A stretch of DNA of 64,000 nucleotides from Simplicispira psychrophila DSM 11588. Its GTDB lineage: Bacteria > Pseudomonadota > Gammaproteobacteria > Burkholderiales > Burkholderiaceae_C. The notes under the pieces were generated by a model, which did not search any database, had not been told where the DNA came from, and worked only from the letters and a program-made list of their open reading frames with translations. This document shows positions 1 through 64,000 of this stretch, piece after piece. The first letter of the stretch is position 1. Each line of letters begins with the position of its first letter. A program made the translations under genes and the position numbers. Location of the stretch: NCBI RefSeq assembly GCF_000688255.1, contig NZ_JHYS01000001.1, positions 248,001 to 312,000 on the forward strand, given 5' to 3'.

Positions 1-231
1 CGTGGTGTCAGCCGGCAAATCGACGACAAACCAATGCCACCAGCCCGATCCGCTGGGCGCATCCGGGTCATACACCGTGACGGCAAAACTGCGCGTGCCG
101 GCGGGAGCGCCTTGCCATTGCAGCACCGGTGAGCGGTTCTGACCCGAGCAGCCAAAGCCATCGAACTCAAACACCGGGCCAATGCTTGCGCCGTTGGCGA
201 TATCGGGACTGGAAAGCGTGAAAGTAGTCAT
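1..231 (-). CDS. YbhB/YbcL family (PEBP, Raf-kinase-inhibitor-like) protein, C-terminus cut off
   Basis: Only the first 77 residues lie in the window; the gene runs off the left edge. The fold is that of the phosphatidylethanolamine-binding protein family. The motif DPDAP is at residues 55-59, followed by the Trp/His-rich WWHW at 64-67, both in the conserved anion-binding pocket region of YbhB/YbcL proteins. AAGGAG lies 7 nt before the ATG. The bacterial members are cytosolic or periplasmic proteins with poorly defined function, so no specific role is claimed. The M20 amidohydrolase downstream of its start reads the same way and could be co-transcribed, since only about 30 bp separate them. 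Confidence 0.85.
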   Translation of the reverse strand, partial: MTTFTLSSPDIANGASIGPVFEFDGFGCSGQNRSPVLQWQGAPAGTRSFAVTVYDPDAPSGSGWWHWFVVDLPADTT

Positions 232-264
232 ACCAAAGCTCCTTGAAACATAAACACCCTCACC

Positions 265-1488
265 CTACAGCGCCGGCAAGGGCATGGCCTGCTCCGCCAA
301 GCTGGCATGCAGAGCAGCACCCAGCGGCAAAATTTCGTCGTTAAAGTCATAACGGCTGTTGTGCAGGCCACAACTGCCCATACCGGCCTCATTGCCCTGA
401 CCAAGGCGCAGATAAGCGCCAGGCTTGTTTTGCAGCATGAACGAGAAATCCTCCGCGCCCATGCTGGGTTCGAGATCGCGCACCAGGTTTTCTGCACCCA
501 CCAGCGCCTGCGCCACATCGCCGGCAAACACCGCTTCAGCTTCGGTGTTGATGGTCGCCGGGTAAATGCGCTCGTAATGCACCGTCGCCGTGGCACCAAA
601 ACCCAGCGCAATGGCACTGCACAGGTCACGTAAACGCTGCTCCACCAAATTTTGCACGGTATGGTCAAAGGTGCGCACCGTACCCACCAACGTGGCCTTG
701 CCCGGCATCACGCTAAACGCCCCGAGATCGCCCGCCTGCATGGCGCACAGGCTGACCACCGCGCTTTGCAGTGGGCGCACGTTGCGTGCCACGATGCTTT
801 GCGCCGCCGTGATGATGTGTGCCGCCACCAACACCACATCCACTCCTTGGTAAGCGTGCGCACCATGGCCGCCGCGCCCAGTGATCTCGATGGTGATGCG
901 GTCGGCGGCGGCCATCATGGCGCCGCTGTTGAGTCCCACCGTGCCGGCCTTCATCGCCGGCCAGTTGTGCATGGCATAGACCGACTGCACCGGAAAGCGC
1001 TCAAACAGACCGTCCTCCATCATCACACGCGCACCGGCCAGCCCTTCTTCACCGGGCTGAAAGATCAGCACCGCCGTGCCATCGAAGTTGCGCGTCGCCG
1101 CCAGGTAGCGCGCCGCGCCAATCAGCATCGCCGTGTGGCCATCGTGCCCGCAACCATGCATCAGGCCCGACTTGGCCGATCTCCAGGGAAATTCGTTGTC
1201 CTCGGTCATGGGCAGGGCGTCCATATCGGCACGCAGGCCGATCATGCTGCCACTGGCCGTACTGCGCCCGCGAATCACAGCGACGATGCCGGTGCGGCCA
1301 ATGCCATCGTGGATTTCATCGACACCGCACACGTTGAGCGCCTCTTTGACGCGCGCACCGGTGTAAACCTCTTCAAATCCCAACTCAGGGTGCGCGTGCA
1401 GATCGCGGCGCAGGGCCACCAACTCGGGGTAATACTGGCGGATGTGCGCAAAAGCGCGGCCACCAACCTTGAAACGGGGAACTTGCAT
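265..1488 (-). CDS. M20 family amidohydrolase (hippurate hydrolase-like)
   Basis: This is a metal-dependent amidohydrolase of about 407 residues, the usual size for the M20D/AbgB-hippuricase group that cleaves N-acyl amino acids or similar amides in the cytosol. HGCGHDGH at residues 111-118 supplies metal ligands and GEEG at 146-149 the catalytic glutamate. The N-terminal RRDLHAHPELGFEE is typical of the family. The ATG at 1488 is chosen because TGGAG lies about 7 nt upstream; the frame stays open further upstream to 1611, but that extension is not family-like. The exact substrate cannot be read from the sequence. The PEBP gene lies just downstream on the same strand. Confidence 0.9.
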   Translation of the reverse strand: MQVPRFKVGGRAFAHIRQYYPELVALRRDLHAHPELGFEEVYTGARVKEALNVCGVDEIHDGIGRTGIVAVIRGRSTASGSMIGLRADMDALPMTEDNEFPWRSAKSGLMHGCGHDGHTAMLIGAARYLAATRNFDGTAVLIFQPGEEGLAGARVMMEDGLFERFPVQSVYAMHNWPAMKAGTVGLNSGAMMAAADRITIEITGRGGHGAHAYQGVDVVLVAAHIITAAQSIVARNVRPLQSAVVSLCAMQAGDLGAFSVMPGKATLVGTVRTFDHTVQNLVEQRLRDLCSAIALGFGATATVHYERIYPATINTEAEAVFAGDVAQALVGAENLVRDLEPSMGAEDFSFMLQNKPGAYLRLGQGNEAGMGSCGLHNSRYDFNDEILPLGAALHASLAEQAMPLPAL

Positions 1489-1614
1489 CCATCGGCTCCA
1501 GCAAAGCCCATGCGCCATGCTGACCATGTGCGCGGGCCGGTCGTACACAACAAAAAGATGGCCGATTGTGCCGCGCCTAGGCTGAGCGCACAAAGCACAA
1601 ATAGAAAACAAAAA

Positions 1615-1645
1615 GCCGCCAACCCGAAGGTTGGCGGCTTTTTTT
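1615..1645. terminator. Rho-independent terminator, probably of the porin gene
   Basis: A 10-bp GC-rich stem (GCCGCCAACC at 1615-1624 against GGTTGGCGGC at 1629-1638) closes on a CGAA tetraloop. It is flanked by T-runs on both strands, so it can act in both directions. It sits 34 bp past the porin stop and 127 bp upstream of the amidohydrolase start, insulating the two minus-strand genes. Confidence 0.9.
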
Positions 1646-1678
1646 ATCCGCTGAAAGCTGGCTTACGCCAGCCATTCA

Positions 1679-2719
1679 TTAGAAAGCGTGGCGAATGCCG
1701 ACTTGGAAGCCGGTTTGGTTGCGGCCAGCGTCAGCAGCCAAGGGCAGGCCAACGCCGCCCAGGTTGACATCCGAGAAGTTCTTGTTCTTCAGGAAAGCAG
1801 CCGTGCCATACACAGCGGTGCGCTTGGACAGGTCATAGACATAACCCACCGACAGCTGCTGTGCGTCGTCCTTGCTGTTCTTCAGGTCGTATGCAGCGTA
1901 CTGCAGCTTGACAGTGCCGGGGCCGACAGGAGCGCTGACGCCCAGCAGATAGTTGGTGTACTTGCCTTCTGCGGTGGTCAGGTTGTCTTCAAACTTCACG
2001 CGCTGAACCAAGCCCGACACCTTCAGCATGCCCAGGTCGTAAGAAGCGCCAACCGACAATTGAGTGCGGTCAGCGTCAAAGCCCAGACCAACTGTCTGGT
2101 TGTTCTTATCCAAAGAAACCGTCACGCTGATAGGACCGTTGTCGTAAGCAGCGTAGCCGCCGATATAGCGGTTGGTCTTGTTGCTGCCAGTGGATTCGCC
2201 AAAGCCGTAGTTCAAGGCGCCAGTGAAACCACCAAAGTTAGGCGTGTAGTAAGCCAGCATGTTGCTAGCACGAACACCATTGAAGTCACCGGTCGTACCG
2301 GTCAGGTTGCCGCTCCAGCCCAGGAACTGGCCCATGCCGACTTGGCCGAACAGATCGTAAGCGCTGGTCTTGTAGCCAGCGGTCAGGTCACGACCCAGAC
2401 GGACTTCACCGAAACCGCCCATCAGGCTGAGGGTCGAACGGCGCTTGAAGTTCAGGCCAGCAGCAGTGCCGTCATCAGGAGTGATTTCGCCTTCGAGCCA
2501 GAAACCAGCCTTCAGGCCGCCGCCGAGGTCTTCAACACCGCGGAAACCGAGGCGGCTGGTAGCGTTGCCGCTGTTGGCCAGACCGTATTTGTTGTCGCCG
2601 CCGCTGTTCTTGACGTAGCCCACACCGGTATCAACGATACCGAACAGGGTGACGGAAGATTGGGCCATTGCGGCGCCGGAAGCAGCCAGAACGGCCAGGG
2701 CAATCAGGGATTTTTTCAT
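1679..2719 (-). CDS. Gram-negative general porin (Omp32/OmpC-like)
   Basis: This is an outer-membrane trimeric beta-barrel porin of 346 residues. The signal peptide begins MKKSLIALAVLAASGAAMA and is followed directly by QSSVTLFGIVDTGVGY, the standard first strand of betaproteobacterial porins. The protein ends in the aromatic phenylalanine (HAF) needed for barrel assembly by BAM. Repeated Gly/Asn-rich strands such as LGFRGVEDLGGGLKAGF and GFGEVRLGRD are porin hallmarks. GGAG lies about 8 nt before the start. The gene stands alone, with a strong terminator after it and a roughly 300-bp leader/promoter region before it, as expected for a highly expressed porin. Confidence 0.95.
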   Translation of the reverse strand: MKKSLIALAVLAASGAAMAQSSVTLFGIVDTGVGYVKNSGGDNKYGLANSGNATSRLGFRGVEDLGGGLKAGFWLEGEITPDDGTAAGLNFKRRSTLSLMGGFGEVRLGRDLTAGYKTSAYDLFGQVGMGQFLGWSGNLTGTTGDFNGVRASNMLAYYTPNFGGFTGALNYGFGESTGSNKTNRYIGGYAAYDNGPISVTVSLDKNNQTVGLGFDADRTQLSVGASYDLGMLKVSGLVQRVKFEDNLTTAEGKYTNYLLGVSAPVGPGTVKLQYAAYDLKNSKDDAQQLSVGYVYDLSKRTAVYGTAAFLKNKNFSDVNLGGVGLPLAADAGRNQTGFQVGIRHAF

Positions 2720-3037
2720 TGAAATTACTCCAAGGTTAAACGTAGGGCACCGGCTCGGTTGGGATTACAGATGCAGCATCTGCGCAGTCCGCCGGTTGCC
2801 CGGGCCAACCTCCTGGTGGGGAAGTTATGGCTATTGCACCAGACCGGGCCCAGTTGCGCAAAGAAATTCCCCCAGAATGGAGTGCAAAACGATAAAACCG
2901 TTGCTACCCCACAACATCCAGCAAGACAGGCGCATATCTGGCATAAGCGCCCTGAATGCAGGTCTGTTTCGCTCGCAGGACAATCTGGAAATGTCCGCTC
3001 TCGCGGCTCGCATTGCACCCACTCCAAGGAACAAAAT
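2720..3037. other. Intergenic region between divergent porin and coq7
   Basis: This is 318 bp between two divergent starts and must hold both promoters. The RBS of the porin is at the left end and AAGGA for coq7 is at 3026-3030. A small inverted repeat, AACGATAAAACCGTT, lies near 2887-2901. I could not identify convincing -35/-10 pairs, and several short open frames here look non-coding. Confidence 0.4.
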
Positions 3038-3655
3038 ATGGACAAATTCCTGACGGCCGCTGATGCCGCCCTGCGCACCCTTTTTGCTGCACCGCGTGCC
3101 ACGCAAGACTCGCCAGCGCGGGCCATTGCCCCCGCCTGCCTTGCGCCAGAAGAAAGGCAACTCTCAGGCGCCCTGATGCGCGTGAACCATGTGGGGGAAA
3201 TCTGTGCGCAAGCGCTCTACACCGCCCAGGCGGCCGTGACGCAGGACGCCGCGTTGCGCGCGCACCTGCTTGAAGCTGCCCGCGAAGAAGGCGACCATCT
3301 GGCTTGGACGCGCGAGCGCCTGCAAGAATTGGGCGCACGTCCCAGCCTGCTCAATCCGCTGTGGTACGCCGGTGCTTTTGCCGTGGGTTTGGTGGCATCC
3401 AAAATCAGTGACGGCGTCAGCCTGGGTTTTGTCGTCGAAACCGAAAACCAGGTCGCTGCCCATCTGCAAAGCCACCTGCGCCGTCTGCCCGAACAGGACT
3501 TGGCCTCGCGCGCGGTGGTGGCACGCATGAAAGACGATGAAGAGCGCCACGCCACCAATGCGCTGGCGGCGGGCGCCATTCCCTTGCCCGCACCGGCGCG
3601 CGCCCTGATGCGTGCTGCGGCCAAGGTGATGACGACGACCGCGCATTACGTTTGA
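3038..3655 (+). CDS. coq7: Demethoxyubiquinone hydroxylase Coq7
   Basis: Coq7 is a non-haem diiron monooxygenase that hydroxylates 2-polyprenyl-3-methyl-6-methoxy-1,4-benzoquinone in late ubiquinone synthesis, peripheral to the inner membrane. The protein has 205 residues. Its carboxylate/histidine diiron ligands are visible as NHVGE (E54), EEGDH (E83-H87), ETE (134-136) and DEERH (E168-H171). The start at 3038 is preceded by AAGGA and gives the usual Coq7 N-terminus; the open frame extends upstream without family similarity. It converges on the OsmC gene. Many gammaproteobacteria use UbiF instead, so Coq7 fits a betaproteobacterial host. Confidence 0.95.
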
Positions 3656-3673
3656 GGCGCTGGGTTGGGCGCC

Positions 3674-4123
3674 TTACGCCTCCAGCACCTCAAAGCTGGT
3701 GCTGATGGCAGCGGTTTTGCCGAGCATGATGCTGGCCGAACAGTATTTCTCGTGGCTCATGGCAATGGCGCGTTCGATGGCAGGCGCAGGCACGTTCTTA
3801 CCGGTGATGCTGAAGTGCATGTGGATTTTGGTGAACACTTTGGGATCGGTGTCGGCGCGCTCAGTGGTCAGTTTGACGCTGCAACCGCGCACATCGTGGC
3901 GGCCGCGCTTCAGGATCAGCACCACGTCGTAAGCGGTGCAACCGCCGGTACCCGCCAGTACCGTTTCCATCGGCCGGGGCGCCAAGTTTTGCCCACCGTT
4001 GGCCGGGTTGACGGCATCAGGGGCACCATCCATCACCAGCGTGTGGCCGCTGCCGGTTTCTGCGACAAACCCCATGCCGGAGCGCGTACCCGCCGCGCCC
4101 GTCCAGCTCACTGTGCATTCCAT
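3674..4123 (-). CDS. OsmC family peroxiredoxin-like protein
   Basis: This is a small cytosolic thiol-dependent hydroperoxide-reductase-fold protein of 149 residues. Two family cysteines are visible, C62 in GGCTAYDVV and C128 in KYCSAS, the reactive pair of OsmC/Ohr proteins. The N-terminal strand pattern and the PMETVLAG segment match the YhfA-like branch rather than Ohr. The ATG at 4123 is preferred because AAGGA is 8 nt upstream; an ATG at 4129 is only 3 nt from it. Its substrate may be organic hydroperoxides, but this branch is not well characterised. It converges on coq7. Confidence 0.88.
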   Translation of the reverse strand: MECTVSWTGAAGTRSGMGFVAETGSGHTLVMDGAPDAVNPANGGQNLAPRPMETVLAGTGGCTAYDVVLILKRGRHDVRGCSVKLTTERADTDPKVFTKIHMHFSITGKNVPAPAIERAIAMSHEKYCSASIMLGKTAAISTSFEVLEA

Positions 4124-4498
4124 GTCCATATTTCCTTGTTGTGCCTACCGTTGGATATGAAGTCCGGCAGGCACCGCCTGCAATGATCTTCAAAAGAGTG
4201 TGGTTATTTTGCTGCATCGCAACAACATTCACAGCCGCATGGGTAGAATCCCTAACATTGCAGCACATGAATTTACATGCGCTGATTGGCAAATTTCCCT
4301 GCAACTGCCATGCAACGATTGTCTCCTCCATCTCCTTAAAAGGATGGATTCAGCCCCCAGCCTCACGGCTAGGGGCTTTTTTTTGGCTTATCGAGGCAGG
4401 CCCCCTGTGGCGCTTCTGAGCGCCGTTCCTGCGCGCCTATGATGGTTGCCGCCCGACCCCACGCACGGTGGGCGCCGCCATTTCGCATCTCCGACCCC
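4124..4498. other. Intergenic region between OsmC gene and ilvA
   Basis: This is 375 bp between the divergent OsmC and ilvA starts. It holds the OsmC promoter side, a possible small transcript ending in the terminator at 4352-4384, and the ilvA leader. A second imperfect stem (TCCAT..TCCTT with AAGGATGGA, about 4327-4349) lies just before the terminator. No protein gene here is convincing. Confidence 0.5.
4352..4384 (+). terminator. Intrinsic terminator upstream of ilvA
   Basis: The stem pairs AGCCCC and AGCC (4352-4362, one mismatch) with GGCT and GGGGCT (4367-4377) around a TCAC loop, followed by eight Ts. It reads on the plus strand but no gene precedes it on that strand, so it ends either a small RNA or an attenuated ilvA leader transcript. 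Confidence 0.8.
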
Positions 4499-6070
4499 AT
4501 GAACCAGCACCTCACCCCCCTTGATTACCTGAAGAAGATCCTGACCGCGCGTGTCTATGACGTGGCCATCGAGTCCGATCTGGAGCCTGCACGCAACCTG
4601 AGCCAGCGCCTGCACAACACAGTACTGCTCAAGCGCGAAGACCAGCAGCCGGTGTTCAGCTTCAAGCTGCGCGGCGCCTACAACAAGATGGTGCATCTGA
4701 CGCCCGAGCAGTTGGCACGCGGCGTGATTTGCGCCTCGGCCGGCAACCACGCCCAAGGCGTGGCGATGAGTGCGCGCAAATTGGGCACCCGCGCCGTGAT
4801 CGTCATGCCGACGACGACACCGCAACTCAAAGTGGACGCGGTGCAGGCACTGGGCGGCGAAGTGGTGCTGCACGGCGAGAGCTACTCTGACGCCTACGGC
4901 CACTCGATCGAGCTGCAAAAAGAGCAAGGCCTGAGCTTTGTGCATCCGTTTGATGACCCGGATGTGATCGCCGGCCAGGGCACGATTGCCATGGAGATCC
5001 TGCGCCAAGTGCAAAAGCTGGGCAACAACCGGCTCGACGCAGTGTTTGTCGCCATCGGCGGCGGCGGGCTGATTGCCGGCGTGGCCAACTACATCAAGGC
5101 GGTGCGTCCGGACATCAAGGTGATTGGTGTGCAAATGAACGATTCCGACGCCATGGTGCAGTCGGTCGCCGCCGGCCAGCGCGTCACACTGACCGATGTC
5201 GGCCTGTTCTCGGATGGCACCGCCGTCAAGCTGGTGGGCGAAGAAACCTTCCGCATCGCCAGCGGCTTGGTCGATGAGTACATGACGGTGGACACCGACG
5301 CCGTCTGCGCCGCCATCAAAGACATCTTTGTCGATACGCGCAGCATCGTCGAACCCGCCGGTGCGCTGGCCGTGGCTGCCATCAAACAATACGTGGCCAC
5401 GCACCACACCAAGGGCGAAACCTACGCCGCCATCTTGTGCGGCGCCAATATGAACTTCGACCGCCTGCGCTTTGTCGCCGAGCGCGCCGAAGTCGGCGAA
5501 GAGCGCGAAGCGCTGCTGGCGGTCAGCATCCCCGAAGAGCGCGGCAGCTTTCGGCGTTTTTGCGAAACCATCGGCGGTCTGCCGGGTGGCCCGCGCAACG
5601 TCACCGAATTCAACTACCGCATCAGCGACGCGGCCCGCGCGCATGTGTTTGTCGGCCTGACCACGCACGGCAAGGGCGAGTCGGCAAAAATCGCCCACAC
5701 CTTTAGCCAGCACGGCTTTGACGCCCTCGACCTGACGCACGACGAGCTGGCCAAAGAGCACCTGCGCCACCTCGTCGGCGGCCATTCGGCGCTGGCGCAA
5801 GACGAACGCCTGCTGCGCTTTGTCTTCCCCGAGCGCCCCGGTGCTCTGCTGAAATTCCTGAGCCTGATGCAGCCGAGCTGGAACATCTCGCTGTTCCACT
5901 ACCGCAACCAGGGCGCGGACTACGGTCGCATTCTTGTCGGTCTGCAGGTGCCGGCCGGTGACGCTGGCGCCTTCGACGCCTTCCTGGCCACGCTGGGCTA
6001 TCCGTATGTCGAAGAAACGCTGAATCCGGCCTACCGCCTGTTCCTGCAGTCGCCCGCCAGCGCCGCCTGA
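4499..6070 (+). CDS. ilvA: Threonine ammonia-lyase, biosynthetic
   Basis: This PLP enzyme deaminates threonine to 2-oxobutanoate, the first step of isoleucine synthesis. The 523-residue protein matches biosynthetic IlvA (about 514 in E. coli). The PLP lysine is K56 in FSFKLRGAYNK and the phosphate-binding glycine loop GGGGL is at 187-191. After residue about 330 come two ACT-like regulatory domains (starting near ERGSFRRFCETIGG and again near ERPGALLKFLSLMQ), which bind isoleucine and valine in this family. The start at 4499 gives MNQHLTPLDYLKKIL, the expected N-terminus. A terminator-like hairpin about 115 bp upstream may regulate it. Confidence 0.96.
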   Translation: MNQHLTPLDYLKKILTARVYDVAIESDLEPARNLSQRLHNTVLLKREDQQPVFSFKLRGAYNKMVHLTPEQLARGVICASAGNHAQGVAMSARKLGTRAVIVMPTTTPQLKVDAVQALGGEVVLHGESYSDAYGHSIELQKEQGLSFVHPFDDPDVIAGQGTIAMEILRQVQKLGNNRLDAVFVAIGGGGLIAGVANYIKAVRPDIKVIGVQMNDSDAMVQSVAAGQRVTLTDVGLFSDGTAVKLVGEETFRIASGLVDEYMTVDTDAVCAAIKDIFVDTRSIVEPAGALAVAAIKQYVATHHTKGETYAAILCGANMNFDRLRFVAERAEVGEEREALLAVSIPEERGSFRRFCETIGGLPGGPRNVTEFNYRISDAARAHVFVGLTTHGKGESAKIAHTFSQHGFDALDLTHDELAKEHLRHLVGGHSALAQDERLLRFVFPERPGALLKFLSLMQPSWNISLFHYRNQGADYGRILVGLQVPAGDAGAFDAFLATLGYPYVEETLNPAYRLFLQSPASAA

Positions 6071-6079
6071 CACTTCAAG

Positions 6080-6140
6080 GCAAATGAGCCTCTAGCGCTT
6101 ATGCAGCAAGCGCTGAAAGCTATTATTTTTGATATTTAAA
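6080..6140 (+). repeat. Dispersed GCGCTT/AAGCGC repeat, copy 1
   Basis: This AT-richer element between ilvA and cobS has the core TAGCGCTTATGCAGCAAGCGCT, with 8-bp arms AGCGCTTA/AAGCGCT-like, followed by an AGCTATTATTTTT tail. The same layout recurs at 44158-44222 (inverted) and in degenerate form at 20889, 32901, 48672 and 58637, and inside several genes. Confidence 0.65.
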
Positions 6141-6152
6141 ACAGCAATTACC

Positions 6153-6977
6153 ATGCAAGCCGTGCGCCATTACCTGCTGGCGGTGCAGTTTTTCACCCGC
6201 CTTCCGGTCACCGGGCGGCTGGCCGATTGGGTCGGCTACAGCCCGGCGATGCTGCGCGCCAGTGCGGCGCACTTTCCAGGTGTCGGTTGGCTGGTGGCGG
6301 CGGTAGCGGCAGGGGTGTACACGGCGCTGCATTTCGGTCTGGGCGCACAGCCGTTCGCAGCGTTGGTAGCAGCGGTGTTTTGCACCCTTACCACGGTGCT
6401 GGTCACGGGCGGTTTTCATGAAGACGGCCTGGCCGATGTCGCCGACGGCCTGGGCGGCAGCTCCCAGCGCAAGCGCGCGCTGGACATCATGAAAGACTCA
6501 CGCATTGGTGCCTTTGGTGCCATGGCGCTGGTACTGGTGCTGCTGGCCAAGGTCAGCCTGCTGGCGCTGCTGGGCGCGCACAGCCTGAGCGCCGCGCTGT
6601 GCGCGCTGCTGGGCGGCCACGTGCTGTCACGCTTTTGGCCGCTGTGCTTGGTGCGCACGTTGCCCCACGTTGGCGATACCGCTAAATCCAAAAGCAAGCC
6701 GCTAGCGGACCAAATCAGCAACTTAGCGTTGCTGACAGCCGGTTTATGGTGTTTTATGCCACTAGCCCTTGTTTGGTATACGCAAGCAGCTCTTTTTTTG
6801 ATAGTGGCAATAGTGTGTAGTGCCCTTGGTGCAGCGCACATGGCACGGCGTTTTGCGCGGCGGCTACAGGGCTTTACCGGCGACTGCTTGGGCGCGGTGC
6901 AGCAGGTCAGCGAAGTGGGGTTTTACTTGGGCGCAGCGCTGGCTTTGGGGCCGTTGGCGGGCTTTTTAGCACCGTGA
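6153..6977 (+). CDS. cobS: Adenosylcobinamide-GDP ribazoletransferase (cobalamin synthase)
   Basis: CobS is an integral membrane enzyme that joins adenosylcobinamide-GDP and alpha-ribazole (phosphate) at the end of cobalamin nucleotide-loop assembly. The 274-residue protein carries the signature HEDGLADVADG at 89-99 (acidic, Mg-binding) and several hydrophobic helices. The start at 6153 (MQAVRHYLLAVQFFTRLPV) matches the family N-terminus. Its stop overlaps the GTG of cobC. A stretch from about 6680 to 6810 has lower GC than the rest and includes a segment resembling the dispersed repeat (CACTAGCCCTTG..CGCAAGCAGCT..TTTTTTTGATAGT), so part of the C-terminal half may derive from a repeat insertion. 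Confidence 0.93.
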   Translation: MQAVRHYLLAVQFFTRLPVTGRLADWVGYSPAMLRASAAHFPGVGWLVAAVAAGVYTALHFGLGAQPFAALVAAVFCTLTTVLVTGGFHEDGLADVADGLGGSSQRKRALDIMKDSRIGAFGAMALVLVLLAKVSLLALLGAHSLSAALCALLGGHVLSRFWPLCLVRTLPHVGDTAKSKSKPLADQISNLALLTAGLWCFMPLALVWYTQAALFLIVAIVCSALGAAHMARRFARRLQGFTGDCLGAVQQVSEVGFYLGAALALGPLAGFLAP

Positions 6978-7567
6978 CAGCGCCATCACATTGCGGACGT
7001 TTATGGCTGGTGCGCCACGCGCAGCCGCTGATCGCACCGGGCATTTGTTACGGCGCGCTGGATCTACCTGCCGATGCAACCGCCACGGCGGACAGCGCCC
7101 AACGCTTGGCAGCAGCACTGCCGCAGCGCCTGCACATACACCACTCACCGCTACAAAGATGTGAGCTCCTAGCGCATATATTTAAAGGGCTACGGCCTGA
7201 TTTGATGTTTAAAACAGCACCTGAGTTGGTGGAGTTTGACTTTGGCTGCTGGGAAGGCCGCGCTTGGGAAGATATTCCGCGCACCGACATCGACGCTTGG
7301 ACGGCGCAGTTTGCCAACTACCGCCCCGGCGGCGGCGACAACTTGGCGGCGATGCTGGCGCGCGTATCGAACGCTTTAAGCGCTGCGCAGCAGGAATGCG
7401 CTGATGGAAGTGATGTGCTGTGGATCACCCACGCCGGCGTGGCGCGCTGCGTGCAGTGGTTATTGCAGGCAGCGCCGGAACAAATACGCCGCGCCGACCA
7501 GTGGCCGCGCAGCGCGCCAGGCTACGGCGAATGGGTGTGTTTTGCGCTGCCGCAGGCTACGGCCTGA
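6974..7567 (+). CDS. cobC: Histidine phosphatase family protein, probable alpha-ribazole phosphatase
   Basis: This is a cytosolic histidine phosphatase of 197 residues that likely removes phosphate from alpha-ribazole-5'-phosphate or adenosylcobalamin-5'-phosphate. The catalytic RH is at residues 14-15 (WLVRHAQP), with HSPLQRC and THAGVARC supplying the other phosphate-pocket residues and ELVEFDFGCWEG the family loop. The start is GTG at 6974, overlapping the cobS stop (GTGA), which strongly ties it to cobalamin synthesis. Around 7163-7215 the DNA is AT-richer and resembles a degenerate dispersed repeat encoding part of the LAHIFKGLRPDLMFK segment. Confidence 0.88.
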   Translation: MTAPSHCGRLWLVRHAQPLIAPGICYGALDLPADATATADSAQRLAAALPQRLHIHHSPLQRCELLAHIFKGLRPDLMFKTAPELVEFDFGCWEGRAWEDIPRTDIDAWTAQFANYRPGGGDNLAAMLARVSNALSAAQQECADGSDVLWITHAGVARCVQWLLQAAPEQIRRADQWPRSAPGYGEWVCFALPQATA

Positions 7568-7576
7568 CGACCAGAA

Positions 7577-8272
7577 TTACTCCTCGCGCCCGCCGCCAAT
7601 GCCCAGCAGCATCAACAGCGCTTGAAACACGTTGAACAAGCTCAGATAAACGCCCAGCGTGGCGGTGATGTAGTTGGTTTCCAAGCCGTCTTTCACCCGC
7701 TTCAGGTCGTGCAGGATGAAGGCGGTAAACACGCCAATCGTCAGCACCGAAAGGGTGATCATCAGCGCGCTCGACTGCATAAAGATATTGGCAATGCCTG
7801 CCACCATGATCAACAGCGCGCCGACAAACAGCCATTTGCCCATGCCCGACAGATCGCGTTGGATGACCGATGACAGGCTGGCCATGCCCAGAAAAATCAC
7901 GCCAGTGCCGGCAAACGCCGTCATGATCAGTCCGGCACCATTGGCCTGACCCAGCACGCTACCGACCAAGCGCGACAGCATCAGCCCCATAAAGAACGTA
8001 AAGGCCAGCAGCACGGCGACGCCAGCAGCGGAGTCTTTGGTCTTTTCGATGGCGTACATAAAGCCAAACGCGCCGCCCAAAAACACCATCGCGCCGATGC
8101 CGGGCGACAGCGCGCTGGTCAGGCCGGTGGCCACGCCAATCCAAGCGCCCAAAACGGTGGGCACCATCGACAGCGCCAGCAGCCAATAGGTGTTGCGCAG
8201 CACTTGGTTGCGCTCGGCGGGGGTGGTGGCGGCGGCGTCATACGCGCCATAAATGGGGATTTGGTTGCTCAT
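7577..8272 (-). CDS. Bax inhibitor-1/YccA family inner-membrane protein
   Basis: This is a 231-residue polytopic membrane protein with about seven hydrophobic helices, of the BI-1/TMBIM (UPF0005) family to which YccA and YbhL belong. Bacterial members are linked to control of FtsH proteolysis (YccA) or calcium leak (BsYetJ); which applies here cannot be read. The N-terminal MSNQIPIYGAYDAAATTPAE and the C-terminal LSLFNVFQALLMLLGI are typical. The start at 8272 is chosen over one 8 codons upstream; a GGAG lies 10 nt before it. It converges on cobC and may share a transcript with the Ala-rich protein upstream (gap about 30 bp). Confidence 0.9.
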   Translation of the reverse strand: MSNQIPIYGAYDAAATTPAERNQVLRNTYWLLALSMVPTVLGAWIGVATGLTSALSPGIGAMVFLGGAFGFMYAIEKTKDSAAGVAVLLAFTFFMGLMLSRLVGSVLGQANGAGLIMTAFAGTGVIFLGMASLSSVIQRDLSGMGKWLFVGALLIMVAGIANIFMQSSALMITLSVLTIGVFTAFILHDLKRVKDGLETNYITATLGVYLSLFNVFQALLMLLGIGGGREE

Positions 8273-8304
8273 AAATTCAGTGCTCCATTCATACAAAGAG
8301 GTGT

Positions 8305-8802
8305 TTACTTGGCCGCAGCGCGGGCAGCTTCGGCCTTGGCTTTGGCCTCATCGGCTTTGCGCTGCAAGTCCTGCGCTTCTTTTTCTGCGGTGGCAGCGGC
8401 TTCTTTGGCCTTGGCCGCCTCAGCTTCTTTGGCCTTGGCGGCTTCTTTTTCCTTGTCGCCCGACAGGCTACCGGCCAGCGCATTGCCGGCCATTGAACCC
8501 ACCACACCACCGACCACCGCCGCGCCCATGGTGCCCATCAGGCCCGGGCCAGCGGCGGCAGGCGCTGCAACAGCCGGAGCGGCGGCAGCCGCAGGAGTCG
8601 CAGGAGCCGCAGGAGCCGCGGGTGCAGCCACAGGTTTTGCTGCGGTCACCGGGGCGGCTACCGGTTTTTTTTGCAGGCTGACCGGGGCCGATTTGCCGCC
8701 GCCCAAGCGCTTGGCGTGCGCCAGTGAAGGGGCCATCAGCGAGGTGATGGTCAAGGCCATGACGGCAGCGGCGGTGGCACGAAAAGAAGAAGTTTTGCGC
8801 AT
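8305..8802 (-). CDS. Ala/Lys-rich envelope protein with glycine-zipper segment
   Basis: This 165-residue protein has an N-terminal signal peptide (MRKTSSFRATAAAVMALTIT...LAHA). It is followed by a long Ala/Pro-rich linker, a Gly/Ala-rich hydrophobic stretch (GLMGTMGAAVVGGVVGSMAG) and a C-terminal Ala/Lys/Glu-rich helix likely to form a coiled coil. No enzyme motif is visible. The layout suggests an exported, possibly membrane-associated structural protein. The low-complexity composition makes homology assignment unsafe. It is divergent from the NhaR-like regulator gene at 8923 and lies upstream of the BI-1 gene. Confidence 0.72.
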   Translation of the reverse strand: MRKTSSFRATAAAVMALTITSLMAPSLAHAKRLGGGKSAPVSLQKKPVAAPVTAAKPVAAPAAPAAPATPAAAAAPAVAAPAAAGPGLMGTMGAAVVGGVVGSMAGNALAGSLSGDKEKEAAKAKEAEAAKAKEAAATAEKEAQDLQRKADEAKAKAEAARAAAK

Positions 8803-8922
8803 GAAAATATCCTGGGTCAATAAAAAATAAACGGCTTTTTGCGTTCAGGCAGTGACATTAACGCCTTCTATCAATCGAAAAAAGCAGAAAATAATTGAAT
8901 CTATTTCCTGTAAAAACTGAAT

Positions 8923-9804
8923 ATGAGCTTGGGTTTCAACCACCGCCATCTGTATTACTTCTGGGTCGTGGCCCAAGAGGGCAGCATGACGCGCGCGGCG
9001 CAGCGGTTGGACATGGCGGTGCAAACCGTCAGCGCGCAGGTGCGCGAACTGGAACGCGACCTGGGCTGCCAGTTGCTGCGGCCGGCGGGGCGAGGGCTGG
9101 CCCTGACCGATGCCGGCGTCGTGGCGCTGCAGCAGGCCGAGCAGATATTCCAGTTGTCGCAAGCCTTGCCCGAACAGGTGCTGGCCACCGTGCAAGCGCC
9201 GTTGGTGCGCCTCGCAGTGGGCATTGCCGATGGACTGCCCAAGCTGGAGGTCCAGCGCCTGCTGCAACCAGTGCTGGCCGTGGCCCATCTGCGCCTGGTC
9301 TGTGACGACGGCGAAATGGCCGACCTGCTGGCCGACCTGGTGTTGCACAAGCTCGACGTGGTGCTGACCGACCACCCCGCGCCGCCCAACTTGCAGCTGA
9401 AAGTACACAGCTATTCGCTAGGCACCTCGGACATCGGCTGGTATGGCGCACCACACTGGTGGGCGCTGGCGCATGCCGACTTTCCAGCATCGCTGGATCA
9501 GGTGCCCGTGCTGCTGCCGACCACGCACTCGGTGGTGCGCGGCCAGCTGGATCGGTGGCTGCAGCAACAGGGCTTGCGCCCGCGGATCGTCGGAGAAATT
9601 GAGGACAGCGCGTTGCTGGAGACGTTTGGCAGCACCGGTCTCGGGATTTTTCCGGCGGCGCTGGCCGCGCAGGAGGCCTTGTTCAAACGCAGTCAAGTCC
9701 AGCTGATTGGCGCCTGCGCGGGCGTGCAGGAGCACTACTACGCCATCAGCACCGAACGCAAGGTGATGCATCCGTTGGTGCAGCAGATGCTCGGGCAGGC
9801 ATGA
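8923..9804 (+). CDS. nhaR: LysR-type regulator, NhaR-like
   Basis: This is a 293-residue LysR-family regulator. The N-terminal winged helix-turn-helix runs from about residue 8 to 67 (HLYYFWVVAQEGSMTRAAQR...QTVSAQVRELERDLG), and the FNHRHLYYFWVVA opening is characteristic of the NhaR branch. The C-terminal half is the periplasmic-binding-protein-like effector domain. In E. coli NhaR responds to sodium and activates nhaA, but no antiporter gene lies nearby, so the target is unknown. It is divergent from the Ala-rich protein gene (about 120 bp apart), which it may control. Confidence 0.85.
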   Translation: MSLGFNHRHLYYFWVVAQEGSMTRAAQRLDMAVQTVSAQVRELERDLGCQLLRPAGRGLALTDAGVVALQQAEQIFQLSQALPEQVLATVQAPLVRLAVGIADGLPKLEVQRLLQPVLAVAHLRLVCDDGEMADLLADLVLHKLDVVLTDHPAPPNLQLKVHSYSLGTSDIGWYGAPHWWALAHADFPASLDQVPVLLPTTHSVVRGQLDRWLQQQGLRPRIVGEIEDSALLETFGSTGLGIFPAALAAQEALFKRSQVQLIGACAGVQEHYYAISTERKVMHPLVQQMLGQA

Positions 9805-9863
9805 CGTTGGTGCGCAAGGCCGCGACTGCTGGGCCTACCGGATACCGATAGAATCCCGCCTCC

Positions 9864-10220
9864 ATGTCGCACCGCCTCCTTGCCCTTCTTGCCTTGCCGC
9901 TGCTTTGGGCTGCGGTTTTGCTCGTGTGGACGCCGGCCTTCGCAGCCCCTCTGGCCGCGTCCACCGCCTGGAGCGAACGCACTGTCAGCACAGAAATCCC
10001 GGCGGCAGCGCACGAGCGCGGCCTGGCAGCTTGCTGCGATGGGGGTCTGGGCGGCGTGGCGGATCTGTCCTCTGAAGAACCCGAGCCGCCGCAAGCCGCC
10101 GCGCCTGCCCCGGGCGCGCCAGCCGAGTGCAGCGGTTGGTTGGCCGCTGCCAGCACGCCCTGGCCCTCGCGCGCCCCGGACCAACCCCTGCGCCCGCCAA
10201 CGGCCCTGCCGCCGGTTTGA
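9864..10220 (+). CDS. Hypothetical small exported protein
   Basis: This is an open frame of 118 residues starting MSHRLLALLALPLLWAAVLL and ending its hydrophobic stretch at AFA, a plausible Sec signal peptide. The remainder is Pro/Ala-rich with two adjacent cysteines (AACCDGG) and no recognisable domain. It sits between the NhaR-like gene and terC on the same strand. The signal peptide is the main reason to accept it; the Pro/Ala-rich body could also be an open frame by chance in GC-rich DNA. I do not recognise a family. Confidence 0.5.
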   Translation: MSHRLLALLALPLLWAAVLLVWTPAFAAPLAASTAWSERTVSTEIPAAAHERGLAACCDGGLGGVADLSSEEPEPPQAAAPAPGAPAECSGWLAAASTPWPSRAPDQPLRPPTALPPV

Positions 10221-10301
10221 GAGGCCGATCGGGGCGTTGTGCCCGACCGCTTGGTGGCTGCTGCTGTAGAGGCATCGGGCCACCGTTCACAGGACCGCAC
10301 C

Positions 10302-11081
10302 ATGCGGCAAAAAATCATGGAATTTCTGTTTGACCCGAATGTCTGGATCGCTTTTGCGATGCTGACCGCCCTTGAAATCGTCTTGGGCATTGACAACATC
10401 ATTTTCATTTCCATCTTGGTCGGCCGATTGCCACCCGAAATGCGCGACAAGGCGCGCCGCATCGGGCTGGGCTTTGCCATGGTGTCGCGCCTGGGCTTGC
10501 TGTTCGCGCTCAGTTGGATCATGGGCCTGACGGCGGACCTGTTCCACGTGGCCGAGATGGGCATCAGCGGACGCGACTTGGTGCTGCTGTTGGGCGGTCT
10601 GTTTTTGCTCTACAAGGCGTCGCACGAAATTTTTGTCGAAGTCGAAGCGCGCGAGGAAAAGGCCCCGGCACCATCGGACGCGGCGGCCGTACAGGCGGCA
10701 GGCAGCCGCATGTTCTGGGCAGTGATCGGCCAGATTGCGGTGATTGATATCGTGTTTTCGCTCGATTCGGTGATCACTGCGGTGGGCATGGTCGATTCGA
10801 TCGGCGTGATGGTCGCTGCCGTTATCACTTCGGTGGGCGTGATGCTGATAGCGGCGCGACCGATTGGCGAATTCGTCGATCACCACGTCTCGGTCAAGGT
10901 GCTGGCGCTGGCCTTTTTGGTGATGGTGGGTATGGCGCTGACCGCCGAAGCCTTTGACCAAGAAGTGCCCAAGGGCTACCTCTACGCCGCGATGGCATTC
11001 TCACTAGTGGTCGAAGCCCTCAATCTTCGCGCGCGGGCAAAGCGAAAACTGAAGGAACACGGGTCGCAGCCCAGCCACTGA
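10302..11081 (+). CDS. TerC family integral membrane protein
   Basis: This is a 259-residue polytopic inner-membrane protein of the TerC/Alx family, members of which are implicated in tellurite resistance and in manganese or other metal ion export. The signature ALEIVLGIDNIIFISIL near the N-terminus and a matching second half (IDIVFSLDSVITAVGM) show the internal duplication with membrane-embedded acidic residues. The start at 10302 (MRQKIMEFLFDP) has AGGA upstream; an ATG at 10317 is an alternative. No alx/yybP-type riboswitch is evident in the short upstream gap. The gene converges with gspC, with only about 5 bp between the two stops. Confidence 0.9.
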   Translation: MRQKIMEFLFDPNVWIAFAMLTALEIVLGIDNIIFISILVGRLPPEMRDKARRIGLGFAMVSRLGLLFALSWIMGLTADLFHVAEMGISGRDLVLLLGGLFLLYKASHEIFVEVEAREEKAPAPSDAAAVQAAGSRMFWAVIGQIAVIDIVFSLDSVITAVGMVDSIGVMVAAVITSVGVMLIAARPIGEFVDHHVSVKVLALAFLVMVGMALTAEAFDQEVPKGYLYAAMAFSLVVEALNLRARAKRKLKEHGSQPSH

Positions 11082-11086
11082 CGCGG

Positions 11087-11533
11087 CTACGGGCGCCCCG
11101 CTACTTCCAACGTCACCGAGGTGGGGCCGCGCACAGCAGCCCCCAGACGCGCTTGCCGCAGGCCAACGCTTTGCAGCACCAGGCCCGCATCGACCTGCGC
11201 CCCAACGCGGAACGGTTTCGCGGGCTGGTTGTCCACGGCGATCAGCGCGGCGCCGGCGCCGCTGCTGCGCCCGGCCAGCACGCCGATCAAGGCAAAACGG
11301 CTGGCCACCGAGGCCACCACGGGCGCAGGCGTCTCCAACGTTACCGCGCCCAGCAAACGTGCCAGTGCCCGGGCATCCGGTACCGGCAAAGCGGCAGCCA
11401 CCGCCGGCACCGGCACACCCGGCGCTGGCGCAGATAAACGCAGTCCCCAATAGACGACACTGGCCCCGGCGAGCAGCCAAAGCGCCAACGTTGCCAGGCG
11501 CACGGCCCAGTTGCTGTCTGTATTTATCACCAT
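11087..11533 (-). CDS. gspC: Type II secretion protein GspC, short form
   Basis: GspC is the inner-membrane subunit linking the GspL/M platform to the GspD secretin. It starts at ATG 11533 (MVINTDSNWAVRLATLALWL). A transmembrane helix follows at about residues 10-30, then an Ala/Pro linker and the homology region recognisable at SRFALIGVLAGRSSGAGAAL and KPFRVGAQVDAGLVLQSVG. At 148 residues it is much shorter than the roughly 270 of enterobacterial GspC and lacks the C-terminal PDZ or coiled-coil domain. It is transcribed opposite to all other gsp genes, with its start about 85 bp from the gspG start, so the two probably share a divergent promoter region. Confidence 0.85.
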   Translation of the reverse strand: MVINTDSNWAVRLATLALWLLAGASVVYWGLRLSAPAPGVPVPAVAAALPVPDARALARLLGAVTLETPAPVVASVASRFALIGVLAGRSSGAGAALIAVDNQPAKPFRVGAQVDAGLVLQSVGLRQARLGAAVRGPTSVTLEVAGRP

Positions 11534-11617
11534 CGCAGGATTATCATTCAGCCGATTCACCCGCCCCGCTTTCGCTTTACCCTTGGCCTTTTGTGCCTTG
11601 TCTGTCTGCCCCACACC

Positions 11618-12067
11618 ATGAAACCCCTCCTCTTGCCTGCCCGCACCGTGCGCCGCCATCTGGCCGCCGGTTTTACCCTGATCGAGCTGATGGTGGTGCT
11701 GGTCATCATCGGCGTGCTGGCGGCGCTGATCGTGCCGAATGTGCTGGACCGCGCCGACGACGCGCGCAGCACCGCCGCGCGCACCGATGTGACCAATGTC
11801 ATGCAGGCGCTCAAGCTGTACCGCCTGGACAACCAGCGCTACCCCACGTCCGAACAAGGTCTGCAGGCGCTGATCAGCAAACCCACCGCCGCCCCGCTGC
11901 CGCTGAACTGGCGCCCGTACCTGGAAAAGCTGCCCAACGACCCCTGGGGCCGGCCTTACCAATACTTGAACCCCGGCGTCAAAGGCGAGATCGATGTGAT
12001 GTCCTTCGGCGCCGATGGCCAGCCTGGCGGCGAGGGCAAGGATGCAGATATTGGCAGTTGGCAATAA
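11618..12067 (+). CDS. gspG: Type II secretion major pseudopilin GspG
   Basis: This is the major pseudopilin that forms the T2SS pseudopilus. The 149-residue precursor has the prepilin peptidase site G18/F19 followed by FTLIELMVVLVIIGVLAALI with glutamate at +5. The body has the GspG hallmarks: NVLDRADDARSTAARTDV, the YPTSEQGLQAL motif and a C-terminal calcium-site region (DPWGRPYQYLNPG...DVMSFGADGQPGG). The ATG at 11618 gives a normal leader; the frame extends 9 codons upstream without support. It is the first gene of the plus-strand gsp operon and overlaps gspH. Confidence 0.96.
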   Translation: MKPLLLPARTVRRHLAAGFTLIELMVVLVIIGVLAALIVPNVLDRADDARSTAARTDVTNVMQALKLYRLDNQRYPTSEQGLQALISKPTAAPLPLNWRPYLEKLPNDPWGRPYQYLNPGVKGEIDVMSFGADGQPGGEGKDADIGSWQ

Positions 12068-12515
12068 ACCAGTGCGCTCCCACCGCGCTCGCCGCGCCCA
12101 TGGCTTCACGCTGCTGGAGTTGCTGGTGGTGCTGAGCATCATGGCGCTGGCCACGGTCGGTGTCGGCTTGACGATGCGCGACGGCACGCAGGCGCAGCTG
12201 GAGCGCGACGCCGAGCGGCTGGCGGCGCTGCTTGAATCGGCGCGGGCCCAGTCGCGCGCCAGTGGTGTACCGGTGTACTGGCAGGCACAGCCCGGCGGTT
12301 TTCGTTTTGACGGCCTGCCGACAACAAACCATGCCCTGCCGACGCAGTGGCTCGACCCGGCCACCGGGGTGCGCGGAACGGGCACGCTGGTACTCGGGCC
12401 AGAGCCTTTGATCGGCCCGCAGCAGGTCACTTTGACCCAATCCACGCACCCCGAACACGCCCTGCGCGTGAGCACCGATGGCCTGCGCCCGTTTACCGTC
12501 GAGGCGGCGCAGTAA
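12042..12515 (+). CDS. gspH: Type II secretion minor pseudopilin GspH
   Basis: This is a minor pseudopilin of 157 residues. The cleavage site is G21/F22 in GFTLLELLVVLSIMALATVG, with E26 at +5. The rest is a small beta-rich globular domain typical of GspH/FimT (DGTQAQLERDAERLAALLESARAQ). ATG 12042 is chosen because GAGGGCAAGG precedes it; it overlaps the gspG end by 26 bp in another frame, suggesting translational coupling. It likely belongs to the pseudopilus tip complex with GspI, J and K. Confidence 0.92.
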   Translation: MQILAVGNKPVRSHRARRAHGFTLLELLVVLSIMALATVGVGLTMRDGTQAQLERDAERLAALLESARAQSRASGVPVYWQAQPGGFRFDGLPTTNHALPTQWLDPATGVRGTGTLVLGPEPLIGPQQVTLTQSTHPEHALRVSTDGLRPFTVEAAQ

Positions 12516-12523
12516 GTAGCGCC

Positions 12524-12895
12524 ATGACCCGTCCCATGACGCCAGCGCAGCGCGGCTTTACCTTAATTGAAGTGTTGGTAGCACTGGCCATCGTGGCCAT
12601 TGCGTTGCTGGCCGGTTTGCAGGCGACCAGCGCACTGACGCGCAACGCCCTGCGCCAGGCCGAAGTGCTGCTGGCACACTTGTGCGCAGAAAACACCCTC
12701 GTCGCCATCCGCCTGGGCCAGCAGATGCCGCCGGTGGGCGACAGCACGCAGACCTGCGAGCAGGCCGGCCGCACGCTGAACGTCAGCCTGGTGGTGCGGC
12801 CCACGCCCAACCCGCTGTTTCGCCGCGCCGATGCGCAGGTGCTGGATGGCGATCTGCCCGTGCTGCGCCTGACCACCATCGTCGGGCGCCGCTGA
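12524..12895 (+). CDS. gspI: Type II secretion minor pseudopilin GspI
   Basis: This is a minor pseudopilin of 123 residues with the prepilin peptidase site at G11/F12 (GFTLIEVLVALAIVAIALLA) and the invariant glutamate at position 16. GspI nucleates the tip complex with GspJ and GspK. The downstream pattern (QATSALTRNALRQAEVLLAHLCAENTLV) is the typical long amphipathic helix with the AEN motif of GspI. It starts 8 bp after gspH and ends 2 bp before gspJ. Confidence 0.94.
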   Translation: MTRPMTPAQRGFTLIEVLVALAIVAIALLAGLQATSALTRNALRQAEVLLAHLCAENTLVAIRLGQQMPPVGDSTQTCEQAGRTLNVSLVVRPTPNPLFRRADAQVLDGDLPVLRLTTIVGRR

Positions 12896-12897
12896 GC

Positions 12898-13584
12898 ATG
12901 GCCCAGCGTTCTTTGGCCAATCCACGGCGTTCACGCGGCTTCACGCTGATTGAACTGCTGGTGGCGCTGGCGGTGATGGCGCTGCTGGCCATCGTCAGCT
13001 GGCGCGGGCTGGACGGCATGGTGCGCGCGCAAGAACAGACCCGCCAACGCGGCAACGAGCTGCTGGTGCTGCAGGCAGCGCTGGCGCAGTGGGGCACCGA
13101 CCTGGATGCGCTGCTGCCGCTGGCCCATACCGTCCCGCTGGATTGGGACGGGCAGGTGCTGCGCATCACGCGGCGCAGCAGCGCCGTGCCCGACCCCGGC
13201 GCGCTGGTGGTGGCGTGGACGCGGCGCAATGTACAGGGCCAAAGCCAATGGCTGCGCTGGCAGTCGCTGCCGCTGCGCACCCGCGCCGAGTGGCAACAGG
13301 CGTGGCAACAAGCGGCGATCTGGTCGCGCAACCCCAGCGACGCCGACCAGCGCGCCGAAATGGTGCTGATGCCGCTGACCGACTGGCAGATTTTCTATTA
13401 CCGGGGCGGCGCCTGGAGCAACCCGCAGTCCAGCAGCGACGCCAACCCGGAGGCCGATGCGCCGGTCAGCATCAGCCTGCCGGACGGTGTGCGCCTGCAA
13501 CTGCAGCTGCCGCCCGGCCAGGCGCTGGCCGGACGCCTGACACGCGACTGGGTCAATCCGCTGCAGGGCGGGGGCAAGTCATGA
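12898..13584 (+). CDS. gspJ: Type II secretion minor pseudopilin GspJ
   Basis: This is a minor pseudopilin of 228 residues with the cleavage site at G14/F15 (RGFTLIELLVALAVMALLAI) and E19 at +5. The SWRGLDGMVRAQEQT segment after the helix and the larger C-terminal beta domain match GspJ, part of the I-J-K tip complex. The gene starts 2 bp after gspI and its stop overlaps the gspK ATG (ATGA), indicating translational coupling. Confidence 0.93.
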   Translation: MAQRSLANPRRSRGFTLIELLVALAVMALLAIVSWRGLDGMVRAQEQTRQRGNELLVLQAALAQWGTDLDALLPLAHTVPLDWDGQVLRITRRSSAVPDPGALVVAWTRRNVQGQSQWLRWQSLPLRTRAEWQQAWQQAAIWSRNPSDADQRAEMVLMPLTDWQIFYYRGGAWSNPQSSSDANPEADAPVSISLPDGVRLQLQLPPGQALAGRLTRDWVNPLQGGGKS

Positions 13585-14555
13585 GCAGCGTGCGCCATAT
13601 GCGCCAAAGCGGCGCGGCACTGCTGGCCGCCATGCTGACGGTGACGCTGGTGGCGACCTTTGCGGCGACGGCCATGTGGCAGCAGTGGCGCGCCATCGAG
13701 GTCGAAACCGCCGAGCGTGCGCGCGTGCAGTCGGCGTGGATTCTGGTTGGCGCACTCGACTGGTCGCGCCTGATCCTGGCCGAAGACGCCAGCACCGGCA
13801 ATGCCGACCACTTGGCCGAGCCTTGGGCGATACCTCTGCAAGAAGCGCGCCTGTCCACCTTCTTGGCCGCCGACCGCAACGTGGCGCAGGTCGAAGACGC
13901 CAGCACCGACACCAGCGACGCCTTTTTGTCCGGCCAGATCATCGACCTGCAGTCGCGTCTGAACCTGACCCAGCTGGCCGACGACAACGGCGTGAACGAA
14001 GATGCGCTGGCGCAGTTCACCCGCCTGTTTGCGCAACTGGGACTGGCGCAGGGCGAATTGACCGCCCTGACCGAAGCTCTGCGCACAGCGCAAAACAAAG
14101 ACGACGCCAATGCCCCGCTGCTGCCGCAAACCCTGGAGCAGCTCACCTGGCTGGGCGTGGCGCCCGCCACCGTGACCGCCCTGGCACCGAACGTGGTGCT
14201 GCTGCCCGAGCGCAACCTGCGGCTGAACCTCAACACCGCCGATGCGCCGGCGCTGATGGCCAGCATCGAAGGCCTGGATGCCGCGGGCGCCAACAAACTG
14301 ATCGCCGTGCGCCAGCTGCAGCACTTTCGCACGCTGGCCGACGCACGCGCACTGCTGGGCGGCGGCGTGGAACTCAAAGAAGGCCTGCACGGCGTCTCCA
14401 GCAGCTACTTTGAAGTGCGCGGACGCCTGCGCCTGGACGACGTGACGGTGCATGAGCGCTCGCTGGTGCGCCGCACGGGGCGGGCCGTCAGCACCGTCTG
14501 GCGCCAGCGCGGCGCCGCTGTGCTGGGCAACGCTGGCACTACCTCAGCCCCCTGA
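13581..14555 (+). CDS. gspK: Type II secretion minor pseudopilin GspK
   Basis: This is the largest minor pseudopilin (324 residues), thought to cap the pseudopilus. The leader ends RQSG/AALLAAMLTVTLVATFA; the +5 glutamate of other pseudopilins is absent, which is normal for GspK. The body has the family's two alpha-helical domains and a C-terminal helix-hairpin-helix-like region (LNLNTADAPALMASIEGLD). The start overlaps the gspJ stop by 4 bp. A short gap of about 50 bp with no clear terminator precedes gspL. Confidence 0.93.
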   Translation: MSSVRHMRQSGAALLAAMLTVTLVATFAATAMWQQWRAIEVETAERARVQSAWILVGALDWSRLILAEDASTGNADHLAEPWAIPLQEARLSTFLAADRNVAQVEDASTDTSDAFLSGQIIDLQSRLNLTQLADDNGVNEDALAQFTRLFAQLGLAQGELTALTEALRTAQNKDDANAPLLPQTLEQLTWLGVAPATVTALAPNVVLLPERNLRLNLNTADAPALMASIEGLDAAGANKLIAVRQLQHFRTLADARALLGGGVELKEGLHGVSSSYFEVRGRLRLDDVTVHERSLVRRTGRAVSTVWRQRGAAVLGNAGTTSAP

Positions 14556-14607
14556 GCCTGCATTTGGAAACCAGGCTCGAACCTACAATGGCCCGCGAAA
14601 TCCTTTC

Positions 14608-15846
14608 ATGAGCACCCTGATTCTTCATCTATCCCTGGCACCGCCGGGGCCCCACACCGAATACCGCTACACGCTGACCGCCGACGGCCACAGCGCCAGC
14701 GGCCATGCCAGCGCACGCGCGGCGCTGCTGCCCGCGCCCGGGCGCGCCGCTGGCGAGACCGTGGCGGTGGTACCAGCACGCGCACTGTCCTGGCAGCGCG
14801 TGCAATTGCCCCAAGGTGTCGGTCGCCAGTCGCCGCGCCTGCGTGCCGTGCTCGAAGGCCTGCTGGAAGAGCGCCTGCTGGACGACCCGGCGCAGTTGCA
14901 CTTTGCCTTGCCGCCAGACGCCCGCCCCGGCAGCGCCGTGTGGGTGGCGATTTGCGATCGCGCCTGGCTGCGCGCCTCCTTGCAGGCGCTGGAAATGGCC
15001 GGCCACCCGGTCGCGCGCGTGGTGCCTGAATTTGCCCCTGGCGCCACTGCCAGTGGTCAGCCCGAGCTGTTTGCCCAAGGCACGCCCGAAGACGCACAGT
15101 GGGTGGTCACCGGCTATGGCGTCCATGGGGGCGTGGCGGTACTGCCACTCTCGGGCGCCGCGCTGGCCCTGGTGGGCGTGACGGCCGACGCTGACCACGC
15201 CGCTGCGGTACACGCCGCACCCGCCGTTGCCGCGCTGGCAGAAAAAGTATGGGGCCACCCGGTGCAGCTGGAAACCGATAGCACGCGCGCCCTGCGGGCG
15301 GCGCACGGCCACTGGGACCTGGCGCAGTTTGATTTGGCCAGCTCGGGCCGCATTCGGGCGCTGCGCCAAGTCGGCGCTCTCACCAGCGCACTGCTGCACG
15401 CGCCGCAGTGGCGCGCGGCGCGCTGGGGCTTGGCTGTGCTGCTGCTGGCGCACCTGCTGGGGCTGAACCTGTGGGCCTGGCAAGAGCGCCAAAGCCTGGC
15501 CACCAAACAGGCCAGCGTGCGCAGTGCACTGACGCAGACCTTCCCGCAGGTCAAGGTGGTGGTCGATGCCCCGGTACAAATGGAGCGCGAACTGGCGCTG
15601 CTGCGCCAGGCGGCCGGTGCACTGTCGGCGCGCGACCTCGAACCGCTGCTGGCCACCAGCGCCAGCGCCCTGCCTGCCACCTGGCAAGCCAGCGCCATCG
15701 ACTACAGCGGCGGCAGCTTGCGCCTGCGCGGCCCGGCGCTGAGCGCCGCCGAACAAAGCCACGCCAGCGACACCGCCCGCGCCAGCGGCTACCAACTGCA
15801 CACCGAGGGCGACACCGTACAAGTGCGCGCCGCCACTACGCCATGA
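14608..15846 (+). CDS. gspL: Type II secretion protein GspL
   Basis: GspL is the cytoplasmic-membrane platform subunit that recruits the GspE ATPase. The 412-residue protein has an N-terminal actin-like cytoplasmic domain, one transmembrane segment around residues 275-293 (WGLAVLLLAHLLGLNLWAW) and a small periplasmic ferredoxin-like domain. The WQRVQLPQGV and LRAVLEGLLEERLLDDP segments are typical. The start at 14608 (MSTLILHLSL) fits the family. Its stop overlaps the gspM start (ATGA). Confidence 0.92.
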   Translation: MSTLILHLSLAPPGPHTEYRYTLTADGHSASGHASARAALLPAPGRAAGETVAVVPARALSWQRVQLPQGVGRQSPRLRAVLEGLLEERLLDDPAQLHFALPPDARPGSAVWVAICDRAWLRASLQALEMAGHPVARVVPEFAPGATASGQPELFAQGTPEDAQWVVTGYGVHGGVAVLPLSGAALALVGVTADADHAAAVHAAPAVAALAEKVWGHPVQLETDSTRALRAAHGHWDLAQFDLASSGRIRALRQVGALTSALLHAPQWRAARWGLAVLLLAHLLGLNLWAWQERQSLATKQASVRSALTQTFPQVKVVVDAPVQMERELALLRQAAGALSARDLEPLLATSASALPATWQASAIDYSGGSLRLRGPALSAAEQSHASDTARASGYQLHTEGDTVQVRAATTP

Positions 15847-16379
15847 GCCGCACTCCGTCTTCTGCCGCGCCCGGCAACCTAAGCGCCCGCTGGCAAGCAC
15901 TGGCGCCGCGCGAACAGCACCTGCTGCGCGCTGGCGCCCTCCTGGTCGCGCTGGCGCTGCTGTGGTGGCTGGCACTGGCCCCCGCGCTGCAGACGCTGCG
16001 CAGCGCCCCGGCACGCCACGCCGCGCTAGACGCACAACTGCAACACATGCAGGCTCTGCAAAGCGAAGCCCAGGCGCTGAAAAACGCCCCGCGTGCCGAT
16101 CCCGACAACGCCCTGCGTGCGCTGCAAACCTCGGTCACCGAACGCCTCGGCCCGAGCGCCCGGCTGGCCCTGTCCGGTGACCGCGCCACCCTGACCCTGC
16201 AAAATACCCCCGCCGACACCCTGGCGCTGTGGCTGGTACAAGCGCGCAGCAACGCCAAGGCCGTGCCGCAAGAGGCGCATTGGGTGCGCAGCAAAAACGC
16301 CGCTGCCAACCCACCCAATACGGCCCACCCCAGTGCGCACTGGGACGGCACGTTGGTGCTGGCCCTGCCGGCGCGCTGA
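15843..16379 (+). CDS. gspM: Type II secretion protein GspM
   Basis: GspM is a bitopic inner-membrane protein (178 residues) that pairs with GspL. A short cytoplasmic N-terminus with the LSARWQALAPREQHLL motif of GspM is followed by a transmembrane helix (about residues 30-48) and a periplasmic ferredoxin-like domain. It overlaps the gspL stop by 4 bp and is followed 6 bp later by gspN. Confidence 0.9.
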   Translation: MSRTPSSAAPGNLSARWQALAPREQHLLRAGALLVALALLWWLALAPALQTLRSAPARHAALDAQLQHMQALQSEAQALKNAPRADPDNALRALQTSVTERLGPSARLALSGDRATLTLQNTPADTLALWLVQARSNAKAVPQEAHWVRSKNAAANPPNTAHPSAHWDGTLVLALPAR

Positions 16380-16385
16380 TCCGCC

Positions 16386-17216
16386 ATGGCCCGCACCTCC
16401 CGATCCACGCCGCCGCGCCCCCAGCGCGCAGCAAACAGTGACCGCAGCGCGCGCACGCCCTGGGGCTGGGCGCTGACGGGCGCGCTGCTGGGCGGACTGA
16501 TCACACTGACCTTGTTTGCGCCAGCGCAGTGGCTGGCCGACGGCGTCGCCCAAGCCAGCGGCGGTCAAGTGCAACTGGCGCAAGCCCACGGCACGCTGTG
16601 GAATGGCTCGGCACAACTGCTACTGACCGGTGGCGCCGCCAGCCAAGACCGCGCCGCCCTGCCCGGGCGCATGGACTGGCAACTGCGCCCCACCTGGAGC
16701 GGCCTGCGCGCCCAACTGAGCGCGGCCTGCTGCACCGCCAGCGCGTTGCAAATACAAGTCCATCTGCGCTGGGGTGGCGCGCATCTGACGCTGGCCGACA
16801 GCCAAAGCCAATGGCCCGCCGCCGTGCTGGCCGGTCTGGGCACGCCGTGGAACACGCTGCAGCCGCAGGGCCAACTGGTGCTGCGCACCACCGACCTGCA
16901 AGCCGATTGGGCGGCCGGACGCATGGTGCTGACCGGGCAAGCGCAACTGGACGCGCTGGCCATGTCCTCGCGCCTGTCCACCCTGGCGCCGATGGGCAGC
17001 TACCGCTTTGCACTGCAAGGCGGCGACATACCGACACTGACACTGCAAACCCTCGAAGGCAGCCTGCAACTGAGCGGCAGCGGCCAATGGGTCGGCCAGC
17101 GCCTGCGCTTTGCCGGCGAGGCCCGCGCCGCGCCCGAGCGCGAAGCTGCGCTGGCCAACCTGCTCAACATCATCGGACGGCGCAGCGGCGCCCGCTCCCT
17201 CATTACCCTGGGTTAA
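16386..17216 (+). CDS. gspN: Type II secretion protein GspN
   Basis: This is a 276-residue bitopic protein with one N-terminal transmembrane helix (about residues 27-45) and a periplasmic beta-rich domain. GspN is present only in some T2SSs and its role is not settled. Family signs are WLADGVAQASGGQVQLAQA followed by GTLWNGSAQLLL, and a second similar region near the C-terminus (GSLQLSGSGQWVGQRLRFAG). It ends 4 bp before gspD. Confidence 0.87.
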   Translation: MARTSRSTPPRPQRAANSDRSARTPWGWALTGALLGGLITLTLFAPAQWLADGVAQASGGQVQLAQAHGTLWNGSAQLLLTGGAASQDRAALPGRMDWQLRPTWSGLRAQLSAACCTASALQIQVHLRWGGAHLTLADSQSQWPAAVLAGLGTPWNTLQPQGQLVLRTTDLQADWAAGRMVLTGQAQLDALAMSSRLSTLAPMGSYRFALQGGDIPTLTLQTLEGSLQLSGSGQWVGQRLRFAGEARAAPEREAALANLLNIIGRRSGARSLITLG

Positions 17217-17220
17217 CCGT

Positions 17221-19491
17221 ATGCCTCTTATGACCAAGCACGCCGTCTGGATTGCTATTCAAACTATAGCTAGTAGCGCTTTACTGGCAAGCGCTAGCGG
17301 CACAATTCATGCTCAAACCAACCCCAAAACAGCCCCAAACGCCACCAGCGTGCGCCCAGGCGAGCCGGTGACGCTGAACTTTGTCAACGCCGATATTGAA
17401 GCCGTGGCACGCACCATGGCCACCATCAGCGGGCGCAATGTGGTGGTCGATCCGCGCGTCAAGGGCCAGATCACCCTCGTCGCCGAGCGCGCCGTCAGTC
17501 CCTCCAACGCCTTCCAACAATTCCTGGCAGCGCTGCGCCTGCAGGGCTTCACCGTGGTCGAAGCCGCCGGCCTGTACAAGGTGGTGCCCGAGGCCGATGC
17601 CAAGCTGCAAGGCGGCAGCGTCAGTGTCGCGCGCGCCGGCCGTGCCGGCAGCAGCGGCCCGGCCGGCGGGCAGATCGTCACGCAGATCTTCAAACTCAAC
17701 TACGAAAGCGCTAACAACCTGGTGCCGGTGCTGCGGCCGTTGATCAGCCCGAACAACACCATCAACGTCAACCCCGGCACCAACGCGCTGGTGATCACCG
17801 ACTACGCCGACAACCTGCAGCGCCTGGGCAAGATCATTGCCGCCATGGACGTCTCCAACGCCAGCGACATCGAAGTCATTCCGCTGCACAACGCCATTGC
17901 CACCGAACTGGCACCGCTGGTGGCGCGCCTGATCGAGGGCGGCACAGCCACAGCGGGCGGCGCCAGCAGCACGCCGGGCCAGACTGACACCTCCTTCAAA
18001 ACCACGCTGCTGGCCGAGCCGCGCAGCAACGCGCTGATCCTGCGCGCCGCCAATCCGGCACGCGTGGCCCAGGTGCGCGCTCTGGTGGCCAAACTCGACC
18101 AGGCCCCGGTACCGGGCAGCACCAGCGCCAACGGCAACATCCATGTGGTGTATCTGAAGAACGCCGATGCCACCAAGCTGGCAACCACGCTGCGCGCCGC
18201 GATGGCGGCCAACGGCGCAGCTCCTGCCGCCGGCAGCAGCAGCCCAGCGTTCTCGCCCCTGTCTAGCCCCGCCGCCACAGGCACCGGCTTGGGCAGCGGG
18301 ATGAGCGCCGGTATAGGCGCCAGCAGCAACGCCAACAGCAACCAGCCCTCCACCGGCGGACAAATCCAGGCCGACCCGGCCACCAACTCGCTGGTCATCA
18401 CCGCATCGGAACCGCAATACCGCCAGCTGCGCGCCGTCATCGACCAGCTCGATGGGCGCCGCGCCCAAGTACTGGTGGAGAGTCTGATCGCCGAAGTCAA
18501 CATGGACAAGGCGGCGCAGTTCGGCATCCAGTGGCAAAGCCTGCTGGGCCAGGGCAACAACGTGGTCGGCTTGGCCGGCAGCAATTTCACCATTGGCGGA
18601 ATCAACCTGTTTTCGTTGGCGGCCGGACTGGCGGACGGCAAAGTCACGGCCACCTCCAAGCCACCGTCCCCTGGCTTCAACTTCGGCCTAGCGGCCAAAC
18701 ACAACGGCAAATTCGTGCTGGGCGCGCTGGCCAACCTGCTGCAGTCCACCGGCGATGGCAACGTGCTATCCACGCCTAACCTGCTGACGCTGGACAACGA
18801 GGAAGCCAAAATTCTGATTGGCGAAAACGTGCCCTTCCCGACCGGCTCGTACGCCAACACCGGCGGCAACAGCAGCAGCGTCAACCCCTTCACCACCGTC
18901 GAGCGCAAAGACGTCGGTCTGACGCTGCGCGTGAAGCCGCAGATCAACGAGAACGGCACCGTCAAATTGGTGATCTACCAAGAGACCTCAGCGGTCAAGG
19001 CCGGCACCGAAGACTCCATCAATGGCCCCAGCACCACCAAGCGTTCCATCGAGTCCACCGTGCTGGTCGAGGACGGCTCCATCGTCGTGCTTGGCGGTTT
19101 GCTGCAAGACCAGTACACCGGCAGCCAGCAAAAAGTACCCTACTTGGGCGACATTCCCGGCCTGGGCGTGCTGTTTCGCAGCGACACGCGTGCGCGCACC
19201 AAGACCAACCTGATGGTGTTCCTGCGGCCGGTGGTGGTGCGAGACGCCAGCGAGAGCAGTCAGTTGTCTCTGGACCGCTACGAGATCATGCGCGGCGTAC
19301 AACAGGCCGCCCAACCGGTCGAAAGCAGCACCGTACCGATCAACGAAGCCCCGCTACTGCCTGCAATGCCCGCCCCCGCCAACATCGCACCGCTGGGCGG
19401 CGTAAGCCCTGGGATGGCGCCGGCACCGCTGCCCGTGGCCCTGCCAGCGCCGGTGTCGGTGCAGCCCGACACCGGCTGGTCCCCCCAGTAA
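17221..19491 (+). CDS. gspD: Type II secretion outer-membrane secretin GspD
   Basis: GspD forms the multimeric outer-membrane secretin channel. The 756-residue protein has a signal peptide ending near HAQ, then the N0 domain ([20 protein letters not shown]), N1-N3 repeats separated by a Ser/Gly-rich insert, and the secretin domain (from about [21 protein letters not shown] to [20 protein letters not shown]). It ends in a Pro/Ala-rich tail. No lipobox is visible, so a pilotin may act on the tail. The signal-peptide codons at 17250-17300 coincide with a dispersed repeat. It lies between gspN and gspE. Confidence 0.96.
17250..17300 (-). repeat. Dispersed repeat copy inside gspD signal-peptide region
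   Basis: The segment reads GCTATTCAAACTATAGCTA then GTAGCGCTTTACTGGCAAGC, the inverse orientation of copy 1. It encodes the hydrophobic part of the GspD signal peptide ([16 protein letters not shown]). The match covers both the AGCTA arm and the GCGCTT/AAGCGC core. Confidence 0.55.
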
Positions 19492-19499
19492 GACGCCCC

Positions 19500-20891
19500 A
19501 TGCGTTACCCCCTGCCCTACGCCTTTGCGCGCAGCAATCAGTTGCTGCTGGAAGACGACGGTCAACAGCTCACGCTGTGGCACGGCGCCGCACCCGACGC
19601 CCCGGCCCTGTCGGAAGTGCTGCGCAAACACCCCTCGGTGCACCAGTTGCAGGCACTCGACGCCCCGGCGCTGGCGCAGCGCATCAGCGCCGCCTATGCA
19701 CAGGGCGAATCCAGCGCCGCCACCGTGGTCAGCGAAGTCGAAAGCGACGCCGATCTGTCGCGCATGATGCAAGAGCTGCCAGCCGTGGAAGACCTGCTCG
19801 AAGCCGCCGACGACGCCCCGATCATCCGGATGCTCAACGCCCTGCTGACGCAAGCGGCACGCGATGGCGCCAGCGACATCCACATCGAGCCCTACGAGCG
19901 CCACAGCAGCGTGCGCTTTCGCGTCGATGGCGCACTGCGCGAAGTGGTGCAACCCAACCGCGCGCTGCACGCCGCGCTGATCTCGCGCCTGAAAATCATG
20001 GCCGACCTGGACATCTCGGAAAAACGCCTGCCGCAAGACGGGCGCATCAGCCTGCGCTTGGGCACACGCGCGATTGACGTGCGCGTCTCGACCCTGCCCA
20101 GCGCCCACGGCGAGCGTGCCGTGCTGCGCCTGCTGGACAAAAGCGGCGGCGCCCTGAGCCTGGCATCGGTCGGTATGCAGGGCGACACGCTGGCGCGCCT
20201 GCAAGCGCTGATCGGCCAGCCGCACGGCATCATTTTGGTGACCGGGCCGACCGGCTCGGGCAAGACCACCACGCTGTACGCCGCGCTCGGCCAACTCGAC
20301 ACCCAGCGCAGCAACATCATGACGGTGGAAGACCCGATCGAATACGAGCTGCCCGGCATCGGCCAGACCCAGGTCAACAGCAAGATCGACCTGACCTTTG
20401 CCAAAGCCCTGCGCGCCATCCTGCGCCAGGACCCCGACGTCATCATGATTGGCGAAATCCGCGACTTTGAAACCGCGCAAATCGCCATCCAGGCCAGCTT
20501 GACCGGCCACCTGGTGCTGGCCACGCTGCACACCAACGATGCCGCCAGCGCCATCACCCGCCTGACCGACATGGGCGTCGAGCCGTTCCTGCTCAGCAGC
20601 TCGCTCTTGGGCGTGCTGGCCCAGCGCCTGGTGCGCAAGTACTGCACCACCTGCCACGGTACTGGTTGCGACACCTGCGGCCACACCGGCTACCAAGGTC
20701 GCACTGGCGTGTTTGAACTGCTGGTCACCAACGACGCCATCCGCGCACAAATCCACAGCCAAACGTCCGAAGCCGACATCCGCGCCGCCGCCCTGGCCAG
20801 CGGCATGCAGCTGATGCGCGACGACGGCGAGCGCCTGATCGCCGAAGGCCTCACCAGCCGCGAAGAGGTGCTGCGGGTGACTAGAGACTAA
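19500..20891 (+). CDS. gspE: Type II secretion ATPase GspE
   Basis: GspE is the hexameric cytoplasmic ATPase driving pseudopilus assembly. The 463-residue protein has Walker [10 protein letters not shown] at 249-257, an Asp box ([11 protein letters not shown]), Walker B ([12 protein letters not shown]) and a His box ([13 protein letters not shown]). The zinc-binding tetracysteine cluster is present but contracted: C382, C385, C390 and C393 (C-x2-C-x4-C-x2-C). In many homologues about 25-30 residues separate the two pairs. The gene follows gspD by 8 bp. GspF, usually next, is not here but at 33022. Confidence 0.95.
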
Positions 20892-20946
20892 AACCGACTT
20901 AAACCCTTATGGTGAAAGCGGTTGCAGCTATTATTTTTAAAATTTG
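20889..20946 (+). repeat. Dispersed repeat, degenerate copy after gspE
   Basis: The segment reads CGACTTAAACCCTTATGG then TGAAAGCGGTTGCAGCTATT and a T-rich tail. The right half (AGCTATTATTTTT) is identical to copy 1 at 6080; the left arm is degenerate. It begins at the gspE stop and ends at the DoxX gene start. Confidence 0.5.
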
Positions 20947-20947
20947 A

Positions 20948-21355
20948 ATGATGGACAAACATCGCCGTAGCCCTCCAGCCATGCGGGCCGCTGTGGCCTT
21001 CGTATGTCTGTGGTTCTGCATCGGCGGCATCGCCCACTTTGTTTTCACCGAAACCGAGATGCGCGTCGTGCCGCCGTACATTCCCTGGCCGCGCGGCGCC
21101 GTGCTGGTCAGCGGGGTGCTGGAACTGCTGGGCGCTGTCGGGCTGCTGTGGCTGCCGACCCGACGCCTGGCGGCCTGGGGACTGTTCGCCCTGACGCTGG
21201 CAGTCACGCCAGCGCACATCTACATGCTGCAGCAGCCGGAGCTTTTCCCCTCTGTGCCGTATTGGGCACTGCTCTTGCGGCTGCCGGTGCAGGCGGCTTT
21301 GCTGGCGCTGATAGCGTGGATAGCGTCCCGGTCGGTACCACCAGCTTATTTTTAG
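20948..21355 (+). CDS. DoxX-like small membrane protein
   Basis: This is a 135-residue protein with four hydrophobic helices, similar to the DoxX/DoxD-like family. Family signs are a glycine-rich first helix (FCIGGIAHFVFTETEMRVVP) and the pattern PYIPWPRGAVLVSGVLELLGAVGLL. Function is not established for this branch; other DoxX proteins associate with redox or thiosulfate metabolism. The start may be 20948 or the second Met. It lies directly behind gspE on the same strand and converges on fdhD. Confidence 0.8.
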   Translation: MMDKHRRSPPAMRAAVAFVCLWFCIGGIAHFVFTETEMRVVPPYIPWPRGAVLVSGVLELLGAVGLLWLPTRRLAAWGLFALTLAVTPAHIYMLQQPELFPSVPYWALLLRLPVQAALLALIAWIASRSVPPAYF

Positions 21356-21463
21356 GTGCCGTCCTCCCGAATGTGATCCCCGATTCAGACGGCCTGAAGA
21401 TAGGGGCTGCCTGATTTTTAGAGGCAGCAACGGGCTGGTGGGGAAGCGGCGTTTTTCTGCCCC

Positions 21464-22324
21464 TCAGCCAGCGCTGGCGCTCTCTATACCCCGGCCCGCG
21501 CTGTGCAGGATGCCCTGCGCGGCGCGGCACGAGCCCCACAGGCGCATGCCAGTCAACTCAGCCATGCGCACACCCATGCTGGTGGGGGCCGACACGGTGG
21601 CCATGGCGGCGATGCCGAGCTTGGCGCATTTGCGCACCAATTCATGGCTGCCACGGCTGGAAAGAATCACGAAACCGGGGTCTTGCAGGCGCCCACTGCG
21701 CGCCAGGCACCCCATCAGTTTGTCCAGGGCGTTGTGGCGGCCCACGTCTTCAAACACGTCCAGCAGCGTGCCGTCCACCTCGCACCAGCCGGCCGCGTGC
21801 AAGCCGCCCGACTGGACGTTGAGCAGCTGTTTATCGGTCAGCCGGTGCATGGCGCGCAGCACTTCGGGCAGGCCGATCTGCGCTGCCCACGGGTAGTGCG
21901 GCAGGGGTGCAAACGACAGATCGAGTGCGGCAAAGCTTTCGACGCCGCAGACACCGCAGCCGGTACGCCCAGCGATGCTGCGGCGCCGGTCCTTGAGACG
22001 GGCAAAGCTGCGCGAGGAAATCTCCAGCTGCACCTCCATGCCGTGCATGCCATCGGGCAAGGCGGCCGCGCTGTCGCGCACGGTCTGCACGTCGATGCCG
22101 TGGCAGTCGTCGGCGTGGTCCAGGATGCCTTCGCTCAACGCAAAGCCCAGTGCCAACTCTTCCATATTTTGCGGCGTGGCCATCATCACGGCGTGCGAGA
22201 TGCCGTTGAACACCAGTGCCACCGGCACTTCGCTGGCCAGGATGCGCGGCTGCGCCGAGACCACTGCGCTGCCGTCCGGCTGCATGCGGTGCATCTGCAC
22301 GCCGCGCTGCACCAGCGCCGGCAT
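21464..22324 (-). CDS. fdhD: Formate dehydrogenase accessory sulfurtransferase FdhD
   Basis: FdhD transfers sulfur from a cysteine desulfurase to the molybdenum (bis-MGD) cofactor and is required for active formate dehydrogenase. The redox cysteines appear in TGCGVCGVES, and the family motifs EVPVALVFNGISHAVMMATP, LALGFALSEGI and VFEDVGRHNALDKL are all present. The ATG at 22324 gives 286 residues, close to the usual 277. GTG 22411 or TTG 22459 in the same frame would add an Ala/Thr-rich extension and cannot be excluded, as none has a clear Shine-Dalgarno. It is divergent from the fdnG operon it serves. Confidence 0.93.
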   Translation of the reverse strand: MPALVQRGVQMHRMQPDGSAVVSAQPRILASEVPVALVFNGISHAVMMATPQNMEELALGFALSEGILDHADDCHGIDVQTVRDSAAALPDGMHGMEVQLEISSRSFARLKDRRRSIAGRTGCGVCGVESFAALDLSFAPLPHYPWAAQIGLPEVLRAMHRLTDKQLLNVQSGGLHAAGWCEVDGTLLDVFEDVGRHNALDKLMGCLARSGRLQDPGFVILSSRGSHELVRKCAKLGIAAMATVSAPTSMGVRMAELTGMRLWGSCRAAQGILHSAGRGIESASAG

Positions 22325-22623
22325 GGCAATGGGGTCGTGGGCGGCGCTGCTACAGGCGGCAAGGCAGGCGACGGAGGTAGGAGCAGCGGAAGCGGTGGCA
22401 GTGGTGGTCACGGAACAGGTGTCTTGTAGGGAATGTGGCGGCTGCCCGGCTGGGTCCAACTGGCACCGACAGAGCGCTCAAAGTGTCTGCCAGCATAGAG
22501 GCGTTAAAGCAAGTGTCCAGGATTACCCTGAACGCCCTTCTTTCGCGCTCCGAATAGACCTTGATAACCCCAGTCTCTCCTAGAATCAAAGAGCAGACAA
22601 CCCACTTAAAAAGAGGTACCTCC

Positions 22624-25600
22624 ATGGTGCAATATTCTCGGCGCCAGTTCATGCAAGTGACTGGCTCCACACTGGCGGGCTCCAGCCTGGCGTTGATGGG
22701 TTTTTCACCCACCAATGCCTTGGCTGAAGTTCGCCAATACAAGCTCGCCGCCACCACGGTGACGCGCCAGACGTGCACGTACTGCTCGGTCGGCTGCGGC
22801 GTGCTGATGTATTCGCTCGGTGACGGCAGCAAGAACACCCGCTTGTCGATCATGCACATTGAGGGCGATCCGGACCACCCGGTCAACCGTGGCACGCTGT
22901 GCCCCAAGGGCGCCGGTCTGCTGGACTTTATCCACAGCCCCAATCGCTTGCAATTCCCCGAATACCGCGCGCCCGGCTCGAACGAGTGGAAGCGCTTGTC
23001 GTGGGACGACGCGCTAACGCGCATCAGCAAGCTGCTCAAGGACGACCGCGACGCCAACTTCGTCGAAAAGACCGAAGATGGCCTGACCGTCAACCGCTGG
23101 ATCACCACCGGCATGCTGGCTGCTTCGGCGTCCAGCAACGAAGCCGGTTACGTCACACACAAAGTGGCCCGCAGCTGGGGGCTGCTCGCACTCGATAACC
23201 AAGCACGTGTCTGACACGGCCCGACGGTGGCAGGTCTTGCCCCGACGTTTGGCCGTGGAGCGATGACGAACCATTGGGTCGACATCAAGAATGCGGACGT
23301 TATTTTGATCATGGGCGGCAATGCCGCCGAAGCACACCCGTGCGGCTTCAAGTGGGTGACCGAAGCGAAGGAGCACAACAAGGCGCACTTCATGGTGGTC
23401 GATCCGCGCTTTAACCGTTCTGCCTCGGTGGCCGACTTTTACGCGCCGATTCGTTCTGGCAGCGACATCGTCTTTTTGGGCGGCGTCATCAACTACCTGC
23501 TGACCAACGACAAGATCCACCACGAGTACGTGAAGAACTTCACCGACTTCACCTTCATCGTGCGCGAAGACTTTGCGTTTGAGGATGGCATTTTCTCGGG
23601 CTACGACCCGGAAAAGCGCACCTACGACAAGGCCTCCTGGGACTACGAGTTGGGCGAAGACGGTTTCGTGCGCACCGACCCGACGCTGCAACACCCGCGC
23701 TGCGTCTATCAGTGGCTGAAAAAGCACTACGCCGAGTACACGCCCGAGAAGGTCGAGAGCGCCTGCGGTACGCCGAAAGAAAAATTCCTGCACGTGTGTG
23801 AAAAATTGGCCAGCACGGCACAGGCCGGTCGCGCTGCGACCATCCTGTATGCGCTGGGCTGGACACAGCACTCCACCGGCTCGCAAATTTTGCGCACCGG
23901 TGCCATGGTGCAGTTGCTGCTGGGCAACATCGGTATTGCCGGCGGGGGCATGAATGCGCTGCGTGGGCACTCCAACATCCAGGGTCTGACCGACCTGGGC
24001 CTGTTGTCAGCCAGCCTGCCGGGTTACCTCACATTGCCTGGGCAGGGCGAGCAGGACTACCAGAAGTTCGTCAAGGCGCGCACACAACTGCCGATGCGCC
24101 CAGGGCAGATGAGCTACTGGCAGAACTACTCCAAGTTCCACGTCAGCCTGATGAAGGCTTGGTGGGGGCCAGCGGCCACGGCAGAGAACAACTGGGCCTA
24201 CGACTACCTGCCCAAGCTGGACCGCCAGTACGACATGCTGCAGTACTTCGACATGATGAAGGACGGCAAGGTCAACGGCTACATCGCCCAGGGCTTCAAC
24301 CCGCTGGCGTCGCTGGCGGACAAAACCCGCGTGCGCAGTGGCCTGGCCAAATTGAAATTCCTGGTGGTGATGGACCCGCTGCAGACGGAAACCGCCGACT
24401 TCTGGAAGAACTACGGCGAGCACAACGACATCGACACCGCCTCGGTGCAGACCGAAGTGTTCCGCCTGCCGACCACCTGCTTTGCCGAAGAGGAAGGCTC
24501 CATCGTCAGCTCCTCGCGTGTGCTGCAGTGGCACTGGAAGGCGGCCGAGCCACCGGGCGAAGCCAAGACCGACGTCTACATCATGTCGCAGCTGCATTTG
24601 CGCCTGAGCCAGATGTACCAGCAGGACGGCGGCAAGTTCCCCGATCCGATCACCAACTTGTGGTGGCCTTACGCCCAGCCCGGTCACCCCAGCTCGGAAG
24701 AAATCGCCAAGGAATACAACGGCCGTGCACTGAGCACCCTGCTGGACCCGAAAGACCCGACTAAGATCATCCGCAAGGCGGGCGAGCAACTGGCCGGCTT
24801 TGGTGAGATGCGCGATGACGGCAGCACCCTGGGTGGCTGCTGGATTTGGGCCGGCGCTTGGCCACAGGCCGGCAACCAAATGGGCCGGCGTGACAACTCC
24901 GATCCAACCGGCATTGGCAACACGCTGAACTGGGCCTGGGCCTGGCCGGCCAACCGCCGCGTGCTCTACAACCGGGCCTCGTGCGACGTGGCGGGTAAAC
25001 CGTTTGACGCCAAACGCAAGTTGATCGGCTGGAACGGCACCACCTGGAGCGGTGCCGACGTGCCCGACATGGGTGTGGCGCTGGCACCCGAGACGGGAGC
25101 CGGCCCCTTCATCATGAACCCCGAGGGCGTGGCGCGTTTCTTTGCGCGCAAGGGCATGAACGAGGGGCCATTCCCGACGCACTACGAGCCGTTCGACACG
25201 CCATTGGGCTACAACCCGATGTACCCGAAGAACAAGAAGGCGACCAGCAGCCCGTCAGCCCGCGTGCTACCCGGTATCTGGGAAACCTTCGGCACGGCCG
25301 AGGAGTTTCCGCATGTCGGCACCACCTACCGCCTGACCGAGCACTTCCACTACTGGACCAAGCACGCTTTGCTCAACGCCATCAGCCAGCCTGAGCAGTT
25401 CGTTGAAATCAGCGAATCTTTGGCCGAATCGATCGGCGTCAAAACCGGCGAGATGGTCAAGGTCAGCTCCAAGCGCGGCTTCATCAAAGCCGTCGCCCTG
25501 GTGACCAAGCGCATCAAGCCGATGCAGATCGAGGGCAAAACGGTGCAACACGTCGGTATCCCGATCCACTGGGGCTTCAAGGGCTTGACCAAGCCTGGCT

Positions 25601-25692
25601 TCCTTGCCAATACGCTGACGCCTTTTGTCGGCGACGGCAACAGCAATACGCCAGAGTTCAAGACCTTCCTAGTCAAAGTCGAAAAGGTGTAA
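22624..25692 (+). CDS. fdnG: Formate dehydrogenase major (alpha) subunit, selenoprotein, Tat-exported
   Basis: This is the catalytic subunit of a membrane-bound respiratory formate dehydrogenase (FDH-N/FDH-O type), oxidising formate in the periplasm. The reading frame of 1022 residues contains an in-frame TGA at 23212-23214, selenocysteine 197 in DNQARV-U-HGPTVAGLAP, the exact context of E. coli FdnG. The Tat signal has SRRQFMQ at residues 5-11. C51, C54, C58 and C93 bind a [4Fe-4S] cluster, and the remainder is the bis-MGD molybdopterin domain. The start at 22624 has GAGGT upstream. A simple gene caller would split it into 22561-23214 and 23227-25692. The choice between fdnG and fdoG is not certain. 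Confidence 0.97.
23212..23258 (+). promoter_or_regulatory. SECIS element of fdnG
   Basis: The hairpin starts at the TGA codon. Outer stem CACGGCC (23215-23221) pairs with GGCCGTG (23251-23257). The apical stem GGCA/TGCC (23229-23232 and 23238-23241) closes on the loop GGTCT (23233-23237). This is the bacterial SECIS form bound by the SelB C-terminal domain and closely resembles the E. coli fdhF/fdnG elements. Confidence 0.93.
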
Positions 25693-25701
25693 GGAGCGCT
25701 T

Positions 25702-26646
25702 ATGTCATCCCTTCAATCCCTCGATATCAAGCGCCGCTCCGCCACCACTACGCCCTCGCCCAGCGCGCGCGTGGGGCACATCGACCAGGTCGCCAAACTG
25801 ATTGACGTGTCCAAGTGCATTGGCTGCAAGGCCTGCCAGACCGCCTGCTCGGAATGGAATGACCTGCGCGACGACGTCGGCACCGTGTCGGCCGCGGGTG
25901 TCTATGACAACCCGACCGACCTGACGGCCCAGTCGTGGACCGTGATGCGGTTTTCGGAATACGAAAACGAAGCCAGCGGCAATCTGGAGTGGCTGATCCG
26001 CAAGGACGGCTGTATGCACTGCGAAGATCCCGGCTGCCTCAAGGCCTGCCCGTCGCCCGGTGCCATCGTCCAGTACGCCAACGGCATCGTCGATTTTCAG
26101 CAGGAAAACTGCATTGGCTGCGGCTATTGCATTACCGGCTGTCCATTCGACGTACCGCGCATCTCGGCCAAGGACAACAAGGCCTACAAGTGCACCCTGT
26201 GCTCTGACCGCGTGGCTGTCGGCCAGGAGCCGGCGTGCGTCAAGACCTGCCCGACCGGCGCCATCCACTTTGGCACCAAGACGGCCATGCAGGACTACGC
26301 CCAGGAGCGGGTGGTAGACCTGAAGGAGCGGGGGTTTGCCCAGGCTGGCCTGTACGACCCGGCCGGTGTCGGCGGCACGCACGTCATGTATGTGCTGCAC
26401 CATGCTGACCAGCCTTCGCTGTACCACGGTCTGCCGAACGCGCCCAAAATCAGCCCGCTCGTGGGTTTGTGGAAGGGCGTCGCCAAGCCGTTGGCCATCG
26501 CTGCGCTCGGCGCCGCTGCCGTCGGCAGCTTGTTCCACTACATCACCAAAGGCCCCAACGAGGTATCGAAGAAGCTGGAGGACGAAATGGAACGCAAGGA
26601 CCAATTGGCCCAATCCCAAGCCCAGGACAGGGAGACCACGCCATGA
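25702..26646 (+). CDS. fdnH: Formate dehydrogenase iron-sulfur (beta) subunit
   Basis: This is the electron-transfer subunit of 314 residues. Four cysteine clusters for [4Fe-4S] centres are visible: [35 protein letters not shown] and CTLCSDR...CVKTC. A hydrophobic helix near residues 255-275 (KPLATAALG-type Ala/Gly-rich segment) anchors it to the membrane on the periplasmic side. It carries electrons from FdnG to the cytochrome FdnI. It starts 9 bp after fdnG with GGAG upstream, and its stop overlaps the fdnI start. Confidence 0.96.
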
Positions 26647-27269
26647 AACGCAATCCACGCGACTTAAAGCGCTACACCGCTTCGGAACGGGCCAACCACT
26701 GGATCGTTGGCATCTGCTTCATCCTGCTGGGCCTCTCGGGGCTGGCGTTCTTCCATCCGGCGTTCTACCCATTGACGCAGCTGTTTGGTGGCGGGCCGTG
26801 GACGCGCATCCTGCACCCGTATGTCGGGGTGGTGATGGCGCTGTTCTTCATCATGATGGTGCTGCGCTTCTGGCGCCTGAACGTGATGGAGCAGCGCGAC
26901 GTGGAGTGGCTGAAGAACGTCGACAAGATGGTGGACGGCGATGACCACCACATGCCCGAACAGGGCAAGTACAACGGCGGCCAGAAGCTGTTGTTCTGGG
27001 GCTTGGTGCTGTTCATGCTGCTGCTCATGGTCTCAGGCGTGTTGATGTGGCGCACTTGGATTACTGTGCCGGTGGACGTAGTGCGTTTGTCCTCAGTGGT
27101 GCACGCGCTGGCTGGTTTTGCCATGATTGGCCTGATCATCCTGCACGTGTATGCGGCCATTTGGACGCGCGGTACCATCCGCGCCATGATGTACGGCACC
27201 GTCACCCGCGCCTGGGCCAAGCAGCACCACCGCGGCTGGTACCGCAAGGTGACGGGCGATAACGAGTAA
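26643..27269 (+). CDS. fdnI: Formate dehydrogenase cytochrome b556 (gamma) subunit
   Basis: This is an integral membrane di-haem cytochrome b of 208 residues that passes electrons from FdnH to quinone. Four hydrophobic helices and the conserved histidines ([52 protein letters not shown]) are visible. The [15 protein letters not shown] loop is a family hallmark. It overlaps the fdnH stop by 4 bp (ATGA) and ends the structural operon; a terminator lies 39 bp later. Confidence 0.95.
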
Positions 27270-27307
27270 GGATAGCGAGTCAGCTTTTTTAGCTGCGCTG
27301 AGTCCAC

Positions 27308-27349
27308 ACCGCCGAGATGCTTTTAAAAGCGTGTCGGCGGTCTTTTTTT
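27308..27349 (+). terminator. Rho-independent terminator between fdnI and fdhE
   Basis: The 8-bp stem ACCGCCGA (27308-27315)/TCGGCGGT (27334-27341) has an inner TGCTTTTAAAAGCG stem and is followed by a run of seven Ts. It separates fdnGHI from fdhE-selA-selB, so the accessory genes are probably expressed by read-through or from their own promoter. Confidence 0.85.
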
Positions 27350-27370
27350 GGGATTTTCGGGAGACCCACC

Positions 27371-28318
27371 ATGCAACGCATTCTTCAGGCCGGCGAAATC
27401 GAAGCCCTCGACCGCACCCACTTTCCGCGCATTCTGCTACCTAGCCCCGCCAGCCTGTTTGCCGAGCGCGCCGCGCGCGTGCGCCAGTTGGCCGATGGCA
27501 ATCCAATTGCCGACTATCTGCACTTTATCGCCAAAATCATCGACGCCCAGCACACCGCCGTGGCTACGCTGGCCGCCACGCCGCTGGACAAAGCCGTGCT
27601 GGCGCAGGCGCAAGCGCACTCGATGCCGCTGCTGCCCGCGCTGGAGCACATCGACCCCGCTTGGCAGGGCGTGCTGGACACCCTGCTCGACACCCTGAGC
27701 GCCGATACCGGCAGTGGCGGCCTGCCCGAGCCACTGCAACCCTTGATTGCCGCGCTGCGCGAACTCAATGCCGATGAGCGCGATGCCATCGCCCGCAAGC
27801 TGCTGCAAAAGGAAGGCTCGGCGCGCGACATCGGCATTTCGCCCTTCGTCATGGCGGCGCTCCAAGTGACCTTTGCCCAGCGTGCCAGCCAGTTGAGCGA
27901 GAGCGACGTGCCCTACACCGACCCCGCCACCATCTGCCCGGTGTGCGCCAGCGAACCTGTCTCTAGCGTGCTGCGCATTGGCGGCCCCATGGCCGGCCAT
28001 CGCTACCTGCACTGCGGCACCTGCTGCACCGAGTGGCAAATGGTGCGCGTCAAATGCTCGCACTGCGAATCGACCCAGGGCGTGCGCTATCAGGGCATCG
28101 AAGGCGGCAAAGACGTGGTGATGGCCGAAACCTGCGACGAGTGCGGCAGCTACCGCAAGATCATCAACCAGGAAAAAGACCCGCTGGCCGAGCCGCTGGC
28201 CGACGATTTGGCGTCCCTCATGTTGGACCTGCTGATGGGCGATACGAAATACCAGCGCGCCAGCCCGAACCCGCTGCTGTACGTCGCCGTGGCGGAGGAA
28301 GAAAGTAGCGCCCCTTGA
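27371..28318 (+). CDS. fdhE: Formate dehydrogenase accessory protein FdhE
   Basis: This is a cytosolic iron-binding protein of 315 residues needed for maturation of respiratory formate dehydrogenases; it interacts with the catalytic subunit. Four rubredoxin-like CXXC motifs are visible (C189/192, C215/218, C229/232, C255/258). The N-terminal half is helical and ends in [15 protein letters not shown]. The ATG at 27371 has GGGAGA upstream. It follows the terminator after fdnI, and its stop overlaps the TTG start of selA. Confidence 0.94.
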
Positions 28319-29730
28319 GCCGCGCATCACTGGCCACGCTGCCCTCGGTCGATAAGCTGCTGCAACACAGCGCGCTGCAAGACCTGCAAGCGGCGCACGG
28401 CAAAACCGCCTGCACCCAGGCCCTGCGTGACGTGCTGGCGCAGCTGCGCAGTGCGGTGCTTGCCGATGGTGCGGCTGTGGATGCCGCGCACTTGGCACCC
28501 GAAGCCATTGCCCAAACAGCGCGCAGCGCCCTGGGGCAGCGCTTTGCCCCCCGGCTGCGCACCGTCTTCAACCTCACCGGCACGGTGCTGCACACCAACC
28601 TGGGGCGCGCATTGCTGCCGCCCGAAGCGATTGAATCGGTGGTGCAGGCCATGGCCGCGCCGGTGAATCTGGAATACGACCTGGCCAGCGGCGGGCGCGG
28701 CGACCGCGACGATCTGGTCGAAGCGCTGCTGTGCGAGCTGACCGGCGCCGAAGCCGCTACCGTGGTCAACAACAACGCAGCGGCGGTGCTGCTGGCGCTG
28801 GGCACGCTGGCACCGGGGCGCGAAGTCATCGTTTCGCGCGGCGAACTGGTGGAGATTGGCGGCGCCTTTCGCATCCCCGACGTGATGGCGCGCGCCGGTG
28901 CCCAATTGGTCGAAGTCGGCACCACCAACCGCACCCACCCGCGCGACTACGCCAATGCGGTAGGCGAGCACACCGCACTGCTGATGAAGGTGCACTGTAG
29001 CAACTACGCCGTCACCGGCTTCACCAAAAACGTGCCCGACGGCGAAGTCGCTGCCATCGCCCACGCACGCGGCCTGCCGCTGGTGGTGGACTTGGGCAGC
29101 GGCACGCTGGTCGATTTGCGCCAGTGGGGCCTGCCGCATGAAACCACGGTGCGCGAAACCATTGAGGCGGGCGCTGACTTGGTGACTTTCAGTGGCGACA
29201 AACTGCTCGGTGGCCCGCAGGCCGGGCTGATCGTCGGGCGCAAGGATTTGATTGCCCAGATCAAAGCCAATCCTTTGAAGCGTGCACTGCGCGTCGGCAA
29301 GATCACCCTGGCTGCGTTGGAGCCGGTGCTGCGCCTGTACCTGTCGCCCGACCAGCTGGCCCAGCGCCTGACCACGCTGCGTTTGTTTACCCGCCCAGCG
29401 GTGCAGATGCAGGCGCAGGCCGAAGCGCTGGTGCCACTGGTGCAGAGCGCTGTCGGCAGCACTTTTGCCGTGACGCCAGCAACGATGTGCAGCCAGATTG
29501 GCAGCGGCGCCTTGCCGGTCGAATCGCTGCCCAGTCACGGCCTGCGCATTGCCCCCGTCCAAAGCCAGCACCCCGGCCGCCAGTTGCAGCGCCTGGAAAC
29601 CACGCTGCGCCAACTGCCACGTCCAGTGATTGGCCGCATCCAGGAAGATGCCCTGTGGCTAGACTTGCGCTGCCTGGAAGCGGCTGACCAGCCCGCCTTT
29701 GTGCAGCAATTAGAAAAATTGAACCCATGA
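28315..29730 (+). CDS. selA: L-seryl-tRNA(Sec) selenium transferase SelA
   Basis: SelA is a decameric PLP enzyme converting Ser-tRNA(Sec) to Sec-tRNA(Sec) with selenophosphate. At 471 residues it is slightly longer than E. coli SelA (463). The PLP lysine is K296 in [13 protein letters not shown] (K295 in E. coli). [15 protein letters not shown] and [11 protein letters not shown] are conserved. The start is TTG at 28315, overlapping the fdhE stop (TTGA), and the gene ends overlapping selB (ATGA). Both overlaps imply translational coupling. Confidence 0.95.
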
Positions 29731-31679
29731 TCATCGGCACCGCCGGCCATATCGACCATGGCAAAACCACTTTGGTGCGCGCTCTCACCGGTGTCGAAAC
29801 CGACCGCCTGAAAGAAGAAAAAGAGCGCGGTATTTCCATCGAACTGGGCTACGCCTACACCCCGCTGCCCAATGGCGAGGTGCTGGGCATCATCGACGTG
29901 CCCGGCCACGAGAAATTTGTTCACACCATGGCGGCGGGCGCGGTTGGCATCGACCACGCCCTGCTGGTGGTGGCCGCCGACGATGGCGTGATGCCACAGA
30001 CGCGCGAGCACTTGGACATCGTGCTGCTGCTGGGCGTGCGCCAAGGCAGCGTGGCGCTGACCAAAAGCGACCGCGTCCCACCCGAACGCTTGGCGCAGGT
30101 GCAGGCCGACATTGCCGCGCTGCTGGCGCCTACCGCGCTGGCTGGTGTACCGGTATTTGCCACGGCGGCGACACAGCCGGACGACGCAGGCGTCGCCGCC
30201 CTGCGCACGCACCTGCACACCATCGCCCAAAGCCAGCCGGCCCGCGCGCACAGCGGGCTGTTTCGGCTGGCGGTCGATCGCGTCTTCACCCTGCCCGGCC
30301 AAGGCACGGTGGTGACGGGCACGGTGTTTGGTGGTCAGGTGCAGGTGGGCGACAACCTAGTGCACTCGGCCAGCGGCCAAGCGGTGCGGGTGCGCAGCAT
30401 CCACGCGCAAAACCAGGCCAGTGCCCAAGGGCTGGCCGGCCAGCGCTGCGCACTGAACTTGGCCGGTATTGCCAAAGACAGCATCCGCCGGGGCGACTGG
30501 ATTGCCGACGCGCGCGTCTTGCAAGCCAGTGACCGCATTGACGTGCGCCTGCGCTTGCTGCCAGACGCCCCGCGCGTGGCGCAGTGGACGCCGGTGCACG
30601 TGCATGTGGGCACCGCCCACCACACCGCCCACATTGCACTGCTGCAAGGCAACCACATCGAACCCGGCAGCGCAGTGCGCGCGCAACTGGTGCTGAGCCA
30701 CCCGGTGCACACCGTGCCGGGCGACCGACTGATCGTGCGCAACGCGCAGGCCAGTCGCACCCTTGCCGGCGGCAGTGTCATCGATCCCGCCGCCCCCGCC
30801 CGCAAGCGCCGCAGCGCCGAGCGCGTACTGGCGCTGAATGCGCTGGAAGAACTGGCGCAGCACGGCAACGCCAGCGCGGTAGTGGCGCAAGCGCCGCACG
30901 GCATGGCCCAATCGCAACTGGTGCGCCTGAGTGGCCGCCTGTTGCCACCGAGCGACTTGCCGCAGGTGCTGCAACTGCCGCTGGGCCAAGGCGATGTGCT
31001 GCTGTTGGACGCCATGCGCTGGCAGCTGCTGCGCACGCAAGTGTTGGCGGCGCTGGAGCGCTTTCACCGCAAAAGCGCCGACGAACCCGGCCTCAACGCT
31101 GCACGCCTGCGCCGCATTGCCCTGCCCAGCTTGCCGCAGGGCGCACACGATGCGCTCTGGCGCGGCCTGATCGACGCCTTGCTGCAAGACGGCAACATCG
31201 CGCTATCCGGTGCTTGGCTGCACCTGCCGGGGCACCGCGTGCAACTGTCAGCCGCCGAAGAAAACCTGATGCACAAACTGCTGCCAGCGCTGGAGGCCGG
31301 CCATTTCGACCCGCCCTGGGTGCGTGATTTGGCGCGCGATATACAGGCCGGCGAAGAGCCGGTACGCCAACTGCTGCGCAAGCTGGCACGCCAGGGGCAA
31401 GTGTTCCAGCCGGTGAAAGATTTGTTCTACGCCGCACCCGCCATGGACGCCTTGGCGGCGCTGTTGCACACACTGGCCGAACCCGCAGAACAGGGCGGGC
31501 CCAGCGGCGCGGTCGAGGCGCACGCCTTCCGCGACGCCACCGGCCTGGGCCGCAAACGCGCCATTCAGGTGCTGGAATTTTTTAACCGTATCGGCTACAC
31601 CCGCCGTGTGCGCGACGCCCACCTGCTGCGTCCCGACGCGCAATGGCAAGCCAGCAGCGCCATGCAGGGCGCACAGTAG
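29727..31679 (+). CDS. selB: Selenocysteine-specific elongation factor SelB
   Basis: This is a GTPase that delivers Sec-tRNA(Sec) to UGA codons by binding the SECIS hairpin. The 650-residue protein has G1 GHIDHGKT (7-14), G3 DVPGHE (57-62) and G4 TKSD, followed by EF-Tu-like domains 2 and 3. The C-terminal third holds winged helices (the last near [20 protein letters not shown]) that read the SECIS. It overlaps the selA stop and is followed 26 bp later by tRNA-Sec, so the whole decoding kit is contiguous. Confidence 0.96.
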
Positions 31680-31705
31680 AATCGCGCGCTGCCAACAGGC
31701 TCTCA

Positions 31706-31801
31706 GGAAGGCAAATGCACCCGGTGGTGTGCCCGGGCTTCAAACCCGGTAAGGGGCGTCAGCCGCTCCTTGGTAGGTTCGACTCCTGCTGCTTTCCGCC
31801 A
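31706..31801 (+). tRNA. selC: tRNA-Sec (anticodon TCA)
   Basis: This is a 96-nt tRNA with an 8-bp acceptor stem (GGAAGGCA against TGCTTTCC, one G-T pair), a long D arm, and anticodon loop CTTCAAA with anticodon TCA closed by a CCGGG/CCCGG stem. It also has a long variable arm, GGTTCGACTCC in the T arm, and encoded GCCA at the 3' end. These are the features of selenocysteine tRNA and align with E. coli selC. It lies directly after selB and decodes the UGA of fdnG. Confidence 0.95.
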
Positions 31802-31855
31802 TAAAAACCTGCGCCGACCCGAGCAAGGTCTTGCCGCCCGCAGCACAATGGCTGC

Positions 31856-32902
31856 ATGACTGCTTCAGCTTCTTTCCCCAAAGTTCCTACCCTCTCCATG
31901 CTCGATTTGGTGGCGGTGCGCGAAGGCGGCACCGTGGCCCAGGCGCTACAAATTTCTCTGCGTACCGCGCAACATGCCGAGTCGCTGGGTTTCAAACGCT
32001 ATTGGCTGGCCGAGCACCACAACATGGCCAGCATTGCCAGTTCGGCCACGGCGGTGCTGGTGGGCCACCTTGCTGGCGGCACCCAGCGCATCCGCGTCGG
32101 TTCGGGCGGCGTGATGCTGCCCAACCATGCGCCGCTGGTGGTGGCCGAGGCCTTTGGCACGCTGGCCGAGCTGTATCCGAATCGCATCGACCTGGGGTTG
32201 GGCCGCGCCCCCGGCACCGACCCACTGACCATGCGCGCCCTGCGCCGCGACCGGCTGGAGACGGCCGAAGACTTTCCGCGCGATGTCGCCGAGTTGCAGC
32301 GCCTGTTGGCCCCGGCGCAACCCGGCCAGCGCTTGGTGGCCACGCCCGGCGCCGGCACCAACGTGCCGATTTGGCTGCTCGGATCGAGCCTGTTTTCGGC
32401 GCAGCTGGCGGCAGAGCGCGGCTTGCCGTACGCCTTCGCCTCGCACTTTGCACCGCGCCTGCTGCTGCAGGCGATTGACCTGTACCGGCGCCAGTTCAAG
32501 CCCTCAGCGGCGCTGGCCAAGCCGTATGTGGTGATCGGTGTACCAGTGATTGCAGCATCGACCGACGCGGAAGCCGAGTTTTTGGCTAGCAGCACTTACC
32601 AGCGGGTACTGGGCATCTTGACCGGTGACCGGCGCCTACTGTTGCCGCCGGTGGAAAACTTTGCCGCCCAGCTGCGGCCGCAAGAAACGGCCGCCATCAA
32701 CGACTTTCTCGCCGCCGCCGTGATCGGCGGGCCAGACACCGTGCAGCACGGCCTGGCGGCTCTGGCGCAGGCCACGCGCGCCGACGAGTTTATGCTGGTC
32801 AGCGACATCTTTGATCCGGCGCTGCGCCTGCGCTCGATGGACATCACCGCCGCCGCCTGCAGCGCGCTGAAGGACACGCTGCAAAGCCAGGTTGCACTAT
32901 AA
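31856..32902 (+). CDS. LLM-class flavin-dependent oxidoreductase
   Basis: This is a 348-residue luciferase-like monooxygenase of the bacterial luciferase/alkanal group, using reduced flavin. Family signs are [49 protein letters not shown] and [11 protein letters not shown]. The substrate cannot be read. It starts about 55 bp after tRNA-Sec, and a degenerate dispersed repeat separates it from gspF. It is unlikely to be part of selenium metabolism. Confidence 0.9.
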
Positions 32903-32951
32903 AAAAATGAGCTTATAGCGCTTACTGGGTAAGCGTTTAAGGCCTGTTTGA
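32901..32951 (+). repeat. Dispersed repeat, copy between LLM gene and gspF
   Basis: The element reads AAAAAATGAGCTTATAGCGC then TTACTGGGTAAGCG and TTTAAGGCCTGTTTGAT. The central TAGCGCTTAC...GTAAGCG palindrome is clear; it starts at the end of the monooxygenase gene. Confidence 0.6.
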
Positions 32952-33021
32952 TGCCAAGTTTTGGCAGCGGCTACCATCAACGCCTGCTTTCCACCTGCGT
33001 CTTTGCCTCGCCCTTTGTCCC

Positions 33022-34251
33022 ATGCCCGCCTTTACTTTTGAAGCCCTCGACGCCCAGGGCCAGACCCGCAAGGGCCTGTTGGAGGCCGACACCGCCAAAG
33101 CCGCGCGCAGCCAGTTGCGCGCGCAGGCGCTGGTGCCGCTGGCGGTGGTGCTGGTCGGCCCGGACGCCGCACCCGGTAGCAGCGGCGCCCTCAGACGTAG
33201 CCTATTCACGCGCCCGGTGTTCAACGCCACCGGGCTGGCGATTTGGACGCGCCAAGTCGCCGGACTGGTGTCGTCCGGCCTACCCCTGGAACGCGCCCTG
33301 ACCGCGCTGGCAGACGAAGCCGATGACGAGCGCCAACGCCACCTGGTGGCAGTGCTGCGCGCCGAGGTCAATGCCGGTTCGACCTTTGCGCGCGCGCTGG
33401 CGCAGCATCCGCGCGAGTTTTCTGACATTTACTGCGCCGTGATTGGCGCTGGCGAGCACAGCGGCAGCCTGGGGCTGGTGCTCGAACGCCTGGCCGACGA
33501 CCTGGAGGAACGCCAGGCATTGAAGGCCAAGCTGATCGGCGCCGCGCTGTACCCGGCCATCGTCACGCTGGTGGCGATTGTCATCGTGCTATTTCTGGTC
33601 GGCTACGTGGTGCCGCAGGTGGCCAGCGTGTTTGCCGGCAGCAAGCGCGCGCTGCCGTTTCTGACGGTGGCAATGTTGGCCGTGAGCGACTTTGTCCGCA
33701 GCTTTGGGCTGGCGCTATTGGTTGCTTTGATTTTGATAGCTATCAGCGCACGCTGGGCTTTGGCCAGAGAGGCTTTTCGCCAAAAATTTGACGCCGCGTG
33801 GCTGAATGTGCCCATCCTCGGCAAGCTGGCGCGCGGCTACAACGCAGCGCGCTTTGCCAGCACGCTGGCGATGCTGGCCGGCGCGGGGGTGCCGATTTTG
33901 AAAGCGCTGCAAGCCGCCGCGGAAACCCTGAACAACCGCGCCATGCGGGCTGATGCACTGGATGCGCTGGTGCTGGTGCGCGAGGGCGCACCGCTGGCCT
34001 CGGCACTGGCGCAAAAGAAGCGCTTTCCTGGCCTGCTGTCGATGTTTGCGCGCTTGGGCGAGCAAACCGGCCAGCTGCCGCTGATGCTGCAGCGCGCCGC
34101 CGTGCAGCTGTCCACCGAAGTGCAGCGCCGCGCTCTGCAACTGGCCACCATCCTGGAGCCGCTGCTGATCGTCGCCATGGGCTTGGTAGTCATGCTGATC
34201 GTGCTAGCCGTGCTGCTGCCAATCATCCAGCTCAACCAGTTCGTCAAATAA
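33022..34251 (+). CDS. gspF: Type II secretion inner-membrane protein GspF
   Basis: GspF is the polytopic platform protein of the T2SS. The 409-residue protein has two GspF/PilC-type cytoplasmic domains (FTFEALDAQGQTRKGLLEAD at the N-terminus; GLVSSGLPLERALTALADE and, in the second copy, MLAGAGVPILKALQAAAETL) and three membrane helices. It lies about 12 kb from gspE, with the formate dehydrogenase/selenium block in between, and is the only gsp gene here. Codons at about 33716-33760 fall in a segment resembling the dispersed repeat within a membrane helix (LVALILIAISARWAL). Confidence 0.94.
   Translation: MPAFTFEALDAQGQTRKGLLEADTAKAARSQLRAQALVPLAVVLVGPDAAPGSSGALRRSLFTRPVFNATGLAIWTRQVAGLVSSGLPLERALTALADEADDERQRHLVAVLRAEVNAGSTFARALAQHPREFSDIYCAVIGAGEHSGSLGLVLERLADDLEERQALKAKLIGAALYPAIVTLVAIVIVLFLVGYVVPQVASVFAGSKRALPFLTVAMLAVSDFVRSFGLALLVALILIAISARWALAREAFRQKFDAAWLNVPILGKLARGYNAARFASTLAMLAGAGVPILKALQAAAETLNNRAMRADALDALVLVREGAPLASALAQKKRFPGLLSMFARLGEQTGQLPLMLQRAAVQLSTEVQRRALQLATILEPLLIVAMGLVVMLIVLAVLLPIIQLNQFVK
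33716..33760 (-). repeat. Dispersed repeat-like segment inside gspF
   Basis: GTTGCTTTGATTTTGATAGC then TATCAGCGCACGCTGGGC resembles the AGCTATCAATTTT tail and half of the core of the family in inverse orientation. Only half the element is recognisable. Confidence 0.4.
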
Positions 34252-34273
34252 GCCCCCAAGCCAGAAACCTGCC

Positions 34274-35230
34274 ATGACTGCTAGTGATCTTCATGCCGCA
34301 CCCGCTGCCATCACCGACAAGCTGGTGGTGGCGATTTCGTCGCGCGCGCTGTTTGATTTTGAAGAAGAGAACCAACTGTTTGATTCCGGTCAGGCCTCGG
34401 ACTACATGCAATTGCAACTCGAGCGCCTAGAGATACCAGCGCGCCCGGGCGTGGCATTTTCGTTGGTCAAAAAGCTGCTGGCCTTCAACACGCCCGAGCA
34501 CCAGCGCGTGCAGGTGGTGGTGCTGTCGCGCAACGACCCGGTCAGCGGCATGCGCGTGTTCCGCTCGGCGCAGGCACATGGGCTGGCGAGCGTGCAGCGC
34601 GGCGTGTTCACGCAGGGCGCAGCGCCGTTTCGCTACCTGCGTCCGCTGGGCGCGCACCTGTTTTTATCGGCCAATGCAGCGGATGTGAACGAAGCGCTGG
34701 CGATGGGCTTTCCGGCGGCGCGCGTGGCCACGCAATCGGTGCAGGCCAGCGCCACGCACCCGCATGAGGTGCGTATCGCCTTTGACGGCGACGCTGTACT
34801 GTTTTCCGATGAAGCCGAGCGCGTCTTCCAGTCCGCCGGGCTGGATGCCTTTCAGGCGCACGAGCGCGAAAAAGCGCTGCAACCTTTGCCGGCTGGGCCG
34901 TTCAAACCATTTTTGAGCGCCTTGCAGCGCCTGCAGCGCAGCGGCGCCTCCGACATGCGCATTCGCACCGCGCTGGTGACGGCGCGCGGCGCACCGGCGC
35001 ACGAGCGCGCCCTGCAGACGCTGATGAGCTGGAAAATCGCTGTCGATGAAGCCATGTTTTTGGGCGGTCTGCCCAAAGGCGAATTTTTGCGTGAGTTCGA
35101 GCCCGATTTTTTCTTTGACGACCAGACCGGCCATGTCAGCGCCGCCGCTCTGCATGTGCCGTCCGGCCATGTCAGCAGCGGTATTGCCAATCAACCGCTA
35201 ACGTCCACCACAGCGGCGCCGCTGCCGTGA
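34274..35230 (+). CDS. 5'-nucleotidase (cytosolic 5'-nucleotidase family)
   Basis: This is a 318-residue protein of the 5'-nucleotidase family PF06189, related to eukaryotic cytosolic 5'-nucleotidase 1, which removes the phosphate of nucleoside monophosphates. Family segments are LVVAISSRALFDFEEENQLF, VVVLSRNDPVSGMRVFRSAQ, IAFDGDAVLFSDEAERVFQ (haloacid-dehalogenase-like acidic motif) and MSWKIAVDEAMFLGGLPKGE. It is on the same strand as gspF, 22 bp downstream, and precedes the EF-hand gene. Confidence 0.9.
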   Translation: MTASDLHAAPAAITDKLVVAISSRALFDFEEENQLFDSGQASDYMQLQLERLEIPARPGVAFSLVKKLLAFNTPEHQRVQVVVLSRNDPVSGMRVFRSAQAHGLASVQRGVFTQGAAPFRYLRPLGAHLFLSANAADVNEALAMGFPAARVATQSVQASATHPHEVRIAFDGDAVLFSDEAERVFQSAGLDAFQAHEREKALQPLPAGPFKPFLSALQRLQRSGASDMRIRTALVTARGAPAHERALQTLMSWKIAVDEAMFLGGLPKGEFLREFEPDFFFDDQTGHVSAAALHVPSGHVSSGIANQPLTSTTAAPLP

Positions 35231-35247
35231 ACCCAGGAGTATTCAAC

Positions 35248-35649
35248 ATGCGATTTTTACGGATGCTTTGTGCGCTATTGCTCATAGGCGTGTGCGCCTT
35301 GGCCAGCGCCCAGAGCAGCACCGCAGCCACCACGGCACCGCGCGGCCCCGACGGCGCGCCTTTGAGCAAGGGCGAAATCAAGGCCATGCGCGACTTCCAA
35401 CTGCTCGACTTCAATGGCGACGGCAAAATCAGCCGATCCGAAGTAGCGCTGTTTCCGCGCTTGGCTGCGGCCTTCAGCGAGGCCGACACCAACCACGACA
35501 ACTACCTGAACTATGAAGAAGTGCGCGCCTATGCCGTGCGCTACCGCGCCAAACGGGATCGCCAGCGCCAGCGTGAACGCGCATCGGAGGTGCAAGCGCC
35601 AGACGGCACAGACACCGAAGCCGGGCAAGATGCAGAGGAAAAACCGTAA
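35248..35649 (+). CDS. Exported EF-hand calcium-binding protein
   Basis: This is a 133-residue protein with a Sec signal peptide (MRFLRMLCALLLIGVCALAS, cleavage near AQS). Two EF-hand loops follow: residues 54-65 (DFNGDGKISRSE) and 80-91 (DTNHDNYLNYEE), both with canonical Asp/Glu calcium ligands. The C-terminal tail is Arg/Glu-rich. AGGAG lies upstream of the ATG at 35248. A periplasmic calcium-buffering or signalling role is inferred from the domain only. Confidence 0.85.
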   Translation: MRFLRMLCALLLIGVCALASAQSSTAATTAPRGPDGAPLSKGEIKAMRDFQLLDFNGDGKISRSEVALFPRLAAAFSEADTNHDNYLNYEEVRAYAVRYRAKRDRQRQRERASEVQAPDGTDTEAGQDAEEKP

Positions 35650-35688
35650 TGCGCCAGCAGGTCACGCTAGGGGCGGCCTGCGCCCGGG

Positions 35689-36120
35689 TCAAGGCCTGCC
35701 GGGGCGCTTGATGCTGGGGTCGGCGTAGAGCAAGTTGTCTTTCTTGCCCTGCTGCGCCATGCGCTCAGACAAGGTGATCTTGTTGATGTCTTGCGCCAAT
35801 TCAATGGCGCTACCACTGGCACGCCACATTTCGCGCAAATGCTCCAGCAGCAGCTTGTAGATCGGCTCTTTCGGCGGCTCTTCCGGCTCTTTGACGGTGT
35901 CCTGTGTTTTGACTGCCGTCCAATCGCGGTTCGGTGCCTCGGGAGCCGACGGTTTATCCGGTGCTTTGACAACCGCCCCTTCGCCTAACCGGTCCATCGA
36001 CTCGACCGGGTTGGGGGCATGGATAGGGCGCACAGGTACCGCACCAGAAGCCCCAGTGGAATACAAATCTGCGCCCTGAGACTGCCAGGATGACGTTCGA
36101 TCAACAGGTAGTATTTGCAT
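35689..36120 (-). CDS. Hypothetical protein, charged, no recognised domain
   Basis: This is an open frame of 143 residues. The N-terminal half is Pro/Ala/Glu-rich and probably disordered. A predicted helix spans about residues 87-115 (IYKLLLEHLREMWRASGSAI), and the C-terminus is basic (DPSIKRPGRP). There is no signal peptide or membrane helix. The codon pattern looks genuine, and the composition is more protein-like than overlapping frames. It converges on the EF-hand gene. I do not recognise the family. Confidence 0.55.
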   Translation of the reverse strand: MQILPVDRTSSWQSQGADLYSTGASGAVPVRPIHAPNPVESMDRLGEGAVVKAPDKPSAPEAPNRDWTAVKTQDTVKEPEEPPKEPIYKLLLEHLREMWRASGSAIELAQDINKITLSERMAQQGKKDNLLYADPSIKRPGRP

Positions 36121-36282
36121 GACAGTGGCCCATGGTGGATGAATTATAAAAACGGCTCTACAGCCTCCTCGTTCATCTTATTACGGCAATAAGCAGGGTT
36201 TATTGAGGCTTTATTCACCGATTGAAACACATCACGGATTTTGGCTTGGCCAGCCACGCCCTCCTGTGGACCACTTTACCCC

Positions 36283-36768
36283 TCATAAAAACCGCTCCAG
36301 CAGGCGCAACGAGGCCTTGTCGAGCGCGGCGGTATCGCGCACGGTGTACTGCACACCGTCGCCAGCGGCAATCAGTAGCGCACTGCGGCCCTGCAGGCGG
36401 CGAATGTCCTCTTCGCCCTTGAGCACAAATTGCGCCGTGCCGCGATCGGTGTCCACGGTCCAAGTGCAGGGGGTGGAAAAACTCGATACGCTGCAGATTT
36501 TTTCAATCACCGGGACAAATTCCCGCAGTGATAGTTCTTCTTCCAGCAGGCGACGCGCCGGGGTCGGCATATCCGCCAAGCGCTCGATCCACAGCAGCTC
36601 GTGGCCGTTGCTACCGATGAGGGACAGCCCCTCCTGCGGTGCGGCAATCGGAAACGCGCGCACTGGCACCACATCGGTGTGTACGGTGCCGTCGCCCAGC
36701 GTCAGCACCAGGCGGCCGTGGGCATTGCGCTGCAGTTGCATGGGGGAGGACAGATCAGCGGAATTCAT
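36283..36768 (-). CDS. DUF1854 family protein, cyanophycin-locus associated
   Basis: This is a 161-residue cytosolic protein with the DUF1854 pattern (AFPIAAPQEGLSLIGSNGHE, LLEEELSLREFVPVIEKI, VLKGEEDIRRLQGRSALLIA). Proteins of this family recur next to cyanophycin synthetase genes, but their function is unknown to me. The start overlaps the stop of the ABC transporter gene by 4 bp (ATGA in the minus direction), so the two are translated together and probably act together. Confidence 0.85.
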   Translation of the reverse strand: MNSADLSSPMQLQRNAHGRLVLTLGDGTVHTDVVPVRAFPIAAPQEGLSLIGSNGHELLWIERLADMPTPARRLLEEELSLREFVPVIEKICSVSSFSTPCTWTVDTDRGTAQFVLKGEEDIRRLQGRSALLIAAGDGVQYTVRDTAALDKASLRLLERFL

Positions 36769-39098
36769 GAGGGGGTGCTTTCAACAGGGATGGCGGCGGG
36801 ACGCACGGCCGGGTCGGCGTGCACCAGCACGCCCGCCGCCTGGGCGTCTTCTTCGGCGCGGCGCGCCTGCGCTTCGTACAAGCGCCAGTAGGCGCCCTGG
36901 CGCGCCATCAACTCGTCGTGCGGCCCCACTTCCACCACTTCACCGCGGTCCAGCACCACCAGTCGGTCGGCCTTGCGCAGCGTGGACAGGCGGTGCGCAA
37001 TGGCAATGGTGGTGCGCCCTTGCACTAGGTTGTCCAGGGCTTTCTGGATTTCTTTCTCCGTCTCGGTGTCCACGGCGGAGGTGGCTTCGTCGAGGATCAG
37101 GATGCGCGGGTCAATCAGCAAGGCACGCGCAATGCTGATGCGCTGGCGCTCACCGCCCGACAAGCCTTGGCCACGCTCGCCCACCAGCGAGTCATAGCCA
37201 TGCACCAAGCGCAGGATGAATTCGTGCGCGTGCGCGGCGCGGGCGGCGGCCATGATTTCAGCGCGGGTGGCGTCGGGCTTGCCATAGGCAATGTTCTCGG
37301 CAATGGTGCCAAAGAACAAGAACGGTTCTTGCAATACCAAGCCGATGTGGCTGCGGTAATCGGCCACCGCCAAGCGGCGAATATCGACACCGTCCAACTG
37401 AATCGAGCCGTCGCTGACGTCATAAAAACGGCAAATCAGATTGGCCAGCGTGCTCTTGCCCGAGCCGCTGTGGCCCACCAGACCGATCATCTCGCCCGGG
37501 CGGATGTCCAAGTCGAGTTTTTTGATGATCACCCGGCTGCCATGGCGAAAGCCCACTTGGCGCAGTGCAATAGCCCCTTTCGCCTTGTCAATTTTGACCG
37601 GCTGGGCCGGATCGGGCACGTTGCTGACGTGGTCGAGGATGTCAAAAATGCGCTTGGCACCGGCAGCGGCTTTTTGCGTCACCGAGACAATGCGGCTCAT
37701 GGAATCGAGTCGGCCATAAAAGCGCCCGATGTAAGCAATGAACGCCGTCAGCACACCGACGGTGATCTGGCTGTGCGCCACCAGCCAAATGCCGCAGCCC
37801 CACACCACCAGCAGGCCGATTTCGGTCAGCAGCGACACCGTGGGTGTGAACAGCGACCAGGTCTTGTTGAGCTTGTCGTTGACCTGCAGGTTGTGCTGGT
37901 TGGCCTCGTGAAAGCGCTGCGCCTCGCGCTTTTCCTGGGCAAAGGCCTTGACCACGCGGATGCCGGGAATGGTGTCAGCCAGGACGTTGGTCACTTGCGA
38001 CCAGACGCGGTCGATTTTCTCAAAACCGGTGCGCAAGCGATCGCGCACGGCATGGATCATCCAGCCGATGAACGGCAGCGGCACCAACGTCACCAACGCC
38101 AGCCACGGGTTGATGGAGAACAAAATCGCCGCCGTCATGAAAATCATCAGCACGTCGGTGACAAAGTCGAGCGCGTGCAGCGATAAAAAAACGTTGATGC
38201 GGTCGGTCTCGGAACCAATGCGCGCCATCAGGTCGCCAGTGCGCTTGGCGCCAAAATAGTCCAGTGACAGGCGCAGCAAATGCTCGTAGGTGGTGGTGCG
38301 CAAATCGGCGCCAATGCGCTCGGACACCAGCGCCAGGATGTAGGTGCGCGCCCAGCCCAGTCCCCAGGCCAGCAGGGCCGAAGCCAGCAGGCCCGACAGG
38401 TACAGCAGCACCAGACTGGTCTCGATCTTCTGACCGTTCTGGAACGGAATCAGGATGTCGTCCATCAGTGGAATGGTCAGGTAGGGCGGCACCAGCGTGG
38501 CAGCGGTCGAGGCCATCGTCAGCGCAAAACCAGCCGCCAGTTGGCCGCGATACGGCCGCGCAAATCGCCACAGACGCAGCAGCACCCAAGTAGAGATGTG
38601 TGCCGGCTGCGTGCGCGCGCACAACGGACACTCGTCAACATTGCTTGGCAATATGCTGAGACAGGTCGGGCACTGCACCGGCTCATGGTCCAAAGCATCC
38701 TCTAGCGGGTGACTGGCCCAGTGCGCCAGGCGCACCAGTTGCTGGTCAAAGCGCTGCACCATGCGCAGCGCCGCAGCATGCGCTCCCAGTGTGAAGCGCC
38801 ACAGCGCCAAGCGCTGCGTGCTGTCGTGCAACTCCAGCGTGCCGACACCGCCATGCTCCAGCAGGCGCAGCTGCAGATCAGCGGCCAGCGGCCAATCGCG
38901 CCATGCGCTGGTACCCGGATCACAGGCCAGCAAGCGCTGCTCGGTCAGGATGACACGGCCAGTGGCAAAGTGCAGGTCGGCGCTCAGGTCAACCTGCAGT
39001 GTGGCCAGTGCGTTTTCATGGGGGGCAAGCACTGCTTGCGCTGCGGACATCGAAAAGTCCGACAAAACACCGGGGGCGTTTACAGAATCATGTGGCAT
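36765..39098 (-). CDS. ABC exporter (fused permease/ATPase) with N-terminal extension and zinc ribbon, cyanophycin-locus associated
   Basis: This is a 777-residue ABC exporter. Residues 1-130 form an unusual soluble domain, reminiscent of a PH-like fold. A zinc ribbon follows (CPTC 143-146, CPLC 157-160). Then comes the six-helix exporter domain (about 180-470) and the nucleotide-binding domain with Walker A GHSGSGKST (542-550), signature LSGGE (646-650) and Walker B LILDE (667-671). The start at 39098 avoids an unlikely 47-residue extension. It is divergent from the cphA pair (179 bp apart) and coupled to the DUF1854 gene. The substrate is not known; a role in cyanophycin metabolism is inferred from location. 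Confidence 0.88.
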   Translation of the reverse strand: MPHDSVNAPGVLSDFSMSAAQAVLAPHENALATLQVDLSADLHFATGRVILTEQRLLACDPGTSAWRDWPLAADLQLRLLEHGGVGTLELHDSTQRLALWRFTLGAHAAALRMVQRFDQQLVRLAHWASHPLEDALDHEPVQCPTCLSILPSNVDECPLCARTQPAHISTWVLLRLWRFARPYRGQLAAGFALTMASTAATLVPPYLTIPLMDDILIPFQNGQKIETSLVLLYLSGLLASALLAWGLGWARTYILALVSERIGADLRTTTYEHLLRLSLDYFGAKRTGDLMARIGSETDRINVFLSLHALDFVTDVLMIFMTAAILFSINPWLALVTLVPLPFIGWMIHAVRDRLRTGFEKIDRVWSQVTNVLADTIPGIRVVKAFAQEKREAQRFHEANQHNLQVNDKLNKTWSLFTPTVSLLTEIGLLVVWGCGIWLVAHSQITVGVLTAFIAYIGRFYGRLDSMSRIVSVTQKAAAGAKRIFDILDHVSNVPDPAQPVKIDKAKGAIALRQVGFRHGSRVIIKKLDLDIRPGEMIGLVGHSGSGKSTLANLICRFYDVSDGSIQLDGVDIRRLAVADYRSHIGLVLQEPFLFFGTIAENIAYGKPDATRAEIMAAARAAHAHEFILRLVHGYDSLVGERGQGLSGGERQRISIARALLIDPRILILDEATSAVDTETEKEIQKALDNLVQGRTTIAIAHRLSTLRKADRLVVLDRGEVVEVGPHDELMARQGAYWRLYEAQARRAEEDAQAAGVLVHADPAVRPAAIPVESTPS

Positions 39099-39277
39099 GG
39101 GTTTGTTGTTTTGCTCCTGGCGGCGCCAGGATATTCGGCATCGTGCCGTGCGGTATTTAACGCCTGAACCCCGCCGCCCGCTGACAATCGGGTGAGTGCA
39201 CAATTTCTCACCCTTCCTCACCCCTTGCTTTTTCTGCATCTCCGCACTTCACTGACTTCACTGACCGGTTGCGACCC

Positions 39278-41509
39278 ATGGCCAAAATCAAAGATATCGA
39301 ACTGCTGCGCATCAATTATTTGCGCGGTCCCAACATCTGGACTTATCGCCCTGTGCTGGAAGTCTGGCTGGACCTGGGGGTGCTGGAAAACTCGCCCTCG
39401 CACCAACTGCCTGGCTTCAATGACCGGCTGACCACCTGGCTACCGGCGCTGATCGAGCACCACTGCGGCGTGGGCGAGCGCGGTGGCTTTTTGCAGCGTA
39501 TGCAAGAGGGCACTTGGTGCGGCCATGTGCTGGAGCACATCGTCATCGAACTGCTCAATCTGGCCGGTATGCCGACCGGCTTTGGCCAGACGCGCAGCAC
39601 CTCGCAGCACGGCGTCTACCGCATGGTGTTTCGCGCCCGCGAAGAACGGGTGGCACGGGTCGCGCTGGAGCAAGGCCACCGCCTGATCATGGCGGCGATC
39701 AACGACGAACCGTTTGACGTCGCTGCCGCCGTGGCACGCGTGCGCACCGAAGTGGACGACCGCTACCTGGGCCCCAGCACCGCCTGCATCGTCACCGCTG
39801 CCGGCGATCGCGGTATTCCACACATCCGCCTGAACGACGGCAACTTGGTGCAGATGGGCTATGGCGCATCACAGCGGCGCATCTGGACCGCCGAGAGTGA
39901 GTTCACCAGCGCCATTGCTGAAGGCATTGCCAGCGACAAGGACCTGACCAAAAGCCTGCTCAAGGCCTGCGGCGTGCCGGTGCCTGAAGGCCAGGTCGTC
40001 AACAGCCCCGAAGAAGCCTGGGAAGCGGCGCAAAGCATTGGTCTGCCAGTCGTCGTCAAACCGTCCGACGGCAACCACGCACGCGGTGTGACGCTGGATT
40101 TGCGCCAGCAGCAAGACATTGAAGCGGCCTACCACGTCGCCTACCCCGAGGGCAGCGACGTCATGGTCGAGCGCTTCATCCCCGGCGATGAGCACCGCCT
40201 GCTGGTGGTCGGCGGCAAGGTGGTGGCGGCGGCGCGCGGCGAGCTGATCAGCATCACCGGCAATGGCCGCTCCAGCGTGACCGAGCTGATCGACAGCCAG
40301 CTGAACTCTGACCCGCGCCGTGGCCACGAAGAGGAATATCCGCTGGAATTGATCGACATGGCCACCAACGTGGCCGTGCAGCTAGAAATCAAGCGCCAAG
40401 GATTGAGCCCCGACGCCATCCCTGCCGCCGGCGCGCAGGTGATCGTGCAGCGCAACGGCAACGTGGCGGTCGATTGCACCGATGACGTGCACCCCGAGGT
40501 GGCCTACATCGCCCAACTGGCGGCGCGCGTGGTCGGCTTGGACATTGCCGGCATCGACATGGTGGCACAGGACATCTCCAAGCCGCTGCATCTGCAGGGC
40601 GGCGCCATCGTCGAAGTGAATGCTGGCCCCGGCCTGCTGATGCACCTCAAGCCCGCGGTGGGCGCCTCGCGCCCGGTGGGTCAAGCGATTGCCGAGCACC
40701 TGTTTCCGCTGCAAGACAGCCCCACCGACCGCCAAGTGGGGCGCATTCCGGTGGTCGGCGTCGCCGGCACACGGGGCACCGCCACCGTAGCCCGGCTGGT
40801 AGCTTGGTTGTCGCACCTGAGCGGACACTACACCGGCTTGGCTTGCAAAAGCGGCATGTGGATGAACCAGCGCTGTGTGGATCAGCGTGACAGCGCCCAC
40901 TGGGCCGGCGCACACCGCCTGCTGGTCAGCCAGATGGTGCAAGCGGCGGTGATTGAAAACGATGCCCGGGCCATCTTGCAGGACGGCTTGGCCTACGACC
41001 GCTGCACCGTCGGTGTGGTGACCGACATGGACGGCTTTGAAGGTTTGGCCGAGTTCGACATCCATGAAGCCGCACAAATGGCCAAGGTGCTGCGCACCCA
41101 GGTCGATGTGGTGCTGCCCAGCGGCGCTGCGGTACTCAATGCCGATGAGCCACAAGTCGCCGATCTGGCCCGCCTGTGCGACGGCGCTGTCATTTTTTAT
41201 ACCACCGATGCCGACCACCCGACCGTGGTCGCACACCGTGCCAACGACCAAGGCCGCGCGGTGCTGGTCAAAGGTGGCAACGTGGTACTGGCCACCGGCG
41301 CCACCGAAAAATCTCTCGGGACGCTGGCCCGTTTGGCGTTTGCCCAAGGCGCCAGCACGCCGCCGGTACATACGCTGCTGGCCGCCATTGGCGCCGCCTG
41401 GGCCCTGGACATTGCGCCCGACCTGATCGCTGCCGGCATCAAGACCTTCGAGCCGGAACTGCCCAGCAGCAGTGCCGCCCATTCCCGCACCGTCACCCTG
41501 CCTCTTTGA
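39278..41509 (+). CDS. Cyanophycin synthetase-like protein with degenerate Mur-ligase site (CphA')
   Basis: This is a 743-residue paralogue of cyanophycin synthetase. The N-terminal domain (MAKIKDIELLRINYLRGPNI) and ATP-grasp domain (about 220-480; VVVKPSDGNHARGVTL, VMVERFIPGDEHRLLVVGGK, IVEVNAGPGLLMHL) are retained. The Mur-like domain has GTRGTAT at 497-503 where active enzymes have GTNGKTT, so the ATP-binding lysine is missing. The TARGG-type motif is also altered and the C-terminal Mur lobe is missing. It resembles the CphA' partner known beside cphA in other Burkholderiales. It probably depends on the downstream CphA. Confidence 0.92.
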   Translation: MAKIKDIELLRINYLRGPNIWTYRPVLEVWLDLGVLENSPSHQLPGFNDRLTTWLPALIEHHCGVGERGGFLQRMQEGTWCGHVLEHIVIELLNLAGMPTGFGQTRSTSQHGVYRMVFRAREERVARVALEQGHRLIMAAINDEPFDVAAAVARVRTEVDDRYLGPSTACIVTAAGDRGIPHIRLNDGNLVQMGYGASQRRIWTAESEFTSAIAEGIASDKDLTKSLLKACGVPVPEGQVVNSPEEAWEAAQSIGLPVVVKPSDGNHARGVTLDLRQQQDIEAAYHVAYPEGSDVMVERFIPGDEHRLLVVGGKVVAAARGELISITGNGRSSVTELIDSQLNSDPRRGHEEEYPLELIDMATNVAVQLEIKRQGLSPDAIPAAGAQVIVQRNGNVAVDCTDDVHPEVAYIAQLAARVVGLDIAGIDMVAQDISKPLHLQGGAIVEVNAGPGLLMHLKPAVGASRPVGQAIAEHLFPLQDSPTDRQVGRIPVVGVAGTRGTATVARLVAWLSHLSGHYTGLACKSGMWMNQRCVDQRDSAHWAGAHRLLVSQMVQAAVIENDARAILQDGLAYDRCTVGVVTDMDGFEGLAEFDIHEAAQMAKVLRTQVDVVLPSGAAVLNADEPQVADLARLCDGAVIFYTTDADHPTVVAHRANDQGRAVLVKGGNVVLATGATEKSLGTLARLAFAQGASTPPVHTLLAAIGAAWALDIAPDLIAAGIKTFEPELPSSSAAHSRTVTLPL

Positions 41510-41529
41510 GCCGCTCCTGAAAGAATTCC

Positions 41530-44097
41530 ATGGATGTAACCCGCACCCGGGCCCTGCGCGGCCCCAACCTTTGGAGCCGCAACACGGCGATTGAAGCCGT
41601 CGTGACCTGCGCTGACAGTGAGCGCGCCATGGCGCAGATCACCGGTTTTGAAGCCCGCCTGCGCGCGCTGTTTCCGGCCATCGGCACGCTGCTGCCCGAG
41701 GGCAGCGACAGCGATATTGCCCTCGCCCATGTACTGCAATCGGCCGCGCTGGCGCTGCAGGCCCAGGCCGGCTGCCCGGTCACCTTCAGCCGCACCGCAA
41801 CCACGCCCGAACCGGGCGTGTACCAGGTCATCGTCGAATACACCGAAGAAGCCGTGGGCCGCCAGGCTTTTGCTGATGCACAGGCGCTGATCGAGGCGGC
41901 GGTGGCCGGAAAGCCCTTTGACAGCGACGCCGCTGTCGCTGCCTTGCGCGAGCTGGACGAAAGCGAGCGCCTGGGTCCGAGCACCGGCGCCATCGTCGAA
42001 GCCGCTGCCGCGCGCGGCATTCCGTGGCGGCGGCTGACACAGGGCAGCTTGGTGCAGTTTGGCTGGGGCTCGAAACAGCGGCGCATCCAGGCGGCCGAGA
42101 TCGACGCCACCAGCGCCGTGGCCGAATCGGTAGCGCAAGACAAAGACCTGACCAAGCGCCTGCTGCACGCCGCTGGCGTGCCGGTGCCGCTGGGTCGCCC
42201 GGTGGAATCGCCTGACGAAGGCTGGGCGGTAGCGCTGGAAGTCGGCCTGCCCGTGGTCGTCAAACCGCAAGACGGCAACCAGGGCAAGGGCGTCACGGTG
42301 AACATCACCGACCGCGCGGCACTAGACGAGGCTTATGCCAACGCCGTCGAATACGGCACGGTGATGGTCGAGCGCTTTCTGCCCGGCCACGACTTTCGCC
42401 TGCTGGTGGTCGGTAACCAACTGGTCGCCGCCGCCCGGCGCGAGCCGCCCCAGGTACTGGGCGACGCCATCCACACCGTGCGCGAGCTGGTCGATTTGGT
42501 CAACCTCGACCCACGCCGGGGCGAAGGCCATGCCACGCCGCTGACCAAAATTCGCCTCGACGACATTGCCGTGGCCCGCTTGACCGCACAAGGCTTGAGC
42601 CCCGACTCGGTGCCGGCCAAGGGCCAGCGGGTGATTTTGCGCAACAACGCCAACCTGTCCACCGGCGGCAGCGCCACCGATGTGACCGACGACGTCCACC
42701 CCGACGTGGCGGCGCGTGCAGTCGAAGCGGCGCAAATGGTCGGCCTGCACATCTGCGGCGTCGATCTGGTGTGTGAGAGCGTGTTGCACCCGATTGAAGA
42801 ACAAAACGGCGGTTTCGTCGAAGTCAATGCCGCGCCCGGTCTGCGGATGCACTTGGCGCCGTCCTACGGCAAACCGCGCGCCATCGGTGCCGCGATGGTG
42901 GCGCAGGTGTTTGCGCACGGCCAGGACGGCCGCATTCCCGTCGTTGCCGTCACCGGCACCAATGGCAAAACCACTACCGCACGCCTGATTGCGCATTTGT
43001 TCAGCGCCCACGGCCTGCGCGTCGGCATGACCAATACCGACGGCGTCTACGTCAATGGCCGCCAGATCGACAGCGGCGATTGCTCTGGCCCGAAAAGCGC
43101 CCGCAACGTACTGCTGCACCCCGAAGTGGACGCCGCCGTGTTTGAAACCGCACGCGGCGGCATCTTGCGCGAAGGCCTGGGTTTTGACCGCTGCCAAGTG
43201 GCGGTGGTGACCAATATTGGCGAGGGCGATCACTTGGGGATGAACTTCATCAACACGGTGGAAGACTTGGCGGTACTCAAGCGCGTCATCGTGCAAAACG
43301 TCGCGCCGGACGGCTACGCCGTGCTCAACGCCACCGACCCGATCGTCGCTGCCATGGCACCGGCCTGCCCCGGCAAGATCATCTATTTCGCGGTGGATCG
43401 CCACCACCCGGTGATGGCTACGCACCGTGCCCAAGGCCACCGCTCGGTGTATGTCGATGGCGACTCGATCATTGCCGCCGAAGGCTCGTGGCGCGAAGCC
43501 ATCCACCTGCGCGACGTACCGATCACGCGCAATGGTCGGATTGGCTTTCAGGTCGAAAACGTCATGGCTGCCGTCGCTGCCGCTTGGGGCGCTGGCCTGT
43601 CGTGGGAGACGGTGCGCCGTGGCCTGTCGGGCTTTGTCAACGACAGCGACAACGCCCCCGGCCGCTTTAACCTGATGGACTACCAAGGCGCCACGGTGAT
43701 CGCCGACTACGGCCACAACCCCGACGCCATGCGCGCACTGGTATCGGCTGTCGATGCGCTGCCCGGCAACCGCCGCAGCGTGGTCATCAGCGGCGCCGGC
43801 GATCGGCGCGATGAAGACATCCGCGTGCAAACCGCCATCCTCGGCGCGGCGTTTGACGACGTGATCCTGTACCAAGACGCCGCCCAGCGCGGGCGCGGCG
43901 ACGGCGAAGTCATCGCCCTGCTGCGCGAAGGCCTGCAAGGCGCCACGCGCACCACCTACACCGAAGAAATCTACGGCGAATTTGTCGCCATCGATACGGC
44001 GCTGGCACGCCTGCAACCGGGCGATCTGTGCTTGGTGCTGGTCGATCAGGTGGAAGAAGCGCTGGCCCATCTGGCGCAGCGCTGCAGCCAGCCGTAA
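41530..44097 (+). CDS. cphA: Cyanophycin synthetase
   Basis: CphA makes cyanophycin, a non-ribosomal poly-Asp backbone with Arg side chains used as nitrogen and carbon store. The ATP-grasp domain adds Asp and the Mur-ligase domain adds Arg. At 855 residues it is full length, with ATP-grasp (VVVKPQDGNQGKGVTVN at about 243-259) and an intact Mur P-loop GTNGKTT at 476-482. FETARGGILREGLGFDRC and the C-terminal lobe (DYGHNPDAMRAL, ISGAGDRRDEDI) are also intact. It follows the cphA' stop by about 20 bp and ends at a terminator. Confidence 0.96.
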   Translation: MDVTRTRALRGPNLWSRNTAIEAVVTCADSERAMAQITGFEARLRALFPAIGTLLPEGSDSDIALAHVLQSAALALQAQAGCPVTFSRTATTPEPGVYQVIVEYTEEAVGRQAFADAQALIEAAVAGKPFDSDAAVAALRELDESERLGPSTGAIVEAAAARGIPWRRLTQGSLVQFGWGSKQRRIQAAEIDATSAVAESVAQDKDLTKRLLHAAGVPVPLGRPVESPDEGWAVALEVGLPVVVKPQDGNQGKGVTVNITDRAALDEAYANAVEYGTVMVERFLPGHDFRLLVVGNQLVAAARREPPQVLGDAIHTVRELVDLVNLDPRRGEGHATPLTKIRLDDIAVARLTAQGLSPDSVPAKGQRVILRNNANLSTGGSATDVTDDVHPDVAARAVEAAQMVGLHICGVDLVCESVLHPIEEQNGGFVEVNAAPGLRMHLAPSYGKPRAIGAAMVAQVFAHGQDGRIPVVAVTGTNGKTTTARLIAHLFSAHGLRVGMTNTDGVYVNGRQIDSGDCSGPKSARNVLLHPEVDAAVFETARGGILREGLGFDRCQVAVVTNIGEGDHLGMNFINTVEDLAVLKRVIVQNVAPDGYAVLNATDPIVAAMAPACPGKIIYFAVDRHHPVMATHRAQGHRSVYVDGDSIIAAEGSWREAIHLRDVPITRNGRIGFQVENVMAAVAAAWGAGLSWETVRRGLSGFVNDSDNAPGRFNLMDYQGATVIADYGHNPDAMRALVSAVDALPGNRRSVVISGAGDRRDEDIRVQTAILGAAFDDVILYQDAAQRGRGDGEVIALLREGLQGATRTTYTEEIYGEFVAIDTALARLQPGDLCLVLVDQVEEALAHLAQRCSQP

Positions 44098-44116
44098 ACC
44101 GCCTTGAACGTAAAAC

Positions 44117-44149
44117 GGCCCCGCTGCGTCATGCACCGGGGCCATTTTT
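44117..44149 (+). terminator. Rho-independent terminator of the cph operon
   Basis: The stem GGCCCCG (44117-44123)/CGGGGCC (44137-44143) with a 13-nt loop is followed by ATTTTT, 20 bp past the cphA stop. Confidence 0.85.
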
Positions 44150-44157
44150 ATGGGCTT

Positions 44158-44222
44158 TTTGCTATTATTTAGATAGCTACTAGCGCTTGCTGTATAAGCG
44201 CTATAAGCCGATTTGGCTTGAA
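44158..44222 (-). repeat. Dispersed repeat, best-preserved copy
   Basis: Read on the minus strand it gives CCAAATCGGCTTATAGCGCT, then TATACAGCAAGCGCTAGTAGC and TATCTAAATAATAGC, matching copy 1 at 6080 over the whole core. The core palindrome is TAGCGCTTATACAGCAAGCGCTA. It lies between the convergent cphA and mmsA genes. Confidence 0.7.
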
Positions 44223-44223
44223 A

Positions 44224-45750
44224 TCACTTCATCGAGATAGTGGTATTCAGTCCCTCGGACGCGCTGCCGTCCTCAAACCAGCGCGCTGTCACCGTCTTGG
44301 TCTGCGTCCAGAACTGCACTGCCTGCTTGCCGTTCGGGCCCAGGTCGCCCATTTTGGACGCGCGCGAGCCGGTGAAGCTGAAGTAGGCCACCGGCACCGG
44401 AATCGGCACGTTGATGCCGACCTGGCCGACGTTGATGTCGTGCTGGTACTTGCGCGCCGCCCAGCCGCTCGACGTAAAAATCGAGGTACCGTTGCCGTTC
44501 GGGTTGGCGTTGATCAGCGCAATCGCTTCTTCCAGCGTCTCGACGCACATCACGGTCAGCACCGGGCCAAAAATCTCCTGCTGGTAGATGTCCATTTCGG
44601 CCTTGACGTCGGCAAAAATCGTCGGGCCGACAAAATTGCCCTGCTCATAACCCGCCACCGTGCACTGGCGACCATCAAGCAGCAGGCTGGCACCTTGCGC
44701 CACACCCGAATCAATCAAACGCAGCACGCGCTGGCGCGCCTGGGGGTTGACCAGCGGCCCCAGGTCGGCCTGACGGTCGCTACCGGGGCCGACTTTGAGC
44801 GCCTGCGCCCGCTCGGTCACCTCGGGCAGCCAGTCGCGCGCCGCGCCGACCAGCACGGCCACCGAGTTGGCCATGCAACGCTGTCCGGCCGCGCCAAAAG
44901 CCGAGCCCAGCAGGTTGTTGATGGCATGGTCTTTGTGCGCATCCGGCATCACCACGCAGTGGTTTTTGGCGCCCATCATCGACTGCACCCGCTTGCCGGC
45001 GTCTGAGGCGCGGCGGTAGATGTGCTGGCCGACATGGGTCGAGCCGATGAACGACAGCGCGGCAATGTCCGGGTGATCGCAAATCATGTCGGCCACTTGC
45101 GCGCCGCCATGAATGACATTCAGCACGCCGGGTGGCACGCCGGCCTCGTGTGCCAGTTCGACCAAGCGCATGGTCGAGCTGGGGTCTTGCTCGGAGGGCT
45201 TGAGCACAAAGGTGTTGCCGCAGGCAATGGCCATCGGGAACATGAAGCACGGCAGCATCACCGGAAAGTTGAACGCGGTGATGCCCGCGCCGACGCCAAT
45301 CGGTTGCAGCAGATTGTAGACATCGACGCCGGTGGCGGCGTTTTCGGCAATCTCGCCCAACTGCAGTGTGGTGATGGAGCAGGCGTGCTCTATCACTTCC
45401 AGCCCGCGCGCCACTTCGCCTTCGGCATCGGGCAGGGTTTTGCCGTGCTCCAGGGTGATCAGCTGCGCCAGTTCGGGCAGATGCTCGCGCACCAAATGCT
45501 GCAACTTGAGCATGATGCGCATCCGCGCGCCCAGCGAGGTGCTGCGCCAGGTTTTGAAAGCCTCGTGCGCGCTGGACACGGCCAGGTTGACTTCTTCGGA
45601 CGTGGCAAACGGCACGCGCGCCACCACTTCCTGGGTGGCGGGGTTGGTGACTTCGCGCCACTCGGTGCTTTTGGACGGGTAGGCCTTGCCACCAATAAAG
45701 TGGTGGATGGTGACGGGGGCGCGGACAGGGGAAGAAGCAGTGGTGTTCAT
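44224..45750 (-). CDS. mmsA: CoA-acylating methylmalonate-semialdehyde dehydrogenase
   Basis: MmsA converts (methyl)malonate semialdehyde, NAD+ and CoA to propionyl- or acetyl-CoA in valine and related degradation. The 508-residue aldehyde dehydrogenase-fold protein has catalytic C292 in [11 protein letters not shown] and the MmsA-type [39 protein letters not shown] and [14 protein letters not shown] segments. The ATG at 45750 is preferred, with AAGGAG 9 nt upstream; 45756 is only 3 nt from it. It follows the solute-binding protein gene by 13 bp, implying one transcript. Confidence 0.95.
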
Positions 45751-45763
45751 AGCCATGGACTCC

Positions 45764-46978
45764 TTAGTTTTTGACCAACGGGCAGGTCGATTGGGCCAGC
45801 GGCTTGAAGGCGGTGGCCGCAGGAATGGTGCTGACGGTGTTGTAGTAATCCCAGGTGCCTTTGGACTCGGACGGCTTCTTCACCTGGAACAGGTACATGT
45901 CGTGAACCACCCGGCCATCGGGACGGATGCTGGCGTTGCGCATCACGGCATCCTTGATTGGCAACTCACGCATCTTTTGCGCCACCACCTTCCAGTCGTC
46001 GGTCTTGGCAGCGGCCACTGATTTGAGGTAATGCAGCACGCTGGAGTACACGCCCGCCTGCACCATGGTCGGCTTGTAGCCCTTGTGCAGTTTTTCAAAG
46101 CGCGACGAGAAGGCGCGCGTCTGGTCGTCCATGTCCCAATAGAAACCCTCGGAGAACAGCAGGCCCTGCGCCTGGTTCAAGCCGAGCGAGTGCACGTCGG
46201 TCAGGAACATCAGCAATGCGGCCACCCGCTGGCTCTTGCCATCCACGCCAAACTCGCGCGCCGCCTTGATGGCGTTGACGGTGTCTTGGGCGCCGTTGGC
46301 CAAGCCAATCACCTGCGCTTTAGAGGCTTGGGCCTGCAGCATGAACGAAGAAAAATCGCTGGCATTGAGCGGATGGCGCACGCTACCCACCACCGTGCCG
46401 CCCAGCGACTTGACCATGTCCGAAGCGTCCTTTTCGAGCGAATGGCCAAAAGCGTAGTCCACTGTCAGGAAGTACCACGACTTGAAGCCCTCTTTGGTCA
46501 GCGCTGCCGCCGCGCCCGAGGCCGACGAATAGGTGTCAAACATCCAGTGGAAACCATTGGTGGTGCAGTCCTCGTTGGTCAGGCGCGTGGTGGCCGGGCC
46601 GCTGTAGAGCGCAATGCCGCCTTTTTCCTTGATCAGCTTTTGGATCGCCAGGGCCCCGGCCGAATTGGTCAGGTCGGCCAGCGCATCGACCTTGTCACGG
46701 TCCAGCCACTCGCGCGCCCGGGTGGCGGCAATGTCGGCCTTGTTCTGGTGGTCGGCACTGACCACCTCGATCTTCATGTCCTTGCACTCGGCCTTGAGGC
46801 AGTCTTCGACTGCCATGCGCGCCGCCACCACCGAGCCGGCGCCGCCCATGCCGGAATAGGGCCCGGCCATGTCGGTCAGCACGCCAATCTTGACCACACC
46901 ATCTGAGATCTGCGCCTGCGCACCGGCACACAATGCCAAGACGCCTATGGCCACCGAATTTTTGAGGTATTTTTTCAT
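45764..46978 (-). CDS. ABC transporter periplasmic branched-chain amino-acid-type binding protein
   Basis: This is a 404-residue Leu/Ile/Val-binding-protein-like receptor of ABC importers (periplasmic type I, family 4-like). The signal peptide ([19 protein letters not shown], cleavage AQA/Q at 22/23) is followed by the typical [27 protein letters not shown] lies before the start. No permease or ATPase gene is nearby, so the transporter partners are elsewhere. Co-transcription with mmsA suggests the ligand is linked to valine or a related substrate. Confidence 0.9.
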
Positions 46979-47010
46979 GTCTGTCTCCTTTTATGGGGTT
47001 GCCTGAACCT

Positions 47011-47026
47011 GCAGCCTGTAGGCTGC
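47011..47026. promoter_or_regulatory. Inverted repeat in the mmsA/LysR intergenic region
   Basis: The perfect 7-bp arms GCAGCCT and AGGCTGC flank a GT centre. It lies 33 bp upstream of the binding-protein start and about 104 bp before the LysR start, a position suited to an operator for the divergent regulator, though a 5' leader hairpin is equally possible. Confidence 0.4.
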
Positions 47027-47129
47027 CAAATCACTTTATCATTGTGTTTATGCATCCGGATACGGAACTTATGAATACTTCGAATGCAAATTTGCACCAC
47101 TGCAGTCACCCCGTGGCTAGGCAACGCCC

Positions 47130-48074
47130 ATGATCCAGGCAGGACTCTCCCCGGCCGGCATCAACTGGGACAACCTGCGCCTGTTTCTGGCCGTGGTGCG
47201 TGCCCAATCGGCCCAGGAGGCCGCCCGGCGTCTCAACGTGGACCACTCCACCGTCACGCGTCGCCTGCACCGGCTGGAAAAAGAACTGGGCACCCAATTG
47301 TTCGAGCGCACCCCAGCCGGCCACGTCCTGACGGCCGCCGGCCATCGGCTGCTGGAGCATGTCGAGCGCATCGAGAGCACGGTCGCGCTGCTGGACGAAG
47401 ACATTGGCGGCGACAGCCAGATGCTGACAGGCCATGTCCGCCTGGGCGCAACAGAAGGTTTCGGCAGTTTTTTTCTGGCGCCCCACCTGAGCCATTTTTG
47501 CGACCGCCACCCCGCCATCAGCGTCGAACTGCTGGTGGTGCCACGCTTCATCAACCTGTCCCAACGCGAAGCCGATCTCGCCATCAATATCGAGCGCCCG
47601 CGCAGCAACTCGCAAGTCGTCAGCAAGCTGGCGCCGTACCGCCTGCAGCTGTACGCCTGCACCGGCTACCTGGCCAGCCATCCCGGCATCCGCTGCAAGG
47701 CCGATCTGGCCGAGCACCGCCTGTTTGGCTATGTGGACGAACTCTCCTTCAGCCCCGAGTTGCGCTACCTCGAAACCATTGCCCCGCACGCGCCCACTCC
47801 GCTGCGCAGCACCAGCATCGTGGCCCAGTACAGCGCCGTGCGCGAGGGCCAGGGGCTGGCGGTGCTGCCGTGCTTTCTGGCCGCGCAATGCGCCGACCTG
47901 GTGCCGGTGCTGCCGGCAGAGATCGACCTGATTCGCACCTTCTGGATCGCCGCGCCCAGCGAGCGGCGCGAACTGGCCCGCGTACGCGCCCTGTGGGAGT
48001 ACCTGCGCGAGGCCACAGAACGCAACCAGGCGTTTCTGATGGGCGAATCGCGTACCCTGCAACGCATCGACTGA
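47130..48074 (+). CDS. LysR-type transcriptional regulator
   Basis: This is a 314-residue LysR regulator. The winged helix-turn-helix spans about residues 12-70 (NLRLFLAVVRAQSAQEAARR, then LNVDHSTVTRRLHRLEKELG) and the effector domain follows, with LSQREADLAINIERP typical of the family. It is divergent from the binding-protein/mmsA operon, with 151 bp between the starts, and is the likely regulator of that operon. Its inducer cannot be read from the sequence. Confidence 0.9.
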   Translation: MIQAGLSPAGINWDNLRLFLAVVRAQSAQEAARRLNVDHSTVTRRLHRLEKELGTQLFERTPAGHVLTAAGHRLLEHVERIESTVALLDEDIGGDSQMLTGHVRLGATEGFGSFFLAPHLSHFCDRHPAISVELLVVPRFINLSQREADLAINIERPRSNSQVVSKLAPYRLQLYACTGYLASHPGIRCKADLAEHRLFGYVDELSFSPELRYLETIAPHAPTPLRSTSIVAQYSAVREGQGLAVLPCFLAAQCADLVPVLPAEIDLIRTFWIAAPSERRELARVRALWEYLREATERNQAFLMGESRTLQRID

Positions 48075-48142
48075 GAAAGCGTCGGCTCGGTCTGCACACC
48101 GGCACTGACCCTGCACCCCCTTGAACCAACCCGCACACATCC

Positions 48143-48658
48143 ATGAAAACACCCTCCCTGCATTTACGCGCTGGCACTGGCCGCGCGGCCCTGCGTTTCT
48201 GTCTCGGACTGGCTTTAGCCGGCAGCAGCCTGGGCGCGCTGGCCGAAAAAATTGGTACCGTGGACACGGCTTTCAAATGGATTGGCCGCGACCACGACAT
48301 CCTGGTCGAGGCCTATGAAGACCCAGGCGTCACCGGCGTGACCTGCTATGTCTCGCGCGCGCGCACCGGCGGCATCAAGGGCTCGCTGGGCTTGGCCGAA
48401 GACCGGGCCGAAGCCTCCATCGCTTGCCGCCAAACCGGGCCCGTGAGCTTCCCCAAGCCGCTGCGCCAGCAGGAAGAAGTGTTCAGCGAGCGCCTGTCCA
48501 TTCTGTTCAAGCGCCTGCGCATCGTGCGCATGGTGGACGCGCCGCGCAACACGCTGGTGTACCTGACCTACTCAGAAAAGCTGATTGACGGCTCGCCGCA
48601 AAACAGCATCACGGCCGTACCCATCGACCGCGCCACACCGATTTCACTCAAAAAATAG
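48143..48658 (+). CDS. creA: CreA family periplasmic protein
   Basis: This is a 171-residue protein with a Sec signal peptide ending near GALA/EK. The family signature is FKWIGRDHDILVEAYEDPGV followed by TCYVSRARTGGIKGSLGLAED. CreA proteins are widespread in proteobacteria and of unknown function, though named for the cre locus of E. coli. A run of about 70 bp separates it from the LysR gene; a dispersed repeat follows. Confidence 0.9.
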   Translation: MKTPSLHLRAGTGRAALRFCLGLALAGSSLGALAEKIGTVDTAFKWIGRDHDILVEAYEDPGVTGVTCYVSRARTGGIKGSLGLAEDRAEASIACRQTGPVSFPKPLRQQEEVFSERLSILFKRLRIVRMVDAPRNTLVYLTYSEKLIDGSPQNSITAVPIDRATPISLKK

Positions 48659-48671
48659 GCCTGGATGCTTG

Positions 48672-48729
48672 TTTATGAGTCAAATCAGCCTCTAGCCCTT
48701 TAGATATATGCGGTGGTAGCTATGAAAAT
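48672..48729 (+). repeat. Dispersed repeat, degenerate copy overlapping the panE start
   Basis: GAGTCAAATCAGCCTCTAGC then CCTTTAGATATATGCGG and GGTAGCTATGAAAATTGC. The left arm (CAAATCAGCCTCTAG) and the TAGCTAT tail are clear; the core is decayed. The panE ATG lies within the TAGCTATGAAAATT end. Confidence 0.5.
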
Positions 48730-49657
48730 TGCTGTGATGGGTGCCGGCGCTGTCGGCTGTTACTACGGTGCACTGCTGGCGCGGGCCGGCCACGCGGTCA
48801 CGCTGATTGCCCGCCCGGCCCACGTCCAGGCCATCACCCAGGCGGGTGGCTTGTGGCTGCACACTGCCGCCGGCCAGGAACGCATCCCCGTACACGCCAG
48901 CAGCAACGCCAGCGCTGTGCGCGGCGCGCAGTGGGTGCTGTGTTGCGTCAAATCGACCGATACCGAGAGCGCCGGTCTGGCCATGGCAGCGCATTTGGAC
49001 GCCGGCGCCGTGGTGCTGAGCCTGCAAAACGGCGTGGACAACGCCGAGCGTCTGCAAGCCCTCCTCGGGCGCCCAGTGCTGGCCAGCGTGGTCTACGTCG
49101 CCAGCGCCATGACTGCGCCCGGCCAGGTGCGCCACCTCGGGCGCGGCGAACTGGTGCTGGCACCGGGTCAGGACAGCGCCGCCATCGCCAGCGCCTTGCG
49201 CAGCGCCGGCATTCCGACAGAAATTTCAGACAACGTAGCCGGCGCGCTGTGGGCCAAGCTGGTGCTTAACTGCGTTTACAACCCGCTGTCGGCCATCACC
49301 CGCCTGCCGTATGGCGCCATCGTGGGCAACCCCGACTTGGACGTGGTGCAGGTGATGACCGACATCGTGCGCGAGTGCCAGGCCGTGGCGCAGGCACGCG
49401 GCGTCACCCTGCCCGCCGACATCCTTGCGACCACCCTGGCGCTGGCGCAGACCATGCCGCAGCAACTGTCGTCCACCGCACAAGACCTGGCGCGCGGCAA
49501 GCGCAGCGAGATCGACCACCTCAACGGTTTCATCGTGCGCCAGGGCGCCGCACTGGGTATTGCCACGCCCGCCAACCGCCTGCTGCACACGCTAGTGCGC
49601 CTGCTAGAGCAGCAGTGGCCAAATCACGCAGCCGATGCCGGCCGGGCCACGCCATGA
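48722..49657 (+). CDS. panE: 2-dehydropantoate 2-reductase
   Basis: PanE is an NADPH-dependent ketopantoate reductase of pantothenate (coenzyme A) synthesis, cytosolic. The 311-residue protein has the Rossmann GAGAVGCYYG at about residues 7-16, NGVDN near the middle and the catalytic lysine in WAKLVLNCVYNPLSA. The ATG at 48722 starts MKIAVMGAGAVG; a GTG 9 bp earlier is in frame but less likely. No clear Shine-Dalgarno is present because the start sits in a repeat. It overlaps the VanZ gene by 4 bp (ATGA). Confidence 0.94.
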   Translation: MKIAVMGAGAVGCYYGALLARAGHAVTLIARPAHVQAITQAGGLWLHTAAGQERIPVHASSNASAVRGAQWVLCCVKSTDTESAGLAMAAHLDAGAVVLSLQNGVDNAERLQALLGRPVLASVVYVASAMTAPGQVRHLGRGELVLAPGQDSAAIASALRSAGIPTEISDNVAGALWAKLVLNCVYNPLSAITRLPYGAIVGNPDLDVVQVMTDIVRECQAVAQARGVTLPADILATTLALAQTMPQQLSSTAQDLARGKRSEIDHLNGFIVRQGAALGIATPANRLLHTLVRLLEQQWPNHAADAGRATP

Positions 49658-50031
49658 ACCGCGCCCTGGGCCACACACTTTTTCCGCGCTGGCTGCAGCG
49701 CGCGCTGCCTGCGGTCTTTTGGGCCTTGCTGCTGGGCGTATTCACGCTCTCGCTGCTGCCCGGCGACTACCTGCCGCCGCAGGCATTCAGCATCTGGGAC
49801 AAGGCGCAACATGCCTTAGCCTTTGCAGGCCTGGGCGCTTGCGGACTGCTGGCCTACCCACGCCATCCGGGACGCGTACTGCTGGGGCTGCTGCTGTACG
49901 GCGGCGCGATCGAACTGGCGCAGGCGACCACCACTTGGCGGGTTGGCGACTGGCAGGACTGGTTCGCCGACAGCGTGGGGCTGGCTGCGGGCACCGTGGT
50001 GGCCTGGGGATTGCGTCGACTCACCGCCTGA
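49654..50031 (+). CDS. VanZ family membrane protein
   Basis: This is a 125-residue protein with four hydrophobic helices. The VanZ signature is SIWDKAQHALAFAGLGA and, near the C-terminus, GGAIELAQATTTWRVGDWQD followed by WFADSVGLAAG. VanZ proteins are membrane proteins of uncertain role (teicoplanin resistance in enterococci). It overlaps the panE stop by 4 bp, so the two are co-transcribed. Confidence 0.88.
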   Translation: MNRALGHTLFPRWLQRALPAVFWALLLGVFTLSLLPGDYLPPQAFSIWDKAQHALAFAGLGACGLLAYPRHPGRVLLGLLLYGGAIELAQATTTWRVGDWQDWFADSVGLAAGTVVAWGLRRLTA

Positions 50032-50347
50032 AACGTCCCGAAACGCCCTGTCAACCATCCGCCAACGTGGCACAGAGGCCCAGGTTGCACGCTTGGCGGG
50101 GTTTAGGCGTGCTTTTGACTTCCCTGCAGCGCACGATTGGCCCGACAATGCGTTACATCATTCGTTGTCCATGCCGCCGTTGGCCGAATCGAGGAAACCG
50201 ACGCACACCAGATCAGACCGCAAGGCGCAGGCCATGCACCCCAGGCACCGCCTGAAAACCCGCAATCCATAGCAATCCATCCCCTGCCTACCAGCGCGAC
50301 AGAATGATTCACCCCTTCCATTTTGTGTTTTCTGCTGGATCGACGCC
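50032..50347. other. Intergenic region between VanZ gene and SPOR gene
   Basis: This is 316 bp of DNA with no convincing gene. Short frames exist on both strands but none has a Shine-Dalgarno or family-like composition. The promoter of the SPOR gene should be here; I see no terminator or repeat. Confidence 0.5.
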
Positions 50348-51772
50348 ATGCCCCCACCGCGCCCCTTGACCCCCAGCTCCTTTGCCGACGCCCTGGGTCT
50401 GCCGTCCTCAGCCAGCAACAGCGCCATGATTGCGCTCTACAGCGCCGCCCTGGGGCCCGTGCAATTGCCACGTTATCTGGCGCTGTTTGAACGCTTTGAC
50501 CGTGCCGGACGCGCGCCCCTGGGCTGGAACCTGACGGCCAGTCTGGTCACGCTCAATTGGATGGCACTGCACGCCATGTGGGGCGTGGCGCTGGTGTATC
50601 TGGCGCTGATTGAAGGACTGGGGCTGGTGGTGTTCGGCGTCGCCCGGCCGATGCTGAATATGCCTCCAGCCATCGAATATGGCCTGCTCGCCGGGCTGGC
50701 AATTTTTGCCTTCGCGCTGCCCGGCCTGTTTGGCGACGCCCTGCTCCACACCGAGATCCGCAAGCGCATCGCACGCGCCATCGCCACCGCGCCCACCCTG
50801 CCTGAAGCCTGCGCCCTGCTGGAACGCCAAGCCAGCAGCCGACCCCGGCTGCTGAAAATCGCGGCCATCAACGTGCTGCTGCTGACAGCCGTGGCGGCGG
50901 CCCTGATCCTGGCACCGCCCAGCGGCTGGGGTCAAGCCAGCCCCAGTGCCGATTCAGCGCCCACGCTGTCTGGCAAGGTAAAACAGGTCAGCGCAGACCC
51001 GGGCACACCCATCATTCCCGCCACGCTGCCAGGCTTGCTCAGCCCAGCCAAACCCGCCGCAGTGCTGCCCGCGTCCGACGCCGCCCAGCAGTCCAGTGCA
51101 CTGAACGCCCCGGTCAACGCCGCGACACCCGCGCCAGCGTATATCCCGCTGCCCGCACAAGAACCCGCCGCAGTGCCGCCAGCCCCCCTGCCGCCACCTT
51201 TGCCGGCCCCCCTAACCACACCGGCGCTGGCGCCCTCGCCCCCGCCTGCGCCCACTGCCGCGCCCACCAAGGCCGAGAAAAAAGTGCGCGACAAAACCCC
51301 CACCGCCACAGTCCCCGAGAAGGTGGCAGAAAAAGAGCCAGCAAAAGTCCCTGAGAAAAAGCCAGACACCACGCCCGCCAAAGCAACGAAAAAAATAGCA
51401 GACCGGGCATCGGCAAAGTTACGCAAAAAATCCGCATCGCCTCTACCCGCCCCGGCTGAAAAAGCGCCCGTGGCCACTGCCAGCACGCCTGCCACCAGCG
51501 ACAGCGACAGCCCCCTGCCGACGGCCGGCAGCGCGGCGGGCCACTACTTCAACGTCGGCGTATTTGCTGAAGTCGGCAACGCCCGTCGCGCCCAAGCCAA
51601 GCTGCTCAACGCCGGCCTGCCCGCCTTCCGCCAGACCGTCACCAGCCCCAAAGGCGAGCTCATCCGCGTGCGCGTAGGCCCGTTCAGCAGCGCCGCCGAG
51701 GCCCAAAAGGCCCGCCAGCAGATCCGCCGCCTGGGACTGGAAGCCGTCGAGTTCCGCCAGCGCGCGCAGTAA
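50348..51772 (+). CDS. Membrane protein with C-terminal SPOR domain
   Basis: This is a 474-residue protein. The N-terminal third has several hydrophobic helices (residues about 60-120 and 180-200). Then comes a very long Pro/Ala/Lys-rich linker that would span the periplasm. The C-terminal 80 residues are a SPOR domain (HYFNVGVFAEVGNARRAQAK, VRVGPFSSAAEAQKARQQIR), which binds denuded septal peptidoglycan. Usual SPOR proteins have one helix, so the multi-helix N-terminus is unusual. A role at the division site or cell wall is inferred. It is followed by the DUF262 gene 33 bp later. Confidence 0.82.
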   Translation: MPPPRPLTPSSFADALGLPSSASNSAMIALYSAALGPVQLPRYLALFERFDRAGRAPLGWNLTASLVTLNWMALHAMWGVALVYLALIEGLGLVVFGVARPMLNMPPAIEYGLLAGLAIFAFALPGLFGDALLHTEIRKRIARAIATAPTLPEACALLERQASSRPRLLKIAAINVLLLTAVAAALILAPPSGWGQASPSADSAPTLSGKVKQVSADPGTPIIPATLPGLLSPAKPAAVLPASDAAQQSSALNAPVNAATPAPAYIPLPAQEPAAVPPAPLPPPLPAPLTTPALAPSPPPAPTAAPTKAEKKVRDKTPTATVPEKVAEKEPAKVPEKKPDTTPAKATKKIADRASAKLRKKSASPLPAPAEKAPVATASTPATSDSDSPLPTAGSAAGHYFNVGVFAEVGNARRAQAKLLNAGLPAFRQTVTSPKGELIRVRVGPFSSAAEAQKARQQIRRLGLEAVEFRQRAQ

Positions 51773-51805
51773 GGGCGCTGGCTACCGTCAAGGGTGCACA
51801 TCTCT

Positions 51806-53275
51806 ATGCGAGCAACACCCGCCGTGGTGCAAATTGTGGCGCTGCCCGATTTGCTGACTTTGCAGCGCTTGCGCATTCCCATCTACCAACGGCCCTACCA
51901 GTGGAGCAGCAAACACGTGCTGCAATTACTGGCCGATATCGAGCAGCAATGCCTGGTGTCGCCAGCGCTGGGGCCAGACAGCTACCGGCTGGGCACGGTT
52001 GTCTTGCATGACGAAAAACAGGGTGAGGAAACTAAAGCGCTGAACATTGTCGATGGGCAGCAGCGCTGCGTAACCTTGCTACTGGTGCTGCATGCCCTCC
52101 GGGCGCAGCGCGGCCCTGCGGCCGTCCCTGCAGTGGAGCCGGTGGATGTGGCAGTTGCAGTCATTGCGCCAGCAGAGGCCGATACACAGGTTTACCAGCA
52201 ATTGGCTGGTCTGCAGCTGTTTGACCCACACTTGGAGGACATCTTGTCGCAGCGCAATGTGCGCGACAACTATGCGCTGATTGCACGCCATTTGCGTCAG
52301 ACCCAGTGGGGCGCGGCGCAGATACGCTTTTTGCTGCAGCGCTGCGAGGTGGTGTTGGTCAAACTCCACAGCTTGGCCGAAGCCTTTCAGTTTTTTGATG
52401 CACAAAATGCGCGCGGCAAAGACTTGTGTGCGCATGATTTGCTCAAGGCCTATCACTTGCGGGCTTTGCGCCCGCACGAGCAGGCCCAGAGTCCCAGCGC
52501 CGTGCAGGCGTGGGAGCGCTGCTCACAAGAGGAGTTGCACCGCTTGTTTGCTCGCTTTTTGTTTCAAGTGCGCCAACGCGCCCGCACGCTAGAGGCCGAG
52601 TCGTTTGGCAAGCTGCAGGTAGGAAGCTTCAAAGGGCTGCGTCTGGACACGCAAGCCACCTCTTTCCCCCTGGCGAACACCTGGCGCCTGCTGGATGCCG
52701 CCGTCCACCGGATCGAAAACCATGGTGATAAGCGCGGTGCGGTATGGCCTTGCCAGCTGGATGCACCCGTGGTGAATGGACTGCGTTTTTTTGACTGGGT
52801 ACAGCATTACTGGCGCATGGATTTTCACCAGCAGCAAGCGCCTGATCAGCTGCCGCCCTGGGTGCAGCGGCTGGAGCGTACCCAAGGGCTGCAGCTGGAC
52901 GCTGAGGCACGCAGCATTTTGCTGACCTTGGGCCGCTACCCGGGCCACTGGCGCAAAGGGGACGGCCATGTGCGTGCGGTGTTTGATGCCTTGCTGATGT
53001 ATTACGTAGACAAATTTGGTGACTACGAACTGTCGCGGGCGGTGAAGCAGGCGTTTGTGTGGGCCTATTGGCGCTTGCTGGACCGGCGGGTGCTGGCCGG
53101 CAGCATGGACAAGTTTGTGCGTGAATGCTTATCCAACCCTTTTGCTGTGCTGCGGGATGCAACGACGCCGCAAGCCTTTTGGGAGATGGAACTACCCCCA
53201 GCCACTTACAAAAAGGACGGTCCTGTGGAGGGTTTGGATCCATTGAAAACCTTGATGCACACCTTGGGGTATTAG
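51806..53275 (+). CDS. DUF262 domain protein (GmrSD-type N-terminal domain)
   Basis: This is a 489-residue protein with the DUF262 motifs in order: YQRPYQW (27-33), GTVV followed by VDGQQR (82-87), and FDAQNARGKDL (197-207) followed by DLLKAYHLR. The C-terminal half is helical; no HNH motif is visible. DUF262 is the GmrS-type nucleotide-dependent module of type IV restriction enzymes and is ParB/Srx-like. The start at 51806 has AGGG 11 nt upstream. DNA here is less GC-rich than flanking genes. It is followed 13 bp later by a broken second DUF262 gene, forming a pair. Confidence 0.85.
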   Translation: MRATPAVVQIVALPDLLTLQRLRIPIYQRPYQWSSKHVLQLLADIEQQCLVSPALGPDSYRLGTVVLHDEKQGEETKALNIVDGQQRCVTLLLVLHALRAQRGPAAVPAVEPVDVAVAVIAPAEADTQVYQQLAGLQLFDPHLEDILSQRNVRDNYALIARHLRQTQWGAAQIRFLLQRCEVVLVKLHSLAEAFQFFDAQNARGKDLCAHDLLKAYHLRALRPHEQAQSPSAVQAWERCSQEELHRLFARFLFQVRQRARTLEAESFGKLQVGSFKGLRLDTQATSFPLANTWRLLDAAVHRIENHGDKRGAVWPCQLDAPVVNGLRFFDWVQHYWRMDFHQQQAPDQLPPWVQRLERTQGLQLDAEARSILLTLGRYPGHWRKGDGHVRAVFDALLMYYVDKFGDYELSRAVKQAFVWAYWRLLDRRVLAGSMDKFVRECLSNPFAVLRDATTPQAFWEMELPPATYKKDGPVEGLDPLKTLMHTLGY

Positions 53276-53288
53276 AAGGAGGCTGCGC

Positions 53289-54692
53289 ATGGCGAGCGAA
53301 CATGAGCCGCAGTTGCTGAGCGTGCAGCAGGTGCTGGCCAAAGATGCCTATTGCATTCCGGTCTATCAGCGCAATTACGCATGGGGGGTGGATGAAATCA
53401 CCCTGCTGATGGCCGATGTGCAGGACTCTGTAGAGCGCCCGGACGCGCAGGACTATTACATCGGTACCTTGGTGGTGTTACGGGCGCAGCCCTACCGCCA
53501 GCACCAGCACTGGCACGCAGCAGGAGCAATGGGAGGTGGTAGATGGTCAGCAGCGGCTGACCACGTTGAGTTTGCTGGTGTCGGTCTTGCGCGGGCTGGG
53601 CGATGTGATTGCCCCCCAACCGATTGCCGCGCTGCAAACGTTGACGACACAAAACAAAAAGTTACCAACTGAGGCGGAGCCGAGCGATGAAGAGGAGAAG
53701 GTGCAGTTTGGCCCGGTGATCAACTTCCCCAACTTTTTGCTGCAAGTGCTGGCGTTAATGCCGCACAAGGCTGAAGAAAAAACACCGCTGGATGACAAGC
53801 ATTTGCTAGACGCATTTAAAGCCGCGCTGTATCCGTCCCAGGAAACAGAAGGGGTGGAGCTGCTGGTGCTGCGCCTGCAGCGCGTGCGTTACTTTGCTTT
53901 TGTGCTGCTGCGCTGCAGCAAGTGAATAGCTTTGGCAAACAGGATGTGGGGGATGACGAGGGGGCGTTGCCTGGCCGCATTCGCATGTTGCAGGCGGCTT
54001 TTCACGTCTCCTACATGCTGCCTACCCGCAAGCATTGGTTGCAGGGGGTGCTGCGCTGGCTGCTGCAGCAAGACATGCACCGGGCCATTGACGCAGCGGC
54101 ATTCTTGGCGCAACTGGAGGCGTTGGCCAAGGCCTTTGTGCTGGAAGTGGGCTCCGATGCGGAAGATGCCCCCGGCTATGAGGATGTGGTGCGCCGAAGC
54201 GGTGGCTTTGACCGTGCAGCGGCCGTCCCGCTGGATGAGGGAGTCTGGCTACAGAAGCTGTGCTATGGCTCCGTGCGCTTGATCGACTTCAACTTCTTGG
54301 ACTACCTGCTGTGGCTGCAGGGCGACGTGGCGGGAGGGAAAGATTTTGCCTTTACCAGCAGCCGCCGTTCTGTGGAACATTTACATCCGCAGACGCCGTT
54401 GGCGGGCGTAATACCTTGGCCAGAGCAGCAGCAGCAGCTGCATACTTTTGGCAACCTGTGCTTGGTAAGCCATGCGATGAATTCCCGTTTGGGCAATGCC
54501 GTTCCAGAGGGCAAGTTTCAGCAGCTTTTGCACGAAAAACGCCATTGCAGCCTGAAAGTATTGGCCATGCACCAAGCATTCCAAGAAAAAGGCGCATGGA
54601 CTGCGGAAACTGCGATACAGCACCATCAAGCCCACATGCTGCAACTGCTGCGGCAGGCCTTTGCGTCGAATGGTTTGATTCAAACCTCTTAA
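53289..54692 (+). pseudogene. DUF262/HNH-like (GmrSD-type) protein, disrupted by frameshifts
   Basis: Three consecutive reading frames carry parts of one protein. The first (53289-53672) has LLSVQQVLAKDAYCIPVYQR and YYIGTLVV. The second (up to 53925) has the expected VVDGQQRLTTLSLLVSVL and FPNFLLQVLALM. The third (53922-54692) has the C-terminus, including SVEHLHPQTP and TFGNLCLVSHAMNSRLGN, the HNH-like DUF1524 motif region. A +1 shift lies between about 53480 and 53535 and a -1 shift near 53880-53925. The F-x3-N-x-RG segment between them is not seen, so an internal deletion is likely. This is inferred from comparison with the family as I remember it. Confidence 0.75.
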
Positions 54693-54754
54693 AAATCGCA
54701 AGAAAGGACCTCTCGCAAGCAAGGCAATCAGCATGATTTCCACTCCCGGCCCCC

Positions 54755-56647
54755 TCACTCCACCGTCACACTCTTGGCCAAATTGCGCGGCTTATCGACG
54801 TCGGTGCCGCGTGCCACCGCCGTGTGGTAGGCCAGCAGTTGCAGCGGCACGACATGCAGCAGCGGGCTTAACGCGCCGTAGTGCTCGGGCATACGGATGA
54901 CGTGGATGCCATCTTCGCTGTCGATGCGCGTGTCGGCATCGGCCAGCACGTACAGCACGCCGCCGCGTGCGCGTACTTCCTGCATATTGCTTTTGAGCTT
55001 TTCCAGCAGCGCGTCGTTCGGCGCCACCGTGACCACTGGCATAGCGCTGGTGACCAGTGCCAGTGGGCCGTGTTTCAGTTCCCCCGCCGGGTAGGCCTCG
55101 GCGTGGATATAGCTGATTTCTTTCAGCTTGAGCGCGCCTTCCAAGGCAATCGGGTAGTGCAGGCCCCGGCCCAGAAACAGCGCGTTTTCCATGCGCGCAA
55201 AGTCTTCGGCCCAGCTGATGATTTGCGGCTCCAGCGCCAGCACCGCCTGCAAGGCCACCGGCAGGTGGCGCATGGCGGTGAGGTGCGCGGCTTCCTGCTC
55301 CTCGGTCAAACGGCCCTTGCTTTGCGCCAGTGCCAAGGTGAGCAAAAACAGGCCGGCCAGTTGCGTGGTGAAGGCCTTGGTGCTGGCGACGCCAATTTCA
55401 ATGCCGGCACGGGTGATGTAGGCCAGCGCACATTCGCGCACCATGGCGCTGGTGGCGACATTGCAGATGGTCAGCGTGTGCGGATGGCCCAGGCTTTGCG
55501 CGTGGCGCAGCGCCGCCAAGGTGTCCGCCGTTTCGCCCGACTGGCTGATGGTGACGATGAGCTGGCGCGGATTGGGCACGCTGGTGCGGTAGCGGTATTC
55601 GCTCGCCACCTCGACCTGGGTGGGGATTTGCGCGATGCCTTCCAGCCAATATTTGGCGACGCAGCCGCTGTAGTAGCTGGTGCCGCAGGCCAGGATCAGC
55701 ACCGAGTCGATCACTTGGAACACGCGGTAGGCGCCGTCGCCAAACAGCTCGGGCACGATGCCTTGCACGCCGTCCAGCGTGTCGGCAATGGCGCGTGGCT
55801 GCTCGAAAATTTCTTTTTGCATGTAGTGCCGGTACGGTCCCAGCTCGGCGGCGCCGCTGTGCGCCTGCACGGTGCGCACCGGGCGCTGCTCGGCACTCAG
55901 CGCGCGCCCGTCTTGGCCGGTGATCCAGTAGCGACCCGGTTGCAAGTCCACCAGATCGCCCTCTTGCAGATAAATGATTTGGTCGGTCACGCCGGCCAGC
56001 GCCATGGCGTCGCTGGCCAGAAAATGCTCGCTGCCGTCCTGCCCCACGCCCAAAATCAGCGGCGAGCCGGCGCGCGCACCGACCACACGCTGCGGTTCGT
56101 CCTTGTGCATCACGGCAATGGCAAACGCACCGTGCAGTTGCGCCACCGCCGCCTGCACCGCCTCAAACAAGTCACCGCTATACAGGCTGTCCACCAGATG
56201 AGCGACGATTTCGGTGTCGGTCTGGCTGGCAAAGACATAGCCTGCCGCCTGCAGGCGGGTGCGCAAGGCTTCGTAGTTTTCAATGATGCCGTTGTGCACC
56301 AGCGCCACCCGGCCAACGGCGGTGCCCTCAGCGGCGGCATCGACCGTGGCCCCGTAGCTGAAATGCGGGTGCGCGTTGCACTCGACCGGCGCGCCGTGCG
56401 TCGCCCAGCGGGTGTGGGCAATGCCGGTGCCGCCTTGAATGTGGTCGCTTTGCACGCGCTCCATCAATTCAGAGACGCGCGCCGTGCTGCGCGCACGCTG
56501 CAAGCCGCTGGGGCGGGTGCTGCCCCGGCTGACGGCATGGATGGCCACGCCGCAGGAATCGTAGCCACGGTATTCGAGCCGCTGCAAGCCCTGTACCAAC
56601 ACGGGCACGATATTGCGCGATGAAACTGCCCCAACGATGCCGCACAT
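54755..56647 (-). CDS. glmS: Glutamine-fructose-6-phosphate aminotransferase (isomerising)
   Basis: GlmS makes glucosamine-6-phosphate, the first step to UDP-GlcNAc for peptidoglycan and lipopolysaccharide. The 630-residue protein starts [12 protein letters not shown] with the catalytic Cys2 of the N-terminal glutaminase. It has [24 protein letters not shown] and two sugar isomerase (SIS) domains ([34 protein letters not shown]). It ends in LAKSVTVE, the family C-terminus. No glmS ribozyme is seen, as expected in proteobacteria. It is divergent from an Lrp regulator. Confidence 0.97.
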
Positions 56648-56721
56648 AGTCCACCTCCGGTAAAAGATGGCGCCATCGTAGGGGGTTCGATCAGAAATAT
56701 CTGTTTGATTTATCTATGCAA

Positions 56722-56765
56722 ATGAATTTTAATTTCATAAAAATCTATTTAAGAAATTAAATTTC
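56722..56765. promoter_or_regulatory. AT-rich palindromes upstream of the Lrp-type regulator
   Basis: ATGAATTTTAATTTCAT (56722-56738) and the perfect palindrome GAAATTAAATTTC (56753-56765) lie in the 123-bp region between glmS and the Lrp-like gene. Lrp/AsnC proteins bind such AT-rich palindromes, so these are candidate sites for autoregulation. The second lies only 5 nt before the start codon. Confidence 0.5.
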
Positions 56766-56770
56766 ATTCC

Positions 56771-57271
56771 ATGACAAAAAATGAATCTTTTGAACTCGAT
56801 GCTATCGACCTGCAGCTGCTCGATGCGCTGCAAACCGATGCCGCGCAAAGCAACCAGGCGCTGGCCGAGCGCGTGCATGTGTCGCCGCCGACCTGCCTGC
56901 GCCGCATCAAGCGCCTGCACAGCGCCGGACTGATCGAGCGCCAAGTGGCTATTTTGCAGCCCGACCGCGTAGCGGCGCTGCTGGGCCACGGGCTGCACAC
57001 GATTGTTGAAATCACACTGGAGCGCCAAGGCGCCGAATTGCTCGATGCCTTTGAAGCGCGCGCCGTGCAGGAGGCCGCCGTGCAGCAGTGCTGGCGCGTC
57101 TCGCCGGGGCCGGACTTTGTGCTGGTCACGCAGACGCCGGATATGCCGGCCTATCTGGGGCTGGCACAGCGCCTGTTCACCAGCCATGCCAATGTGCGCA
57201 ATGTGCGGGCTTTCTTCAGCACCCGGCGCGCCAAATTTGATACACGCATTGTTGTGACCAAAACAGGTTGA
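56771..57271 (+). CDS. Lrp/AsnC family transcriptional regulator
   Basis: This is a 166-residue regulator. The N-terminal helix-turn-helix (AIDLQLLDALQTDAAQSNQA, then LAERVHVSPPTCLRRIKRLH) is followed by the RAM effector domain (GHGLHTIVEITLERQG...PDFVLVTQTPDMPAY). Members respond to amino acids. It is divergent from glmS, with candidate operators in the gap. Its target could be itself or glmS, but neither can be read from the sequence. Confidence 0.92.
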   Translation: MTKNESFELDAIDLQLLDALQTDAAQSNQALAERVHVSPPTCLRRIKRLHSAGLIERQVAILQPDRVAALLGHGLHTIVEITLERQGAELLDAFEARAVQEAAVQQCWRVSPGPDFVLVTQTPDMPAYLGLAQRLFTSHANVRNVRAFFSTRRAKFDTRIVVTKTG

Positions 57272-57325
57272 CACCTTTTATGGGCGTAGAGTGGCACGAC
57301 ACCCGCCCTCCAGGAGATTTGCGCG

Positions 57326-58309
57326 ATGGAATTCAAAGACTATTACAAGGCTCTGGGCGTTGCCAAAACGGCCAGCGCTGACGAGATCAAAAAAGCCTAT
57401 CGCAAGCTGGTACGCAAATACCACCCGGATGTCAGCAAGGAGGCCGACGCCAGTGAGCGCATGACAGAACTCAATGAGGCCAACGCGGTACTGTCCGACC
57501 CGGAAAAGCGCGCCGCCTACGACTCTCTGGGCACGCAGCCACGGCGCGACAGCGGCGGGTTTCGGCCGCCACCGAACTGGGACGCCGGTTTTGAGTTCTC
57601 GGGCGCCAACGCGGGCCCCGGTGGCGGCGCGGGCGAGTACAGCGATTTTTTCGAAGAACTATTTGGCCGTGCGGCGCGTGCGCAACACGGAACACGCGGG
57701 CAGCGCACTGGCGGCTTTGACAGCACACCACAGCCCCAGCGCGGTGAAGACCACCACGCCAAAATCGAGTTGGACATCCTGGACGCCTACCACGGCAGCG
57801 AGCGCACCATCACACTGCGCGGCGCACACCTGGACGACAGCGGCCACGTCGCCCATGACGAGCGCAGCCTGCAGGTAAAAATTCCCAAGGGCGTGCGCGA
57901 GGGCCAATTGATCCGCCTAGTGGGTCAGGGCTCGCCCGGCAGCGGCGGCGCAGCAGCGGGCAATTTGTTTCTGGAAGTGCGCTTTGCGCCGCACGCCCGC
58001 TGGCGTGCCGAAGGCCGCGACGTCTACCAAGCCCTGCCACTGGCGCCCTGGGAAGCGGCGCTGGGCGCCAGTGTCGAGGTGAAAACCCCAGCGGGCACGG
58101 TCGAAGTGACGGTGCCGGCGCACTCGCGCGCCGGACGCAAGCTGCGCCTCAAGGGGCGCGGCATTCCGTCCACGCCGCCGGGCGATCTGTACCTGGAGCT
58201 AACTATTGAGCAACCCAGCGCCGACAGCGACAGCGCCCGCACAGCCTACGCCGCTCTGTCCAAGGCCTTTCCCACCTTCAATCCGCGCCAGTCGCGCACA
58301 GGAGACTGA
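57326..58309 (+). CDS. cbpA: DnaJ-class co-chaperone CbpA
   Basis: This is a 327-residue J-domain protein (curved DNA-binding protein A type) that stimulates DnaK. The J domain has MEFKDYYKALGVAKTASADE and HPD at 33-35. A Gly/Phe-rich linker and two beta-barrel client-binding domains follow (starting at HHAKIELDILDAYHGSERTI); the zinc-finger domain of DnaJ is absent, as expected for CbpA. It is followed 3 bp later by cbpM. Confidence 0.94.
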   Translation: MEFKDYYKALGVAKTASADEIKKAYRKLVRKYHPDVSKEADASERMTELNEANAVLSDPEKRAAYDSLGTQPRRDSGGFRPPPNWDAGFEFSGANAGPGGGAGEYSDFFEELFGRAARAQHGTRGQRTGGFDSTPQPQRGEDHHAKIELDILDAYHGSERTITLRGAHLDDSGHVAHDERSLQVKIPKGVREGQLIRLVGQGSPGSGGAAAGNLFLEVRFAPHARWRAEGRDVYQALPLAPWEAALGASVEVKTPAGTVEVTVPAHSRAGRKLRLKGRGIPSTPPGDLYLELTIEQPSADSDSARTAYAALSKAFPTFNPRQSRTGD

Positions 58310-58312
58310 CCC

Positions 58313-58654
58313 ATGGCCCACGCCTTTCACCTGCCCGTGCAATTGGGCGAATTGCTGGACAACCACGCGCTCTCGCTGCAAGACTTAGCACGCGCCTGTC
58401 GCCGCGCCCCCGACTGGGTCAGCGCCCATGTCGCGGCCGGGGTGATTGAAGCCAGCCCCGCCGACGGACACACGGGCGAATGGCACTTCACCAGCACCAC
58501 CTTGGTGCGCGCCCGCCGCATTGCGCAACTGGAAAGCAGCTTTGACGCCGACCCCTATCTGGCCGCACTGACCACCGACCTGATGGAAGAAGTGGCCGAA
58601 CTGCGTCGGCGCGTGGCGCAGCTGCAAGGCGGCGCTCTCAAAAAAGAGAGCTGA
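58313..58654 (+). CDS. cbpM: Chaperone modulator CbpM
   Basis: This is a 113-residue protein of the CbpM/MerR-like family that binds the J domain of CbpA and inhibits it. The pattern LGELLDNHALSLQDLARACR followed by WHFTSTTLVRARRIAQLESS and a C-terminal helix is typical. It begins 3 bp after cbpA. A repeat-rich stretch follows the stop. Confidence 0.9.
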   Translation: MAHAFHLPVQLGELLDNHALSLQDLARACRRAPDWVSAHVAAGVIEASPADGHTGEWHFTSTTLVRARRIAQLESSFDADPYLAALTTDLMEEVAELRRRVAQLQGGALKKES

Positions 58655-58742
58655 TAGCGCTCGTGTTTCAAGGCTTTGAGGCTGTTTTGGCACGCAAAGC
58701 GTTGTGTAGCGCGCGCTGGCAGCTATACAAAAAAATTCGGGT
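58637..58742 (+). repeat. Dispersed repeats, two degenerate copies after cbpM
   Basis: The segment GAGAGCTGATAGCGCTCGTG...AGGCTGTTTTG and the following GCAAAGCGTTGTGTAGCGCG...GGCAGCTATACAAAAAAATT look like two decayed copies of the family head to tail. They overlap the last codons of cbpM. Confidence 0.45.
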
Positions 58743-58778
58743 TACGCTGCTTAACCCGACACTGAATACATCAAAGTG

Positions 58779-58973
58779 CTACAGCCACTTCACCAGCAAA
58801 CTGATCACCAGACTCAGCAACACGGTGCTGGCCAGCGGAATAAACCACTCGCGCCCAAACAGGCGAAAGTGAAAGTCGCCCGGCAGCCGCCCCAGGCCCA
58901 GTTTGCGCAGCCAGGGCGTCAGGCCGTTGATCAGCACCAACGCCAGAAAGACCACGATGAGCCAACGGATCAT
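58779..58973 (-). CDS. DUF2905 family small membrane protein
   Basis: This is a 64-residue protein with two hydrophobic helices (MIRWLIVVFLALVLINGLTP and, at the C-terminus, IPLASTVLLSLVISLLVKWL), separated by the signature LGRLPGDFHFRLFGREWF of DUF2905. Function is unknown. The ATG at 58973 is the family start; an upstream extension in the same frame is not. It follows the methyltransferase gene by 17 bp on the same strand. Confidence 0.88.
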   Translation of the reverse strand: MIRWLIVVFLALVLINGLTPWLRKLGLGRLPGDFHFRLFGREWFIPLASTVLLSLVISLLVKWL

Positions 58974-58990
58974 GGGTTTACCGTTCTGAG

Positions 58991-60127
58991 CTACAGCCGG
59001 TGCGTGCGGTCGCCGCGCGCAAAGCCGATGGCCTCCCACGGCTCGCCCTTGCACAGGGCCAGTACTTTGAAGAATTCACCCATCTCGTGCTCCATGATCA
59101 ATTTGGCCGCTAACGTCCGCCCAGACAGCGGTTGTTGCTCCATTTTTGCTGGCAAGCCGCAGTTGATCAAAAAGTGGGCCTGCGTGGTGTAGCCAAGCAC
59201 ACTCCAGCCCTGGCCCGCGGGCAGCGGCTGGTCTTGCGCCGCCAGCGCCATGGCGGTGAAGTTGACGTGTGCGGTGATGTCTTTCAGCCCCACGTCCAGC
59301 AGCGGGTTGTCGTCCGCTTGGTGCGCACGGTGGCACATCACCGTGCCCATGTGGCGCTGCGGGTGGTAGTACTCGTCCTCGCCAAAACCGTAGTCGATAA
59401 AGAACGCTGCACCGCGCACCAGCCGGTCGCCCAGGGTGTGGATGAAGGCCTGCGCCTGCGGGTGGATTTCGGTCAGGTAGTCGTGCGGGCCTTCAATGTC
59501 GATCGGCGGACGCAGGTCGGTCGGGCGGTCTTCCCAGATGAAGGCGCCGTCCGCTTCCACGCCGACACCGCGCTCGTGCCACCGGCCGTCCACGTCGCCG
59601 CCGTGGCGCGCCAGCAGTTGCACCGGCATGGCATCCAGCACCTCGTTGCCGACGATGATGCCTTCCATCTGCTCGGGCAGGGCGTGTAGCCAACGCACTT
59701 TGCCTTCGTATTTCGTCAGCAGCAGTTGCTGGCGCGCGCGCAGGGTGCCAGACAGATCGATGATGGTGTAGCAGCGCACTGCATCGCCCAGCGCCTCCAG
59801 CAATTGCAGCGCCAGCGCACCGGAGCCAGCACCAAATTCCCACACTTCGTCGGTGCCGGTGCGCGCTAAAGCTTCTGCCACCTGCACCGCCAGCGTCTGG
59901 CCGAACAGCGGCGTCAGTTCCGGCGCGGTGACGAAGTCGCTGCCCGACTGCGGCATGGCACCAAACTTGGGCAGGTCGCCGGCGTAGTAACCCAGGCCGG
60001 GCGTATACAGCGCCAGCGCCAGGAAGCGGTCAAAACCGATCCAGCCGCCGGCGGATTGAATGGCCTGCACGATATGGGTGTGCAGGGCGGTCGTTAAACT
60101 TGTGGGTTCTGTTGTCACGGCCTGCAT
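58991..60127 (-). CDS. Class I SAM-dependent methyltransferase (MidA/NDUFAF7-type)
   Basis: This is a 378-residue protein of family PF02636 (DUF185), whose eukaryotic member NDUFAF7 methylates an arginine of complex I subunit NDUFS2. Family segments are IGFDRFLALALYTPGLGYYA, GDFVTAPELTPLFGQTLA-type (SGSDFVTAPELTPLFGQTLA), EFGAGSGALALQLL (SAM site), NEVLDAMPVQLL and FFIDYGFGEDEYYHPQRH. The start at 60127 is chosen; upstream residues are not family-like. It is divergent from the SDR gene with only 9 bp between starts. The substrate in bacteria is not settled. Confidence 0.92.
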   Translation of the reverse strand: MQAVTTEPTSLTTALHTHIVQAIQSAGGWIGFDRFLALALYTPGLGYYAGDLPKFGAMPQSGSDFVTAPELTPLFGQTLAVQVAEALARTGTDEVWEFGAGSGALALQLLEALGDAVRCYTIIDLSGTLRARQQLLLTKYEGKVRWLHALPEQMEGIIVGNEVLDAMPVQLLARHGGDVDGRWHERGVGVEADGAFIWEDRPTDLRPPIDIEGPHDYLTEIHPQAQAFIHTLGDRLVRGAAFFIDYGFGEDEYYHPQRHMGTVMCHRAHQADDNPLLDVGLKDITAHVNFTAMALAAQDQPLPAGQGWSVLGYTTQAHFLINCGLPAKMEQQPLSGRTLAAKLIMEHEMGEFFKVLALCKGEPWEAIGFARGDRTHRL

Positions 60128-60136
60128 TGTCCCCGA

Positions 60137-60934
60137 ATGTCTTCTCCCCCTCCCTCTGTGTCCCCTGTACGCACCGTTTTGGTCACCGGCGCCGCCCGGC
60201 GCCTGGGGCGCGAGATTGCGCTGGCGCTGGCCGCAGGTGGCTGGCAGGTGGCCGTGCATTACCGCAGCTCAATGGCAGACGCTCTTGAAACCGTAGCTGC
60301 TTGCGCAAGTGATACAAGGGCCAGCGCCCCTTTTGAGGCAGATTTTGAGGACGAAGCCGCCGTGCGCGGCCTGCTGCCGCGCGTGGTAGCGCACTTTGGC
60401 CGAGTGGACGCCGTGGTTAACAGCGCTTCTTTGTTTGAGAACGACGACGCCGCCAGCTTCAGCTACGCCGCGCTAGAGCGCCACCTGCGCAGCAACACCG
60501 CCGCGCCCCTGGTGCTGGCACAGGCGCTGCACGCGCACTTGCAAGAACGCGCCGCCGCCGGCGAAGCCAAGGTGCAAGGCGCCGTCGTCAACCTGCTCGA
60601 CCAAAAGCTGTGGAACCAGAACCCCGACTTTGTCAGCTACACCCTGTCCAAAGCCGCGCTGGAGGCCGCCGGCACCATGCTGGCCATGGCCCTGGCGCCG
60701 CGTGTGCGCGTCGTCGGCGTGGCACCCGGCCTGACGCTGACCAGCCACCTGCTGGACGACGCTCAATTTGCCCAATTGCACCGCCTGAGCCCGCTCGGGC
60801 GCTCGTCCACGGCGGCCGATGTGGCCAGCACGGTGCGCTTTGCGCTGGAGAACCAGTCCATCACCGGCACCACTTTGCTGGTTGATGGCGGCCAGCACCT
60901 GATGAAATTTGAGCGCGACTTTTCGCTGATGTAA
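60137..60934 (+). CDS. SDR-family reductase, FolM/pteridine reductase-like
   Basis: This is a 265-residue short-chain dehydrogenase/reductase. The NADP-binding TGAARRLGREIALALA is at about 17-32 and the catalytic YTLSK follows the Ser region. NSASLFEND in place of the usual NNAG is a mark of pteridine reductase/FolM proteins. Dihydrofolate or dihydromonapterin reduction is inferred, supported by folB 49 bp downstream. The segment at about 60276-60330 resembles the dispersed repeat in base composition. A promoter must lie within or near the 9-bp gap to the divergent methyltransferase. Confidence 0.88.
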   Translation: MSSPPPSVSPVRTVLVTGAARRLGREIALALAAGGWQVAVHYRSSMADALETVAACASDTRASAPFEADFEDEAAVRGLLPRVVAHFGRVDAVVNSASLFENDDAASFSYAALERHLRSNTAAPLVLAQALHAHLQERAAAGEAKVQGAVVNLLDQKLWNQNPDFVSYTLSKAALEAAGTMLAMALAPRVRVVGVAPGLTLTSHLLDDAQFAQLHRLSPLGRSSTAADVASTVRFALENQSITGTTLLVDGGQHLMKFERDFSLM

Positions 60935-60983
60935 ACCGTGCTCTGATGCTTGGCGCACACCCACCTCTTTTTTCTGCTTTTAT

Positions 60984-61355
60984 ATGAACCACGTTGCAGG
61001 CACCCAGATCCTCACGCTCACCGGTTTGCGCTTTAACGCCAACCTAGGCATCCTCGCGCACGAAAAAAACGCGCCGCAGCCGATCCAGGTCGATGCCGAA
61101 CTGAGCCTGGGCGCGCAGCCTCTGGCACCGCGCGACGACGATATCGAGCATGTGCTGGACTACCGCAAGGTGCGCCAAATCATCATTGACGAGTGCACCG
61201 CCGAGCACGTCAACCTACTGGAAAGCCTGATCGGCAAACTGGCGCAGCGCCTGATGCAGCTGCCCGGCGTGCGCGGTGTACGCGTGAAAATCGCCAAGCT
61301 TGAAATTTTTGACGACTGCGAAGTCGCTATTCGCATGGAGACAGGACAGTGGTAA
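60984..61355 (+). CDS. folB: Dihydroneopterin aldolase
   Basis: FolB is a cytosolic aldolase converting 7,8-dihydroneopterin to 6-hydroxymethyl-7,8-dihydropterin in folate synthesis. The 123-residue protein has GLRFNANLGILAHEKNAPQP (the LGxxxxE pattern), DYRKVRQIIIDE, HVNLLESLIGKLAQRL and KIAKLEIFDDCEVAIRME. It follows the FolM-like gene on the same strand, consistent with a pterin operon. An AT-rich region starts after it. Confidence 0.93.
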   Translation: MNHVAGTQILTLTGLRFNANLGILAHEKNAPQPIQVDAELSLGAQPLAPRDDDIEHVLDYRKVRQIIIDECTAEHVNLLESLIGKLAQRLMQLPGVRGVRVKIAKLEIFDDCEVAIRMETGQW

Positions 61356-61410
61356 GCGCAAGCTGTGTTATTCAGTCTACACATAGCTACCTCGCTGTTT
61401 CCCCTGTTTA

Positions 61411-63228
61411 ATGGAGATGACTACATCATCAAAAGTATCGACATCGCACTGGCTGCCAACTGCTGCCTTGATTGCAGCGTTTGCAAGTATGGTTTGGCTG
61501 CGATTCGATCTCGTTAACAGCACAGTCAGTTCTTATACCGATTGCGGCAATGATTGCCGCAATTGGATTATCCCTGCGTACGACGTCGGAATTCTTGCGC
61601 TTATTTTCATACTCATTGGAGCCGCGTATATTGCTCCTCGCTGGACTAAGCCCTTACTGACAGGTTTAGGAATTTTAATACTTGTATCTTATGGTATTGA
61701 TTTATTCGTTTTCCTGCTGCTTCACCATCGACTCCTTTTGACCGATATTCTTCGTTTTGCTGGTGACGTACAACTCAATGGCACAGTTGCGCTACCACAG
61801 CTCAGATCATTTACCGGCATATTGCTATTTTTTCTACTTATCAGCAGTTGCGCTGCATTAATATTACTAATTACCAAGGCACCGCGCAAGCCCAAAAAAG
61901 CACTCATATTTCTTATACTCTCTCCTGTGTTATTGGCAGCACGCGCAATCCCGGATGATTTCAACCATGTCTCATCCAATTTATATAAAGATGTAATCAC
62001 TAACAATCTTCCTCATGGTTCGGATGCTCCATACTCCGCTACCACCTCGGTAAACCACCTATTCATCCCTGAGCCGGCTTTAACCTGCATCACATCAAAG
62101 AGTACACCACAGCCCGTTATTTTACTGGTCATGGAGTCTTTATCCCTCTACCAAAGCCAATATCTTTCTGGGCTTGATGGATTCTTACCAGAATTGGATC
62201 TCATTGCCAAAAAATACAGCCATCTCGAGTATTTTTACGCCAATGGATTCACTACCGATGGAGGTCTGATTGCATTGTTGACAGGCCATGTTCCACTGCC
62301 TAGCATCAATCGATACAGAAGCACCAGTGCCTATCTCGGCTATGAGAAACCCAAGCAAGATCTTTTCAATCGACTCGCTAAAGCCCAGATTCCAGCCACG
62401 TACTTTCGATCTGCGGACCAGGGCTTCCTGAATACTGGCGATTGGCTACGTCAATTGAACTTCAACTTTGTCGACGGCCCAGAAAATACTTTTTACAATG
62501 GCATGCCCAGAGGCTCATTCAATGAGCCAGGCGATAAAGCTTTATACCAGCGGTATTTGCAGTGGTTTGACAAGGAACGCACATCAGACGTTTTCTTCTC
62601 GGTTATACAGACCACTACCACCCATCCACCCTTTATCGTACCCGGCACCGAACTACGGGGAGAAGAAGCCGCGTTTCGTTACGCTGATCAAGCATTGGGC
62701 GATTTTGTACGGGAACTAGAGCACCGGAAATTCTTTGACCATGGCACCCTTGTGATCACTGGAGATCATCGCAGCATGACCGCCCGTCGGCGTAACGAAT
62801 GGGAGAGGATAGGTCGCGACGCGTATGCGCGGGTTCCCGCCATCCTTGTTAGCGCTGCACACCGCAACAGGGGTGCAATTAGGGGGACATGGCAACAAAC
62901 CGACTTCATCCCATCACTGCTGGACACCATGGGACTGGAATCATGCACTAGTGATTTCGCAGGCCGCTTCCTTGGGCCCATCCAGCCAGCCAAATATATT
63001 CTGCATACACAGGGGGCAGAACGGGATCGCATACTGGTTCGAGTTCAAGGCAACCCGAAAATACTCGAGGTTCAACTCGATGGAGATAACACGCACTGGC
63101 GTATCGCGCCTGAAGAAGAAAATAACAATGAGGTGGTACGAGAAATTAATCGTGAACGATCACAACTGCCTGTGTCAGAGCCTGATTTCGCAGCCGGGGT
63201 ATTGCAATGGTATGGTTTAAAAAAATGA
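61411..63228 (+). CDS. LtaS/phosphoethanolamine-transferase-like membrane sulfatase
   Basis: This is a 605-residue protein with about five N-terminal membrane helices and a large periplasmic alkaline-phosphatase-superfamily domain (sulfatase PF00884). VILLVMESLSLYQSQY starts the domain. FTTDGGLIALLTGHVP holds the likely Thr nucleophile, and TTTTHPPF and VITGDHRSM are metal-site segments, as in LtaS and EptA-type enzymes. It may transfer a phospho-head group to an envelope glycan; the substrate is not known. The start is ATG 61411 or 61417. The DNA is much AT-richer than all neighbours, indicating horizontal transfer. Confidence 0.85.
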   Translation: MEMTTSSKVSTSHWLPTAALIAAFASMVWLRFDLVNSTVSSYTDCGNDCRNWIIPAYDVGILALIFILIGAAYIAPRWTKPLLTGLGILILVSYGIDLFVFLLLHHRLLLTDILRFAGDVQLNGTVALPQLRSFTGILLFFLLISSCAALILLITKAPRKPKKALIFLILSPVLLAARAIPDDFNHVSSNLYKDVITNNLPHGSDAPYSATTSVNHLFIPEPALTCITSKSTPQPVILLVMESLSLYQSQYLSGLDGFLPELDLIAKKYSHLEYFYANGFTTDGGLIALLTGHVPLPSINRYRSTSAYLGYEKPKQDLFNRLAKAQIPATYFRSADQGFLNTGDWLRQLNFNFVDGPENTFYNGMPRGSFNEPGDKALYQRYLQWFDKERTSDVFFSVIQTTTTHPPFIVPGTELRGEEAAFRYADQALGDFVRELEHRKFFDHGTLVITGDHRSMTARRRNEWERIGRDAYARVPAILVSAAHRNRGAIRGTWQQTDFIPSLLDTMGLESCTSDFAGRFLGPIQPAKYILHTQGAERDRILVRVQGNPKILEVQLDGDNTHWRIAPEEENNNEVVREINRERSQLPVSEPDFAAGVLQWYGLKK

Positions 63229-63293
63229 TTCAAATTGCTTTTACTCGCACTCAATCGAACTATCAATAACAGCTAAATAATCCAAGGCCTGCT

Positions 63294-64000
63294 ATGAATT
63301 ACACATCTATTGAGAGCAATGAGCGGGTATGCACCTCCTCCCACAAAGGTCTAGTCATCGAGCGCGAAACGCACAAACTGGAAAAGCGCCTGTGCCGTGA
63401 AACCGGCAAGGCCATCGTGCAATACAACATGATCGAGGACGGCGACAAGGTCATGGTCTGCATGTCGGGCGGCAAGGACAGCTACACGCTGCTGGATATC
63501 CTCCTCAAGCTCAAGGCACGCGCCCCGATCCACTTTGACCTGATCGCCGTCAACCTCGACCAGAAGCAGCCGGGCTTTCCCGAGCATGTGCTGCCCGACT
63601 ATTTGACAAGCACCGGCGTGCCGTTCCACATCGAGAACGAAGACACCTATAGCATCGTCAAGCGCTTGATCCCAGAGGGCAAGACCACCTGCAGCCTGTG
63701 CAGCCGCCTGCGCCGGGGCATTCTGTACCGCGTCGCCGACGAGTTGGGCGCGACCAAAATTGCGCTGGGCCACCACCGCGATGACATCTTGCAGACGCTG
63801 CTGCTGAACATGTTTTTTGGCGGCAAGCTGAAAAGTATGCCGCCCAAGTTGGTCAGCGACGATGGCAAGCATGTCGTCATCCGCCCACTGGCGTTTGTCG
63901 CCGAAAAAGACGCCGCGCGCTGGGCGCAGCACCGCAACTTTCCGATCATTCCGTGCAACCTGTGCGGCAGCCAGGAAAACCTGCAGCGCAAGCAGGTCGG
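63294..64000 (+). CDS. ttcA: tRNA 2-thiocytidine(32) synthetase TtcA, C-terminus cut off
   Basis: TtcA is an ATP-dependent [4Fe-4S] enzyme that thiolates C32 of certain tRNAs. The 235 residues in view include PP-loop SGGKDS (58-63), C133 and C136 in [10 protein letters not shown], and [15 protein letters not shown] with C221 and C224 (two of C133, C136, C221 and C224 plus one more bind the cluster, as known for the family). The gene continues past the right edge. The first 22 residues ([20 protein letters not shown]) look unlike the usual N-terminus, and the DNA there is still AT-rich. Confidence 0.95.

Follow-up and report, generated by a model that had tools for sequence, protein, structure and literature searches.

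Restriction systems of the GmrSD family in which two DUF262 proteins act together have already been described. According to Vizzarro and colleagues (PMC11411939), TgvAB of Vibrio cholerae is encoded by two genes that lie inside a type I restriction cluster (VPI-2, VC1767-VC1766). Both TgvA and TgvB contain DUF262, which is the only domain named for the first gene in that description, and TgvB adds DUF1524. The two proteins are both required to protect E. coli against Tevenvirinae, and protection requires the DGQQR motif of each of them as well as the nuclease residues of TgvB. The same work reports 1,341 tgvAB matches across many orders, many of them outside type I loci, and a review that gives the order of the cluster states that T2 mutants lacking glucosylation ability escape TgvAB (PMC12409362). 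GrwAB also consists of two DUF262 proteins, one with DUF1524 and both required; its nuclease-bearing gene comes first, and the partner is described as having a long C-terminus with multiple unknown domains (PMC12137116). The first GmrSD described was split into DUF262 and DUF1524 proteins (PMC10952713). Finally, a 2015 survey reported an enrichment of DUF262 genes in the vicinity of GmrSD homologues, and named type I genes as their most frequent defence-gene neighbours (PMC4619093).

We analyzed a stretch of 64,000 nucleotides from Simplicispira psychrophila DSM 11588 (hereafter, the window) that harbors two adjacent, co-directional genes, A and B, related to these systems (Table 1). The pair very probably represents the remnant of a horizontally gained TgvAB-type operon, of which B was recently inactivated and A was left as an intact orphan. 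A preliminary description of the locus had identified an intact DUF262 protein followed 13 bp later by a second, broken DUF262-type gene with an HNH/DUF1524-like region, and had assigned the two to a GmrSD-type module. The domain matches and the loci of other genomes detailed below confirmed this much. The same description considered the paired arrangement to be a variant defence system, which does not stand, as two-protein GmrSD systems are already published (TgvAB, PMC11411939; GrwAB, PMC12137116). The window copy thus adds one inactivated example of a known system.

Table 1. Features of the A-B module and of its flanks (window positions; residue numbers of B refer to the Comamonas testosteroni protein).
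Feature	Coordinates	Strand	Description
Left flank, SPOR-domain protein	50348..51772	+	outside module; used for empty-site test
Gene A, TgvA-type	51806..53275	+	intact; 489 aa; GmrSD_N (DUF262) + DUF7834
Gene B overall	53289-54692	+	GmrSD_N + GmrSD_C; ATG 53289, 13 bp past gene A
Gene B piece 1	53289..53477	+	DUF262 domain start; residues 1-66
Gene B piece 2a	53518..53652	+	other frame; residues 73-113; DGQQR motif
Gene B piece 2b	53584..53916	+	same frame as 2a; residues 294-389
Gene B piece 3	53907..54692	+	back in the frame of piece 1; residues 423-675; GmrSD_C/DUF1524 His-Me (HNH) domain
Right flank, glmS-type gene	54755..56647	-	outside module

As judged from its sequence, gene A is a still-intact reading frame left as an orphan; it would code for 493 rather than 489 residues if read from a GTG at 51794 instead of the ATG at 51806. 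Pfam assigned residues 16 to 217 to GmrSD_N (E = 3.5e-27) and residues 232 to 467 to DUF7834 (E = 3e-38). The motifs QR (Q28, R29), DGQQR (D83-R87), and FxxxN (F197...N201) are present in the alignment, and gene A has retained 60 of the 60 columns that are invariant in 16 relatives. Across the 17 aligned A proteins, the window's included, DGQQR and FxxxN are invariant, DUF262 is always present, and no nuclease match was found. These relatives are 30 to 60% identical to gene A, the nearest reaching only about 60%, and hence specificity may differ. An adjacent, intact pair in Comamonas testosteroni (L016) is 56% identical to gene A and 47 to 62% identical to the pieces of gene B, which, together with the profile matches, places the match of the pair beyond chance.

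Other searches with these sequences returned little. No NCBIfam family was found for gene A or the three frames of gene B (four pieces), and a search of PDB sequences gave weak DUF262 matches only. PADLOC matches to the HEC-06, Orf5, and SspE profiles were all partial, such that a quick annotation might mislabel the system. HEC-06 as a single full-length protein was ruled out, as the best stretch couples residues 10 to 100 of A with positions 11 to 94 of the 558 in the profile (E = 9.2e-28). In a search of the literature we found no paper naming DUF7834, and the match for PD-T4-2 together with DUF262 was a review.

Gene B begins with an ATG preceded by a likely, good-looking ribosome-binding site and is covered by three frames that overlap one another. 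Pfam recognized the start of GmrSD_N in the first (53289-53672; E = 2.1e-9), GmrSD_N in the second, below the Pfam cut-off (53536-53925; E = 1.2e-4), and GmrSD_C (DUF1524) in the third (53922-54692; E = 1e-11). The HNH-like region pointed out in the preliminary description, with SVEHLHPQTP/FGNLCLVSHAMNS, sits inside the last of these matches, and the catalytic residues H...N...N of the nuclease are present in the same frame.

The damage to gene B was mapped by piecewise alignment with its nearest intact relative, the 681-residue B protein of L016. One frame change lies between 53477 and 53518, and a second, at the junction of pieces 2b and 3, brings the gene back to its first frame; the alignment of piece 3 spans 53907-54677. 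Two frameshifts had indeed been proposed beforehand, but the damage is larger, because about 180 to 200 residues (roughly 114 to 293 of the reference, with uncertain edges, as 69 bases are shared between the alignments of pieces 2a and 2b) and a further stretch of about 33 residues (390 to 422) are missing as well. The total loss amounts to about 213 of 681 residues, and the gene has 468 codons, stop included, versus 682 in the reference. Much the same pattern was obtained with the B protein of L017 as a reference. An alignment of 15 intact B proteins has 77 invariant columns, of which 24 fall in the missing stretches (22 and 2, respectively). DGQQR and FxxxN are invariant in those 15 proteins; in the window, FxxxN (F203...N207 of the reference) is inside the missing part wherever the blurred edge is put, and QR and DGQQR are in different frames. 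By these alignments, gene B is a deletion pseudogene. The repeats around it are short, and none was found that plainly accounts for the deletions.

Could the gene be intact in the cell, its frame changes and gaps being errors of sequencing or assembly? Its overall length is divisible by three, the first frame is regained after the second change, and the two pieces that were scored keep every invariant column (all 12 in piece 1 and all 21 in piece 3), all of which would fit such errors. However, base-calling errors do not remove close to a third of a protein from two separate places together with that many invariant columns, and the gene lies on a contig of 452,864 bases in a genome rated 100% complete. 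We thus regard this explanation as very unlikely, even if mis-assembly could be responsible for part of the decay. With some 213 codons missing, resequencing 53440-53930 for frameshifts, as had been suggested, would not make the gene whole. The survival of the invariant columns and of the H, N, and N residues in gene B, along with the conservation of gene A, rather suggests that the breakage is recent.

We also considered that A and the nuclease fragment (53922-54692, 256 aa from an in-frame GTG) might still operate in the manner of a split GmrS + GmrD system, as in the GmrSD first described (PMC10952713). The fragment is open and retains its catalytic residues, but its start was created by the frame break, and inspection by eye revealed no good ribosome-binding site in front of that start. 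Moreover, TgvAB is reported to require DGQQR in both partners (PMC11411939), whereas the sensor domain of the window's B is broken, which makes a functional split system highly improbable. Since no complete sensor domain can be made from gene B, the window copy should be a dead restriction system, i.e., a remnant of a TgvAB-type operon devoid of working TgvAB function.

The occurrence of the pair elsewhere was investigated by collecting loci with an A-type gene, defined by a score of >100 bits with the A profile and a better score than with the B profile. Forty stretches were examined and 38 retained, one being dropped because it contains another (L067, which contains L019) and one because it holds only the single-chain protein of genome G1074 (L065); six of the 38 (L033, L034, and L069 to L072) were hand-picked from plasmid matches. 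In 36 of the 38 loci, a co-directional B-type gene was present no more than 1 kb away, and in the other two (L032 and L063) the contig ends at that point, in line with the co-occurrence that the preliminary description had proposed to check. As the stretches were chosen for holding an A gene, these counts show that A was not seen without B in them rather than how frequent the pair is. The B-type gene overlaps gene A in 33 of the 36 paired loci, mostly by 4 to 14 bp; the longest overlaps (74 to 118 bp) depend on the choice of the first possible start codon. When 340 class-level genomes were searched with the B profile, 11 passed E = 1e-30, the window's own included. Four of these matches are weak and cover the N-terminal part only, and all six of the other full-length or near-full-length ones adjoin an A gene. 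The B genes of G434 and G1151 (L055 and L066) were not listed by this search, maybe because these genomes are outside its 340.

Intact B proteins combine the DUF262 sensor and the nuclease in 15 of 15 aligned cases, and the A protein likewise carries DUF262 but has no nuclease match. The proposal that sensor and nuclease are encoded by separate genes must therefore be abandoned. With DUF262 at one end and DUF1524 at the other, intact B resembles single-chain GmrSD and BrxU proteins (Eco94GmrSD, PMC4437046; BrxU, PMC10952713). In those systems, however, one protein acts, and the pair is set apart from a single-chain GmrSD by the nuclease-less DUF262 partner gene, which is present in the window as well as at 36 of 38 loci.

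For 8 of the 38 loci (L016, L018, L021, L059, L061, L062, L066, and L072), some neighbours of the pair were compared with Pfam, and record annotation was used for L033, L034, L069, L070, and L071; the record of L072 carries no annotation. Type I restriction genes were found near the pair in L016, L018, L059, L062, and L066; there were none among the one or two neighbours tested in each of L021, L061, and L072. L059 has the order hsdM-hsdS-A-B-hsdR, with each of the five genes confirmed by Pfam, which places the pair between hsdS and hsdR, as is reported for tgvAB. The order is the same in L062, except for one extra, unchecked open frame between hsdM and hsdS. In L016, the nearest relative, hsdM and hsdS are upstream of A-B; hsdR directly follows the pair in L018, hsdM is downstream of it in L066, and L033 has hsdS and hsdR upstream.

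Compared with TgvAB through its published description, the pair family fits by its domains, its gene order, and its setting: a DUF262 gene is followed by a co-directional gene for DUF262 and DUF1524, and the H...N...N residues of the His-Me nuclease are kept even in the window's B. The window copy differs from TgvAB by the two deletions and two frame changes of B, and by its neighbours, a SPOR-domain gene and glmS in place of a type I locus. That the pair might instead be GrwAB appears extremely unlikely. GrwAB shares with it the two DUF262 proteins, one of them with DUF1524, but is described as having the nuclease gene first and a multi-domain partner C-terminus (PMC12137116), whereas the nuclease gene comes second in the window and its partner is a 489-residue protein with DUF7834. 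The tgvAB order inside type I loci, seen in relatives of the window pair, also argues against GrwAB.

Structure predictions were compared with solved folds, with the caveat that several of the rmsd values below are large and that mostly helical parts can give middling, unspecific Z scores. The model of gene A (mean pLDDT 83.5) matched SspE (Z 15.5, rmsd 19.5, 390 residues aligned) and DndI (Z 13.6, rmsd 5.7, 377 residues aligned), both alignments running along its length, and more weakly BrxU (Z 6.1, rmsd 18.0). For the intact B protein of L016 (pLDDT 78.2), the matches were to SspE (Z 18.8, rmsd 9.0), DndI (Z 15.8, rmsd 14.3), and BrxU (Z 12.0, rmsd 10.5, 405 residues aligned). The closest solved folds to both models are thus those of the phosphorothioate-sensing proteins SspE and DndI, which act together with dnd/ssp modification genes. 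In a profile-profile comparison of A and B, the DUF262 halves alone align (E = 5e-26), and hence the sequences do not show that the helical half of A descends from that of B.

In the mechanism that we propose, the two proteins of a TgvAB-type operon would constitute a type IV restriction system of the GmrSD family, which depends on DNA modification; in intact relatives, A and B are translated from genes that overlap or touch. According to published work on TgvAB, both DUF262 domains, with their nucleotide-hydrolysis motif, are needed to sense phages bearing hypermodified cytosine, the modification being glucosylated or arabinosylated hydroxymethyl cytosine. The His-Me nuclease of B would be the likely effector on the hypermodified phage DNA. 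We infer that A corresponds to the body of a GmrSD-like protein lacking the nuclease, and that it may pair with B much as single-chain relatives pair with themselves. In the window, the operon would have been gained between the SPOR-domain gene and glmS, and two deletions inside gene B, along with two changes of frame, would then have disrupted it; this copy should confer no protection, with A remaining as an orphan.

The genomic setting is consistent with such a gain. No type I restriction genes are beside the window copy, whose neighbours are the SPOR protein and, to the right, a gene that we take to be of the glmS type (glutamine-fructose-6-phosphate aminotransferase). Of the 25 other genomes in the genus, 21 have a full-length homologue of the latter, at 83 to 88% identity. 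In five genus relatives, both flanks are on one contig (G002, G004, G006, G010, and G017, with only the end of glmS in G006), and none of the five holds A or the nuclease part of B between them. The gap between the SPOR gene and glmS ranges from 0.9 to 8.6 kb in these relatives; it is about 0.9 kb in G010 and G017, and in G017 it contains an acetyltransferase-like gene (named by eye). The most similar SPOR protein, at 72%, is that of G024, where the next gene is thioredoxin-like (named by eye) and the contig carrying the SPOR gene has no A, no B nuclease part, and no glmS. The contents of the interval that corresponds to window positions 51773-54754 differ among the five relatives, and this stretch may be a frequent insertion site.

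Base composition had been put forward as a sign of recent gain. The GC content is indeed lower, at 0.592 for gene A and 0.56 to 0.58 for the pieces of gene B, versus 0.62 to 0.69 for six other window genes measured, and this is consistent with gain from outside, albeit as weak evidence. The empty site in 5 of 5 genus relatives is better evidence. The operon was likely gained from outside.

Retention of gene A by selection after the loss of B, with A working alone or with another partner such as the single-chain GmrSD-type protein encoded elsewhere in the same genome, seems very doubtful to us; if true, A would act as a general co-sensor (DUF262/DUF7834) that different nucleases can share. The gene of this single-chain protein is intact and lies on a different contig (G000:C10; L002, 1375-3117), coding for 580 aa with matches to GmrSD_N (E = 9.7e-31) and GmrSD_C (E = 1.2e-5).

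Decay was also observed in other copies of the pair. In a plasmid of Picosynechococcus sp. PCC 7117 (L034, 5980-10126), A is intact and B is split into three pieces, the one with the nuclease being preceded by an IS1 transposase. The opposite loss occurred in G364 (L053, 4098-7478), where A is in two frames and B is intact. Copies of the pair can thus lose either gene singly, as happened to B in the window and Picosynechococcus, and to A in G364. In Pseudomonas fluorescens, loss of PFLU4242, a protein with DUF262 and DUF1524, is reported to relieve the cost of megaplasmids (PMC8544851), and by analogy, adaptive loss of a GmrSD-type gene could be behind such decay.

DUF7834 is sporadic. It was found in 4 of 399 genomes at the family level, 4 of 398 at the phylum level, and 11 of 369 at the class level, the window's own counted each time and the last number including a weak match in the single-chain protein of G1074; it was found in none of 14 control genomes. 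Its association with the TgvA-like partner of two-protein GmrSD systems, as suggested by these sequence comparisons, could provide a handle for finding such pairs. Some match to gene A was present in 9 of the 26 genomes of the genus, counting that of the window. A full-length A of the window type is present only in the window's own genome and in G014, and G012 has a distant pair (L068). Relatives of gene A were found at 17 loci of named genomes, none of them from V. cholerae. In plasmids, 899 of 72,556 records matched gene A, 854 of which are from Klebsiella; 758 of the 899 are rated conjugative. On Klebsiella plasmids, the pair has two distinct relatives in which the A and B frames are open (e.g., in L033, NZ_CP055414.1, and L070, NZ_KY271405.1), their A proteins being about 35% and 29% identical to that of the window, respectively.

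Additional features were observed elsewhere in the window. Positions 4320-4383 match Rfam RF02278, a Betaproteobacteria toxic small RNA, with 57.8 bits (gathering score 50). A SECIS_3 element and a tRNA-Sec are present at 23209-23267 and 31706-31801, respectively, and the genome therefore probably reads selenocysteine. Lastly, a low-GC stretch at 61411-63228 (about 0.50, versus 0.58 to 0.72 in most of the window) encodes a 605-residue membrane protein that has, by eye, a sulfatase-type (LTA synthase-like) look.
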